From the NCBI GenBank assembly GCA_025617745.1, contig CM046867.1, positions 25,288,705-25,352,704 on the forward strand: 64,000 bases of DNA, written 5' to 3'. This stretch comes from Heliocidaris erythrogramma (lineage: Eukaryota; Echinodermata; Echinoidea; Camarodonta; Echinometridae). Both the position numbers and the translations under genes were made by a program. Within the stretch, counting starts at the first letter, position 1. Each line of letters starts with the position of its first letter. The notes below the pieces were generated by a model. That model was not told the DNA's origin, searched no databases, and saw only the letters and a list, made by a program, of their open reading frames with translations. Positions 1 through 64,000 of the stretch are shown here, in pieces.

Positions 1-1855
1 CACCCACTGTAATCACACACCTTAATCTTTTCTCCTCACCTAGTTTATGTTGCAAAATTTTAATGGAAGAAGTGTCCTTTTCATAAATAAAATATTTGGT
101 CCCAAGGTCAGTTACATTTTGATATTGGTATTGCGACTAAAGCGTCCTAAAACACTACTTACACTCGCAGAAATGTTAGTTAAAAATCATTAGATTGGTT
201 AAAATATGGTTTTAAAAAATTGTATGTAAAACATATGGGATTTTTTTTTTAACCAACAGTTGGTAGGTTCATATTTTAACCAACCTAAAAAAATTCTGAG
301 AGTGTACGGTACGAGTACGACTAAGGCATACTCTGAACAATATTACCTACCGTATTGTTATATAAAAATGTCTCAAATGAAATGAGAGTTCATGTGCTAT
401 AAAGATGGAAAAAAGCGTTAAGCTTCCTATAGAGTTTCTCCTCTAGTGGCCTTGTGATATACACTTCCTTATGTCCGTGGCGCCCTCGAATTCCAGAGTC
501 AACTTTATTGATGTCCAAGATAAGCTAACCATCATATCATGTTTCGTCCCTGCAGTGGCATCCAGGGATGGTGACATCCCCGATTAGCCACCAAGAAAAG
601 AAATTATTGTCGTTGAAAAGGCATCCGATTTCCGTCGCTGTGATGTTGTTTCCTTGTGGGTTTTTTTTTTTTGCTTTTTTTTTTGAGCTTTGAAGTAAAT
701 TTCTAATATCGCCCCGCTATCCCCTTACAATGACGTGTTTCAGGCGTTCGTGCGTTTTCGAGAGAGTGTCACGGAATTCAGGGGACACCTTAAGATATTT
801 TAATTTCGATGCGAAACCATGGTCTAAGTAAACAGAGCGAGCGTAAGCGCGGATATTAGTTTTGGAAGCACACACAGACCGCCTTTTTGTTGTTTGGGCA
901 AATTGAATATTCTTTATAGCCTTCCTACCATGGATTGGTCTTTAGTAGGGGGTAGCAGTAGTAGGAAAATATGAAAAGAACACTTTTCCGTTATAAACAG
1001 CTGCATGGACAGTTTGTTAAACCTATTTTAATCGTAAACTCGAAGAAATGAGGGAGTAAGTATTACAAAATTTAGGGAGTTACTATTAGAAAATTGAGAG
1101 TTCATGTAAGATGACAACATGAGACTTAATTCAGATGGAGGCGAAATCGGGAGATAAAATGCGAGAAAAGCAATGTATGTGGGAAGAAGGATGGGATGTA
1201 GCGGTGAGATATATGGGCGAACATGGTATTTGTAGAGGGGGGGTTGCAGTTTTTAAATGCACTTGCTGCTAATAAAAAAAAGAGATATGATTGTACGCTG
1301 CTATACAGTTAACATTCCTGAATCTCGGTAAAGATAGCATGAAGTAGTTGAATTACCAATATGCACACATGTCGAGCATTCCATCATCTCCATCACCAGA
1401 TCGAACAAGGCATCCGCTTCCTGAAGATACCTACCCATCATCACCAGATGCTGTAGGGTGGATGTCGAGCCACGGTGGGTGAGACTCATACAGCGCCACC
1501 AACCGGTGATTAGCTGTACATACGAAACAGTAAATACTGTTGAATAGACATTACTTATTGATGTAAGTGGTAATGAATGATATTGTGATAGTTACAGACA
1601 ACGTAGTGATAATAGAATAATGCACGTAATTTCTATTCCTACGATTGTTGTTACTAAAGATAATAATAGACGGTTCCATATATCTACCGGGTAATACTTC
1701 AACATTTCACGTTCTTTTTTAGTGTACTGTAAAAAAAGTTACTCCTTCTTCTATAAACTGTCACATTAATCAATTTTTAATGCTCGCAACATTTACGGGA
1801 AAAAAATCATTATTACAGCATGCTGTACTAAATATGTGATGCAGCGGAGGGAGGG
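1..1855. other. Unassigned AT-rich sequence
   Basis: No gene, RNA or mobile element is recognised here. T-rich runs occur near 241-250 and 661-685. A 62-codon open frame on the minus strand (1301-1489) matches no family I know and lacks convincing splice or start context, so it is not called. Confidence 0.4.
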
Positions 1856-2110
1856 GGTTCAGTTTAGTTCAGTTCAGTTTATTTCCATTTCCAACAACAA
1901 TATAAATCAAATCAATATTCAGTAAATAATACAATTATAATATCCATGTACAATTCAAAAGAATGAAATCTTGTGTGACTATAAAATCAATGACATTGAA
2001 AGTACATTTTCATTGAACAAAGTAAACACAAATAAATAACACGAACAAAGCATTGGAAATGGAGGAGTCCACTTGAAAAGCAAAGCTTGTGAACTGTGGA
2101 CCCCCGAAAT
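1856..2110 (-). repeat. LINE 3'-end-like repeat (minus strand)
   Basis: The stretch opens with a short pentamer repeat (GTTCA/GTTTA type) next to an AT-rich tract resembling the 3' untranslated end of CR1/L2-like LINEs read on the minus strand. Such LINEs typically end in short microsatellites. No coding remnant is attached, so this is probably a heavily 5'-truncated copy. Confidence 0.4.
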
Positions 2111-3130
2111 TGAACATTATTGTAATGCATATGTAAGAAAAACAAATGAAACAAAATATAAATCTTTGTTGAGAATTTTCATGAAGCGAGAAGTTAATAC
2201 ATAATTGTTTTTAAGTTTGAAATAGAGGAAGTGAATGGCGATTTTTCTTTTTTTTTTATAACAGTGTGTGACAAAAAGGGATAACAGAGAGGGAGAAGAA
2301 ATGCAGTCAACGAGAATGAGAGAAAAATCTGTGAGAAGGAAATAGGCACAAATAGGGAGAAAAAACAGATTGCGAAGCGAGAGCGAATATAATTTAATAG
2401 TTATTTCACAGAAAAAAAGAGAGTGAAAATATTCAAATCGAAGGACAAATGCCGTGATAACACCGGTGAAAAACATAACATCTATAAAATTAACCAAACA
2501 AAGATGCACACTTTATAATCAATATTGCTTTTAATCGAGCGTCTTCTTGTTCTTTAGACGAGATGTTTTCAAACTATTGATGTAGAAATACCACAAATGT
2601 ATAAACATGAAACAATCTACGTAGACAAAAAAAAAACCTTTGGAAATAGGCAGCATATTAATATGCTCTTACATGTTCATACATGCACATACATGGGAAG
2701 TAAAGTGGGTAGCAGCCGTTTAAAGCCTTAAAGCCCGGACTTAAATGGGGCGTTGTCTTATTTGTTAAAGTTAAAAAAAAACTTTTTTTTTTTTTTTTTT
2801 TTTTGGGGGGGGGGGTTTATCACCAAGTACAAGAACTTGAAAAGGATATCTCTAGAAATGCTGTCATATTTTAGCTCTAACCAGAAATATATCTTTGTAT
2901 GTGCAGGATTTGACCTAACTCTTTAGCCAGACTTGTGTTGTCTCAAATATTTATGTCTGTGTGCAGTGTTTTTCAATATGTGTGCTACTCGACAAGATTT
3001 AGTGTTGTTTTTAACTTCAAATTACACAAATATTCTTATTTCCTTCATAATCAACAATTCTGAATGAAACTTTACAGACACTATATTTCAAATTCAAATT
3101 TTCCTTGACCCCTCTTTGTTTATTTCCTTC

Positions 3131-3166
<36 letters not shown>

Positions 3167-3489
3167 GCACTTGTTAGCTATGGCTCTGATTAGAGGGTTT
3201 TTTTATCTAGATATTCAGGAAGATGGGATGAGGTAGAAAGTATTGATGAATTTACTTCAATCAATTATTTTACCATAATTGAATACCAACTATCGTATAG
3301 AAAGAACACAAATTATTAAATCATTATGACCATAAATCGTGGTCAAAGCCCAAAGTCCTTTTGTCTTTATTGAGAAACATTTGAGTGTTGCATTCATTTC
3401 AAAATGGCGTTTTCATTATCCCTTCATATTCCATTTCTTTTACCCAAAAATGTAAGGAGGAGGATTTTTAAATAAACATCAGTTGCTAA
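2111..3489. other. Unassigned; contains T/G run and (TC)n
   Basis: AT-rich sequence without a recognisable gene. It holds a run of about 22 T followed by 11 G (2783-2815) and a dinucleotide TC microsatellite (3134-3162). Confidence 0.4.
3134..3162. repeat. (TC)n microsatellite
   Basis: About 14 uninterrupted TC units are seen directly. Confidence 0.95.
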
Positions 3490-3850
3490 GTTTTTAAATT
3501 AAATTGAATTGAATTGAATTTATTTATTGTTATGCACAACTAAACGGGCATAAAAATCGTTTTACAGTCTCACATTTATATAAAGCATATAGTAATACAT
3601 CAACATATCATGAACTAAAATTTACAGATAACTTAAACCGATGACTACTGAATTCTTTAATTCCTATAGGCTTAATACAGGGATAACCCGGTTCCCGTAG
3701 CCAGTGGGTTAAGAGCATGACGTCTGCTGAGAGCCAGAATGGCGTTACTTCATATTCATTAACACAGAGTCAGCACCCCTCTGGCTCTAACGATAAGTAA
3801 ATATAAAATATTTCATAGTAATGTACATGACAACAAGCAACGACATATAA
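3490..3850 (-). repeat. LINE 3'-end-like repeat (minus strand)
   Basis: A tract of AATTG pentamers (about 3499-3522) precedes a moderately GC-containing block with no open frame. The layout matches a minus-strand LINE 3' UTR ending in a short tandem repeat. A small hairpin is formed by two copies of the word GAGCCAG/CTGGCTC near 3731-3795. Family assignment is an inference. Confidence 0.4.
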
Positions 3851-4199
3851 TTGGAACAAAACACAGTCTAAGACTACAAGAACAAAATCAAAGAATGAAT
3901 ACAGCACATAGTTCTTTTGTAAAAATGCAGTTCAGATTTAAAAAAAAAAGTATAAATTGTACTGTTTGAATTATTTAATTGGTAATACTTAATTGAATGT
4001 TACATTAAATGGTGCCTAATTGCTTTGTAATAATAAAAACAGTATTGCACCTTGTATAGTGTTTGTATAGTGGACCTATACTAGTGCTTTGTGTATGAAA
4101 CACTAAACTATAATGCAAACATATTATACGTATGCATAATAAAAAATGCATGCTGGTAGATACAAGTAAATTGTAACTTAGAGTGGCAGACAACGAGAA

Positions 4200-5331
4200 A
4201 GATACACAAGAGAGAGAGAGAAAGAGAAAGAAATAAAGAAAGAAAGGAGAAGAAAGGTAATGAATACATGCAACTTTTTAATATCCATATAGGTTTAAGA
4301 CAGAAAAAGTTTTGATGATATTGAAAGTAACTATGGTAAGTTATTCATTATTTTCAAAGGAGACGGTACGGATTTATGTGATCAAAATAATGAAATGATA
4401 TTCGCTCCTGTTTTCATAGAAACATCATCTACCGCTTTAAAGTAGGGATCAGCCTGTGAAATGTCAAATGCATTTCCCTTCATTCGGTGTGCAAATGGTC
4501 TGTATTAGTATTTTAAAATTACCTCGCGTGGTTGATTATTGTAAGTATACAATTTGTTACAAACAGGAGAGAAATGATTACAAAAATATCATTAGGAAGA
4601 TGGGTGTGGGTGAAAGAGAGGGATAAAAATAGAAGAAAAGTGGGAGAGAATAAGTTAGCTAAACAGACAGACAGAGAAATATTTAGAGAGAGACGCAGAG
4701 GTACAAGAGAGAGAGAGAGCGGTTTCAGAAAGTAGCTGTAAGAGAGCGAAAGTAGATGAAAGGCAAATGCGCTTTCCACCAATATTTGCTACTCTTGATG
4801 AAGAGAAGGTCTAAAAATGAAATGTGTACAAGAAAAATTGTAAAAAAGTTAAATTAAAATGAAATAGGGAAAGGGAAAAGAGAAGGAAAATGAACAATAA
4901 AGGAAAATATAGAAAGAGAGAGAGAGAGAGACTCACACAACGAGAGACGGAGACGAAGAAAAAGAGAAAAAATAAATACGCAAAGACAAAAGCAGAATTG
5001 AAACGGACAGAGACAGGAAGGAAGGAGAAGAAGGAGACGACTTAGAAGAAGAAAAAGAAAAGAAAGATAAAAAGAAGAAGAAAATTGAGGAGGAGAATGG
5101 GAGGTATGCGATAGGGTGGAAAGAACGACTGTACTTGTCACTCCAATTATTAGATCAGTCTTCGAGAGAAGGAATCACAAAGAGAATAACACAATGACAT
5201 ACAGAGAGAGGGAGAGGAAAGAAATAAGAACAAGAAAGAGAAAGGAAGAGAATGTGAGAAAAGGAGCAAGAGAGAGTGAGAGGTGGAAGTGGGAGATGAT
5301 CAGGAAGATGGAATGAATGATCCATATAGTA
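4200..5331 (+). repeat. Degenerate purine-rich (GA-rich) tract
   Basis: About 1 kb is dominated by A and G on the + strand, with GAGA runs at 4209-4240, 4680-4720 and 4915-4935. This composition produces several overlapping open frames on both strands that are low-complexity artefacts. The block resumes after the foldback element at about 6270, so the element appears to have inserted inside it. Confidence 0.8.
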
Positions 5332-5333
5332 TA

Positions 5334-6266
5334 GGGTATCTAAGAGGGGTATCCTTACACCTCCCCCCCCCCCCCCCCGACTAAACAAAACCAACCGTTT
5401 TATATTCTTTATAATGTACTTTAAGAAATCCAAGATGTTAACGAGAACAAAAAAGTGGCATCTCATGGTAAAAATCAAGATGGCGTCTAAGGTGATGAAA
5501 ATGGGCTTTCATTCAATATCTTAGGGGTTCCCATTGTACCCTTTTGACATCTTCCCCTGTAAGTTTTGGTATGATCATTAGATTTCATTGAAACTTGGTC
5601 ATCCTATTTAGAATTATATTCCGCACATTTTGATACCAACCAAATGTATGTACCTTACTAACCGTTGCCATGGTAATCGTCTATTTCAATACAACCCAAC
5701 ATGGTTTTGAAAAGTTTTGATATTTTGAGGTGAAAATTGGTTCGGTTTTAAACTTTAGATTTAATTTGGGTTTGATACAATATTATCAAATTAGTGTTTA
5801 TATACACCAAAGAGATGTACGATATCTTTCTCCTGTCTAAATATTGTATTAAAGCCATATTAAAACTAAAGTTTAAAAATGGAATCAATTTTCACCTCAA
5901 AATATCAAAAACTTCAAAACCATGTTAGTTTGTATTGCATTATACGGTTGCCATGGCAACGGTCAATAAGGTACATAAGTTTGGTTGGTATGTAATTCTA
6001 AATAGGATGACCAAGTTCAATTAAAACTAATAATCAAACAAAAGGTTACAGGGGAAGATGTCAAAAGTGTACATGGGTACCCCCTAAGAAATTGAATAAA
6101 ATTGAATAATTTTCATCACTTTTGACCCCATCTTGAATTTTACCATGAGAGGCCACTTTTTTTTTCTTGTTAACATCTAGACTATCTTAAAGTACATTAT
6201 AAAGAAGATTTCTAAAAAATGGTTTCTTTTAGTCCGGGGGTGCACAGATACCCCTCTTAGATACCC
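5334..6266. mobile_element. Foldback MITE with ~430-bp inverted arms, TA target site
   Basis: The left arm (about 5334-5780) is an imperfect inverted copy of the right arm (about 5850-6266). Ends are GGGTATCTAAGAGGGG on the left and its complement on the right, each bordered by TA (5332-5333 and 6267-6268). TA duplication with such ends fits a non-autonomous Tc1/mariner-type element, although the family is inferred. There is no coding capacity. A 16-bp poly(C) run (5363-5378) sits in the left arm only. A transcript would fold into a hairpin several hundred base pairs long. Confidence 0.8.
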
Positions 6267-6269
6267 TAC

Positions 6270-6480
6270 TTATATGCGAGAGGGGGGAGAGGGGGAGGGG
6301 GAAGTGAAACAGTGGATTGAACGACGATACATGTCGAACTAAAGCACTAATCCATCCTCGAGAGAGAAAGACAAATACACAAAAGAGAAAGGGAGAGTGC
6401 AGAAGAGGAATGGAAAGGTGGAACGAACGATGCGTACATGTCAAACCAAACATTTGATCCATATTGCACGTCAATAGCAC
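6270..6480 (+). repeat. Purine-rich tract with direct repeat units
   Basis: This continues the purine-rich block. A motif of the type GTGGA-ACGAACGA followed by TACATGTC and an A/C-rich stretch recurs near 6310 and 6418. A related unit lies left of the foldback element near 5117, suggesting a diverged tandem repeat of roughly 100 bp. Confidence 0.5.
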
Positions 6481-8013
6481 GAATCAATATCTGGAGGCAA
6501 ATCACTATCTACAGTTCTGACAGCACTACAATTAATAATGTTTTGTTCGTCACCAAGATGTCCGTACTGTCAAGGCTACATAGCTGGTACGTCGTTCATT
6601 AGTAAATCAAAATCAAACACACCTTGAACTGTTGACAAGACGAGTTGTATATATTTAGAAGCGATAAATAATACACTTAATAATATTGATTTGTCTAGGT
6701 AAGTTATTATTGACAAATATGGAGGTACTGTATTGTATTGTATTGTAATGTATTGCTAACTCTCCACAGCAATGAAGTGAATATAGCCACGACTTACATA
6801 TAAAAGAAAAAAAGAAGATGAAATGAGATTTCGGAAATATTCACACTCAAAACAAAAAATTAAAGAGTAAAACAAAATATATTGTAGTGGCAGAAAAATA
6901 ATGTCGGTAATTTTTATTGACGTACAAAATATGCAAACCTAGAGACAAATTGATTTGATATCAATCGGATAAAGGATTAAATTGTTATTATTCGTGAAAT
7001 AGGAGTAACGTAATCAATCCGTGTTGAGCTGAGCAATGGCGCTATTCAATTAACCATATAATGCCTAACTTGCATTTAACATTGGATAGAATGAAAAACC
7101 ATTAATCAAAATCTGTCCAGATGATACACGCTGCATTTTAATGTTAATGTCAACATGCCACAGGTTAAATTAATGAAACACCACGTAAACCCCATCGTGT
7201 AAAGTCCACCCATCCTTTTCAATTACAATTTAATACGCAGGCAGATTATATAGCAATTGAAGCACGTCTGTGTTCTGTCATTAAAGGTATATCCGTGGAC
7301 AGTACAATGGGAGGGGTATAAGCGGTAGTGAAAATCTGCCCCCTCTTCAGTGCTTACCATCTCCCATGACAACAAAATCGAGCAACATTTTGAAAGGGTT
7401 GTCGGAACTGGTCTGCCGACAGAAAGCCGAAATCTGGAGCACTAGCAACATCAACAAAAATTCAACAAGTTTTAAATATTTTCAGACAAAATTTTATAGT
7501 TATAATTAAAATTTCCTGAAAGAAGAGAGGATTCGTCTCGTCCAATCTTTTCCTTTAACATGACTCCATAACCAATACACCCGCCATTGGAAAGAGACAT
7601 TCCCTCCCTCTTATTCATCTTCCTCTTTTTATATCTACCTAGAAACACTAATAATGGAAGTCAACGTGTCACAATCGAATCTATTCAATATTAAGTTAAA
7701 TTATGATAACATCGATTAATGACTATTAAAAAAGATTTCAGAAAGATACCAAGAACATAATAAAATTGCACGTTTGTCTCCATATTGCAAAAAAAAAACA
7801 CCGAATGTCACTTGATCGGGACTTTAAATGACCCAAATCAATAGCCCTTGTGTAGACGACTCGGCGACTACTAGTAGATGACGCAAAGAGGTGCATAGGA
7901 TAAGGTCTGTAGTACGTGATGTGCTGGATCAGAAAGGATATCAGGGGTGCAGACATGTAGAGGGACAATAAATTGTCTCCGATTAAAAAAACTACACAAT
8001 TAGTTGTTTTGTT

Positions 8014-8015
<2 letters not shown>
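6481..8015. other. Unassigned AT-rich sequence
   Basis: No gene or element is recognised. A TGTAT/TATTG pentamer tract (about 6727-6755) may mark a decayed LINE end. Confidence 0.35.

Positions 8016-8044
<29 letters not shown>
8016..8044. repeat. (GT)n microsatellite
   Basis: Uninterrupted TG dinucleotides are seen directly. Confidence 0.95.
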
Positions 8045-8149
8045 GTTTTCCCCAATTTAATTGTTTAAACTGCCACATAAACCGATCTTTTTGTTTAGTT
8101 GAGACAATAATCGTTATGGTAACATTAAATCCTCACATGTATCCTAGAC

Positions 8150-8515
8150 GTATAGGGGGAGAGATGGAGGGAAGAAAGAGGAATTGAGGGGGCAGGGATA
8201 GGAAGAGGGGAGAGGAAAGGGAGGGGAGAACCAGGAAAGAAGAAAATGAAGATTGCAGACAAAAAACTTTTTTACGTTTCTATTGATTTGTTTAGAGTCT
8301 TTTTGAATGATGTTTAAAGATGCAAACATAGTAGTGCATATTTATAGTCTGTAAGAAAGTTGGTTATCTACAACGGTTGCCTACAAAAAGAGTGATAAAT
8401 ACTCATCATTGCATAAATTTGTTGATTTTAAATTTATTTACTTACTTATTTTTTATTTCTTATTTTTATTTCATTTCATTATTTATTTATTTCTTATATA
8501 TATATATATATATTT
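8150..8515. repeat. Purine-rich patch and AT microsatellite
   Basis: A GA-rich patch (8155-8245) is followed by AT-rich sequence with a (TA)n run (about 8495-8513). Open frames across it are low complexity. Confidence 0.6.
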
Positions 8516-9664
8516 TTATTTGGGGGGGGTCCTTTTTATGGATACGTTTGTATTGAACAACAGTTGCATTGCTCGCAAACCAAGAAAAACACAAATTCCA
8601 AAAAAGACGGAATATCTATAAAAAGTGCAGATAGGTTTAGGATTTAGGTTCAGGCTGCTAAAAATGAAAGACAAGTGATGAAATATCTTCTGATTAGAAT
8701 GTGCAGGTATTTTAGGATAATTATAGCCTTAGGTAGGAATCACAGTCATTTAAATCAATTCTTACTAGATAATGGCACTTGGCATGATTATCAACAATAA
8801 ACTTGTTGAAGCAGATTAAATTGGAAATAGAAATGGATTTATTGTAAAAAAAAATTGAACAATCCATACATGATTGATTTTCATTATAAGTGATATTGAT
8901 AGCTCTGTTTGGTTTCCTGTGTATATATTGGCTTGTTATGACGCACTTATCCAAACACTTAGCACGATAGAAATGAGTGCATCTCCAGGTATGATTATGC
9001 AATTATTTCAGTAAATTGAATGACAAATGCTTTTTGGATCTACAATGTAAAATAATATGGCGCATAGTTCTGATCAATAAAACATGAATAAATAAAATGG
9101 AATACACAAGCTTATTACTTAATTAATGTGCCATGTGATGCCCTAGAGGATATCTAAGAACCCGAGTAGAATTTCATTCATTACACAGGGCAGTTATCAA
9201 AGAGAACATTAAGCTAGAATGTTGGTAACGTCAAAATGAATAAAATATATCATTCACATAAAGCGTATGACATCATTCTCAATCCTTTTTTAAGCTACGA
9301 AGAAATGAAGCGGCAGCGTTTGAATCATCATGGTACTTTGTCAATGTACCTGAAAACATAATTTCACTGCAGTTCCTTCAAAGATTAACCTGACTAGAAT
9401 AAAGTGATTTTTCTCCTCCATAAGATGAGCTTTGCCCTTCTGTCATTTCAACATTTTTTCCTTTCGACTTGGCCGATGTTTAACTGGAAGATGCTGGTTG
9501 GTGCACGTACCAACATCCCCTCGCGAATCTACGCTTATAGTTAGATCGACATGTATGATTTGAGAGGAGTGCCGCAGGGCACTGATGGGGCACATTTATA
9601 CTCTTTGGCGCCATCCATCATACATGACTACATTGGGAGAAAACTCAATTTCGTGTCTTACGTT
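8516..9664. other. Unassigned AT-rich sequence
   Basis: Nothing recognisable as a gene is present. Open frames at 8721-9002 (minus) and 9585-9839 (plus) have no known domain. Confidence 0.35.
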
Positions 9665-9732
9665 TGTGGAATATTATTACTTTGTCGACAATAAAGAGAG
9701 CTTTATTGTCGATAAAGTAATAATATTCCACA
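9665..9732. repeat. 68-bp near-perfect palindrome
   Basis: Two 32-base arms beginning TGTGGAATATTATTAC pair with one mismatch around a four-base centre (AGAG). The arms each carry a GTCGACAATAAAG-type inner block. This could be a cruciform-forming site or a relic of a small inverted-repeat element. Confidence 0.9.
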
Positions 9733-10859
9733 TAGGTGATTACACATACAATGAAAGCAAGGAAGGAGTCTCGAAATCATTCCAAATTTTGGCTATGACA
9801 ATAATCATTGCGAATAAATGGTTGTTGGAAACAAAATGATTTTAAATGAATTCTCAAAGGAATCATTTATTCAGCAATAAAAAGGGAATCGTATGGGATA
9901 ATATTTTGTAGGTCAATGTCTTAGAGTATACAATTCAGGAATATATGGCGGTGGAAGCATTTGTTTTTAAATGATTTTAATGAGGTGTTTTCTTTTAAGA
10001 AATTTTCAGTATGTAGGAATGGAAAACTTTAGGAATAGGAAATGTAGTGAAAAGCAAATCGTCAATATGTAATCTATTGTCACTGTGTAGTTAAAGTTCT
10101 AATAAAGTTGGATCTTTAGTAGCAAGGGTAGCATACAGTGCATAACTACTGTTATGTCAATATCATTTTATGTTATGTTTGATTCATTTTCGGTTTGGTA
10201 CGTTTCTAAATGATTTATAATATATAGTAGTTTACCTTACTTTCAATTTTGTGTTCGGAGTTGTGTACTGTTTAGTTTTGTTACGGTTACGATAACAATA
10301 TGCCTCGTGGGATGAATTTCACGAAGAAAGCGAAACTCGTTAAGTAATTGCCTTGACTGGAAACAGCCAACTGTCCTGGTAATTTATTATCATAATCAGT
10401 AGTACTCCTAAGATATTCTAGATTAAGACTGGTCATGCATTAAGGAAATTGGCAAATCAAGAAGGAAGAGGCATGCTATTGTAGCTTCAAACATAGAAGA
10501 AAGAAGAAAAATGTATGAAATCGAAAAAGAGTTTGGTTGCTGTATTGAAGTGTGATTCGCATATGACCCGCAATACAAACTAATTAGCTCATGCATATAG
10601 TGAAATGCATTATACTGGGTTAAGTAAAAATGAGAGTTAAATGAACATGGTAAATCCTTGTTCATTTCTTTATTTTGACCCAAAGTACCAGTGATCTGTA
10701 TAGTTTCATTAACATACTCGTAATCATGCATTATTTCCATGTAGTCATTGGGGGACAGAGTACAAAGTCGCAATTTTATGCCTGTGAGTCATCTGTATTT
10801 TTTTTATAAAAGCGTTTTAGATTGGGTGCCTCAAAATCGGTGAATGGCACACAATTTGA
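9733..10859. other. Unassigned AT-rich sequence
   Basis: No gene seen. The minus-strand open frame 10423-10773 (116 codons) has no recognisable motif. Confidence 0.35.
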
Positions 10860-11500
10860 AAATACTAATTTATGCGAAAAATACAAATTCAATTATTTTT
10901 CTCGAAATATATAAACTAGTTCCTTTAGTTTTCATATCCAGCTGAATCTGATGACATTCATTTTTTCTTATCTTAATGTTAATTTATGCTAATTTATGCA
11001 TAAAACACATATTCTATGATGTGCTCACAAAATAAATGTGGAAGGGCTTCATAATCTAACATATAATATAGGTCAGATCGATCAGTTGGAATATAACAAC
11101 ATTAATAATTGGAAAAATGTAATAATGTTTATTGATTTCAATGCAAATTTATTATAATTGATGCATATTTATGCATAATACACATTTCCAATGATATAGC
11201 AAGAAGTGACTATACAAGCACCTCAAAGGTATAACATTTTTAATAAGGTCAGGTTAGTCAAATGGCTATGTTTAAGTGGGATATTCTGAGTATATTTCTT
11301 GACTTGAAAAACTATTTATTAAAATGTATGCATATTAATGCACAAAACAAAATTCCAGTGGTATTAATAACCGACTATGCCAGCACGTTAAATTTGATAC
11401 TCAGTGGTAAATAAGGTCAGGTAAATGAAAAGACTACGTTAAGCTGCAATTTCAGAGTATATTTCTTGATTTTTAATGCAAATATTGTACTATCGAAGAG
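10860..11500. repeat. Diverged ~170-bp tandem repeat (3-4 units)
   Basis: Related blocks recur at about 10994, 11168 and 11335 (TTTATGCATAATACACA type), spaced 174 and 167 bp. A second marker, AGTATATTTCTTGA, recurs at about 11288 and 11457, spaced about 168 bp. AAGGTCAGGT also repeats. An older partial unit may lie near 10866. Units are diverged, so the array is old. Confidence 0.7.
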
Positions 11501-11589
11501 CTGCAGCTCTTAAATACGAATCATAATGCACCTTGGATATATCTTATTCCGTAATTTACATAAATTTTGCATGAGATGTGAGTTATTTT

Positions 11590-11920
11590 GAAGGGTTCTG
11601 TGGGAACAAATAAATCTGTAGGCGCAACAAATACATATGGAAAGTTTGGTACATTTTCAAGCACGTTCATGCGTGTACTGTCTAGGTACATATAAGTACA
11701 ATTGATGGCATAGATAATTTTGACATAAAATTCGATAGGTCCTGTGGGATAAAAATCAAGCTATCGCCATAAGAAAAATACATATACATTTTACCTTGTC
11801 AATGGACTTACTGATTTAATGCATGTTAATCATATAATGAAGATGTGATTTGATTCGACGGGTCCTGTGGGAAACAAAACGAAGCTATTGTCCTAACAAA
11901 AAAACTAAAAAGACCTTACT
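11590..11920. repeat. Diverged ~125-145-bp tandem repeat (3 units)
   Basis: The block GGTCCTGTGGGA followed by an A-rich stretch and AGCTATYG-like sequence occurs at about 11593, 11737 and 11860. Flanking sequence (TTCGA before, TACATA after) is also partly shared. Confidence 0.7.
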
Positions 11921-13018
11921 TCAAAATAATATCGATCTACCCTAACGCCGTGGACGCCAGTTCCCCACGGACAGCGTTTTATCATTTGGTACGATTTTCC
12001 GTTAAAATCCAGAGAAATTCTCAGAAACTAAATACGAAAGAGAAAAGCGACAGTGGCTGAGTGAGAAACGAGCCAAAGCTGAGAGAGACAAGAGACAATC
12101 GTTGAGTTAGGAAACAGTATCGGAAGAAGCATTTCCCTATTGGGTGAAAGAGATACGGATGTCGCGGGTTTTGGGATAATGTAGTTTGCAGACCAAAGTT
12201 GTACGATAAGATGTTCTCTTGTTTCTTAAGTCACTTTGTTTACCGGAGATTCTACATTTTCTCGTGAAATCGATACATCCGTTACCTTTATGAACTTTAA
12301 AGAGTATTTTAGTCAATTTCTCCCGTTCCCTCTTTTCAGAGATTTTCATCATACGTTTTAACATTTTAACTGCGGTGTTAAAACTTCCCAGATTTTTTTT
12401 TATTTTGCATCTTTCTTGATAGCTTCCTCTTTTTTAAAATCAAATTTTCAATTTTTGTCTTTTAACAAATTTTTTTTCTTTGCTTGTTTTTCTTCTCACA
12501 CCCTTTCCTTTAAATTAAAAGAAAATCAAATTTTCGCTGTAGTCTGCAAATACTACTTTCCGTAGTCCTACATTTGAATTTGAATTTGAATTTGAATTAA
12601 CTTCTTCTGAAAGTTGTTCATGCTGTTTTGATAAAGTGAAGTTTGTAAGGATATTTCAACAGCATTGTATTGGTTCTTGAACTAGGTTCTTTACATCTCA
12701 ATGCTACTAAATTCGAGAATTCTCATAATTTTCTCCCACATGATCCAGTAATGTTCGTAGGTCATAAATTTGGTAAAAATGGACTGTTTTTTATGCATCT
12801 ACAGATATAGAAATTGATCATACTATTACGTTGATTATGTTGTTTAACATGTAAAGTAAGGGTGAAAGTCAAGAGAAAAATTATATCAAAGTAATAAATA
12901 AATAGACAAATAGATAAATAAATAAGTATATAAAAAAGACATTTTAAAGAATAGATAATTAATAAATGAATAAATAAATGAATAGTCCAAGTCCAGTACA
13001 TGAACCTTTAATTCATGG
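11921..13018. other. Unassigned AT-rich sequence with short repeats
   Basis: No gene recognised. It contains a TTTGAA hexamer repeat (12573-12598) and an AAATA/AAATG-rich tract (12890-12985). Confidence 0.4.
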
Positions 13019-15790
13019 TTATTCTTCGTCCCTGGGAAGATCAGAACGCTCATAATCCAGTTTCACTTTGAATCGCACGTCCTTGATGAGGATGAGGTAC
13101 GAAAGGGGTGCAGCTACATCCATAAAGCTCCTCAAAACTTCTATTTTCAATGGACTATCTGGGTGACGCCTTATTGGAGCAGTACCCCCATCCTCTAAAT
13201 CGTGTAGCAGAACATTTGTTCGACCATGAACACCACTAACACTGAACAACTCATGCAAATCCCGAAACAACTCTTGCATCTGAGCTCTCTCCCCTCTAGA
13301 AAGATGACAAAGTTTCTCAACCATCTCTGAGTTTCTCATCTTCACACCAGGCAAATAACAACATCAGTTGGGCCATCTATGTGACTCTCACTGTAACCAC
13401 GGGTACTAACTTCAGGTAGTTACCCCTCCTTCTCTATTTCACACTCTGTACCATTCTGCTCCGAGCTTTCAGCGCGAACGACTGGGTTTACCTCATATTC
13501 CTGTTCTCCACACACATGATTACCACCTTTCTTGTGATCACTCTCTGCCAAAGACTCCGTCACACTCTCTACTGAATTCTCCTGGAATGGAGATAGCAAT
13601 TAATTTTCTGTTACAGACAATAACACTGACCCTGAATATGTTCTCTTTTGATTTCGACAAAGACTAGCTTAGTAATGGCATATGATGGGTTATGAACAGG
13701 TACCACTTCAACTAATTGATCTGACCTGCCATGAAGCATGGAGTCACTACTGTCTCTAAAATGTGGCCTCACTCTTTCTTCTGCCAAGTCATTGCCAAGA
13801 AGCAAAGTGACACCCTCAACAGGAATTGCGGGGCGTACTCCAACCACAACAGGACCTGATACAATTCCAGTTTGCAAATGAATGTGGTGAAGAGGAACCC
13901 TAATCGTTTTCTCTCCCACACCTCGGACGAATACCTCGGAATCAGCTGACGAATCCCTTGAAAAGGGGAGGATATCTGCATGAAGGAGACTCTGCACAGA
14001 TCTTGTGTCTCTCAAAGTAGTTGCAGGTACTCTTTGCTCACTTTCAGTGAGACTGACAAAATCTTCCCATAGGAAGGCTTGAAATCGTCATGACTCACGA
14101 CTTCCATTCACCAATTCGCTCGGGCATACATCCCTGGCATTAGTCTCCGCCTTCGATTTTTTCTTCATCAGCAACGAGCACTCCGATATCACATGACCAT
14201 CTTTCTTGCACTAAAAGCATGGTCCCACTTTTTTTCTCTTAAATGTTGGGCTCAAAGACCCATCTTGCTTGTGATTAGTCTGGAGGGGTCTTGTATTATC
14301 ATTACCCGCAACGAGATTACTCCCGCTCACACAACTATCCTCAGAGCTTGCTGTATGAGTTAGCATATACTCATCAAGGAGGATTGCACCCTGTTTCACA
14401 TCTTCTACCCTTCTCTCTTCCAAATACATCCTCGTATCAGGCGTAATGCATCTCTTCAGCTCATCCAAAAGGGTGAGGTCCTTTAATTGCTCAAAGTTCT
14501 TCACAGCACTTGCCGACAAGCAGCGATCAAAGTGCATTTGCTTCTCATGCGCAAACTCAACAAAAGTCTGGCCTTCACTCTTTCTGGAATTCCTAAACCT
14601 CTGCCTATAAGCCTCTGGTACCAACTCATAAACCCGCAAGATAGCACTTTTCAAAGTGTCATACTCAGAACAATCATCGACTGAAAGGGAGGCGTAAACC
14701 GCCTGTGCTTTTCCGACCAGAGAACATTGCGCTAATGTTGGCCATGTAGTCTAAGGCCAGTCCAAGCTGGAAGCAAGCTTTTCAAAATTATGTAAAAATT
14801 CATCGACCTTGTCCTCACAAAACTTTGTGACTAATTTGACATGTCTAGAGACATCAAAGCTCCGTGGTTTACCCCCATCTCGACTCCTATCAAACTCCAT
14901 CTTCTTCCCTTGTAGCTCGATTTCTTTCAATCTTAGCTCCGCCTCAATGTTCTTTTCATCACCGCTCTTATTCAATGAATGCACGGACAAATCAGAAGAT
15001 ACATGATCCCTTACATCTATCTCCTTCCAGACCTTATTGTCATAAAGCCACTGAATTGCCTTTTCTCTCATTTCAGCTTTCCGTGAAGTGGAAGAAGCAG
15101 CCACACCAAAATGCTTTGTAGCCTCAAGCAACTCAACCTTTCGAAGAGTATGCAACTCTTTGAGTGTTGCATTATCAAAAAAAAAGTTTCACCTTATCTG
15201 CCGCCATTGTTAGTTCAGAAGACACAACATACTAATACTACTCAGAGACCATACAAGACCTAGTCTTTCCTGCACCATTAGAAAAAAAAATGATATCACA
15301 CAAAAGGACGAATGAATCCAATTACCAAACACCTTTGCGAATGGTTTCTCGATATGACTAATTCAATGCGTATGCCCTACACAAGCCGTACATATCTACA
15401 CGAAAACAACGACAACTTTAACTGAGCTACACAATTAGATCAATTAGTTAGAGAACCATTTCCAGGCCCTAAAATATAAATTTTAGGAAACTCCTTTGAC
15501 GTGCCCCCATGTTACATTCCACTCAATTCAAACTCCTACCTGCTATACTTGACATTTCTCAAGGACCTCACAACATCTTACAACTAGACAGATTTAACTA
15601 CAAATCACGACAAAAGGCAGGCTCAAATGTGGATTGCCGAGAAAAACTGATTTATTCTCCCTTCAAGTCGCTAGGGATTCAAAACCCGTAACACTGATAA
15701 TAAATTTTCCCAAAATCGTAGGCGCTTCAGAGATATACTTCAAAATCTGTTGGTTGGTTGAAAGAAGTGCGTACAGAGAAGATTCGTACA
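13019..15790 (-). mobile_element. Broken Ty3/gypsy-type LTR retrotransposon, 5' half only
   Basis: Reading leftwards on the minus strand: a single LTR-like block (15510-15790, TG...CA bounded), a primer-binding-site-like TGGGGGCAC adjacent to it (15501-15509), a gag-like region (about 14211-15160), a protease-like region (about 13611-14015) with a short LLLGNDLA word, and the segment that normally lies between protease and reverse transcriptase (13019-13354, with GRTNVLLHD-like sequence). The catalytic reverse transcriptase, RNase H, integrase and the far LTR are not seen. The copy is a fossil with multiple breaks and a missing 3' half. Age cannot be estimated from LTR divergence because only one LTR is present. 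Confidence 0.8.
15510..15790 (-). repeat. Candidate LTR of the 13-15.8 kb element
   Basis: On the + strand the block starts TGTTACATT and ends TTCGTACA, giving the TG...CA boundary expected of an LTR. It lies directly beside a tRNA-Pro-like primer site start (TGGGGGC). At 281 bp it is within the usual range. No second copy was found in the window. Confidence 0.6.
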
Positions 15791-16481
15791 TTGACGATTT
15801 AGCCAGCGTATGCCAACATTTCTCTAAAACGCTGGCATCCGCTGAACTATCGATGTTTTTTTGTTTTTTGTTTTTTTAATTTTGGACTATACATAGCGTA
15901 TTCATAACGAGTTGGGCGTATACATAATGTATTAGTAACTTATATAGCCCGTTTCGATAATTATACCAACGAATGCTTAGCGTATCGCCGACGATCACGT
16001 GTCGCAGCGTATGAAAAGGCTGCCGCTCGATGATTAGAGAGAATTAAATTGTATTATTTTATATAATTGAAGTATGTCTGTGAAAAAACAATAAAGAAAA
16101 AAATTGTTGGTGATAATAGTCAAAATTGACTGATTGCCATTCAACACGAATCAACAACAACAACGATTCAAATAAAAAACGCACTAGACATCGCAGTATC
16201 AACATCACCGTCATGCCGAAGAAAACTTCGAAGAACGCTGCTACTACGTAAGGTATCTGTAGGCGTAAGTTACAAACACGTTCAGTAAGTTCTGTGGTCG
16301 TCGACCGGATGCGTTGGAGATAAGTTCGATGTAAGTTACACTTTTAAGTATTACACTTTTAAGTGTGATTTAAAAGTTCAAAGCACGTTTCTCATAGGTT
16401 GGAAGTAAGTTTTGCAGAGGCCGCGGAGCGTTTTTGAAAATGGGGGCTGATCTGATTTCACTCATTAATAGGCCATTCCTA

Positions 16482-17379
16482 GTCACGTGTGTGACAGAAT
16501 AACAGGCATTTGGGCTATTCTGAGCCCTATCATTTTAATAACCTTCCAAGTGTGTTGGTTTTTCCTGTATATACAGCAAATACAGACATATAGGTACATG
16601 GATTAAATAACAAAAGGTCAATGATAATGCCTGTTCTACGCCAGAGGTTAAAAAAATGTCAGGTCACGTGTGTGACCTCGTACAGAAGCAGGTTTTTTAA
16701 ACTCACATTTCATCTTTAAATCTCTCTGAATTTTCGAAAGCTTCAATGTTCATATTTATGCATGGTAGGTATATTTCATGGTAGTATTTATTAGAAAATA
16801 GCATTAATTCTGTTGAAATTTGCATACGATTTTTGTTATGTAATATTTTGTATCATGATGTATGGTCACGTGTGTGACATTGGGGGTCACGTGTGTGATA
16901 TGCTATAGGTAATGTCTACAAATTTGGTGTACTATTGAAAAATCATAATATTTAGTATTTTTCATTCATTTTGCAATAGATCTATATATCAACATCCATA
17001 CTTCTCTTTACGAAAAATACACAGGGAACACACATTTTTCTTCGTTTTCATTTTCATAGATTTATTGATATCATTTATACAAATATTTATTGATATACTG
17101 TGGAGGTGTTTTGGTCCAGTGGATAAGTGTATTAGTGCTGCAGATCACAAGGTATGGGGTTCAATTAACTGCCATGGCACTAACGTCCTTTGGCAGGACA
17201 TTTATCTGTATTTGCCATGCTCGATCCAGGTGTAGTAAGTGGGTACCTGTAGGATTTATTTCTTGAATGCACTGAGCGCTACGGTTGTCGTGCTAAAACC
17301 AGGGTAATGACATGCTTGCAGGGCCCTCAGGGAGAACAGTATTTAGTAGTAGTGAGGATACTCTGGGTAAACAAGAAAA

Positions 17380-17418
<39 letters not shown>

Positions 17419-17953
17419 TATTATTATTGTTATTATTAATTCTTGTTCTTATCATTATGAATATTTACTATTATCTTTCTTATTAATGTTCAGACCAAAG
17501 AAGCAAAGTTAACAAATCAAAAGTTTTTTTCATGCTGATATACATATATATTCATCTTCAGCTTGTTTTATAAACTATTTTAGAAGCACATTTCAATCAG
17601 CCAATTACATTATAAATATAGGCTAGCTATAATTTGATCATAATTGTATAGGGTTATGCAATCAATTCAGAGCAAGCGGAATACAAAAGGTGAAAATAGA
17701 ATTATTAGGTCAAGAAACTCAATAACAATAGACGAAAAAGACTGTACGCGTGACTTAATTATGCGGTTGACCATTTGCACTCAGGTCACGTGTGTGACAA
17801 AGTTACTTGGGAACTAGAATCATTATTATTTGGAATAATATTTGGTGAAATGGAGGACACATACAAGTTAGCTTATGACAGGAAAATTATACATTACACA
17901 AATTGGATTTTTCAAACAGCATAAACTTTTAGTGTTTTGGTCACGTGTGTGAC
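16482..17953 (+). repeat. Six dispersed copies of a CACGTG-centred 14-mer
   Basis: GTCACGTGTGTGAC occurs at 16482, 16663, 16865, 17785 and 17940, with a one-base variant (final T) at 16886. A shorter relative TCACGTGTCG lies near 15994. All are in the same orientation within the DNA transposon. CACGTG is the canonical E-box/G-box recognised by bHLH-ZIP factors; here it may equally be a transposase-binding repeat. Confidence 0.9.
17099..17430 (+). mobile_element. tRNA-derived SINE with TTA-rich tail
   Basis: A Pol III A box-like TGGTCCAGTGGATAAG (about 17113) and B box-like GGGGTTCAATT (about 17157) are followed by a body block reading GCACTAACGTCCTTTGGC and, further on, CAGGGCCCTCAGGGAGA. 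The element ends in a (TTA)n tract (about 17381-17430). The body is shared with SINEs near 44.7, 49.0 and 49.3 kb. It is nested within the 15.8-18.5 kb DNA transposon and so is younger than it. Confidence 0.75.
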
Positions 17954-18535
17954 TTTATATTTCACTTAAATTTGCATGTTGATTATTACATGATGCATAT
18001 ATATTTTCTCTCTTAATTATTTGCAAAAGGACCTAAGAAGGGTATTATTTCACTACATAATGGCAACAACTATTAAAGCTCATATACTGAGAGATGACAA
18101 TTGTATGGTGCAAAAGGGATGTTTTTTTAACTGTAATTTATGCCATTTTTTCTAAATTTTTTTAAACGTGTCTACTAAAAAAGGTGGGGTGGAACTGCGT
18201 CCCCCACCTCCCCCCCCCCCCCCGGTTCCGCGGCCCATGTATTGGATACGCTAGCGTTATCTCGATGTATTTCGACTTCTGAGTAACGTACAATTAACAT
18301 GATTAACGTTTGTGAACGTGTGTCAACGATCGCATAACTTACCCTAGAACTTTTCGCCCGCGCAGACGTCGAACATATTTGTGCAAGCACAAAATTTTTC
18401 GACGACCTCGCCGTACTACGACGTATACCAGCGTGCTTCAGCGTGTTCTTAACTGATACAAAACTTATCTATAACTTATTCGCCAGCGTATTCACCAAAT
18501 TTTCATACGTCGGCATACGCTGGCTAAATCGTCAA

Positions 18536-18665
18536 GGTGTGACAGCTACATGAGGATAAACATGCGAACTCATTTGTTTCACAATCATTGGTGTATCCTG
18601 AAATATAGTTATGGTTATAGTATAAAATAAATATTCATACCCCTGCAAATTTTTGCCGACACATT
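18536..18665. other. Unassigned spacer
   Basis: Short AT-rich spacer between the DNA transposon and the LINE. Positions 18552-18578 match 23476-23502 at about 25 of 27 bases. Confidence 0.4.
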
Positions 18666-20600
18666 TTTTTTTGGCAGATTATTTTCTGCATTTATTGAAT
18701 GATCAATGAAGATTACAATTATATACAATAATCATAGGAAATGTACAAAAAATACATAAGATACATTATGCAAAAAAACCCAAAACAAAACAAACAAACA
18801 AAAACAAGTTGAAAATCAAAGTGAATTCATTGATTCAAGTGTAAAATGTTCCAACAGAAACTAGGATTTTAGACATGCAGTAGACCGTCTATCATAAGCA
18901 AATATCTTGACTGGATAGCGGCCTCAAAGGCAAAAGCTACAGGAAGCATACATAATTTTGATAATTGTTTGCAGATCGTTAAATAAATGGACAAAATAAA
19001 TCTTGTACAGTCTGCAGATTATAAAACCGAAAAAAAAATATTCACGTACGTGCATGTGCGTGCATGTGCGTGAGTGCATGGCTTAATTCTGGAAGTTTTC
19101 CGTATAAACACATTCAAAAAGAAGAGAGAAAAAGAGAAAATGGCTCTTTTAAGCTGAAGATTGTCCAGAACTTATATTAAAAAATAATACTACAACAGTC
19201 ACGATGATTTAATGGTCATATTGTGTTAAGATATGTTTTTTCATTAAGGCTTTAAATGAATGTAAGGATGACGCAGATTTTATGTTATCGGGAAGGGAGT
19301 TCCAAATGTCGGGACCGTGGTGTCTTATGGTTCTGTGGGCCAGTAGGGTAATGGGGTTTGCGAGATGAATGTCAGATGAATGTCGTGTAGGATAGGAGTG
19401 AACATTAGTACTGTATGTGAAAGTGTGTTGAAATACCAAAGGTAACATTTTCATTGAAAACTTAAACATAAAGATAACGGTTTGAAAAATATGAATGTCA
19501 TCTATTTTCAGAGTTTTAAAATAATAAAATAGAGGGTCTGTATTTGCTAGATAATGAGAAAGCCCTTTTCTGAAGTCGAAAGGGAGATTGAATTCTGGTC
19601 TTACTGCTATTACCCCATGCTAAATTACAGTACGATATATGGGGGAAAATTACTGAATTGTATATTGTATATAAAGCTTTTTTAGGAAGAAGATATTTTA
19701 ATTTATACAAAATTCCTATACCTCTTGATACGGAGGTACATACATTATTAATGTGAATATTCCATGTTAAATTGGAGTCTATTGTAATTCCTAAAAATCT
19801 AGTGGCTTGTTTTTCAAATCATCAATAACAATATTTTCTTGAATGAATATTTTTAAAGTACATAAAATTAGTTTTATCAATATTTAATGATAATTGATTG
19901 CATTTAAACCATCGAGATAATTTAGCTAACTCAAGATTAAGGATTTTAATTAGGGTATGTACATTTTCATGCGAGTAAAATATATTAGTATCGTCGGCAA
20001 ACAGAACATAAGTTAGGATTGGAGCAGAATTAATAATATCATTTATATATATAAAAAAGAGTAAAGGGCCCAAAATTGACCCTTGTGGTACTCCACATTT
20101 AACATTAGAGGTTGTTGACGTGGCAGATTTATATGCTACATATTGATGTCTATTATATAAATAATCTTTAAACCATAATAAAGTATTCCCTCTAATCCCA
20201 TAAAGTTGTAGTTTATAAATTAAAATCTGATGGTCTATAGTATCGAACGCCTTCGACAAATCCATAAAAACACCTATTGTATGTTCCTTTTTAGATAGAG
20301 CGTTAGTAATTTTATCACAAAGTTGTACAATATCATAGTCAGTCGAGTGATTTTTTCTAAAGCCAAATTGTTGTGGAATTAGTAAGTTATTAATATCTAA
20401 GAAAGAGTACAATCTTTTATAAACTATTCTTTCTAAGACTTTAGAAATACTCGATAACAAGGAGATGGGGCGATAATTAGTATTGAGGGGAGGGTCATTT
20501 TTTTTGTAAATTGGAATTATTTTTGCTGTTTTTAATGAGTTTGGAAAGAAAGGGATAAATTAAAAATGTGAGATAAAGGGGCGGCTATATAATGAATGAA
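18666..20600 (-). mobile_element. 5'-truncated CR1/Jockey-like LINE with reverse transcriptase
   Basis: The minus strand encodes a clear non-LTR reverse transcriptase: the upstream block FPNSLKTAKIIPIYKK then NYRPISLL (frame continuing 5' of 20460), then in the 212-codon frame 19822-20460 the motifs FMDLSKAFDTIDH, GVPQGSILGPLLF and FADDTNIF. FADD carries the catalytic aspartates. Downstream, after frame disruption, come IYNSVIFPHISYCNLAWG (19516-19710) and the typical C-terminal block GPDIWNSLP (19209-19469). A short A tail on the minus strand (T run at 18667-18675) marks the 3' end. The 5' half, including any endonuclease domain, is missing. At least two frame changes separate the C-terminal pieces, so the copy is dead. 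Clade is inferred from motif style. Confidence 0.88.
19822..20460 (-). pseudogene. LINE reverse transcriptase fragment
   Basis: A 212-codon open frame covers the finger and palm of a non-LTR reverse transcriptase. Motifs in order are ISKVLERIVYKRLY, QFGFRKNHSTDYDIVQ, the first catalytic Asp in DLSKAFDTIDH, the GVPQGSILGP turn and the FADD catalytic pair. The frame itself starts at an arbitrary TTG; coding similarity extends upstream to about 20590. The enzyme would reverse-transcribe the element RNA at a nicked target. Downstream coding is interrupted, so no functional product is expected. Confidence 0.85.
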
Positions 20601-20963
20601 TGACATGGGACTCGACAAATAAAACTCATCATTTGCATTCAGTATCCTTCTCAAACACTTCAAAGAAATTCAAATATACTATGCATCCCAGAAAAGGGGA
20701 AACCCAATTTTAGGGATAGATATTATAATCATCAAATATGATTTGATTGATAAATTTACAGTAAGAGTAAAATCTCTTCTTTTATTTGATACCAAATACG
20801 CAGTGAATCGTTCATGCATGACGGATTACGAACAATTACAAACGCTGCCTCTCAGAAACGATTTCAAGCAGATGCTACGAGTTGTTTATATTCTACTCAT
20901 CTTTTTATTCACGTTTTGTTCTTTCTCTTTTGTCTTTTCTGTTCCTGTCTTTGGTTAATGTTT

Positions 20964-21212
20964 TTAGTGGCGTAATGAGCCAAAATTTGAGGGGGCTGAA
21001 CATAGGCATAGGCGGCACAATTCCTGAATACTAAGCGAGCAAAAAAATCGAACTCTTTTAATGAAAATGTAATTTTGTCAAAGATCTAGACCTATAGGCC
21101 TATCCGGTATGTAATTTCAATTTTTTTTTCTTTCTTTTTTTCCCTTTTTCCCCATTTTGGGGGCCTGGAACTGGGGGGCTGCAGCCCCCAGCCCCCACCA
21201 GTACGCCAGTGC
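20964..21212. mobile_element. Short TIR (MITE-like) element
   Basis: Left end TAGTGGCGTAATGAG and right end (read inverted) CACTGGCGTACTGG are related. The right part holds a G/C-rich palindrome (GGGGGCTGCAGCCCCC near 21174). The arrangement resembles widespread marine-invertebrate MITEs. Boundaries are approximate. Confidence 0.45.
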
Positions 21213-21568
21213 ATTTTTTTCCTTTGTAACTTTTCATCTTTTTGTTCATTTTCTTTTCTTTTCTTTCCATTTTCCTTTTTCGCTCATTCTCTGATTTTCC
21301 GGGGCACATTCGTTTTCACTTTAGGATCCATTTCTAGCTTTCTTTTCTATTCTTTCTTTCCATTTTTTTTATCTTCATACTCTCTTTTCCCTCTGCCTTT
21401 CATTTCCCTTTCCTTATTCTATCAATCACATTCTTTGTACCATTAAACTCAGTTATCTTAAACTGATTCCAACTTTCTCATGTAATTTCGTTTTTGCCTC
21501 AACCTTTTATCAATCTCTTCATTTGTTTGTTTTTTCACTCTCAGTCTCTGTAACTTTCTGCCGTTTCT
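21213..21568 (-). repeat. Pyrimidine-rich tract
   Basis: A CT-rich tract, equivalent to the purine-rich blocks seen elsewhere but on the other strand. No gene. Confidence 0.6.
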
Positions 21569-23054
21569 TGATAATTATGTTGTAAACAAATCTTTAGGAA
21601 TTTTACTCCCAGTGTCAAAGATCGTATGCTCGATATGTAATGAAAAACACAAGTCAGAAAAAATTGGAACCAGCGGGATTCGAACCTGTCATCTACTGCT
21701 TGCCGGGCAGCGACTTAACCACCAGGCTATTCTGGTTCACGGCCAAGTCACGATGAACTAGAATCAAATACCCAAGATCCCCTTCTTTCTGACTCATTAA
21801 TATTCATTTTTAACGGTCCGCCGTAGACAATGGTTAGTAAACGAAGAAGCTTGACTGGGGAGGAATTTTTTAATTTGTAAACAAATCTTTAGGCATTTTA
21901 CTCCCAGTGTCAAAGATCGTATGCTCGATCTGTAATGAAAAACACAAGTCAGAAAAAATTGGAACCAGCGGGATTCGAACCTGTCATCTACTGCTTGCCG
22001 GGCAGCGACTTAACCACCAGGCTATTCTGGTTCACGGCCAAGTCACGATGAACTAGAATCAAATACCCAAGATCCCCTTCTTTCTGACTCATTAATATTC
22101 ATTTTTAACGGTCCGCCGTAGACAATGGTTAGTAAACGAAGAAGCTTGACTGGGGAGGAATTTTTTAATTTGTAAACAAATCTTTAGGCATTTTACTCCC
22201 AGTGTTAAAGATCGTATGCTCGATCTGTAATGAGAAACACAAGTCAGAAAAAATTGGAACCAGCGGGATTCGAACCTGTCATCTACTGCTTGCCGGGCAG
22301 CGACTTAACCACCAGGCTATTCTGGTTCACGGCCAAGTCACGATGAACTAGAATCAAATACCCAAGATCCCCTTCTTTCTGACTCATTAATATTCATTTT
22401 TAACGGTCCGCCGTAGACAATGGTTAGTAAACGAAGAAGCTTGACTGGGGAGGAATTTTTTAATTTGTAAACAAATCTTTAGGCATTTTACTCCCAGTGT
22501 CAAAGATCGTATGCTCGATCTGTAATGAAAAACACAAGTCAGAAAAAATTGGAACCAGCGGGATTCGAACCTGTCATCTACTGCTTGCCGGGCAGCGACT
22601 TAACCACCAGGCTATTCTGGTTCACGGCCAAGTCACGATGAACTAGAATCAAATACCCAAGATCCCCTTCTTTCTGACTCATTAATATTCATTTTTAACG
22701 GTCCGCCGTAGACAATGGTTAGTAAACGAAGAAGCTTGACTGGGGAGGAATTTTTTAATTTGTAAACAAATCTTTAGGCATTTTACTCCCAGTGTCAAAG
22801 ATCGTATGCTCGATCTGTAATGAAAAACACAAGTCAGAAAAAATTGGAACCAGCGGGATTCGAACCTGTCATCTACTGCTTGCCGGGCAGCGACTTAACC
22901 ACCAGGCTATTCTGGTTCACGGCCAAGTCACGATGAACTAGAATCAAATACCCAAGATCCCCTTTTACTCCCTTGGGAGTAAAATGCCTAAAGATTTGTT
23001 TACAAATTAAAAAATTCCTCCCCAGTCAAGCTTCTTCGTTTACTGATAATTATG
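21569..23054. mobile_element. tRNA-bearing tandem element with inverted tail and 11-bp target duplication
   Basis: Five head-to-tail units start at 21581, 21876, 22171, 22466 and 22761, an exact 295-bp spacing. Each unit has a leader (TGTAAACAAATCTTTAGG...), a tRNA-like block on the minus strand, and a trailer. The fifth unit is cut at about 22964 and is followed by an inverted copy of the unit junction (about 22973-23043). The whole is flanked by the direct duplication TGATAATTATG (21569-21579 and 23044-23054). Units are nearly identical, so the array is young or homogenised. No protein is encoded. The layout recalls Penelope-like or retrozyme-like tandem retroelements, but no hammerhead core is visible, so the class is open. 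Confidence 0.85.
21668..21739 (-). ncRNA. tRNA-like block, unit 1 of 5
   Basis: On the minus strand it starts GAACCAG, has an A box-like TAGCCTGGTGGTTAAG, a B box GGTTCGAATCC and ends CTGGTTC, which pairs with the start. The middle forms a short stem around CCGGCAA, as an anticodon arm would, but position 33 is C and the T stem is imperfect, so this is tRNA-like, not a functional tRNA. Equivalent blocks lie at 21962-22033, 22257-22328, 22552-22623 and 22847-22918. They probably supply an internal Pol III promoter. Confidence 0.7.
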
Positions 23055-24818
23055 GTTTTTTTTTTCTTTCCAATGACATGTGTAATTTGTGAAACTGAAT
23101 AAAGAGACACAAACAATGAACTACGTTTTCTCCTTTTTAATTTCATCATTTACAAGAATTCTATCTCCATGCAGCGTCCCTCAACATTGTCCACCATCAC
23201 CATGTCTGTCCTTGCACGCACATCTGTGCTCTGCTCCTCACGCATGGCTCCTACTGGCTGGCGAATCAACATTTCTTGTCAGTTGGAAAATTGTACCCTT
23301 GGAAGTTTACATACATTTTAATTTATCTTTCTTATTCCTGTAGAACAAGGCTGTTGTGTAAATGTTTTTTTTTTGGTTGGTTGGTTGGTTGGTTGGTTTA
23401 ATAAAAAAATTAATGCGTACGGAGAAGAGAGAGAACAATGTGAGACCGCATTAAAAAAAATCAAACCTATTCTATAAGGATAAACATGCAAACTCATTTG
23501 TTATAATTCAATACAAAAACGTCATTGCGTTCGGGCGAAAAATGGAGATTTGATGCGTTAACTCTTCAGTGCCGATGTCACGTACAATGTGACAGATAGA
23601 CTTGCCATTTTCATTCACCAATTACTCGATCACAGGAAAGGTATATATGATGGTCGATGTATATCAAGATTTTGAGCATAAATCAAGCATTCTAAATATA
23701 TGATTATAATTATATGCTACCATAGAAATCTTCAGGAAAAAACGCCAATTTTTAAAAAGATATAACTTTATTTCAACATAAAACAATAGCAGACGAATGA
23801 GAAAACAAAAAAGAAATTCAAATGTAATTTTCAATCATTCGTATATGCATACAGTTGGGTAAAGGAATAATATGTAGTATCATAAGAAATGGTAATAAAT
23901 TTCCTACAAGTCTTGTACACAATATTTTGTTGAAATAATATATGGTTAATGAAGTGCAGACATTTGAAAGTAACCATTGATCACATTTTGGTAAAATTTT
24001 GAAGAGAGCTAAACCCCTTATTGACACAGTCAGATTTAATACCAGATACCTCAAGCTCTCTCAGTCATAAAATATCACATCACTTTCTAAAAATCATGAT
24101 CAATGCATAGATACCTGTCTGAGTTAGATGAACTTTTACGTGTGATCTTCTCCTACTCTTATTTAAAGTATTGAACTGAAGATTGATGACGTTGTGTGCG
24201 AAATTAACGGACTGGAGACCAAAATAGAAAATCAATATCAATTGTCAAGGTTTTTGTCACGCTGAATGTATAAAGAATTTGTTCGATATGCCAAATGGTA
24301 TAAACATGATACCAGGATAGAAAATCAATGGACATTGTCATAAGTATTGTAAATGTATTCCACTCGGACCAAACTCTCTTACTTGGAACCGCTCCAACAG
24401 AGTAGGAGTTATTTCAAACCAGGAGGTTTTGTTAATCACTGTTCTGTTTTAGATGTAAACGTTAAAAATAACCGAATGGCGTCCCGGAACATTTGGTATG
24501 AAGCCAATGAAAATATTTTCGTCAACTTAATTATTAGTTTACTATTAGATTTCCCCTACAAAATTCTGGAATGGTGTGGATAGAGAGATTGAAGTAGCAC
24601 ACATATTTTTGACTACCGTGATTGGTGCGGATAGAATCATCGGCCATGCAGAAGTTTGTGAGGGCGTACAGCTGTACGAGGTGCCACTTTCAATTATCGT
24701 AATGATTTTTCCCAATGTCTTAGTTTCTCTTGCTATGTAGCTTCTACTGATGTTCTTTCAGTGCTTTCCTTCTGGTGTGTGTTCATTTCCTGTCTGCCCG
24801 TACGATATTTCGTCTCTC
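23055..24818. other. Unassigned AT-rich sequence
   Basis: No gene recognised. It contains a TTGG tetramer run (about 23372-23396), and two related blocks with AGAAAATCAATR near 24227 and 24320. Open frames at 23089-23343 and 24353-24583 show no family motif. Confidence 0.35.
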
Positions 24819-25272
24819 AGTAGCGCTGCCTGCATGGGTCTGGCCAAGGTTGGGGGCTACTGTTTGGACAACGTAGTGGGGGATATAGGGGATGGTGTCG
24901 TGATGTAGGGAGTTTTCGAATGTGTCAACGTGAACGCCGTCCTAGATCCTCCCAGCTACAGTGGACTGCTTTGTGTTAACTGCATACCGCGCTTTGTGCA
25001 AAAACGGCTCACCCGTCCACCGGTCAGATCGAGTCAGATCGAGAACACGTCAAACATGGTATTGCCGTCTTCTCTAAAACATGAACTTCGTTTCACCTAC
25101 TTTGTATGCAGTTAACACAAAGCAGTCCATTGTAGCTGACAGGATCTAGGACGGCGTTCACGTTGACACATTCGAAAACTCCCTACATCACGACACCATC
25201 CCCTATATCCCCCACTACGTTGTCCAAACAGTAGCCCCCAACCTTGGCCAGACCCATGCAGGCAGCGCTACT
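24819..25272. mobile_element. 454-bp foldback element with 168-bp arms
   Basis: The left arm 24819-24986 (AGTAGCGCTGCCTGCATGGG...) is an inverted copy of the right arm 25105-25272, nearly identical along its length. A 118-bp spacer separates them. GC content is higher than the surroundings. No target duplication was evident. High arm identity implies recent formation or gene conversion. The open frame at 24930-25115 runs through the arm and spacer and is not taken as a gene. Confidence 0.85.
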
Positions 25273-25418
25273 ACTTGTTTTCTAATTGTTCTTTTCGCTT
25301 CAATAGATTTCCCCATTATCTTCACTCTAGAAACTTAAAAAAAAGAGAGAAGGTTTTAAGTACAAAGATTGCTTAACATCAGGGTAATTATGTTAGCGAC
25401 CAACTCTGTGCAAGTTAA

Positions 25419-26345
25419 TAATAATATAATAGTAATAATAATATGTTTTTATATAGCGCAATTCAACACAGAATTGGTTCTAAAAGCGCTTTACAAATAA
25501 AAGTAGGGTACATATAAAGATTTAAATAAAGACATAATCAAATCAAAACAATCAGATAGGAAGTCTGATTACGTAAAGCACACATTTAATTAAAGCAGGT
25601 AATTAGATAACGAACTTATTACAGTATATATACACAAATATGTAGGAAATTAATGACATATAATTATTGAATGTACTTAAGAAATGACTAATTGTTGTAA
25701 ACTGCACGAAATAGGTGGGTTTTCAGGGGGGGGGGGGGTAAGTGCAGGACTAGTTTGAGATCTGTGTGAACGGGGGAGGGTATATTCCTTACGACTGGGC
25801 TTGCATATGCAAAAGTCCTTTCACCGTAGCTTTTGGTCTTTCTTGAGTTCACCTGGAGCAGATACTGAGAAGCATGATCTGAGAGTTCTTGAAGGAACGT
25901 ATGGACTGACCAGTTCAGATATGTAGTCGGGTGAAATATTATTTATAGCCTTGTAGACAAGCAGAATGACTTTGTATAGTAAATCCGGTATTGAACAGGC
26001 AACCAATGAAGCTAAACAAGTAGTGGTGTTATTATGATCATGATGATCATGCTACTTACGCCTGGTTACCAGTCGGGCTGCCGAGTTCTGGATTCTTTAG
26101 AGCTTAGTAATCTCCTTGTCAGGAAGACCATTGGAATAGTCCAGAACAGATGTCACAAATGCATGGACTAGGACCTCTGTTGTTGGCTTGTCAAAAAGGT
26201 TTCGAATCTTTCCTATTCTTCTCAGCACTAAGAGGCATTACGGCAGACATTGTTAACATGTTTACGCATGTTAAGATTGCTGTCGAAAAAATCACCTAAA
26301 TCACGAACTGCTTTGGCAAGACTCGGCACTCTCCAGATGCAAGGG
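25419..26345 (-). mobile_element. L2/CR1-like LINE 3' fragment
   Basis: The minus strand carries LINE C-terminal relics: LHWLPVQYRI-like, then YKVILLVYKAINNISPDY and SELVSPYVPSRTLRS (25821-26006), then YGERTFAYASPVVRN in another frame. This is the usual C-terminus of CR1/L2 family ORF2. The 3' end has GCGCTATATAAAAACATATT followed by an ATT-rich tail (25419-25445). Frames are broken. A poly(G) run (about 25727-25738) interrupts it. Confidence 0.75.
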
Positions 26346-26822
26346 GAGCCAGGTTATTTTATCTCAACTCTTGGCCATTTTACGGTATTAGATTTTCATT
26401 TATAATTGGACAGAGTTGGGCATAAAATTGTCAAAATTCGATGGGACACATAACCACCATCATGTTGGGCATTGTTCTTTACCCAATCTCAGTGAGATTA
26501 GGTTTAAAGGTCAAGCAGTTTGTTAGCAATTTATACTTTATATACCTAAAAAGTAAAATATGTTACCGTATTAATTTTTTGTCGTAAAAGGTGATTGCAA
26601 GTAAAAAAAATAAAATAATAATAATACAAAAATAATAATAATACAAAAATTCCCATAGTGAAATACAATGTAAATAAGAATATAAAAGATGGTACGAGAC
26701 CCTGATGTTAAGCAAAGCTTTTACTCAGTATTTTGACACGCTGTACGAATTCCATTTCACTTCATTTATCTATGCATAATATCTTGTTTGATATTCCCAG
26801 TTCTCTCCGTTTGGTTTTTATA
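26346..26822. other. Unassigned AT-rich sequence
   Basis: No gene seen. An AATAAT/ACAAAA-rich tract lies at 26608-26650. Confidence 0.35.
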
Positions 26823-26824
26823 TA

Positions 26825-28365
26825 CACTGCTGGTCAAAAGTTTTGTGACGAGTTTTTAATTCAGTTTATATTTTCCTTGAAATGAGTTTCAAAAGCATTT
26901 TGACAGGTTTGAATACTATATAAAGATAATCTACATACAATGTGTTTTGATACTTGCATGTGTATTTTTCTTTCTCTGTTTTGATTTAAAGATTTAAATT
27001 GGCAAAAGGCAGCCTAATGATACTTGCTTTTTAACGCACTCTTTTGTACTGATAGAAAACTGATTTTTAAAAATCCACAAAATGTACCACAGCTTCTTTT
27101 GGTTACAGCCTTGTAAATCAAATGCATTTACCATGTCCACATGATTACTTTCTTTAGCAATTAACTTGAAATATCCGTCCAGTATTCTTGCAGCAACAGG
27201 CCAAAATGTATCTTTGCCACTTCTTTACAACTCGTCCCACATACATGTATATCATGTATATTCCATATAGGGTTCATGTACCGAAACTAAGCTCACTAAG
27301 GCTGTTATATTTAATTATGTTTTATCCACTGATCCTGCATATTATGTAGCTTGAATACACATATGTTTTCGGGGTTGTTACTGTGATGTTGTGTGAAATG
27401 TTTCCTGATAAAAGATTAAAGCTTGTTTGCGAAATATGTTGTGGCATTTATTGTGGTAAGGAATATCATCAATCTTGTATAAAACACCGGCTCAGTTATC
27501 ATGAAAACAGCTCTATGCTATTTAATATCCATATTACCCCTCATCCATGCTTGAAAGTGGGGACAATGAAAGCAGGGGACACTTATTCACCATCCCTATG
27601 GTCACTATACACATTATTTTGAGTTGACACGAAACTTATCATTGCTTATAGACTAGTTTTCCTCAGTTAAAGATACCAGCGGGGGTTTTTTCACTAGGAA
27701 TGCATACATTGGATTTTTGCGTCGTAACAGGAAAATGATCACCAAGACATGTAAGCTATGCAAAAAGTACGTTTTATTAAAAGAAATATAAAAAGGTTGA
27801 ATAATAGAAACTGTTTGGCTTGTTATGTCTCTGGACCCTAACCCCAATCAGCTTGTGTTGGACGAGTTGAATAGGAAGGTCTAAGTAACATCCCCGAACA
27901 TTTGTGCTAGAATACTGAATGGGCATTTCAGGTAATAATTATTATTGTAAAAAAAATTACATCTGAAGTCAATAACCACATGTATGGCTGCTTCGGAAAA
28001 TTCAGTGAATACTTTGTTTTTCTTTCGATTTTGAAGAGAAAGAAACTTCTAAATTGCATATATTATGTAGTCATTTTTCGTCAGTAGTTGTGGGTATCCA
28101 ACCAAGCACCGTTAAAGTAAATCACATCTGAACGTATCAGAACATACAATACAATACAATACAATACAATACAATACAATAAGCATTTAGTACGCCCTTC
28201 CCATAAGGCTCGGAGCGTTTATCACATAGTGAACATGTAATGTATAACCAAACCTTTAGGACATTTGTCAGGACCTGGACAAGCTCATTATGTTGGGAAT
28301 ATACACTGATTTAAAACTAATCTTAAAATCCAGGCCGGTGTATAGAAAACTTTTGACAAGCACTG
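26825..28365 (+). mobile_element. Decayed Tc1/mariner transposon
   Basis: Terminal inverted repeats CACTGCTGGTCAAAAGTTTT (left) and, inverted, CAGTGCTTGTCAAAAGTTTT (right) sit between TA dinucleotides (26823-26824 and 28366-28367). Length 1541 bp matches autonomous Tc1 elements. Inside, on the + strand, remnants of a DDE transposase are visible near 27735-27875. A pentamer (ATACA)n tract (28144-28191) followed by a conserved-looking block suggests a nested LINE 3' end. Confidence 0.85.
27690..27895 (+). pseudogene. Tc1 transposase C-terminal remnant
   Basis: With frame changes, the + strand reads END..RHVSYAKSTF around 27737-27780, recalling the Tc1 family QDNDPKHTS-K block, and then LDPNPNQLVLDELNRKV around 27833-27880, recalling DLNPIE-LWDELDRRV. 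These carry the positions of the second and third catalytic acidic residues of the DDE/D domain. The N-terminal DNA-binding region is not recognisable and frames are disrupted, so no active enzyme is made. The transposase would normally cut and paste the element at TA sites. Confidence 0.75.
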
Positions 28366-28860
28366 TATATTTTCTATGGTAATCCTCTCATACTTCGTAA
28401 TGTTCTTTTTATCTTTTAACGTTGTGTTTTGTCTGTTGCTGCTTATTCATGCTGGTTTCTTTCCCACTTTACTCCACTCGCACCCTCAATATGAAGAATT
28501 TTAACACGACGGTATCTACCCTGCTATTCATAGTATTTACACTTTTTGTGTCAAGACTCATTTTATATTTAGATCTTACGAGCATCCTACCTCGAACTGC
28601 TGTCTCTGGGTGCCCCTGAAGGGTGACATATTCATAACACCCCTCTGTGGCACCCAGAGACAGCGGTATACCCTCGGACTTCTGATCAGACAATTGTGTA
28701 TCAATCATCGTTTCTCATCTACATGCAAGAATGCAAGATAAAACGACAAGGTTTAAAGACATTAATAAATATTGACCCCTCCCCCCCCCCCCCCCCCCAC
28801 TTAAAAACTACATGTAAATAGGAATACATGTAAACAAGAAAGCGAGTTTGAGATATTTAC
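28366..28860. other. Unassigned; contains poly(C) run
   Basis: No gene. It holds an inverted pair GGCACCCAGAGACAGC around 28600-28665 and an 18-base poly(C) run (28781-28798). Confidence 0.45.
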
Positions 28861-29165
28861 CTCGTTCATCCGTTCCTTTCTCTTTTAAGATCCAATTTTC
28901 TTTATTTTCCCTTTTCTCTCTCTTTCCGTTTGTGTTATACGCTTTTTTAATCGTTATTCCCCTCTTTTACTCCATCTCCTTATGCCGAAATATATCCACT
29001 TACCCGTTGCTCTTGTATCCTCTCTTCACATTATCTCATTTTCCCTATATATCATATCCACTCTCTCCATTTCTCAGTTATCAATTTCTTTTCCTCTTCC
29101 CTCCTATCTTTCCTTCTTCTCCTTTCAGCCTTATATCTTTTCCACCATCTCAGTTTCATGTCTGG
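28861..29165 (-). repeat. Pyrimidine-rich (CT-rich) tract
   Basis: Strongly C/T-biased on the + strand. The overlapping open frames here (28848-29221) are compositional artefacts. Confidence 0.7.
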
Positions 29166-30476
29166 AAGGGCTTTTAATATATGATATCTTTCTCAACCTT
29201 TCTGGTTCTAGTGACCCATAACGCGTTTTAAATGGTTCTTCAAGCTCATTTTCTAGGCGAAGAACGGTCAAATAGTTCACGATCACATCAAGACTAATTA
29301 CCGCAATCACTGCAGCTTGAAGTCGTAAAAAAATCAATTTAGACGAAGTCAGATAGATTCTATTTGCGATCTCCTGGGAAAAGTCAGATGAAATAGACAC
29401 TGACCAACTTCTGATTTCGTTTCATAGCCGTTTACTCTTTATAACAGTCTTCAACTATGCAATTATAATTCATGGTTTTCCAGGAAAATTCATATTTGTT
29501 CACGATGCAAATTATTGCTTTCTTAGATGATGGAATGGAAACACGAAACAAACAAAATCTCAGTTTATTAAAAAGTATTGCTCGTATGTGAACCTATACT
29601 TACTCCTTCCTTTACGACCCCATTCAGATCTAAATCCTCCAATACTTTAATAATATTACACACATGAATATAAAATATTTGTATAATATTGAATAGCCTT
29701 GAGTGGGATGCAAGGGCATCGCACGAGCCGATGAGCATATTTCACGAGTCGACACGATGAGTGAAATATTTTCAAAGCAGTGCGATAAAAGAAAAGCCAT
29801 TCAATAAAACGATCTCCGTTTGTCCGAATAGAGTAACGTGTACTCTAATGGAATCAAGCAAAAGAATTTTTGAGGGCGGTAACTATGTTTGCCTGGTGGA
29901 ATGGAGAGCCCAATTGGAGAGAAACGCGTACTAATTTGTGAATTATCTGATTACTGCGACTTTCATATGCAAACATCAACATGATGAAAACATTCACAAA
30001 TCCTGCCACCATGTGATTCTGCAGTCACTTGATACAATGTTGGTATCAAAATTAATTTCAACAAAATATTATGCATCAGTGATGCCTTCTGTCACCGCTT
30101 CTCTTCAGCGCCTCTGTTGAGGCAATGGAGAAAGAAGCTCTGGTAACAGTAGAACTAGTGCTTGTTGGTGGAGTATTTAACAAATCAGAGCTGCTTCTGC
30201 AGATGACCTTCAAATGCAGGTGGACCGGATGGACCCGGTAGTAAGAAACTATGGTATGCGGATCAATGAGAAAAAAATTAAAATCATGATTAGTAAAAAC
30301 CAGACACACACACAATTTTTTTTTAAGTGTGAGAGGGAATAGACGTGTACGAATCAACCATTTCAGGTATCTCGGCAAATAGGTGTACTGTATAATTCAT
30401 CATATATTTATCACATGCAAGAGCTGCCTTCATTCAGCGTGACGTGGACGCTTTTGTTTAATAAAAGCTTTTTTTG
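29166..30476. other. Unassigned; includes a ~120-bp imperfect hairpin
   Basis: At 29688-29808 ATTGAATAGCCTT is mirrored by AAAGCCATTCAAT, with GC-richer interior sequence (TGCAAGGGCATCGCACGAG), consistent with a small MITE. Nothing else is recognised. Confidence 0.45.
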
Positions 30477-32000
30477 TAAACACAAAAAAAAAAAGTAACA
30501 CCCCCTTAATCAAATTGGCGTAACTTCTTAACGAAAGGGTTGTGAGCAAAATAACTTAGCAAGAGTATTCTTACTCTTAATGACTAACTTCCCTGTAAAA
30601 ATGAGATTGATCCATCGACTAATGCATGAGTGGGCAAACATTAAATGAGAAAATATCACTTTTCAAAAGTCTCAAGGATCATTTTTATGCTGTATAAACA
30701 GTACATTTTAGCATTTCTTGCGCGATTTTTAAAGTGTGCTCACTCAACCATGACAAGATGACAACCTCTTACGTTTACACAACATGTGATGATACATTTT
30801 GGTAAAAATTTCTGGAGTTATTTTTTTTCAATCATATTGATACGCTTTGTCTCATTTACCAACGCCCCCTAGCGTCCGATGCAAACAGTGCAAAGTTGTA
30901 GACAATGGGATTTCACAAAAACAGCGATAAAAAATCCAAATCTCATTTTAACAAAGAGCACATTCACCAGAATAATCTTTGATGCTTTATCCATCATTGG
31001 ACCCTTCATGTCCTATACGATTTGAAAGTTCACCCACCGTACCCAATCAAAAATAAGTCTTAACCTCCCTGTAATATACTCAATGGGGATTTGACAACTT
31101 CGTCTTCCAGTGCCATTTGCCACGGAACTAAGCCATAAGGAAGCAAGCACAGCCAGGATAGAATGCCTCCATTATCGTACATCAGTCCTAATTGGCTGGT
31201 CACGCCCATTTCTTCCAACCCCCAGCGTACTTGTCCTATCAAAGAAGAGCATGTTTCTTAACAAGCCAAAGCATAAGCTATGAATGAATATGAATATTCA
31301 TGAGTGTAGCGTGGGCGAGTCCACTATTGACAGAAGGTTGAAGTCATGAAGCAATCTGAACACAATTAATATCAGCAAATATTCCTATTAAGATCCTTCC
31401 ATATTTGTTACTTCATATTGTTTTTATTTCAATTTAACTTATTTTCGGTATTAGGAATCTGTAATTGATTATTTCGAATGAATTGTAGCACAAAATACTC
31501 GTATGGTTTCCCCTGGCCATATTGGAGCATGCATGACGTCATATTGGCCAATCTCGTAGTGACATCATTTCTGCTTTCGCCGCGAGTGCGAGCCAACGAG
31601 CAAAATGAGAAAGTCGTATCAATGGATTTTGCATTTTCAAATTCACGAGGTTTGATTTTTTTTAATTGTGCTTACCCAACCATAATAATGAGAAAACTGA
31701 TTGGATAGGTGTGAGGGGGTCAAGCGATGGATAATAAACAACAACACATATATGCACCAGAAACCGAATTCGCTAAAATCTCGTTTCACGGAATACCCAA
31801 AATGACCCTTGTGACTTTTGAAAAGTAACAATTTTGCCTTTACTGTTTGCTCACTCATGCATGACTCAATGGATCAATCTCATTTTCACATAACAGTTTA
31901 GGAACATTCCTGCCAAATTATTTTGCTCAAAAACTTTTCGTTAAAAATTTACGTCATTTTGATTAACGGGGAGGGGGGAGTTACTTTTTTGTTGTGTTTA
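30477..32000. mobile_element. Long-TIR non-autonomous DNA element
   Basis: Left (30477-30700) and right (about 31790-32000) ends are inverted relatives over about 200 bp. Both start TAAACACAA then an A run and GTAAC.CCCCC; further in, both have ATGAGATTGATCCAT and CATGCATGAGTG.GCAAAC. The interior (30740-31780) has no recognised transposase. Exact target duplication unclear. The arm motif TGAGTG.GCAA resembles that of the foldback element at 60.8-61.5 kb. Confidence 0.75.
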
Positions 32001-32017
32001 TTTTAATCGTTCTATAT

Positions 32018-32179
32018 CAGGGGCGGATCCAGGGGGCAGAATCGGCCGCCCCTCCCCCCTTTGAAACCCAACTGGCACTGACCTTAAGTACACAACTAAA
32101 AAAATTGCCTCCTTAATTGTGTACTTTTCCGGCTCCACCCCCCCTTTTTTTTTACAAAATCCGACTGGATCCGCCCCTG
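32018..32179. mobile_element. 162-bp MITE with 15-bp perfect TIRs
   Basis: Ends CAGGGGCGGATCCAG and its exact complement; bordered by TAT on each side as a possible 3-bp target duplication. The interior includes C-rich and A-rich halves. A three-base duplication would suit PIF/Harbinger, which is an inference. Confidence 0.8.
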
Positions 32180-32455
32180 TATTTGTTTGTATTTTACAGT
32201 GTATAACTCCACCCTTATTTTATTGTTTAGAGAGTGAGAGAAGGGGGAGTCTGTTCTCCATCCATTCCATGTATTCATTGTAAATAATATTAGGAACATG
32301 TAAAATAACCCGGTTACTCTTTTTCTTTGTCTTTCTTTCCTGCTCTATTTTTTCTTCTTCTCATTCTGTCTTTCATTTCTGTCTCTTCTGATCGATATTC
32401 TGTCTTTCCTCTTTGTCTCTTCTGATCGGTATCCTCTCTTTCCATTCGACAACAG
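32180..32455 (+). promoter_or_regulatory. Intron end with polypyrimidine tract and 3' splice site
   Basis: A CT-rich stretch (about 32318-32445) leads into CAACAG at 32450-32455, the acceptor for the first recognised receptor exon. The phase (1) fits the downstream frame. Confidence 0.75.
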
Positions 32456-32712
32456 GTGCATCTGTGGCGGTTTCAGTATGGACAATGTGCGCCATCTCCC
32501 TGGAGAGGTACCATGCAATCTGCAACCCTCTAGCGTCCCGAGCTTGGCAGACGAAGACTAGGGCGTGTAAGATCATCGTCGCGGTATGGCTAATGTCCTT
32601 CTTAGTCTTACTCCCATTCGCTATCTACACAGAACACGCGAAGATAGGCGAGTCAGAATACTACAAGTGCCGAGAGAAGTTCCCCAACTTCCTCTTTCAC
32701 AAAATATACATC
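32456..32712 (+). CDS. cckr: CCK-type receptor exon: TM3-TM4-ECL2
   Basis: Starts after CAACAG with a phase-1 junction (the Gly codon is completed from the upstream exon) and ends before GTAAGT at 32713 in phase 0. It encodes ASVAVSVWTMCAISLERY through FLFHKIYI. Vertebrate CCK receptor genes also have an intron just before this Ser-Val-Ser region, so the position is conserved. The open frame upstream of 32456 is intronic. Confidence 0.92.
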
Positions 32713-35700
32713 GTAAGTATGAGGACAAGGGGAACTTGGTGATAATGACAATAATGACACTCTTGTTGGCGGTGGTGGTGATGATCATAAACGAAAGAGA
32801 TGAGCATGATAACGAAGAGCAAGACGAATACGATAATCGTAATATAATGGTGATGATGATGATAATGATAATGATGGTGATGATTACAAAGATCATCATG
32901 ATTTTGATGATGTTGTCTATGGTGATGATGACAGTGACATATGAAAATGTTATGGTGACAAAACTGATGATGAAGATTATTCACGTAGATCTTATCAAAC
33001 TGGGCTAAAGTTAGATATAACATAACTAGAGCATGATAGACTACGTTAATCGTAGTCGCATTTTTAAGAGATGCACTAAATCGGTAAAATTCCCGGCAGA
33101 GATGAACTATCTTTCCAAACTTCGAAGGCAAAGTACATCTAACACTAATAGAAATAATCATCTGCTAGTATGATATGAGAAATTCGTTAATGAAACTGAC
33201 ATTTGTCAACCTGGTTTAGAGGCGGTCAGTGGAGCAAGATGTAAACTTCGGTCTAAAGTAACAGAATTTTCTGTAATTGACACATGAATGGTAGGTTTCA
33301 ACATGGCAACAACATACCTCATATACTTAGCAAGCTCCTCTATTCCTTCTTGTCAAACATGTGCAATGGGTTATGGTGTAACAAAATCCTGGCAAGATTT
33401 TTTGGCTACCTTTGAGAAAGCAATACAAATTCACAATTTGATAAGTTATTAATGAACTGATCATTTGGCATGAAATTGTACAGTTACTTAGAATTCTTAA
33501 GATTTCACGATGTAAATTTAACCTGAAGTAAATAAATTGCTTTGAGTTATTAAGGTTGTAACGTAAAAATGCCCTTTCTCTATACATCTAGTGCATTGTG
33601 GGGCAGCAAAGCTTGGTCAAAGGGCACTTTGGTATTTTTCGGGGGGGGGCGTTACACCACCTTCCTGATATTTATTAACTTATTGTTATTTTATTGTAAT
33701 GTATATCCATACCTCTTCCTTCTGACAAAATTTGGTCCATGGGTTTAAGGGGGGAAAGAAGTTACCACAATTATTAGGGGCATGTTGACAACCCATCCCG
33801 ACAGAAATGTTTTGTCAGTTTTCGTGTTCTGTAATGTCTGGTCATACTACTTCTTTTTGACAAAGGTTGGTGCATGGGGTATATGGGGTGAAATCGACGC
33901 GAATTGGGGTCTGTTTCGGGGGCTCCGGGCTGCGCGTTTACGTTTTACAACCAAGCCTAGGCAGATTTCGCATTTTTCATACTAATACGGTTTATTCCGT
34001 CAAGACTAATCTGCATGAATATTTATGAAAACGAATTATAGCGATATAATAAAACGAGCAAGGGCATCGAGCAGCTGTTGTGTGTGGCGCAATCGGATAA
34101 TCCAGTCCTCACTTGGTGAAAGAACCACGAGTTCGAACCTCGGCAGAAGTTTATATTACGAAATTTTCTTTTGCTTATTTAAAAATAAGGTGACTGAGTA
34201 AGAAAATACAAGTCCGATACAAGAAAATACAAGTCCGATACTTGTAGTCTGTTTCAAAGTCTTCAAAAAGGGGTTTCTGCCTAGGCTTGGTTGCAAAAAA
34301 GAAAGACGCCTCCGGGCTAAACCCAACGACTACGGTCAGGCTGACAACCGCTTTGGCAATGACTAAGATGGTCTAAGTAACATGGTAGGGTCAAATCTTA
34401 TGGGTAAAGTAGGGTGACTGTTTCGGGACAGGCTCCCAATCCATGAACGAGAAATTTTCAATGAAGGATATAAATATGAGTAAATGGGGGAAAAGGCCAC
34501 GGCAAATTGGAATGTGATAAGTGTATTGCGATTTACATGTCCTGTATAGAGTTATGGTCAGATTATATACGTAGGGACGTTTGTTATTCATTAACAGTTA
34601 AATAGTTTAATTTCGCCCCGATGCTTTTCTTTAAGGGGGTTTATCGCTTCGTGTATGAAGCGTAGTATTATGTCAGCGTAGTAAATTCGTATTCATGATT
34701 GTATCTCTCTATCGTTGTATCTTCTTCGGGTTCGGAGGTTGATTGCAACATTTTTCCACACATCTCTGTTCTTTGTCATTCTAGTGCACTCTGTGTTTTA
34801 CCACTCCAGGTCTTAATGTTGTCTTCCCAGCTGGTTATCGGCTTCCCTCGTTTTACAGTACCTTCTACTCCCCCTTCCAGCATGTCTTTCAAGAGACTCT
34901 GATGTTTTATGATGTGACCAAAGTATTTTGCCTATCTTTCCTTAACTAGTTCTATCAGGGTAGGTTGTTTACGCCCTGCCATGCGCAATATTTCTTTGTT
35001 AGTTTTCGTCTGTTTCCATGATATTCTCATCATTCTCATCATTCTCCTGTATATCCACATTTCAAATGATGTGATTTTCTTTTTCATAGTCTGGGTTACA
35101 ATAGCAGATATCTCATTATATTTCGTTCTCAGTTTAGTCCGTGCAATGTATATGATGTAAGATATCTCGGCGTGTTAAGAGATACGCGCGACGTCAGATC
35201 ATCATCTAATTTATTTGACCATTACATTCTGGTGTGAGATCTCACATCGTATGTGCAACGCGACGTAATTAACTAGTCACAATTGTTTTTAATCAGCTAT
35301 GTGAACACGGCCTTTAAGTTTTGTTTTACATCGTGTGAATTTGACCACTGTATTTAGGGGACGGAGCGCGACAAAATTCCCTTAACACCTGCTGAGGACA
35401 ATTTAAAATTCAAACCACAGTTTGACCGATCATCGATCGGGGTAATCTTGGATCAGGTTTCCTTCATTTCGGTTGAGCCAATAATTTCGAGCAGTCTAGT
35501 GGTGCGCTTATGCTTCCTTTACAAAGGCAGAATGAGCGTTTTGAAACGATCATGTAAAACGCAGTTTCACGGGGTACCGTTTAATCCTCTTTTCTCCAGG
35601 CGAATTCGGGCTCTGTAGCTGGATTCGCAAACCTGCACTGCGCATGCTACGTTGGCCCAGGGAAGGGCAGGTCAAGTTGGACGCGCGCATTTTTGGAAAG

Positions 35701-38700
35701 TTTTGAGTTACTGTATGTACTGCTTGCCCTGTTCTTCTAGCAAACCCTGCAGCGACAAGCTGATACGCCAGCTTGTAGATGCCTGGGTTTATTTCTTGTC
35801 AATCCATTCAACTCTTGTTGCATTTCAGACTCTGATCATGCAAGGAGAAGGGCTCGTAGTTCATCTTCACTACTCAATAATAATGTAATTATAAAAGAAA
35901 TATTAAGTAAACATTGTAGGCTCGGATGCCGGCTGCTTATCCAGGCATGCATTTAGAGAAAAAAAAAGCATTGCGCAAGCGGCACTCGGATTTTCACATG
36001 AACCGGAAACACGTTAATATGACGTCATATAAATGCGTTTACAAAATAATGACTGTGCGTTATGCTTCACCAGAAACGGTCTTTGTGGAGAAACGCCGAT
36101 TCAAAACGCACCTTTTTGTGAGTTTTACATCGGTGTTTTAAAAGGGACCAGTCTCGACGAACACTATTCTGTTAATGACAGGCGTCATATAAAACTTCAA
36201 TATTACCCATTACCTGGATTTTTAAACCACTCTGAAGATACTGAACTTTTCAAGTGACTTTTCTATAGGGTGCAGTAAAACTATACAGCATTATAGCGTA
36301 TTGAAACAAAATTCAGCATCAAATAAATATCAAAGGGATATTTTTTTTCTAAGTTAAACTTGAAGACCAAGACCAAATTTGGACTTCACAAACAACGCGG
36401 ACCTGGTATCGAATTTTGTCGTCCCTATGTTCCTCAGCCATTTGACACAACGATGTCTTTTCCGGACATTTCTCTGGTTGACACAGTTGAACGCTTGACA
36501 CATCGGCATGAGGTGGGCGATTTCTTGGAAGCAAAGTCGCGGATCAGTTCTCCCGAGCCCGCGACACAGAGCGAAGTCAAAATGTGGGTTTTCACGGGGC
36601 ACGCGAACGATTCGCGAAGGATGCGAATGTCGAAAATATAGCAACATTCGGAGAAGTTTTTCTCCGAATGTTTCGCCGTAAACCATTCTTGCGTAGTTCC
36701 CACAACGTATGTGCGAATGTCAGGTGTAGCGTTGCAGAACTATGGCCATGCAGTCCACAGACACGGAGAACACGCGACTAAAATGCGAACCTGAGTTGAC
36801 AGCTGTCTTGAGTTGATAGGTCTCTTCGTAAATAAGTGCGCTTTATGTAGGCCAGACGTCATGTGGTGCCGATTTGCCGCCAAACATGCGGCAAACGTGC
36901 GGCAAACGTTCGTGAGAACTTCGCACGAACTCCGTGACAATGTCGCTTGAGCAAAACCGTCGCAAAACTTTCGCGATAGCGTCGGTTTTTGTTCGTGTGT
37001 AGCTCCCGAATTAATTCGCAAGTTAACCGTCGCGAACGGTAGGCGAATTAACAGAGGGCCCCGACATGAAAGGCTCGCGTTTGCTTCTTTGGCGAAGTCA
37101 CCTACTCTCAAGAACTACCCGAACAGTTCGTGAATAGTTCGGGAACTTTAATCGGACGAACCTAGCTACTTTCGCGAGGCATGCACGAGACATGCGCGAG
37201 ACATCCTAGAAACTGTCGGAATCTGTTTGGGGTTTCACGAAGATTTTGCGAACATCACGCACGTCGTGAGTAGGCGTGCACATATGACGAAGCTTTTCAG
37301 ACATTTTTTAGAACAAATCACGAACAAATCACGACCCGGGATGCTGGAAACGTTCGCAAAAAAATTCAAACTTTTTTTTAAATTTCCGCCTAACTAAAAA
37401 CGACTCCTCCGAACAGTTGCGACGCTTCCTAACCCCCGCGCACGTTTGGCTAACTTTTTGACCCTAAAATACGAATGTTGGACTTTGACATTTTTTCCAC
37501 ATTCGCATCCTCCGCGAATCGTTCGCGTGCCCCATGAAAACCCACCTTAAAACGGCCAGAAGTCAAAATAGCCAAATTTGGCTATGAAAACGTCAAGAAA
37601 GGAAACAGCGCTCGTACGCGTACGTCAGAAGGACAAGTGAATTCGTGAAGTCACTGAGAACAGCATCGGAACCGAATTCGCATGCAGTCAGTGAAAGAGT
37701 CGTGTTTTTCTTTTGATTTATACCTTTCAAATTTGACCACTGAGGTCGGAATAGCATATAATTATAACGACATATTTCAAAAAACGTTAGGACTGCTCAC
37801 TTTTAAATCGGCGATTATACAAACATTACTTAGGACGCAGCCGTGTTTTTAACTAAACGCGTAACAAAAGCCTCATTCTAGCCTGAAAAATGTGAGCATA
37901 AACGCACTCTAGGTATACTGGGTTTGTGTATAGATAAAAGTGAATTGGATCTTGACCACCAACCGCTGAATTTCCTTTGACGCTTTTCCAGAATAAATTC
38001 CCCTAAAAGTTGCATATTGGTGAATAGGTCATCACTACGTATGTTGTCCGCACAAACATTCAACACATCCACTGAAGATCCGCGGAGAGAAAAACAAATT
38101 TACATAAACATAAACAAACATTATATCTTTAAAGCGCATTCTTTGTAAATGAAAGCCATTTTCTTACCTTCTGACTATGATAATTCAAATTTTTTTTAAA
38201 TTCAAATTTACATAATGTAATTTTGAGTATAATAATTTTACTGAGGTGCAATTTGATGTAAATTGGTCGTTTCATTAATACGTTATCAAATTGTGACAAA
38301 TGTATTGCTTTCTCAAAAGTAGCCAAAACATATTGTCAGGATTATGTAAAGACACCCATTAACCATCTAACAAGGCATAATAAAGGAGCATGCACGCTTG
38401 GTATAATGTGCAATTAACACATGAATAGTATATTTCAGCCTGGCAGTCACATACCACAGATGAAGTCACATATTTTGCCCAAAATCGTTATGTAAATTAT
38501 CATGTTGTAGGGAATTTAATTTTCTTCAGTTTGATGCCTCATACATAAAAAATTTGAACGTTCTATTAAACGTGATATTCAGAACTGTCAATTGCCGCCA
38601 TATTTTTCAGCAGCGTATTTTCGAGGAAGTCCACCTGGAAGCTGTGCAGGCTGGTCCCCCAAACAAGTTGTTACCAAACTACCTTTTACAACAGCCCGTG

Positions 38701-41700
38701 TCTCAAAATAAATAAATAAATAAAAACTAAAATAAAATGAAATAAAAATCAATAAATAAATTTAAAAAAATAAAATAAAATAAAATAAAATAAAAATCAA
38801 TAAATAAATAAATAATTAAATGAATTTGAAAAAATGGGGTTTTACTCCCTGGGTACTTGACACAGTTCTCATCTTATAAATCTTATGTGTGACACGTCAT
38901 TCCCTAGATGAAGGAAGAAATAGAGAGAGAGAGAGAGAGAGAGGAAAGCTCTTTTTGTGATTTTGCACATCTGGAATATCACTAATTAAGTCAGAAACAG
39001 GAGACCATTTCAGCCAATCGCAATTCCATCGCGCACACCACATAATAAGCCCGATGTGCCGTTTGAGTTTATGTTCCTCATGACGGTTATCAGTATATCT
39101 GAGCTGGCGCCATTTGAAGTTGTAAAAGTATGGCACCCACAGTGTTTCGCCCGATTCGGTGTTCGACAGTTGTACGATACCGGCAAACACGTAGAATTTT
39201 CTTCTATCAATTGTAGCTGGGAAGTTTGCCCATAGGAGAGCCCATTATTTTCTAATGCAAATGCCAAAAAACGTTACAAAATGATTTGCATCCATTGGTG
39301 ACAATAATTTTCGGTTTTAGAAGTAAAGATCAGAAAACAGATTTCTTCGTAAACGTTGTTTGTTTTTCTTAAAACCTCCAGGGATGTGTTTTATATGATT
39401 TTACATTCTTCATCAAATTGATAAACGATTCAACTACTTTCTGTATCAAATGTTAAATGGTACCTTTATTAAGAACAATGAACCTCAGTGGTCTCAGTTG
39501 AGCCAAATCTTTATAAACAAAAGAATGTTCAGCATCATATTCAACCACGCTTACATTGTTCTAGAAATCAATACACGTTTCACATAGGCAAGCTGGACTG
39601 TCAAATAATATTACTCCTGGCACCTATGAAGAATCAGTTCTTATATAGGATGAAGCCATTTGACGTACAGTCATTTCCATTCCAATAAAATAATTTTTTA
39701 AAGATAACCTAGTCATTTTATTCTCGAGTAAAAGTACCTATCTTCAATTATCATTGGGCTATAATTATGCTCCAATTATCGTCAAAGTTCTGCCACCGTA
39801 ATGGAGCTCTTCCATGTTTCACAACAATAAAAGCATCACTGAAACATTTTGAGATTTTGAGAGACGATTTTAATTTATTCTTATGTACAAGCTCTTAAAT
39901 ATTTGTGGCTCTAACTAGAACAATGTTCAACAGTAAAACGGATATTACGCACAATTGTCATCATATGTCTTAATTCTGTCCACGAATACTAGCAATAACG
40001 TGGTTAGATGTTTAGAAAATGTTTGAGTGGCCATGGTGGCCATAGCATATGAAAATACGTAAGTATATGAAGTAAAGATATCTCATTTAGCACTTATTTT
40101 CACGATGTATTGTCCATCTTCATCGTATTACTCTTATCATTGTACTTGGAAAATCTGGAGAAGTAAAGCGTAGTGACATGATTAGTTGCGGCTGAACCAT
40201 ATCTGAATTCAACGAAGTCATGTTTGTTAAAGTCAATTTTTAAAAGTCGTTTTTAAGCTTAATGCTCTTATTAGAGGAACCAATGCTTGGGGAGGGGTAA
40301 GATTCCATTATTTTTCGACAGAAAAGGGTAACATTAACAATTCAAACAAAGCATCTCTGTCACTATCATCAGCGTTACTGTTATTATGATATCTTACTTA
40401 CAATTATGATGATTATTATTATAATATATTATTATTGGAGGATGTGCGATGGCTCAGTGGTAGAGCAGTGGTCTCTTAACTGGGAGAACCCATGTTCGAA
40501 ACCAAGTGGACGGTAAGGCATTAATCCTTATTACCAAGTACCTCGGAGAGGACTTAAAGCCGTCGATCCCTGGTCGCTTACTTATAAGTATATAATCATT
40601 TTATGTTGTGATTTGAATGTATGAAACGATACAAGTGTCTGTATACGCTGGGGTGCATTTGTATCTCGGTAATCGCGATGAGTGGGCGTACATGCCGTGT
40701 GAATATTACTTATAAGTAAGAATGTTAAAAATATTGTATAAATGTACGTGCATGATAATATTAGTCTCATGTTAGATACAATGAAGGCCGATAAAATCTA
40801 CATTAGTTTATCTAATTTAGTTTATTAAGTTTATTTATTTTATTTAGTTTATTTAGTTTATTTAATTTAGTTTATTAATTTTGATTGTTTAGTTTATTAG
40901 TTTATTTTAGTTTAATTTATCTATAGATAGATAAACCCCAGAATAAATATGCTAAAATGATTTTAAATAAGGATTATTATACATCTCAGCGTCCCTTGTT
41001 ACTCACGCTGTAATGGCGACCAGTAGAGCAGCGTATAAAATATCAATATGTTCTTGTGTTTGAAATACAAAATAATCTTATACCGAATCTAGAATCATTG
41101 ATATGCAAACAAATTGTAAATTATAGGACACGTTTATTCTTTAAAATGCCCCCTCCAACTACCACGCCCAGTGACAGAATATAAAAGAAATTCTTTTGCA
41201 TATGTTGGAGCCAGTTTGTTTAATCCACTCCCTGGTAATGTTCAGACTTGTATATCCCTTCATAAGTTTTAAAAACTATGCAAAGCTTTACATCTTCACT
41301 CAACATTACCATTCAAATATGTAAATTTTATAATACCACTAATTCATTCTCTATTTTATTTTTGGTGGTAATTTACCACATCACCTAATTGATATGTATT
41401 TTGTATTTTCATGTTAAATTTTTTTGTTAAAAAGCAGGGGCCGTATTCTGAAAACTATGTTAACTTTTATGTTAGTAAAACGATGTTAATTGTCATAACA
41501 AATCAAAATCAGGACAAGTCATTGGTTAATGTTTGCGCAAAGATGGCTGAATGCAGTTTATTGCCCGCTATTTATCACACAAAATCCCACTGACCTTCGA
41601 AAACGGGCAATAAACAATTTATCGGCCTGCAATTTTGTTGGCTTGTCGAAGCCACGTAATAAAATGTAAAAATGCATTTCTCAGATGTCTGATATTGTTA

Positions 41701-44700
41701 ATAATACACGTTATGTTCAATGCACTTGCCCCTAAATTTTAAGTTTCATCTGCCCCATACGATGAAATGTTTACAACGTGTTCTTTTCACTTAGTGGAAA
41801 GAAGTTTTTATCCATTTTCAAATTAATAAACACCAACCGTAAATGGAAGTTAAATTGTAAGTTATTTATTATTTTGTTTTATTCCAATGCACAGTTTAGA
41901 AAAGTATCGATTGATCGAAATCGACCGCAAGTGCTCCAATCAGTCACAAAATCACGATCATTTTATTACTGTCTTTTTGTTCTTTTTTTGCGATTGATGT
42001 CAAAACATTATGTGTACGAAATGGGGTCCATAAAGTCCATTGCGAAGTAAAAGCTTTTTGTTGCACCATGACTCTTATTTCCCTCCTCTCTGCTTTCATC
42101 TCAACAGACATGCATCTTTTTGGCCTTGATGTTTATTCCCTTGTTTATGATGTGTATCGCATACGCACTGATCATCAGAGAGTTATGGCGTGGTATGCAC
42201 TATGAGAAGAGGAATACAAAAAGAGGTAAGAGGGAAAGTCAAACTAATGCACAATGCTTCAAGGTTAAAGATGTTAAAGACCGATTTCTTAGAAGACGAC
42301 AGATATTTTTCCTATTTTTGTTCGAAAAGTGGTACCTTTTGATATAAAATTCTGCCAAATTATGAAATAAAATTATACCTCGAGAGAAACATGTAATTAC
42401 ATATGTTTTGTTAATTCTTTGCGGTGGCATATCCCTTCACTTACATGTTTATTTAGATGACACTTTAAAAGCATCTTACGCTACGAGGCTATAAAGGCAA
42501 GATACTTGAAGCAGAAACAAATTCCATGAAAATTATAGGGGATGGAATCCGCCTTTTTATACAGGGTTGTTATCATTATTTAGTATTTATGTATTTATTT
42601 ATTGATTAATTTCTGATATTTATGCATGGCAGCACATTTTCACTAATAGTGGTGGTCTTCCATGAGGCCCTGTCTGATAACAAAGATATTAATCAACAAT
42701 ATAAACTCATTACAGCAACCAAACAAAATACAGAAGATAGTTAAATATATATACATATTACATGTATCTGGTATCCTCGTAATAAATGGACATTTTCAAG
42801 AACGTATTGGTGCACATATTATATTAGTAATATATTAGTTTATATTAGTATATACATATTAGTATATTTATATATTAGTATATATATTAATATATAATAG
42901 ATACCGGATTGGTGCATATATTATATTAGTATTATGTGAACAATGTATGGATCGTGGAACTGAAACTCATTTAGCAGTGGGAAAAATACAGCTACCCCGC
43001 CTCTTTTCATTTTCAAGCCTCTTTTCATTTCCCAGAGTTACAAAAGCTCAGAAAGTGGTAACGTTTTAACCAACTGGAACTAGTGGTTTCCCAACTTAAT
43101 ATGCCCCAAATTTTAAGAGTATAGAAGAAAAGTAATTGAGATGCCGGAGGTTATTTTGATTATACAAAGAGAAAATTTAGATTGTTAAACGCACTCGGAC
43201 ACTCGCATGTTGTTAAATTTCACTTCACGACCTTTGCCGTGTTTGGGCAGGTACTTCTTTCCCTTCCATCCTGAATTTTGCTGTCCGTTTGGAATCAAAA
43301 GTCCAGGATAGAAAGTCGTTGACACCTGACCGTTATTTTGAGCTTCAAACTACGGTATTAAATAAAAATTGACATTTAAGAATCTTTTGGTCAATATCAA
43401 TTCTATTCTGTAAAAAAAGTCAGTGGATTGTTTAAAAAATGTGATGAACTATAACTGTCGAGGTTAGAATCATGGAGAACGTGTTTATAAAGACGCAAGA
43501 AAGGCCTATGTGAGTTAGATGCGGGGACGGCGGGATCATCTTCATTAAGCAAATTTTAATAACTGTTACCATTAAATTTTATAACTGTCACACGTCAGTA
43601 ACCCTATGGGATATAATGCATTAATCCCACTTAACTAATCCCAAGTGTAAGCCAGTTCTGAAATTTACACAAAGGCATCATGCCAGGAAGGTTCTATTTT
43701 TCGATTCGGTTTTAATTTCTTTCTAATTAAAAGAATAATTAGACACAAATCGTTTGTGAGTAAAGAAAATCTAATTAAATTGGAAATCATGATTTTCCTC
43801 CAAGCAATAGTTATTTCCTTATCGAATTGTCTTTTTTTTAAAGACATCGACTTAAATTACTTTAAAGTCGTGCCGTGTCCCTTACCTAAGGTATTTCATC
43901 CACAGTTGTCTCTCTCTCAAACCAAGTGTAGTTAATGTGTGATTCATTCATTTTATAATTATACGTCCAAGACACAGGAACAAAATCCGTGGAAGACATT
44001 TCTGAAAGCGTATATCAGTTATGTCTCCTTGAGTTACAGTATGTGCTATGAAAACGCATATATTATAAAGTAGAGTCCAAGCTATTTTGTCCTATACATC
44101 TTTATATGCTATCTCATGATTACTATTTAATAGCCTTTCTAGAGTTTGGATCAGACCAAATATGAAGTGAAATGACACATTTTGATGACAATTAATCTTT
44201 GTAATTCCACGATACATGTATTTGGTAACGTATGGCACACCGTCACCAAATGACTAAATACCTTTGACTTGCTCATTATCAATTTATTGCACAGAAAAAG
44301 AAGAAAACGGAACACCACTCAACGACCTAAGCTCCAAGAAGAGTAGAGGTCGGAGGTCATCCATGGACGACAGCAGTGCCACCGAGAGCTTTCTGCGGAA
44401 ATCTCGAGGCACAGGTGCGTCCTCAAAGAAGGGTGAGAGCGCACACGCAACACCGAGGAGTACGTCATCGAACACGGCGAAGAAACGTGTCGTCAAGATG
44501 CTTCTCGTTCTAGTCATCCTCTTCTTCGTGTGCTGGACACCAACATGGAGTATGAACATTTGGGCGACCTATGACCCCACTGGAGCCTATTCATCTGTTA
44601 CAACTCTACAGGTATGAGACATTGCATATACGTTGATATTTACCACATAAATGAAGTTCATGTCAAGAGTAAATGGAATAAGCGTATGTCCTACGTAAGA

Positions 44701-46484
44701 CGATGGAAATCTATCCTCGAAGCGCATGAGTGAGAGCACTGTGGTATAACGGCAAAAGGCTATTGAATCTCAAGTCCTGGGTTCGGTCATTGCTCGGTGC
44801 TAGCATCCTTTGAGAAGGTAATTTACCTAATTCCCCTTTTGACCCACGTGTATTATATGGGTACCTGGCAATTCTAGAGTAATAATAATAATAACTGCAA
44901 GGCCCGTGGGTAAATAAGGTCATATCATTACATCAGATGAGTTGTCCATAGGGATTAGGGAAGCTATCTGATAGAACGGTTGCCAAGGGTGGTAGCCCAG
45001 GGGATGATTGTCCTAGAATCCCTTCAAGGACGCTGCAGTTACATGTCCCATGTACCAATTAAAGGTATGTGTTTGTATTTTTGATAGACTTTTTCATATT
45101 TCACTAATATGTTTTTTATATTTGACAATCAAGTTCTGTGTTGTCAAAAAGAAAATTAAATATCGAAACTTATACCACATATGTTAAGCCTAAGTCACAT
45201 TATACGTACCACCGGTCTACGACTTCAAACAAGCACCGCGGTCGGTAATTAGTTGTCAGAAGTCGCAGGAAGGTGTTTGGCAGTCTTTATCATGTTGTCA
45301 GTGGTCGACAATTGGTCTTGTGAGCATTTTCATTGGCTGAAGGTTGCTGCATCTAAAACATTTCGCCTACCGAACTTGTTCGTGGGAAGGCTTTTCTTTT
45401 TTGCAAGGGTAGGCAACAGTTCTGACTGATCGCCGAATGATATCCAATGCTTGACGACTATCGTCAAGCATTGGCTTGAGAAATGGTCGGCAGCTGATCG
45501 ACGAATAATAAATGATCAGTTGCTAAGTAATATCTACACGTTCACCGAGCAACGACAACAACCAGGGAACTTAACTTTAGATTTAGAAGCTTTGAAATTT
45601 CTAATGTTGCTATTAATGCTGCCTCCCAAATTCATTTTGTTTGATCCTTTTTCCACTGAAAGAAGTACAGTTTGTTTTTTAAGGAAACATGAAACTTAAC
45701 CTACTACTGCTGCTTGACTTACTGTTAAAAATGTTTATTTCTGATATTATATGCATGAAATATACTGATTGGCTGCTGCAGCAGCCTGGTAAAAGTATCA
45801 ACAAGAGTTTGATAAAGTCTAATCCATTCAATTAAACATGTTAGATATTCTACTGTCTCTGATATGAAAATGTCACTCCGCTTCAAAATACCTGCAAACA
45901 ACAACAACAACAAATGATCAAAAACCGAAACGTACCAAACCTATTTCCCCGCAATAGAATTTGATTTATTGATTTGCAATTACAAGTATAGACACAGAAT
46001 GCAGTAAATCGCGTGAAAATTACTCCTTGTTCTTTCAAGTTAGCCTCTTAAAAATACAAAACAACACGATATCATGACTCTGATCTTATCTGTAACAAAA
46101 ATTTGTTCACCTTCCCCTTCTTACTGTACCCTCCACCATTTAGCCATATACATGTTGAGTTCTCTTTTCTTCCGCATGCATTTAGCTTCCATTTCTAACC
46201 GTTTTTCTTCTCCCCAATCTCTCTTTCTCTTTTGCTCTCTCTCTCTCTCTCACTCACTTTCCTATCTCCATATCTATGATCAAGTGATTATAATCGACTT
46301 CAATAAAACTTAGATATTGTTTGAAAGAACAGTTTAGAAACATCACAAAGAGAAAAATATAATTACGTCATATGACATCAAAACAAATACATTTGCTAAT
46401 AATAAGTCAGAAATTTAATTTCCTTATGAGTGTTTGTGCCAGTGATAGGTATCCCCCCCCCCCCCAAAAAAAAAAAAATAATAA

Positions 46485-46523
<39 letters not shown>

Positions 46524-47927
46524 GACCGTCGTTTGAATACAGGCCATTTCTCTCCGACTAGTTGTTTATTATTGCAGATAAATCGCCGAACAGTCAATCG
46601 GCATGTCCACAAGGAGTGCGTGGCTCCATTCATCCAAGTCATATGCATGACCTGAACGGTGTCTGAATACATAATGGGGAAGATCAGTTTTGAACGCCTC
46701 TTATGTTCAGGCTCTAACTACTCTAAATCTTTATCAAATCAGACGTTTTTAGTATCAAAGTAAAGAAGAAGAACTAAACTTTTTAGTTTTATTTTAATGA
46801 CAAAATGTGTAAAAGTGGTGAATTTTGGATTTCAAAAATGATTAGAAACGCAGATTTTCACCTTTGAAAAAAATGATTATTTTGCAAGTCTTCTTATTTT
46901 GAGCCCAAATGATTTTTACATCATATCAAAACTGAAGATCTATGTTTCATGAAAATATCATTTATAACAAAAGACACAGTTTATAATCGGATTAAGAACA
47001 CGCTTTTCCTAAGCCAAGTGCAAAATATCTGTCAGATAGACTGCCCACCCACCAAGGAATCTAAACAAACTTTCAGCTTTAGTGTGATATAAATTTTATT
47101 TTGGCTCAAAATAAAAAGTTTTGCACAATGATCAAAAGAAGTAAGAGGACCGAAATTGTGTTTTGAATGAAGCATCCTTTTCCCAATCCGTTATAAAAAA
47201 AAATTAACAAATTTAAAGGAGTGAAATTTGCTCTTTTTAACTGTATAATAATCAAAGAGTTTACTTAATGATAAAGTGGTTAATTTCTTCCAGAAAGAAA
47301 ATCTCACGATTCATGAGATTTTACAGGATGAAAGATATGGCCAGGAGAGGATCTGGATGAATCCTGCTTGTTTGCTCATTAGCATACAGACCTGCCGACT
47401 GATTGCGAACAACTGTCGACCATTCGCCAACACTTTCACGACATTCACCAACATTTGTCACAAACTTAATTTACGAAAATCTTTGATGATCGGACAATTT
47501 TCGTACGACATTCGGCAACCGATCGATTCTCGATGGTCGCAACAAATTTGGTTGTCAGAAGTTGGCAACCGTTTGTACAACTGTTGTTACTTTGGCTATA
47601 TATATCATTCATTCAATATGGTTAAGTCCAATGTTCTGAAACTACCGCAATAATAGTAATCTTTGAACGCTTACATTTCTATCTCTTCAGATTACTCTCA
47701 TACGCCTGATGATGTACACTTCAGCCTGCGTGAACCCAATCGTATATTGCTTCATGAATAAGAAATTCCGTCAGGGCTTCATCGAGGCATTTGGATGTTG
47801 CTGCTGTTTTGTTGGCAAAAAGACAGACACCACTTCACTACCCAGTCAGACCAGCGTAAGACGACATCCAGTACAGCGCCCTCACTCTACGAACTACACT
47901 AATGTATCCTCCGATTCCTCTGTGTAG
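32456..47927 (+). CDS. cckr: Cholecystokinin/gastrin-type GPCR, 3' four exons
   Basis: Four exons (32456-32712, 42108-42225, 44295-44611, 47691-47927) splice in phase (1, 0, 1, 0) into 308 residues plus a TAG stop. In order: TM3 with SLERYHAICNPL (the ERY form of the DRY motif), TM4, an extracellular loop with Cys in YYKCREKF that would form the conserved disulfide, TM5 (MFIPLFMMCIAYALIIRELW), a long Lys/Ser-rich third loop, TM6 with KKRVVKMLLVLVILF and CWTP, TM7 with SACVNPIVYCFMNKKFRQG, a CCCC palmitoylation-like cluster, and a Ser/Thr tail. Words such as SRAWQTK, AKKRV and CFMNKKFRQGF are closest to CCK/gastrin receptors, plasma-membrane receptors coupling mainly to Gq. Typical members are about 430-450 residues, so about 130 N-terminal residues (TM1-TM2) are missing. 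Assignment to the CCK receptor family is firm; ligand and subtype are not determined. Confidence 0.92.
32755..32960 (+). repeat. Degenerate GAT/ATG trinucleotide tract
   Basis: Repeats of GAT, GAA and ATG begin about 40 bases inside the intron. They create long open frames on both strands (32586-33161) that are low-complexity and not taken as genes. Confidence 0.8.
33650..33900 (+). repeat. Two-copy diverged direct repeat
   Basis: The block TTCTGACAAAATTTGGTCCA (33719-33738) and TTTTTGACAAAGGTTGGTGC (33854-33873), each followed by ATGGG and a G-rich stretch, are related. Spacing is about 135 bp. Confidence 0.55.
33918..34325. mobile_element. Inverted-repeat element with internal tRNA-like block
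   Basis: ACAACCAAGCCTAGGCAGA near 33948 is mirrored by TCTGCCTAGGCTTGGTTG near 34280, and similarity extends outwards through CCGGGCTGCG / CGCCTCCGGG. Inside, 34078-34152 on the + strand has a tRNA-like A box (TGGCGCAATCGG) and B box (GAGTTCGAACCTC). Its T-arm pairs (CGAG/CTCG) but the acceptor ends do not. Confidence 0.6.
34078..34152 (+). ncRNA. tRNA-like Pol III block
   Basis: A and B box words are spaced as in a tRNA gene, but the acceptor stem does not form, so it is likely a tRNA pseudogene or SINE head. Confidence 0.5.
34700..35110 (-). mobile_element. LINE ORF2 C-terminal fragment
   Basis: The minus strand reads MMRMMRISWKQTKTNKEILR, then a stop, then KYFGHIIKHQSLLKDMLEGG and KRGKPITSWEDNIKTWSG. 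This is the familiar C-terminal region of non-LTR ORF2 proteins (R-M-L-R-I-S-W...GH..R.....EG...G.R.RG.P...W.DNI..W). A nonsense codon and the missing rest show it is dead. It lies antisense within the receptor intron. Confidence 0.8.
35111..36583. other. Unassigned intronic sequence
   Basis: Somewhat more CpG-rich than its surroundings between 35340 and 36150, with GC-containing blocks but no domain I recognise. Open frames at 35652-36257 show no family motif. Confidence 0.35.
36584..37545. mobile_element. CpG-rich TIR element, ~960 bp
   Basis: Left end GTGGGTTTTCACGGGGCACG continues CGAACGATTCGCG.AGGATGC and is mirrored at the right end (37498-37545) with few mismatches over about 45 bp. 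The interior is rich in CGAAC/GTTCG words in both orientations and has no transposase frame. AAGTCAAAAT occurs just outside both ends (about 36574 and 37560). Superfamily unassigned. Confidence 0.8.
38704..38835. repeat. AAATA/AAAT microsatellite-like tract
   Basis: A-rich tetra/pentamer repeats seen directly; possibly the tail of a retroposed element. Confidence 0.85.
38890..39265 (-). other. GC-richer block with overlapping open frames
   Basis: Two overlapping minus-strand frames (38897-39190 and 39010-39267) cover a block of higher GC than its surroundings, next to a (GA)n run (38921-38941). No domain is recognised. It may be an old repeat. Confidence 0.3.
40437..40600 (+). mobile_element. 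tRNA-derived SINE
   Basis: Begins GGATGTGCGATGGCTCAGTG with A box TGGCTCAGTGGTAGAG and B box TGTTCGAAACC, followed by a body with GGACTTAAAGCCGTCGATCC. The tRNA-like head fits a Pol III-transcribed SINE. Tail boundaries are uncertain. Confidence 0.7.
40795..40930. repeat. TTTAG/TTTAT tandem tract
   Basis: Irregular AGTTTATTT units seen directly. Confidence 0.85.
41000..41420 (+). mobile_element. LINE 3' fragment with ORF2 C-terminus
   Basis: The + strand reads VTEYKRNSFAYVGASLFN then PLPGNVQTCISLHKF and a stop around 41170-41270. This matches the C-terminal block (RNSF.Y.GA..WN.LP) of CR1/Jockey-like LINEs. The upstream remainder is not recognisable. Confidence 0.7.
42108..42225 (+). CDS. 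cckr: CCK-type receptor exon: TM5
   Basis: Preceded by CTCAACAG and followed by GTAAGA (42226). Phase 0 in, phase 1 out. It encodes TCIFLALMFIPLFM through LWRGMHYEKRNTKR, i.e. TM5 and the start of the third intracellular loop. Confidence 0.92.
42226..44294 (+). other. Receptor intron (2.1 kb)
   Basis: GTAAGA...TGCACAG intron, phase 1. An AT repeat with two related blocks (ATTGGTGCACATATTATATT and ATTGGTGCATATATTATATT, 42807-42935) is present. Otherwise nothing is recognised. Confidence 0.85.
44295..44611 (+). CDS. cckr: CCK-type receptor exon: ICL3-TM6
   Basis: Preceded by TTGCACAG, followed by GTATGA (44612). The Glu codon is split across the phase-1 junction. It encodes a loop rich in Lys, Arg and Ser (KKSRGRRSSMDDSS) with several candidate basophilic-kinase sites, then TM6 with the CWTP motif and the start of the third extracellular loop (YDPTGAYSSVTTLQ). 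Base composition is GC-richer than flanking introns. Confidence 0.93.
44715..44935 (+). mobile_element. tRNA-derived SINE
   Basis: A box-like GTGGTATAACGGCAAAAGG (about 44741), B box-like CTGGGTTCGGTC (about 44778), then GGTGCTAGCATCCTTTGAG, TGGGTACCTGGCAATTC and GCAAGGCCCGTGGGTAAATA. The body matches the SINE at 17.1 kb in layout. A short AATAAT tract lies inside. Confidence 0.65.
45444..45474. repeat. Perfect 14-bp inverted repeat, 3-base loop
   Basis: CCAATGCTTGACGA and its exact complement flank CTA. It sits inside a GC-richer patch (45200-45500) that shares CGAC-rich words with 47380-47560. Confidence 0.9.
46195..46525. repeat. CT-rich, poly(C), poly(A) and AAAT repeats
   Basis: A (CT)n stretch lies at 46230-46252, 13 C at 46453-46465, then an A run and about ten AAAT units to 46523. 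Confidence 0.85.
46790..47190. repeat. Diverged inverted repeat
   Basis: TTATTTTGAGCCCAAAT (about 46893) is mirrored by TTTTGGCTCAAAATAA (about 47098), with weaker similarity continuing on both sides. Probably an old foldback element. Confidence 0.45.
47691..47927 (+). CDS. cckr: CCK-type receptor terminal exon: TM7 and tail
   Basis: Preceded by ATCTCTTCAG; phase 0. It encodes ITLIRLMMYTSACVNPIVY, the NPxxY motif of TM7, helix 8 (CFMNKKFRQGFIEAF), a GCCCCF cysteine cluster and a 39-residue hydrophilic tail ending SSDSSV, then TAG at 47925-47927. Confidence 0.93.
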   Translation: MTLIRLMMYTSACVNPIVYCFMNKKFRQGFIEAFGCCCCFVGKKTDTTSLPSQTSVRRHPVQRPHSTNYTNVSSDSSV

Positions 47928-48954
47928 CATTAATTGTGATTGATGTTTTGTCAGAAAGGGGGAGTATAATTATGACTATGATAAATATTTTGCAAACGCA
48001 TTCAGGATTGAGGAATAACGGGTGGATTCAAAACTTGCAAGCTTAGAGACATTAGGTCAGACCATGTGACCATCTTGACAGACGTTGGAAGCACCAAAAG
48101 CGATAGCATAATGTCCAATCAATGGTAATTCTGAGTACATCAGGACGATGCAAAACTTAAACATGTTTCATGACTACCTTCAACCTCTCCAATATAGACA
48201 TGTATCTTTCTTGACTCATTTGTTCACGGGAAAGGCACCATTGTGAAATGTTCATCATATGATACTTTGAAACAAGACCCAAAGTCGATTTCTTCCTAAT
48301 CTATTTTAAGCAAAACGACTTAGAGACGTAACGGACACCTTCTCACAAAATCTTCTTGATTGCATGTCGAGCCTTTGTAACATACATAAAACATGGCAAA
48401 TCTTAGACAGAGAACACGATTACTAAAGACTGGAATGAAGGAACGAAGATATTATGCAAACAGCACATATACCGGTATCCAACAGGTTCTATAGATGAGT
48501 AATACGAACCAATTCTGAGACTCTGGATCAATTTCTAAACTACAACTGACGAAGATTGAACCACTTACGTTACATTATGAAGGCAACTATGAGAGATTAG
48601 AATTGCAGTTTACCAAACCATAGCCATAATAGACTGATGGTTCTCTTTAACATTGTTGGACCTCTTTTTTTTATTATGTTAACATACCTTCTGCAAATCT
48701 TTGTAGTGACTGCCAAGGAGAATAATATGCACTACCTTGATGACCTGTTTGAAGCACAGGTACTTAGAACAACTTGGAAATCTCCCTACGGACTTTTCGA
48801 AAAATTGTGGAACACACGTATCGACCGAGAGTTGACCGACACTGAGTAGCAAGGTTTGACCACGAATTGAAGTCAAGATTTGTAAACATACACTGGTACT
48901 TACTAACGAGTCAAAGACAGCTACTACCCGGATATTTACACTCGGACTACTACC

Positions 48955-49150
48955 ATCGGACGGAGCACCTTGGTATATTGTTGAAGGCTCTTGACTCATT
49001 CGAGAGGTCCTGGGTTTGATCCTAGCTCCTTGTTCACATTTTGGACAAGGTGTTTTACCCAAACTTGTCCCTCTCAACCCAAAAATGGGAACCTCGCAAT
49101 GCCGGAGCAATGATAATTACTGGACCCTCAGGAAGAGCAGTAATATTTTA
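48955..49150 (+). mobile_element. tRNA-derived SINE
   Basis: A box-like CCTTGGTATATTGTTGAAGG (about 48968), B box-like CTGGGTTTGATCC (about 49009), then CCCAAAAATGGGAACCTCGC and TGGACCCTCAGGAAGAGCAG. The last block parallels the end of the 17.1-kb SINE. Confidence 0.65.
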
Positions 49151-49204
49151 AAGAAAGAAACACACATACACAGACACACACTCTGGTAATCAAATATGTC
49201 AAAT

Positions 49205-49350
49205 ACCGTTTATTTACATGTAATAAAATAGCAATGCAGAATAAATGCCTTCCTCAAGGACATAAGTGCCATGCCGGGGACCGAACCCACGCCCTTCGCA
49301 TCTCCAGTCAAGTGTTTAAACCTTTCCGCTACGACACCTTTGTAAATAAG
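49205..49350 (-). mobile_element. tRNA-derived SINE (minus strand)
   Basis: Read on the minus strand: A box-like GTGTCGTAGCGGAAAGG, B box GTGGGTTCGGTCCCC, then GGCACTTATGTCCTTGAGG, which parallels GGCACTAACGTCCTTTGGC at 17.18 kb. Confidence 0.7.
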
Positions 49351-49379
49351 ACCATATCCTATATATTAATACGCAAAAC

Positions 49380-49570
49380 CGTCCAGGGGCTGTTTTGTGG
49401 TCGCAAAAACTCTTTTTCCCGCCGCGTCCGCCCTCGCCGTTGCGCGGGGTCGGTGGCATAATTCCACGGCACGTGTCTGCCGTATTCCGCGTGCCATGCT
49501 GACCCCGTCGTCGTGCAACCTCCCTCATGTCGCATCACAGGCGCGGCATGGCAAGTGACGAACAACGTTG
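49380..49570. other. GC-rich, CpG-rich patch
   Basis: About 190 bases with strong G+C and CpG content (CCGCCGCGTCCGCCCTCGCC and similar) in otherwise AT-rich DNA. No gene or RNA recognised. Confidence 0.5.
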
Positions 49571-49697
49571 TTCACGATGAGTATCAACTTGCATTGTGCA
49601 ACCCGTACGTGGACGAGCCGCGTTTCTCATCGGGGGAACCCATGTAAGAAAATGATTTACCATGGGTATGTCCAACAGTTGTCCCGTGCTCAATTGA

Positions 49698-50007
49698 GGT
49701 CCGTAGCTAGGATTCAATTTAAGGGGGCGGTCGTGAGCAAGCTCCCGCATTTTTAGCAGATTTGAGAGAAAGATAACGGCTCGTATATAGCACCTTTTTT
49801 GAGGCGGAATGTTAGTTCGACGTCCTGACTGCATTTCAATTCTTTTGACGCAATCCTGCACTGTAGAAAAAAATTTGAGAGAAGGATAACGGCTCGTCGC
49901 ACCTTTTTAGGCTTTTTTTCTCTCCCCCCCCCCCCCCCGCTTTTTCGCTCTCGCTTTTTTTTTAAAGTTGGTGTTTGGGGGCCGACCGCCCCCTGGCTAC
50001 GCACCTG
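49698..50007. mobile_element. MITE-like element with internal duplication
   Basis: Left GGTCCGTAGCTAGG and inverted right GGTGCGTAGCCAGG are related ends. Inside, TTGAGAGAAAGATAACGGCT occurs at 49762 and, with one change, at 49875. A poly(C) run (49924-49938) lies near the right end. Confidence 0.6.
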
Positions 50008-52700
50008 GTGTTGGGTGCTAGAACTGTGGACTAACTAACAGGATTACTTTCCAAACCAAGACTTTTAACTGAAACTCGATGATTAGACCGACTGACAAAA
50101 AATGGTTTCTGAGGTTTGAAAACAGATAGTCCTTGATACAGAGTCTAGGAATGTAGGAAAACTATATTCTGGACAACTACCTTCCCCTCTCACAGTTTAT
50201 CACCAGGAAAATGGCCTTGAACAGTTACTATCCGTATTTACTATTAGAGAGATTGCAGTAGAGCCTGATGAGGTGGCAACCATTGGGGATGGGATGGTGT
50301 TGGGGTGATGGTTGTCCTGAGTGAATAATTATCCTTGGTCGATGACTAGTATGAAATATGTGTCCGGATATGTATACAGTAGTAGAAACTGGCTGCCGAG
50401 AATTTCGATGATTTTATTCGACCAACGGGGCTTTTTTTAAATTGGTTGACGAAATCCTTAGCTGACTCATGGACTGTCGGACGTCAATGCTCCGACATTG
50501 GCAGACGAGACTGACTACAGAGATGTACTCCCTATATACAATATTTCACAAATTTAAAATATTTTCCAAGGCAACTACAAGTACCGTAATTATTTATCAT
50601 TCATCATCTAGCTTATTTAGTCTTGAAAACGTTATTTTTATCTCTTTCTTCCTCTCTCTCTCTATTAATATTGATAGCAATGTATTTGCATTTCACCACC
50701 AATTTTAATCGGACGATGTAGCATATTAGCTTTGAAAATAATTAATTTATCATGAAAGCAATCTCCCATCCCAACAAGATTACTTTGGACTGTCAAACTC
50801 GCTACCCTGACCAAAACGCACCTGTACTACGGTGACTGACAGACCTACCTGAGCTGTCATCAACTTCAACACACTAGAATTATTTACTAGGGCAACGACT
50901 TGTACGACCTGTGCCCAGTTAATTGCACTGGGATTGTTCCGGTCACCATAGCTACCACACCACTGACGTAAAGTAGGCTTTTCATGCAGGACTATAAATA
51001 ATTATTTGCTAGGAAGATATCATGGCAACACAAACAAAGGCAGATAATGACGACACTGTTGCCTAACATTATGCACTTATTATTTAAAAAATGTTAATTC
51101 TGTATTTATATGATTTGCCACCTTTAAGTTGATATTTAACGTATTATGTAGCATTATGCTATTCAAATTCGGTGACCCTAATCATGTATGATACATGACT
51201 AGCAAGGGCTCTTTGATTTGAGGTGGAACTTATCATTGTCTGATTCGACTTCTTAGTATTTTCCTAAAATCACTCAATAGTATATATGAATTGGAAATAG
51301 AGGGGACACCCGCAAAACGTAGTGATATAAATATAATTTGGACAATTTCCCTACCACTTTCTTTTCCATATCACAACCCCAAAGACCAAACTAAAATGTT
51401 ATCATTCTTTAACCGAATACAAAAATAGTCTTAGAGATACAGATTAAGTCGTAATACTGACTATGGACCGCATGAATGTGGACTAAACATTTGATATATT
51501 ACACTATGTGACTTATATCATCTCTATTAACATAATCAACAGCTTTCAGACGGAACAGACTCTTTGACTCTTCGTATGCATTTGAACCTTCCAAATTCGA
51601 TTTAATCAAAACGTTTATGTTCCTCGGACAAAATCAACAGAAGATTGTGCTTTTATTGAAATGAATAACGTGGCAACAACCCGAGCTTGTGTTGGAAAAA
51701 ACCCAAGTATAAAAATGGACGTTCTTTGTAAGTACAGACTGTCTCTCCAATATTAGCGTATCTTTTTAGACATGACTGGAAAGTATTCGTTTGGTTATGA
51801 GTAACCATCATTCTTCGCATCGAGGAAGATGATAACGACTTTAGGGACCAAAGGAAAAAATAATATCATGACTGACTTTCTGTTATCAGCTTACACTACT
51901 TGCTAGTATGCAAGTCTAGCACTTACAACCAGAACAAAAGTAGTCTTTGACTAAAAACACACTATTTGATGGACGGAAGAACTGATGACTTACTATCCGA
52001 CAAGAAGTATCTTTCTTTGAGACATGATGATCGCAGACAATGCACAATAGTTACTGTTTTGAACAAATACTACTCAACTGAGAAGAAATTTAATGACGGT
52101 AGCCCGGACGGACAAGTGACCGTCGATTGTAGGTCTTCTACGCAAAGAATCATGAAGAAGGTCCCCGCAATCTCTGTAATACACAAAATAATACTGACAC
52201 CAGTCCTGCACGCAACACTATTACTAAACCTTTATTCGACAAGTTAACCCATGAACGTGACTTCGGAGATTCCACTTTCGATCGCTCTACGCTCTGTTCT
52301 TTCTACTTGCTACATAGGAGACTACTTGGGTAAATAGACACATGGTCGATCAAAATGCCGTAATGAATTTCCTCTCCGAATACCACTACCAAATGGCGGA
52401 TGTAATCTATGCGTTTTCCACACGACGAGACAGCAGACATAATGAAAACTAATGACAGTTCGCCTGGCTCTAGAGAATGTTTTACAGAACATTACTTGGA
52501 CAGTCTCATTACCGATACACCAAATGGGGATACCTAACACTACATTACTGACTATCTGTACGAACGGTAATCTTGAGTTCTGGTGATAAGTTTTCAAGAG
52601 AAATTGCCTTTACGAATAATTTGAATTGTTTTTCATGCATTAAATTGTTCTGAGTCGAGTAAATTGTAAACAGACGTTATACAAGTGGTAAAAACTAGAA

Positions 52701-55700
52701 GGTACCGATATACTCATATATGAGAACACACGATTACGTGTTCTCTTGCGCGGGACTACCAGCCTTTATTCTCTATATTTTTTTGCTGCTCATTACTCAA
52801 CCAAAGTACTTTTCCATCAAATCCGTTTGACAAAATTTTTATCGAGTCTTTGAAATTTTCTATCAATGATGTTTGATTCTTTTTCCGTCATAACTAGAAC
52901 TCAAGAATACATGTAAGTATCATTTCGATATTCCGTTCATCTCCTACCACATTAATATATTGACATTAATATGACCTACATTAAACTTTCGCTTTCCCGA
53001 CTTTATACGAGGAATGCAAGTGCCTGTTATGTCGCTTCCATTGACTTTAATGTGAGATTATTATCTTGTGTAAATATATAAATACGACAAACTATAAACC
53101 TGTCAATGAAAGAAAAGAAAACAAGGCAAAACTTTACTCCTGAATGTATTTTGCATCGTATTCGGATGGGTTTTTTTCTATCTACAATACAACATGTACA
53201 ATTCTGTATAAAGAAATTAATGATGTGCATGAATGTACATTTTTGTATTTAATATATTCAGATACGAATAACTATATAGTGTGTATTATCTTTGTAAGTG
53301 AGTCGATTTAGGTCATTAATTTTTAGGAAGAAAAAAAAGGAGCTAGATTTTTAAAAAGAATTTCATAGGCATAGTCATATTTGGTTCGTTGAATTGGCGT
53401 TTGGCTCAAGCAATTTGGTGTTGGAAAAAATTATCCGCGCGAAAGAATCGTATTAAAATGAAAAGGCGTCATTATTTTCAATGAAAACGCTCTGTATGTG
53501 TAGGCCTACACGTTTGCACGATTCTATTTTTATTCCTTATTTAAGATGTCGTTTCACAGCACCCATGCATACTATTAGAATGTGAAAAGAGTATATTGCA
53601 TACTGCATATGTTACATAAGCTTCGTTTTGGGGTCAATATATCACCTATATTTTCCTTTCAGAATTTTCAGATCGCCAGTTTTGCGTGTGGTATAAAGAA
53701 CAATCCATTTTGGAACAATCCCTTTTCTTGGAGATTGTTGAAGCTGTAGCCAGGTCGGGAGTGAAATTCATTAACAAATTACTCGAGTCGCGGACTAAGA
53801 TTTGACAATTTCCAAACCACTTTCAACATTTTAGTGAATAAAAAGTAAATAAATAAATAAATAAGATTGACAAAACAAAACAAAAACGGGCCCCAAGACG
53901 AACAAAGGACCGGTCATTTAAAACTATACTATAAATTTATATAACTTTTTCTGAAATTATGGACTGCTTTGTTAAATCAAGGAGTTTTGCACCACTTATC
54001 ATTTTGTAAATATAAAAAGAGAGCAGGCAAACATGTGTAAATATTACTTTCCCTGACCACCATTTATACAGAGATGGCCGGGGAGGTCTGCTCTACGACT
54101 TATCGTTCATTCACAACAATTCAACAAAATTACCACTCCTGGCCTGGTGAGGGCAGTATAACGATTTGCGTACAACTAACATTGATTCATTACTATTTTC
54201 CCATCGTTCTTTTAACCCGAGGACTTATTTTGTGGTCATGGTACAGAAACTTTATCCTAAATTGTGAAGAAAATATGACGGGATACGTTTAATCAGATTT
54301 TCCAGTGATTTTGTGATAAATAGATTAAAGAAAGTGATTAAGACCAATATAAATAATAAATTATGTGTTAATCTAAACTGAAATGAATAAGTTCGTCCAC
54401 TCATTTTATGTATCCCCCATCCGAAGTACAGGGTGAAAAAAAATGTTTATAAAATGTTGTGTATAATGTTTAAGTAGTAACTATGGTATTAAATTATTTT
54501 CTTTTTGTATAATGTATCCATTTATCTGTATTCATAGTAACTTGTTGAAAATTTAAAAAAATACATATAATTCATGGCTGCATGTTGGCACCCTATTACG
54601 TTGAACATTACGATGACATTGTGGTTTTAATTAGAGATAAACTTCAATTTTGGTACAGAAAAACTATTCTGAGATCTGAGAGTCGAAAGAAATGTACAGT
54701 GAATATGAGATATTATATAAATTGATTATGGATAAAAAGTACTGAATGATATGGGGATTATGATGTAACACACCTTTAGTACATCGGTACATAATTCTTA
54801 TAAGGTTTTAATATCTTTTATATTTTGGGGCTGGTCCAAACGAAGATATTGGGATTCTCATTCAGAATAACAAATCTTAGACAGATTAGTTATAAATGTT
54901 CCCGTATCAGTACTCAAGACTACCGTCGTAGAGTAGCCCTTATGGAAATATAAATAATAAAGTGGTATGAAAGTTTAAAAAACACAACTTACACTCGATT
55001 ATTTTAAAAGAGCTTACTTTGAGTAGATGAACAATACGACTGTTACCTGTACGAGATTATACTGTGTAAATAAATATAATGATGATACTGTGGATGTTCC
55101 AACAAAATTTCTGACATTATAGGCCTGCATCACAATAAAGTATCCCCCCTGATACAAAGGGCCATCACAATATAATTGTATCGCCATCATCATCATCACC
55201 ATCACCACCATCACTTCACTGACTTTGTAAGACTATCAATACATCTTGTAGAATTCCATTCAATCGTTTTGCTGCTATTGAATGTGTGTGTGTGCGTATG
55301 TGTACTGTTGTGATGATGATAGTAATAAAACTAATATTCTTTTATCATTTGAAAACTTATTTCATTCTTGATACAAAAAATAATGATAAATAGAAAGTAT
55401 ACCGTTAACTTATTGATGATTTTTCGATACGAGTTCTAAGTGTATAACTGAAAAATATAGTATACTATTTTTTTTTTAGTATACTATTTTTGTGTTGGAA
55501 TAAAGTGGTGCAAAAGCAGCCATCGTGATTTTACGATCTTAACCGGAATTTTGACTTATAAACTCTTGTGATTGTTGAAAAATCATATGAGGCTATAAAG
55601 TATTAACGGTTTAAAGATCATAATGGACACAACCATTTAACGAATGTAATACTAGACTTTAAAATTCTTTAAAAGGTGAACTGACGAGTCGCGAATGGAT

Positions 55701-57480
55701 TTTTAGGTGTTGTTGTGTTTTTCGAAAGATCGTAATCGAATTCAGTGAGTATGCAGAAAGAAACGTTGAAAGAGTGACTTTGTCAAAAACAAGTATCTTA
55801 CTGTACACTTTGTGGATTTACTTCATTTTATAATGAACAAAAATGCGTATCAACGAAATACCTACCTCGTTGCGCAATGCAACATTGTCCATTTCAATAT
55901 GTTCAAATTCAGTAGACCTAGAAAATGTTTTTGTTCTTATTTAAAATTTAACCTCCTCACAAACAATTACACATAATTCCTTGTTAGTACTGACAATTTA
56001 CCCCTATTAAATTCCAAATATTGTCTTCAAAATCGCCCCAAAACCTGTATGTATACGTCCCCCCCCCCCCCCCCCCCCACGAAAAAATGCAATCGGCATA
56101 TGGGTATTGGTTACGAAAGAAATCGTCTTAAGATTATTTCTCTACCAGTCAGTGAAGGCTCCGTCCGATTTTGTCCAGTAGCCTCGAAGAAATGATTTTT
56201 TGTAAAGCATGTCATAGGACCCTTTCTTCAATAATTGGTCACTTAGATGTTCTTTGCATCCACGTGACTAAAATATTTTGTTCAATAGACAGGTTTACTA
56301 AGATATTAAAATTGTATGCATAACATATTAACAAAGGTTGTTCCTGACAATGAAATATGTGAATAATCATATAAATAATATCTTCCTAGAAAGGTCCACA
56401 CAAGTCATCCACCGCACCGGCTCATAATTTAGTTTGATCGTTCATTTTCAGGTACAAATGACCAACATCTTTAAAACTGTGAAAGCTACTTACTCATTTC
56501 AGTTTGAGAAAAGAATATCACCATGCTCTTTATTTTGCAACAACAACCGCAACAACAAGACTGGTGATAATTATTTTGCTAAGTGAAGCATTGCCATAAC
56601 AATTATAGCAGATAAAACTAAAAAACTAAAACTTTTTTTTCTTCAAACCATTTAAAAAGGAGTGGAATTATTCATTGTGCTTATATTATATTTCCATAAT
56701 CCTAAACTATATTCTGATCAATTCACAATTTTGAAAGTTATTACTGCTGAGAGTCCGATTGTAATTCCGGGGGGCAAACGGTATTTAAACAACCACTTTA
56801 TCTTAAACAAAGACAATGTGAGCATTTTGTGGTAAACGAGGATTGCAAAGACAGAGGCATGTTTTTATATGTAGTAACAAATGTGTACCCCTTCACGAAA
56901 AAAGGTATATTTTATGTGGTAATAATTGTCGTATAGTTTGTGGTACATGTGTTTAAAAATATAATCAAATCAACTTTTAGTAAGAAATGGGACATAATAT
57001 GTATAACAGCTCAACCTTAAGTATGCAGGCCAATATAGAAAGATTGGAAAATATTTGTCCTTCATAATTGAGAATTTTTTAACAATATCGCATTTGTTTG
57101 ATTTCCTTTTGAACATTACTGAAGAAAATGTAGAAGTAAATACTGAATTTCAAAAGTACACTCATTTCTCCTTTGAGGTAGTGCTAACAGAAAAAGAATG
57201 AATACAAATTTGTGAAGCGCTCTCTGCGCACAGCCCAACTTTTTTCTTTGAGAGCAGCAATACGCAGGACGCAAAAATGCTAGATTATTTGCTTAATTTG
57301 AGATTTAGGATTGTTATACAATATATTTACTCTACATCCTTGCTTCCTCCTATGCCAGCTTGTTTGCAATTTCATATTTTAGTGTTTTCTTGACATGACT
57401 AAGCTTCAGTGAACATTTTTATAATAAAGCTATCCATATATCTCTATACTTCACATATACGATACCTCTCTAACTGTATT
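52701..57480. other. Gene-poor AT-rich stretch
   Basis: No gene or complex element is recognised. Simple features include an AAAT run near 53848, a CAT/CAC trinucleotide run (55183-55214), a (TG)n patch near 55284, an inverted AGTATACTATTTTT pair near 55460 and a 20-base poly(C) run (56059-56078). Confidence 0.45.
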
Positions 57481-57499
57481 TTTATGTAGTGTACCCTGA

Positions 57500-57900
57500 C
57501 AAGAGGTAGAGAGAACGAAAGCAAGAATGAGAAAGAATTATGTTATGTGAGAAAAGATTATGCATATGGACATTTTTTTTAATGGGGTCCACCTCATTGA
57601 GAAAAAAAAGGTGAAGTGAAAGAGAGAGAGGGGATGTGTGTGTGACGGATAGAGTGAACGAGAAAAGGGACAAACCATTACTGAAAACGTTCATGGAACA
57701 TGCAAACGAAAAAAGGGGAAATATAACACGGGATAGAAAAGGGAGATATAGTAGAAGAGAGAATGCGGAACGGAATGAAAAAAAGAGAGAAAGAGAAAAG
57801 CAAAAGAAAGACTGAGCAAGTAAGAGAGAGAGAGATACAGAGAGTGGGATGGGAATGAGCGGAAAGAAGGGACACGGTGGAGGATATGAAATTACGTGAG
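57500..57900 (+). repeat. Purine-rich tract
   Basis: GA-rich on the + strand, similar in style to 4.2-5.3 kb. Open frames on the opposite strand are compositional. Confidence 0.7.
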
Positions 57901-58079
57901 GAATAATTACATCATAACGAAGGAATTTGGATTAAAAAATAACGTAAATGTGGAATGATGAAGAAAAGATTTACCAAACACATAAAAAGTACTTTGTAAA
58001 CAAATTTTTAGGCATTTTACTCCCAGTGTTAAAGATCGTATGCTCGATCTGTAATGAAAAACACAAGTCAGAAAAATTG

Positions 58080-58336
58080 GAACCAGCGGGATTCGAACCT
58101 GTCATCTACTGCTTGCCGGGCAGCGACTTAACCACCAGGCTATTCTGGTTCACGGCCAAGTCACGATGAACTGGAATCAAATACCCAAGATCCTCTTCTT
58201 TCTGACTCATTAATATTCAAACGGTCCGCCGTAGACAATGGTTAGTAAACAGTAAACAGTAAACAGTAACAGAATAGCCTGGTGGTTAAGTCGCTGCCGG
58301 CAAGCAGTAGATGACAGGTTCGAATCCCGCTGGTTC
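58080..58336. ncRNA. Head-to-head pair of tRNA-like blocks (left end)
   Basis: The minus-strand copy (58080-58151) matches those of the 21.6-kb array. The inverted copy (about 58266-58336) starts GTAACAGAATAGCCTGG and lacks one C of the central CCCGG. The spacer contains ACGGTCCGCCGTAGAC and three AGTAAAC words. Confidence 0.7.
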
Positions 58337-59596
58337 CAAAAGGCAATCCAACCTTGGTAAAAAGATGATTTATTTGAAAACAGAAAAATGAGAAAAACAG
58401 GATGGTGAAAGTTTGGAAGAAAATTGGACAAGAAATAAGAAAATTATGGATGTTTCAAAAATGATATCACTAAATCTATGCGAATCTCAAACTGGCACTT
58501 TGGTGAGTCGATTGTGAGATATTGGCATTTGTCATGCACTAAAATGTCATTAATTGCAGTTTTCTCCTAATGGCCTTTTCCCCTCGGGGCATTATAGATA
58601 GCATATTGTTATATAATAGGTCCCCATAAAAGAAAAAGATCGTACTGCGTAATACATTTGGGAAAAAAATTACATTTTAGTCATTTTGTGTGTTGGAGCA
58701 AATGGGGGATTGTCTGCCACTGTACATCGTAGTGACATTACTGATTCGGCCAATTTGAAATTCCCATATGTGTTCAGATACACATTGTGTATAAGCCACA
58801 GACAACCCCAATCATATATATGCCATGTAACAAAACTCTTTAGATGAAGACATCTACAGTATTTATAATAAAAAATGAATAAATAAATTAAAATGATGAT
58901 ATTCCGGAATATCTTCAAGTCATTCTTTATTGAACCAGAGTATGCATGATGTTCATATATGAATGATGTAATCTAAATGAATGGAATACAAGAGCTCAGA
59001 TATACTCAATGCCAAGTAACTTCCATGCTGAAGACAGTCCAGATAGGGGCCAGTGTAGAGGAATTCAGCTGCAGCCCCAGCCTTGAGGCAACCTATGCAT
59101 ATTTCATGCAGATCTAATTGAAACGAAAGCACATAATGAGCCGTGTGACGTGGGGGCAAATTTGCATTTCTCCTGGCCGATTAAGTGTGTGGGTTAGTCA
59201 TCTCTTTGAATGGAATGCAATGATACAGTTACACTGGGTAATCGGGACTCGACTGTACATATGTCGGGTTTGGATGAAGGGGTGCATTGATACTTTTAAA
59301 AAACTAGGATGGTGTTCGTGAAAAACTTGAAGTACATGTATGTTAGTAAACGAAGAAGCTTGATGGGAGGAATTTTTTTAGGCATTTTACTACCAGTGTT
59401 AAAGATCACATTGCAAGAAAATTCCATCAAAATAAATATTGGCTGAATACTTACTATTGCATAGATGGCATAAATTAAACAAGGTTATCCAAATTCAACG
59501 CTTGGAAACATTTGAATTAATGATTATTATCAATTATAAAACGGTAAAATACAGCCCCGATATAGCAGCTGAAGAGCTCCTTGAACGCTGCTGAGA

Positions 59597-60175
59597 TGTG
59601 TGACGACACACGAAGGACCAGTCCTGTCTAAGCAGACGATGTCCCATAACATCTTACACATTTTTAAGTGCCTGTTTTGTCATCTCCTCTTCACTTATTT
59701 CTCTTACTTGACTAGCGTCAGTCTTAATGTTAGTCTGTTGCCTCACTCTTAACTTCGTGTATGGTATTATTTTGATGAAAAATGCAACGTTAAAAAAATA
59801 AAGGAATCAGTCACTTGTAAACAAAATAAGACGCCATTGTATTTCCAGCTGCTTGCACCGGGGCATGTTCGGCGTTTCAAGAGGGAACGAATACAATCTG
59901 TGATATTATTCGGAGGGCTTTTCAATTTGAAAGTGGGGTTTATTTCATTGATCATTGACCCTTCTCCTGTGTATTTACAATCAAACGGTTTTAGTTATCA
60001 GAATCAGTTCACTTTCCCTTTTAGAATGGTGTGAAATAAGGTCATGTTTAAATGTACCAAACTCTTTATAATTTGATAAATAATTGCATTGCAATTACGT
60101 TCATTCATTATAGGACGTCGTCTGCTTAAGCAGGATCGATCCCTAATGTGACGACATCAAAACATCGCTATATTT
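59597..60175. repeat. Nested diverged inverted repeat
   Basis: GTGTGACGACA followed by CCTGTCTAAGCAGACGATGT (about 59600-59645) is mirrored around 60112-60165. It may be a MITE inserted in the composite element. Confidence 0.5.
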
Positions 60176-60397
60176 CTGGCGAATCCTCGGATATTCCAGA
60201 TGCTGAGAAGAGCTTTTATTTATGTTGTTTTTATAATCATCAGATACGCAGTTGACATAAAACTTATACGATTGCCATCTGTAAGCTTCCCAGTTTCTAG
60301 TGATACATTAATTGCCATATTTGTGATTTTCTTTGGATAGCTACTTTAAAGATCGTATGCTCGATCTGTAATGAAAAACACAAGTCAGAAAAAATTG

Positions 60398-60648
60398 GAA
60401 CCAGCGGGATTCGAACCTGTCATCTACTGCTTGCCGGGCAGCGACTGAACCACCAGGCTATTCTGGTTCACGGCCAAGTCACGATGAACTGGAATCAAAT
60501 ACCCAAGATCCTCTTCTTTCTGACTCATTAATATTCAAACGGTCCGCCGTAGACAATGGTTAGTAAACAGTAAACAGTAACAGAATAGCCTGGTGGTTAA
60601 GTCGCTGCCCGGCAAGGAGTAGATGACAGGTTCGAATCCCGCCGGTTC
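60398..60648. ncRNA. Head-to-head pair of tRNA-like blocks (right end)
   Basis: Same arrangement as the left pair, with the same spacer and junction, so both ends derive from one dimeric unit. The outer flank after 60648 is an inverted leader (TTTTTTCTGACTTGTG...). Confidence 0.7.
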
Positions 60649-60768
60649 CAATTTTTTCTGACTTGTGTTTTTCATACGATCTTTAACAATGGGAGTAAAA
60701 TGCCTAAAAATTTGTTTACAAATTAAAATTCCTCCCATCAAGCTTCTTCGTTTCCTAACATAAAAAGT

Positions 60769-61484
60769 ACAGTTGGAAAAATTCTCCCCAAATAAATGTT
60801 TCAAAATATTTTAAGGAAATTTTTATACCAGTAGATAGCTTAGGGTCTCTTCTATCAATTGACACCAAAATATTTAACGCTTGAGTGAGCAAAGGCCAAT
60901 AATGAGAAAGGGTGCAAAATCCAGTCTTGACAAGAATTGATATTGGCTTTGGCTGTATCAGCCGAGCTGAGAGTCATGTAAAGGCTTAGAAATTTCCATA
61001 TTCTGATCACTTAAAGACAATTTATGAAATAACAGGCTATGTTCTCTGTATATCCTTACACATCCCATCACTTTTTATGCTTGAGTTAGTAACTAACTAC
61101 TTTGCTGGGTGTTTCAATATGTTACTTTTGGTGAGTCTTTTAATTTCATGTGGCTTGCTTACTCAACCATAAAATTTGGATGGGATATATCAGGAAATAC
61201 ATTGAACAAAGTCTGTTCTTTCATAATAGTCTTTCAATGATCACAATATAAAATTTCGAAATCTTTTCATGACTATCAATTTGGCTCATACCAGCCAGAA
61301 CAACAAACATTTGTCAAGAATGGATTTTGCATCATTTCACAAAAGTGGCCCTTGCTCACTCAAGCATAAAATATTGTGAGATATTTTAGTGTCATTGATA
61401 GAAGAGATCATAAGCTAACCACGGGTATGAAATTTTACTGAAAATATTTTGAAATATTTAATTGGGGAGGCTTTTTCCAACTGT
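60769..61484. mobile_element. Foldback element with ~250-bp arms
   Basis: Left ACAGTTGGAAAAA...CTCCCCAA is mirrored by TTGGGGAGG...CCAACTGT at 61463-61484; similarity runs about 250 bp inwards, including GATCTCTTCTATCAATTGAC-like and TTGAGTGAGCAA words. A further direct copy of the arm interior lies at about 61495-61620. No coding capacity. Confidence 0.75.
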
Positions 61485-61751
61485 CAATTTCAAACGGTTC
61501 TGAACTTTGTTGATACCATCCAGAACAAATACCAATACTTGTCAAGTCTGAATTTGCACCCTTTCACAAGTGGTTGAGATTACTCAGGCGTAATAATTAG
61601 TCAGATTTTTGGGGTGTTATTGTATATATAAATATGTAATGTGAAAGGAAATGAGAGAATAAGAGTTGCGTAGCTTAGATCAGCTTTCCCAAAGCTGTCT
61701 CTTTCACACCATATTCCTTTCTCTTCTTCTCTCTCCTTCATTCATTACGGA

Positions 61752-61937
61752 CAGAGAGGGGGAGGGATTTATGGAGAGAGGGGGAGGGATTTATGGAGAG
61801 AGGGGGAGGGATTTATGGAGAGAATAAGACAGGGAGTCGGACAAAAAGACAGAGATAAGAGAGAGGTAGAGAGAAAGCGCGGAAAAAGAAGAGAGAGAGG
61901 GAGAGAGAGGGGGAAAACGGGGGGGGGGGGGGGGGGG
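61752..61937 (+). repeat. 22-bp purine minisatellite and poly(G) run
   Basis: The unit GGATTTATGGAGAGAGGGGG repeats at a 22-bp period three times (61765, 61787, 61809), followed by GA-rich sequence and 19 G (61919-61937). Confidence 0.85.
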
Positions 61938-62107
61938 TTCTCAATACAATCCAAACCTTCTGGGGAGAAATTTAAGTAAAGGATTGAAGTATTGAATTTA
62001 TCAAATATATCACATTTGAGATATAGTTGTTGCATTTATATACCGAACATTACATGAACAGTTATCCTCCATATTTCAACACGGATAAAGTCAGGTTACA
62101 GATATCA

Positions 62108-62245
62108 GGGGAGCGTTTCATCAAGCGCTTTGTCAGTGATTTTTACCGACAACTGTTATAAGCTACTGAAATCCTTGCATCTGATTGGCTGAGAGCAAAT
62201 TTGTCAGTAAAAATCACTGACAAAACGCTTGATGAAACGCTCCCC
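62108..62245. mobile_element. 138-bp hairpin MITE
   Basis: GGGGAGCGTTTCATCAAGCG with TTTGTCAGTGATTTTTAC is mirrored at 62200-62245, giving arms of about 46 bp with few mismatches. The centre is AT-moderate with ATCTGATTGGCTGAGAG. Confidence 0.85.
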
Positions 62246-62649
62246 AGATGATGTTATGATGGGCAAGACTCTGTCAAGTATTCGAGTTGTTGAATCTGAG
62301 TTCCATGACATCTAACAATTTTAGCAAGGAATAGCAGTTCTGATAGATATTAAAACAATATACATGTACTTTGAAAAATATAATGTTAATTAAAGAGGAG
62401 TGTGTCTAGATCTATTTTTATAAACATCACACACAAGAGCGTAATGATAATATTATGTTGACTTTACGTGCCTACTCGACGTGATTAATAAGCCAAAGAC
62501 ACAGCGGAGAAAAGTAAGTAAGAATGTGAAATACACACTGGTGGAAGAACGACAAATAATACATGTTGCAATTGGGCTTTTACAGACGTGTATCAATCAG
62601 ATATGATTATTTACGTTTGGGGACCGACCTTAAACGTCACCATCCAAAA

Positions 62650-62738
62650 GACATGACTCAGTCTCGAACCTGGGTCCACTGAATCAGTTTATAACTTCCA
62701 CTGCTAGCTGGATTACAGGCGCACGCCACAACGCCCAC
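62650..62738 (-). ncRNA. 7SL (SRP RNA)-like fragment or SINE
   Basis: Read on the minus strand it starts TGGGCGTTGTGGCGTGCGCC then TGTAATCCAGCTA, closely resembling the 5' Alu domain of SRP RNA (GGGCG..GTGGCG.G.GCCTGTA.TCC.AGCTA), and goes on to CCCAGGTTCGAGACTGAG. Only about 90 bases are visible, against about 300 for full 7SL, so it is a truncated pseudogene or a 7SL-derived SINE head. Confidence 0.5.
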
Positions 62739-63637
62739 TAAATACATGTTAAAGGTGAATCTACTGGAAAATAATTTTGAACAAGCATTCTAAGTCTTTG
62801 AGAACATTTTAAAAACAGTCCACACCTCAATATTGCAAATAACTTGTGGCAATTGATCCAAAATTGTAAAGTCCAGCATTAGCAGGCATTAACTGGTACA
62901 CCAAAATGCACATTGAGTGATACAACAATTTCCGTCTTTCAGTTTCAGTCTTTTGTTTCATATTTCACATTTTATAATGTTTTCACAATATATAGGGTAC
63001 AAACAATATAAATCGTAGAAACAAGATAAATGGTAGGAACAATAGAACATGAAATCTGTTTGTCAGAGAAAATAAAATAAGGTGAGTACCCAGACATGCC
63101 AACTAGTACGAATTCCTCACCCAGTTTCGCTCCTATTACACTTGATAAGGGGGTACCAACATCTATGGATGTCTGGAATTAATTTGGAACACAACATTAC
63201 CATAATGCATCGCTCCTGTCTCCTCGAACAACCTTTTGTTATCCACTGGCATTAACTATTTATGGCTCTGGGTTACAAGAACTGTTCTAAATTTTTGCCT
63301 GTGATACACAATGCCATACCCCCTTATCAACCGTAAAAGGTAAGGAATACGATTTTAGGTTGGCAGCACTGAGTACCTCATAGTTATATACATGTATATG
63401 TTTGCATCACCAGCATAAATCCGGTTCAAGGAGTGGGGGTATGATCGCAAGCAATATTGAGCGGAAATTTCCATAGTTTGGGGGCACCGGTAATCAAGGG
63501 CTATTTCTGGAAAAAAGGGCACCTACAACGGGAAAAATATACCATCTTTAAACATTGTCATATATACCCTACATTATGATTACATTTATAGGTATTCCAA
63601 TTATGTTTCTCTCTTACATGCTCTATTATAATTTACT

Positions 63638-64000
63638 TAAAGGCCAAGTCCACCCTAACAATTAGTTGATTTGGATAAATAGAGAAAAATCCAACAAGCA
63701 TAACACTGAAAATTTCATCAAAATAGGATGTAAAATAAGAAAGTTATGGTATTTTAAAGTTTCGCTTAATTTCGCAAAACAGTTATATGCACATCCTGCT
63801 CAGTATGGAAATGAGGGAACCAGTGACGTCAACCACTCACAATTTCTTTTGTATTTTATTACATGAAATAAGAAATATTTTAATTTTTCCTTGTTATAAT
63901 GTGAAACAAGGTTTGATTCTTCACTGAACATGTGTAATTGCCATTGTTGCAACCTATACACAATTCAATGAGAGCTTCCTAATTGTGAAATCTGCAGAAA
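63638..64000 (+). repeat. Interspersed repeat, echinoderm type
   Basis: Begins AAAGGCCAAGTCCACCCTAA and continues with AAAATCCAACAAGCATAACA and TTTCATCAAAATAGGATGTA. I recall this sequence type as abundant in sea urchin and related genomes. It runs off the window edge. The 66-codon open frame inside is not a gene. Confidence 0.55.

What the first reader, a model, noticed from the sequence alone, without database searches (positions are those of the whole stretch)
57980..60770. Second family member: tRNA-like dimers at both ends, 13-bp target duplication, inverted termini
The exact duplication ACATAAAAAGTAC flanks a 2.77-kb element whose two ends each carry a head-to-head tRNA-like pair with the same junction. 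The leader TTTGTAAACAAA at the left and its inverted form at the right match the 21.6-kb element. Target duplications of 11 and 13 bp, variable in length, fit reverse-transcriptase-type insertion better than most cut-and-paste transposases. The terminal geometry (direct plus inverted end copies) is reminiscent of Penelope-like elements.
Basis: partly seen in the sequence, partly recalled or inferred. Interest (0 to 1): 0.8.

Follow-up and report, generated by a model that had tools for sequence, protein, structure and literature searches.

The report
tRNA-carrying, Penelope-style jumping repeat
A short, protein-less repeat carrying a tRNA-like piece has spread through an animal-like genome, apparently by a Penelope-type copy-by-reverse-transcription route that builds each new insertion from both cut DNA ends at once, and here it seems to have carried along about 1,000 letters of host DNA.

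Summary
The 13-bp duplication, shared termini and repeated head-to-head dimer are real. The host genome (1.06 Gb) holds hundreds of candidate copies; I compared 37 distinct high-scoring insertions. Identified ends begin at one of two points 35-40 nt apart in a 283-295-bp unit: site A (TTTGTAAAC) or site B (TTAGTAAACG, giving a "tail"), pointing inward. Of 22 insertions with both ends identified, 20 are A+B, 2 A+A, 0 B+B. Flank duplications vary (9-14 bp at face value where found); meeting points of the opposed copies vary; truncated one-ended copies exist. A paralogous empty site shows the sister element at 21.6 kb inserted with an 11-bp duplication. This is published Penelope-like-element (PLE) geometry; GIY-YIG PLEs are common in this genome and show one tailed end too. 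The family encodes nothing, lacks the hammerhead motif found in PLE families F1, F2 and F4 here, and carries a degenerate tRNA-like cassette. The 2.77-kb element is composite: unit dimer, ~1.0 kb of apparently captured host DNA, and a second unit copy interrupted by an unrelated 943-bp TTAA repeat. No PLE with matching sites was found, so the enzyme is inferred. Verdict: new variant of a known kind.

The parts
57980..57992 (.). left target-site duplication ACATAAAAAGTAC
57993..58250 (+). first unit copy (antisense to the inferred RNA), starting at site A TTTGTAAACAAA
58080..58151 (-). tRNA-like segment (in the sense of the inferred RNA), followed in the sense strand by a run of T
   Evidence: 19.4 bits, below cut-off; sequence
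58236..58280 (.). fold-back junction with repeated AGTAAAC, joining two opposed unit copies
58270..58339 (-). inverted unit piece with the second, partial tRNA-like copy, ends GGTTCCAA
58340..59342 (.). apparently captured host DNA, ~1.0 kb; a 93.7% identical copy lies ~94 kb downstream (L081) with no unit copy in the 3.6 kb fetched
59343..59398 (+). second unit copy starting at site B (tail); the site A sequence is missing, as by a small deletion
59399..60349 (.). nested, unrelated TTAA-flanked 943-bp repeat (59403-60345) with TTAA on both sides
60346..60568 (+). continuation of the second unit copy, with tRNA-like segment (60398-60469, minus strand)
60581..60722 (-). inverted unit copy running back to site A (60711-60722)
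60723..60757 (-). right-end tail, between site A and site B
60758..60770 (.). right target-site duplication
21569..23054 (+). sister element: 11-bp duplications (21569-21579, 23044-23054), 4.7 tandem 295-bp units (21580-22964), inverted right end with tail (22974-23043)

Best explanation
A non-autonomous, tRNA-bearing retroelement family copied by a Penelope-type mechanism. SHOWN for the copies examined: flank duplications of variable length; identified ends are antisense copies of the same unit starting at A or B and pointing inward, and two-ended insertions nearly always pair one A with one B; the opposed copies meet at different points; some copies are truncated; the unit occurs in tandem arrays; the window copies contain no unit ORF of 100 aa or more and no unit examined has a hammerhead core. 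INFERRED: a GIY-YIG/RT enzyme of a resident PLE nicks both DNA strands ~9-14 bp apart; each 3' end primes reverse transcription inside the RNA, one at A and the other at B; the two cDNAs converge and are joined by template switching or end joining; tandem RNA gives tandem insertions. In the 2.77-kb element I infer three starts: left flank at A (57993), right flank at B (60757), and the 3' end of a captured ~1-kb host fragment at B (59343). The role of the tRNA-like cassette is unknown; I favour an RNA-polymerase-III promoter or RNA-processing signal (weak).
For: Ends: 20 AB, 2 AA, 0 BB of 22 two-ended insertions among 37 distinct; 15 have one end unplaced (10 with A, 5 with B) (P about 6e-5 if ends were independent). 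Duplications: longest flank match >=9 bp in 19 of 36 distinct insertions against 24 of 1474 mismatched flank pairs. Tail 35-40 nt: 36 nt in 17 of the 24 units where the motif was found, of 25. Empty site with a single TGATAATTATG in a paralogous region. Differing junction coordinates. No ORF >=100 aa overlaps the unit array at 21.6 kb. GIY-YIG in the same genome: 121 matches from 150 scored of 1721 candidates; 5 of 5 long frames scanned match RVT_1 and GIY-YIG, RVT_1 just under its cut-off in 2. In PLE family F1, both ends could be placed in 6 of 8 loci and all 6 are one A + one B, though L065 has further PLE fragments beyond its right end. Published PLE behaviour: two RT start sites delimiting a 30-40-bp tail, both strands cleaved and extended, AT-rich targets (PMC11167929, passages); direct plus inverted pLTRs, a 31-bp tail optionally on one, 8-10-bp duplications, captured DNA between pLTRs (PMC3846280, passages).
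Against: No PLE carrying the same A/B sequences was found: the doubled unit gave no match better than E 0.27 in 32 fetched GIY-YIG stretches (some overlapping), apart from an inserted copy in L061. The copies are the top-scoring ones (40 scored of 614 candidates), so counts are biased. 17 of 36 insertions show no flank match >=9 bp. Two AA exceptions exist, and inside the 2.77-kb element the right half taken alone is B facing B. The published in-vitro work saw no strand difference in start site, so the AB rule is not predicted by it. A fixed A end and a fixed B end alone would also fit a two-ended DNA transposon.
Confidence: 0.85

Rival explanations
1. A cut-and-paste (DDE) foldback or MITE-type transposon whose short inverted termini are TTTGTAAACAAA and TTAGTAAACGAA, moved as a fixed unit.
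For: Ends are inverted, share GTAAAC, and 20 of 22 two-ended copies have one end of each kind.
Against: Flank duplications range from 9 to 14 bp at face value. Junction coordinates and numbers of tandem units differ between copies. 8 of the 15 copies with one unplaced end are truncated near unit positions 27-63; one, L041, has an exact 12-bp duplication after 14 extra bases. No transposase relative was found among the copies fetched.
Confidence: 0.05
2. An ordinary tRNA-SINE moved by a LINE through one-sided target-primed reverse transcription, with 'twin-priming' inversions.
For: tRNA-like segment, variable duplications, truncated copies; a reverse transcriptase fragment of a retrotransposon lies nearby at 19.8-20.6 kb.
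Against: Two-ended copies have both flanks joined to the internal start sites A and B rather than to one fixed 3' tail; a T run directly follows the tRNA-like part; tandem arrays and a 30-40-nt optional tail are described for PLEs.
Confidence: 0.06
3. A decayed metazoan retrozyme that lost its hammerhead ribozyme, mobilised as small circular RNA.
For: Unit length (~290 bp), tandem copies, no ORF, PLE link proposed for retrozymes (PMC7761336, passages).
Against: 0 of 25 distinct units has a CTGANGA...GAAA core with a stem, whereas all F1, F2 and F4 PLE loci fetched do. Rfam also finds none, though it misses the F1 motif too.
Confidence: 0.15

Closest known systems
Penelope-like elements (PMC3846280, PMC11167929; passages read)
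   Same: Direct plus inverted terminal units, 30-40-nt tail on one end, short duplications, tandem or partial tandem copies, palindromic or fold-back junctions, captured foreign DNA between terminal units.
   Different: No RT/GIY-YIG ORF; no hammerhead motif; carries a tRNA-like cassette; unit only 283-295 bp.
Short non-autonomous Penelope elements reported in Heliconius butterflies (PMC6685494, passages)
   Same: Short, non-coding elements attributed to Penelope, so PLE passengers as such are not new.
   Different: The passages seen do not mention a tRNA-like part or end structure; no sequences were compared.
Metazoan (non-LTR) retrozymes (PMC7761336; passages read)
   Same: Small (~150-300 bp) tandem non-coding units, thought likely to be mobilised by PLEs.
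   Different: Retrozymes are defined by a type I hammerhead ribozyme, absent in 25 of 25 units; these units carry a tRNA-like segment.
tRNA-derived SINEs (recalled, no call)
   Same: Short, non-coding, tRNA-like segment, many dispersed copies.
   Different: The tRNA-like segment is followed at once by a T run; both flanks show RT starts; tandem arrays; no LINE-type tail recognised.

Membership tests
Penelope-like element | Single ORF with RT and (in EN+ PLEs) GIY-YIG endonuclease | tested here: not met
   No RT or GIY-YIG match in 7 interior frames scanned; no unit ORF >=100 aa in the window. Filed only as PLE-like in mechanism.
Penelope-like element | 30-40-nt tail at one of two opposed ends | tested here: met
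   20 of 22 two-ended insertions have exactly one tailed end; tail 35-40 nt.
Penelope-like element | Direct/inverted terminal units with short duplications | tested here: met
   (>=9 bp in 19 of 36); empty site
Penelope-like element | Hammerhead motif in the terminal unit (common, not universal) | tested here: not met
   0 of 25 units. The same pattern hits all F1, F2 and F4 loci fetched, not the F3 loci L069, L070, L075 (L068, also F3, has a different hit).
Metazoan retrozyme | Type I hammerhead ribozyme in a tandem small unit | tested here: not met
   Rfam (Rfam is an insensitive control here)
DDE (cut-and-paste) transposon | Constant duplication length and constant element moved as a unit | tested here: not met
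   Variable duplications and internal junctions.
tRNA-derived SINE | tRNA-related internal promoter | tested here: inconclusive
   Exact B box, A box with 2 mismatches at the expected place; such pairs also arise in shuffled sequence (31 in 20 windows at <=3 mismatches). Rfam below cut-off, ARAGORN negative.
tRNA-derived SINE | 3' end shared with a mobilising LINE | not tested
   No LINE 3' end of this genome was fetched for comparison.

The most novel reading that the evidence does not exclude
tRNA cassettes have, more than once in this genome, taken the place of the hammerhead ribozyme in small tandem elements that live off PLE enzymes: here a ~290-bp unit, and separately a 402-bp-period unit with an ARAGORN-scored tRNA-Arg. 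These 'tRNA-retrozymes' would use tRNA promoters or RNase P/Z processing to make their template RNA. The PLE machine would prime at two different sites, one per cut DNA end (the A+B rule), even using captured DNA fragments as extra primers.
Probability: 0.25. Interest if true: 0.8.

Novelty: new variant of a known kind. Interest (0 to 1): 0.6.

Why it matters
How PLEs insert is still poorly known (stated in PMC11167929). A young, compact, high-copy, protein-free passenger with clean ends is a good natural record of it. It suggests that the two broken DNA ends prime at two different RNA sites, A on one side and B on the other, which can be tested with a purified PLE enzyme. It would link tRNA-bearing repeats, usually credited to LINEs, to PLE-type insertion, and it suggests capture of about 1 kb of host DNA by such an element.

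Tried and rejected
Hammerhead or other ribozyme in the unit: Rfam at gathering and E-value thresholds and a core-motif pattern found none in the units. Rfam also missed the clear hammerhead core in PLE L060, so only the pattern search counts as a control.

An apparent second unit type in which the tRNA part is replaced (hits stopping at query 91 or restarting at 245) was not borne out: fetched L078 runs straight through the tRNA part, so I treat those breaks as a search artefact. L079 gave no autonomous relative.

My first end classifier confused A with B because the two starts are alike (it gave 12 AB, 14 AA); it was replaced with longer patterns. Hand reading of L037 gives A+B, but one search leaves one of its ends unplaced; I use.

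Relatives in bacterial genome contigs and viral contigs: none with an exact 19-base core. Truncated copies cluster near unit positions 27-63 (8 of 15 with an unplaced end); I could not decide between a template 5' end and a stop at the GATC hairpin. Eight literature searches listed no paper that by title, abstract start or the passages I opened describes a tRNA-bearing PLE passenger; two of them listed only 15 of 24 and 15 of 22 papers found, and one paper mentions short non-autonomous Penelope elements (PMC6685494). The library lacks most subscription papers; two key PLE papers I asked for were not held.

Full report
OBSERVATION. The finding is real. ACATAAAAAGTAC occurs twice in the window, exactly at the stated flanks, far beyond chance. 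The left start TTTGTAAACAAA recurs inverted near the right end. The terminal head-to-head dimers (58029-58339 and 60346-60651) are 96% identical and share one fold-back junction containing repeated AGTAAAC. The sister element at 21.58-23.04 kb is a 295-bp unit repeated 4.7 times, followed by a 71-nt inverted end, with an 11-bp duplication at 21569-21579 / 23044-23054. In both elements the right end runs about 36-40 nt further than the left start.

GENOME-WIDE COPIES. The host assembly (1.064 Gb, 26 contigs) could be searched. The left end gave 143 matches from 40 scored of 614 candidates; a tail-plus-unit query gave 123 matches from 39 scored of 894 candidates. I fetched 37 places and added the two window elements and one copy found beside a PLE (L061). 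Three places are duplicates by duplication of the surrounding DNA (L009 of the 2.77-kb element; L015 and L016 of L014), leaving 37 distinct insertions. The unit is 283-295 bp and highly uniform: 29 complete units, 25 distinct, aligned.

ENDS. In the unit, numbered from TTTGTAAAC = 1, identified insertion ends begin at about position 1 (site A) or about 255-256 (site B, TTAGTAAACG), pointing inward from the flank. By an automated classifier, 20 of 37 have one A and one B end (A left 12, B left 8), 2 have A+A (L032, L039), none B+B, and 15 have one end unplaced. With independent ends about half of the two-ended copies would be A+B; the binomial probability of 20 or more of 22 is 6e-5. The longest exact match between the two flanks is >=9 bp in 19 of 36 distinct insertions (9-14 bp at face value; some letters may belong to the element, and one match, L036, is A-rich) against 24 of 1474 mismatched pairs; the other 17 show no match of that length. 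The coordinates where the opposed copies meet differ between insertions. Of the 15 copies with an unplaced end, 8 are truncated in the second unit around positions 27-63; L041 is such a copy with a 12-bp duplication.

EMPTY SITE. The region of the window is duplicated ~680 kb away on the same contig. There the flanks of the 21.6-kb element are contiguous (97% over the 300-base query) with a single TGATAATTATG, so that element inserted with an 11-bp duplication. The 2.77-kb element is present in both copies with the same duplication (99.1% identity over 5.8 kb). Whether the duplication is a true paralogue or an unmerged haplotype was not tested.

COMPOSITE INTERIOR. The 2.77-kb element has three further parts between its ends. 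(i) 58340-59342: DNA found at 93.7% identity over 1015 bp at L081, ~94 kb downstream, with no unit copy in the 3.6 kb fetched and with unlike outer flanks; one further full-length copy lies at 26.109 Mb, and its first ~430 bp also resemble a common repeat at about 80% (40 scored of 4353 candidates). I read it as captured host DNA. (ii) A second unit copy starting precisely at site B (59343), lacking the site A sequence. (iii) Inside that copy, a 943-bp repeat flanked by TTAA (59403-60345), at 98-99% identity in 38 other places among the 40 scored (the 6870 candidates there are for the whole interior, which also holds the other common repeat). My reading is three reverse-transcription starts: left flank at A, right flank at B, and the 3' end of the captured fragment at B. 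This is inferred from the anatomy; it makes the right half, taken alone, B facing B.

PLEs IN THE SAME GENOME. The GIY-YIG family search gave 121 matches from 150 scored of 1721 candidates. Five of five long frames, from four families, match RVT_1 and GIY-YIG, with RVT_1 just under its cut-off in two. Family F1 (L059-L066) has the same asymmetry: in 6 of 8 loci both ends could be placed (L059, L061, L062, L063, L065, L066), each with one end about 33 nt or more longer than the other; several longer ends run into AT repeats, and L065 has more PLE fragments beyond its right end. In F2, L071 and L072 also show one end with a shared ~34-nt extension and one without (by reading). L063 has a flank repeat TATAATGATGAATATA. 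So one tailed end per insertion is seen in resident PLEs as well as in the passenger. All F1, F2 and F4 loci fetched contain a hammerhead core; F3 loci L069, L070 and L075 and the 25 passenger units do not.

tRNA PART. Complete units contain a 72-nt tRNA-like stretch in the sense of the inferred RNA, followed by a run of T. Rfam scores it 19-20 bits, below the cut-off; ARAGORN does not call it; folding of this stretch alone is not better than shuffles, although the whole 295-nt unit folds well (z = -4.66). I take it as tRNA-derived by inspection, but degenerate. A second tandem family (t2; L060:625-985; 78 matches from 40 scored of 1013 candidates; 402-bp spacing; direct and inverted copies), with no match to the unit loci at E 1e-8, carries a tRNA-Arg called by ARAGORN in L059, L060 and L065, 3 of 11 loci scanned. 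So tRNA-bearing tandem repeats with PLE-like layout occur at least twice. For t2 I read ends in a few loci only.

MECHANISM. PMC11167929 (passages) shows a PLE protein cleaving and extending both strands, starting at two sites within the RNA that delimit the 30-40-bp tail, at AT-rich DNA. PMC3846280 (passages) describes direct plus inverted pLTRs with a 31-bp tail optionally on one, 8-10-bp duplications, palindromic junctions and captured host sequence. These layout features are seen here. What is added is a coding-free, hammerhead-free, tRNA-bearing unit with the same layout, and the count of A+B ends. The first paper reports no difference in start site between strands in vitro, so exclusive pairing may reflect how both ends are held on one RNA or one dimer; this is my inference.

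LIMITS. The mobilising PLE was not identified: none of 32 fetched GIY-YIG stretches (some overlapping) shares the unit, apart from an inserted copy in L061. Copies were taken from the best-scoring ones. Non-autonomous Penelope elements as such are already reported (PMC6685494, passages). The host is a eukaryote, probably an animal (7tm_1 receptor exon), but was not named. No RNA evidence was available.

Noticed in passing
window 59403-60345: A 943-bp TTAA-flanked repeat (98-99% identity in 38 other scored places) with a subterminal inverted repeat of ~49 bp (76%); parts of it also adjoin unit position ~39 in L019 and L033.
   Followed up: partly
L060:625-985: Second tandem family (402-bp spacing) with an ARAGORN tRNA-Arg(TCT) and T6 run, found near several PLE loci in direct and inverted copies.
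   Followed up: partly
window region versus C15 ~25.99-26.03 Mb: The window region is duplicated ~680 kb away (97-99% identity), with the 21.6-kb element present in only one copy; segmental duplication or unmerged haplotype.
   Followed up: partly
window 58342-58771: Part of the apparently captured DNA resembles another common repeat at ~80% (4353 candidates for the query).
   Followed up: no
window 19822-20559 (-): Reverse transcriptase fragment (RVT_1, E 4e-38) of a retrotransposon next to the 21.6-kb element.
   Followed up: no
L078 860-1261: A ~400-bp insert with long inverted ends (CAGTCAGACCCAACTCC...) inside a tandem array of the unit.
   Followed up: no
window 32392-32739 (+): Exon of a rhodopsin-type receptor (7tm_1, E 5e-19).
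   Followed up: no
unit sense strand (alignment): A stretch resembling a 3' splice site (CTGAC...TTGTGTTTTTCATTACAG in complete units) just upstream of the ATG before site A.
   Followed up: no
L059-L066: Several PLE family F1 ends lie in (AT)n repeats, suggesting AT-microsatellite targeting.
   Followed up: no
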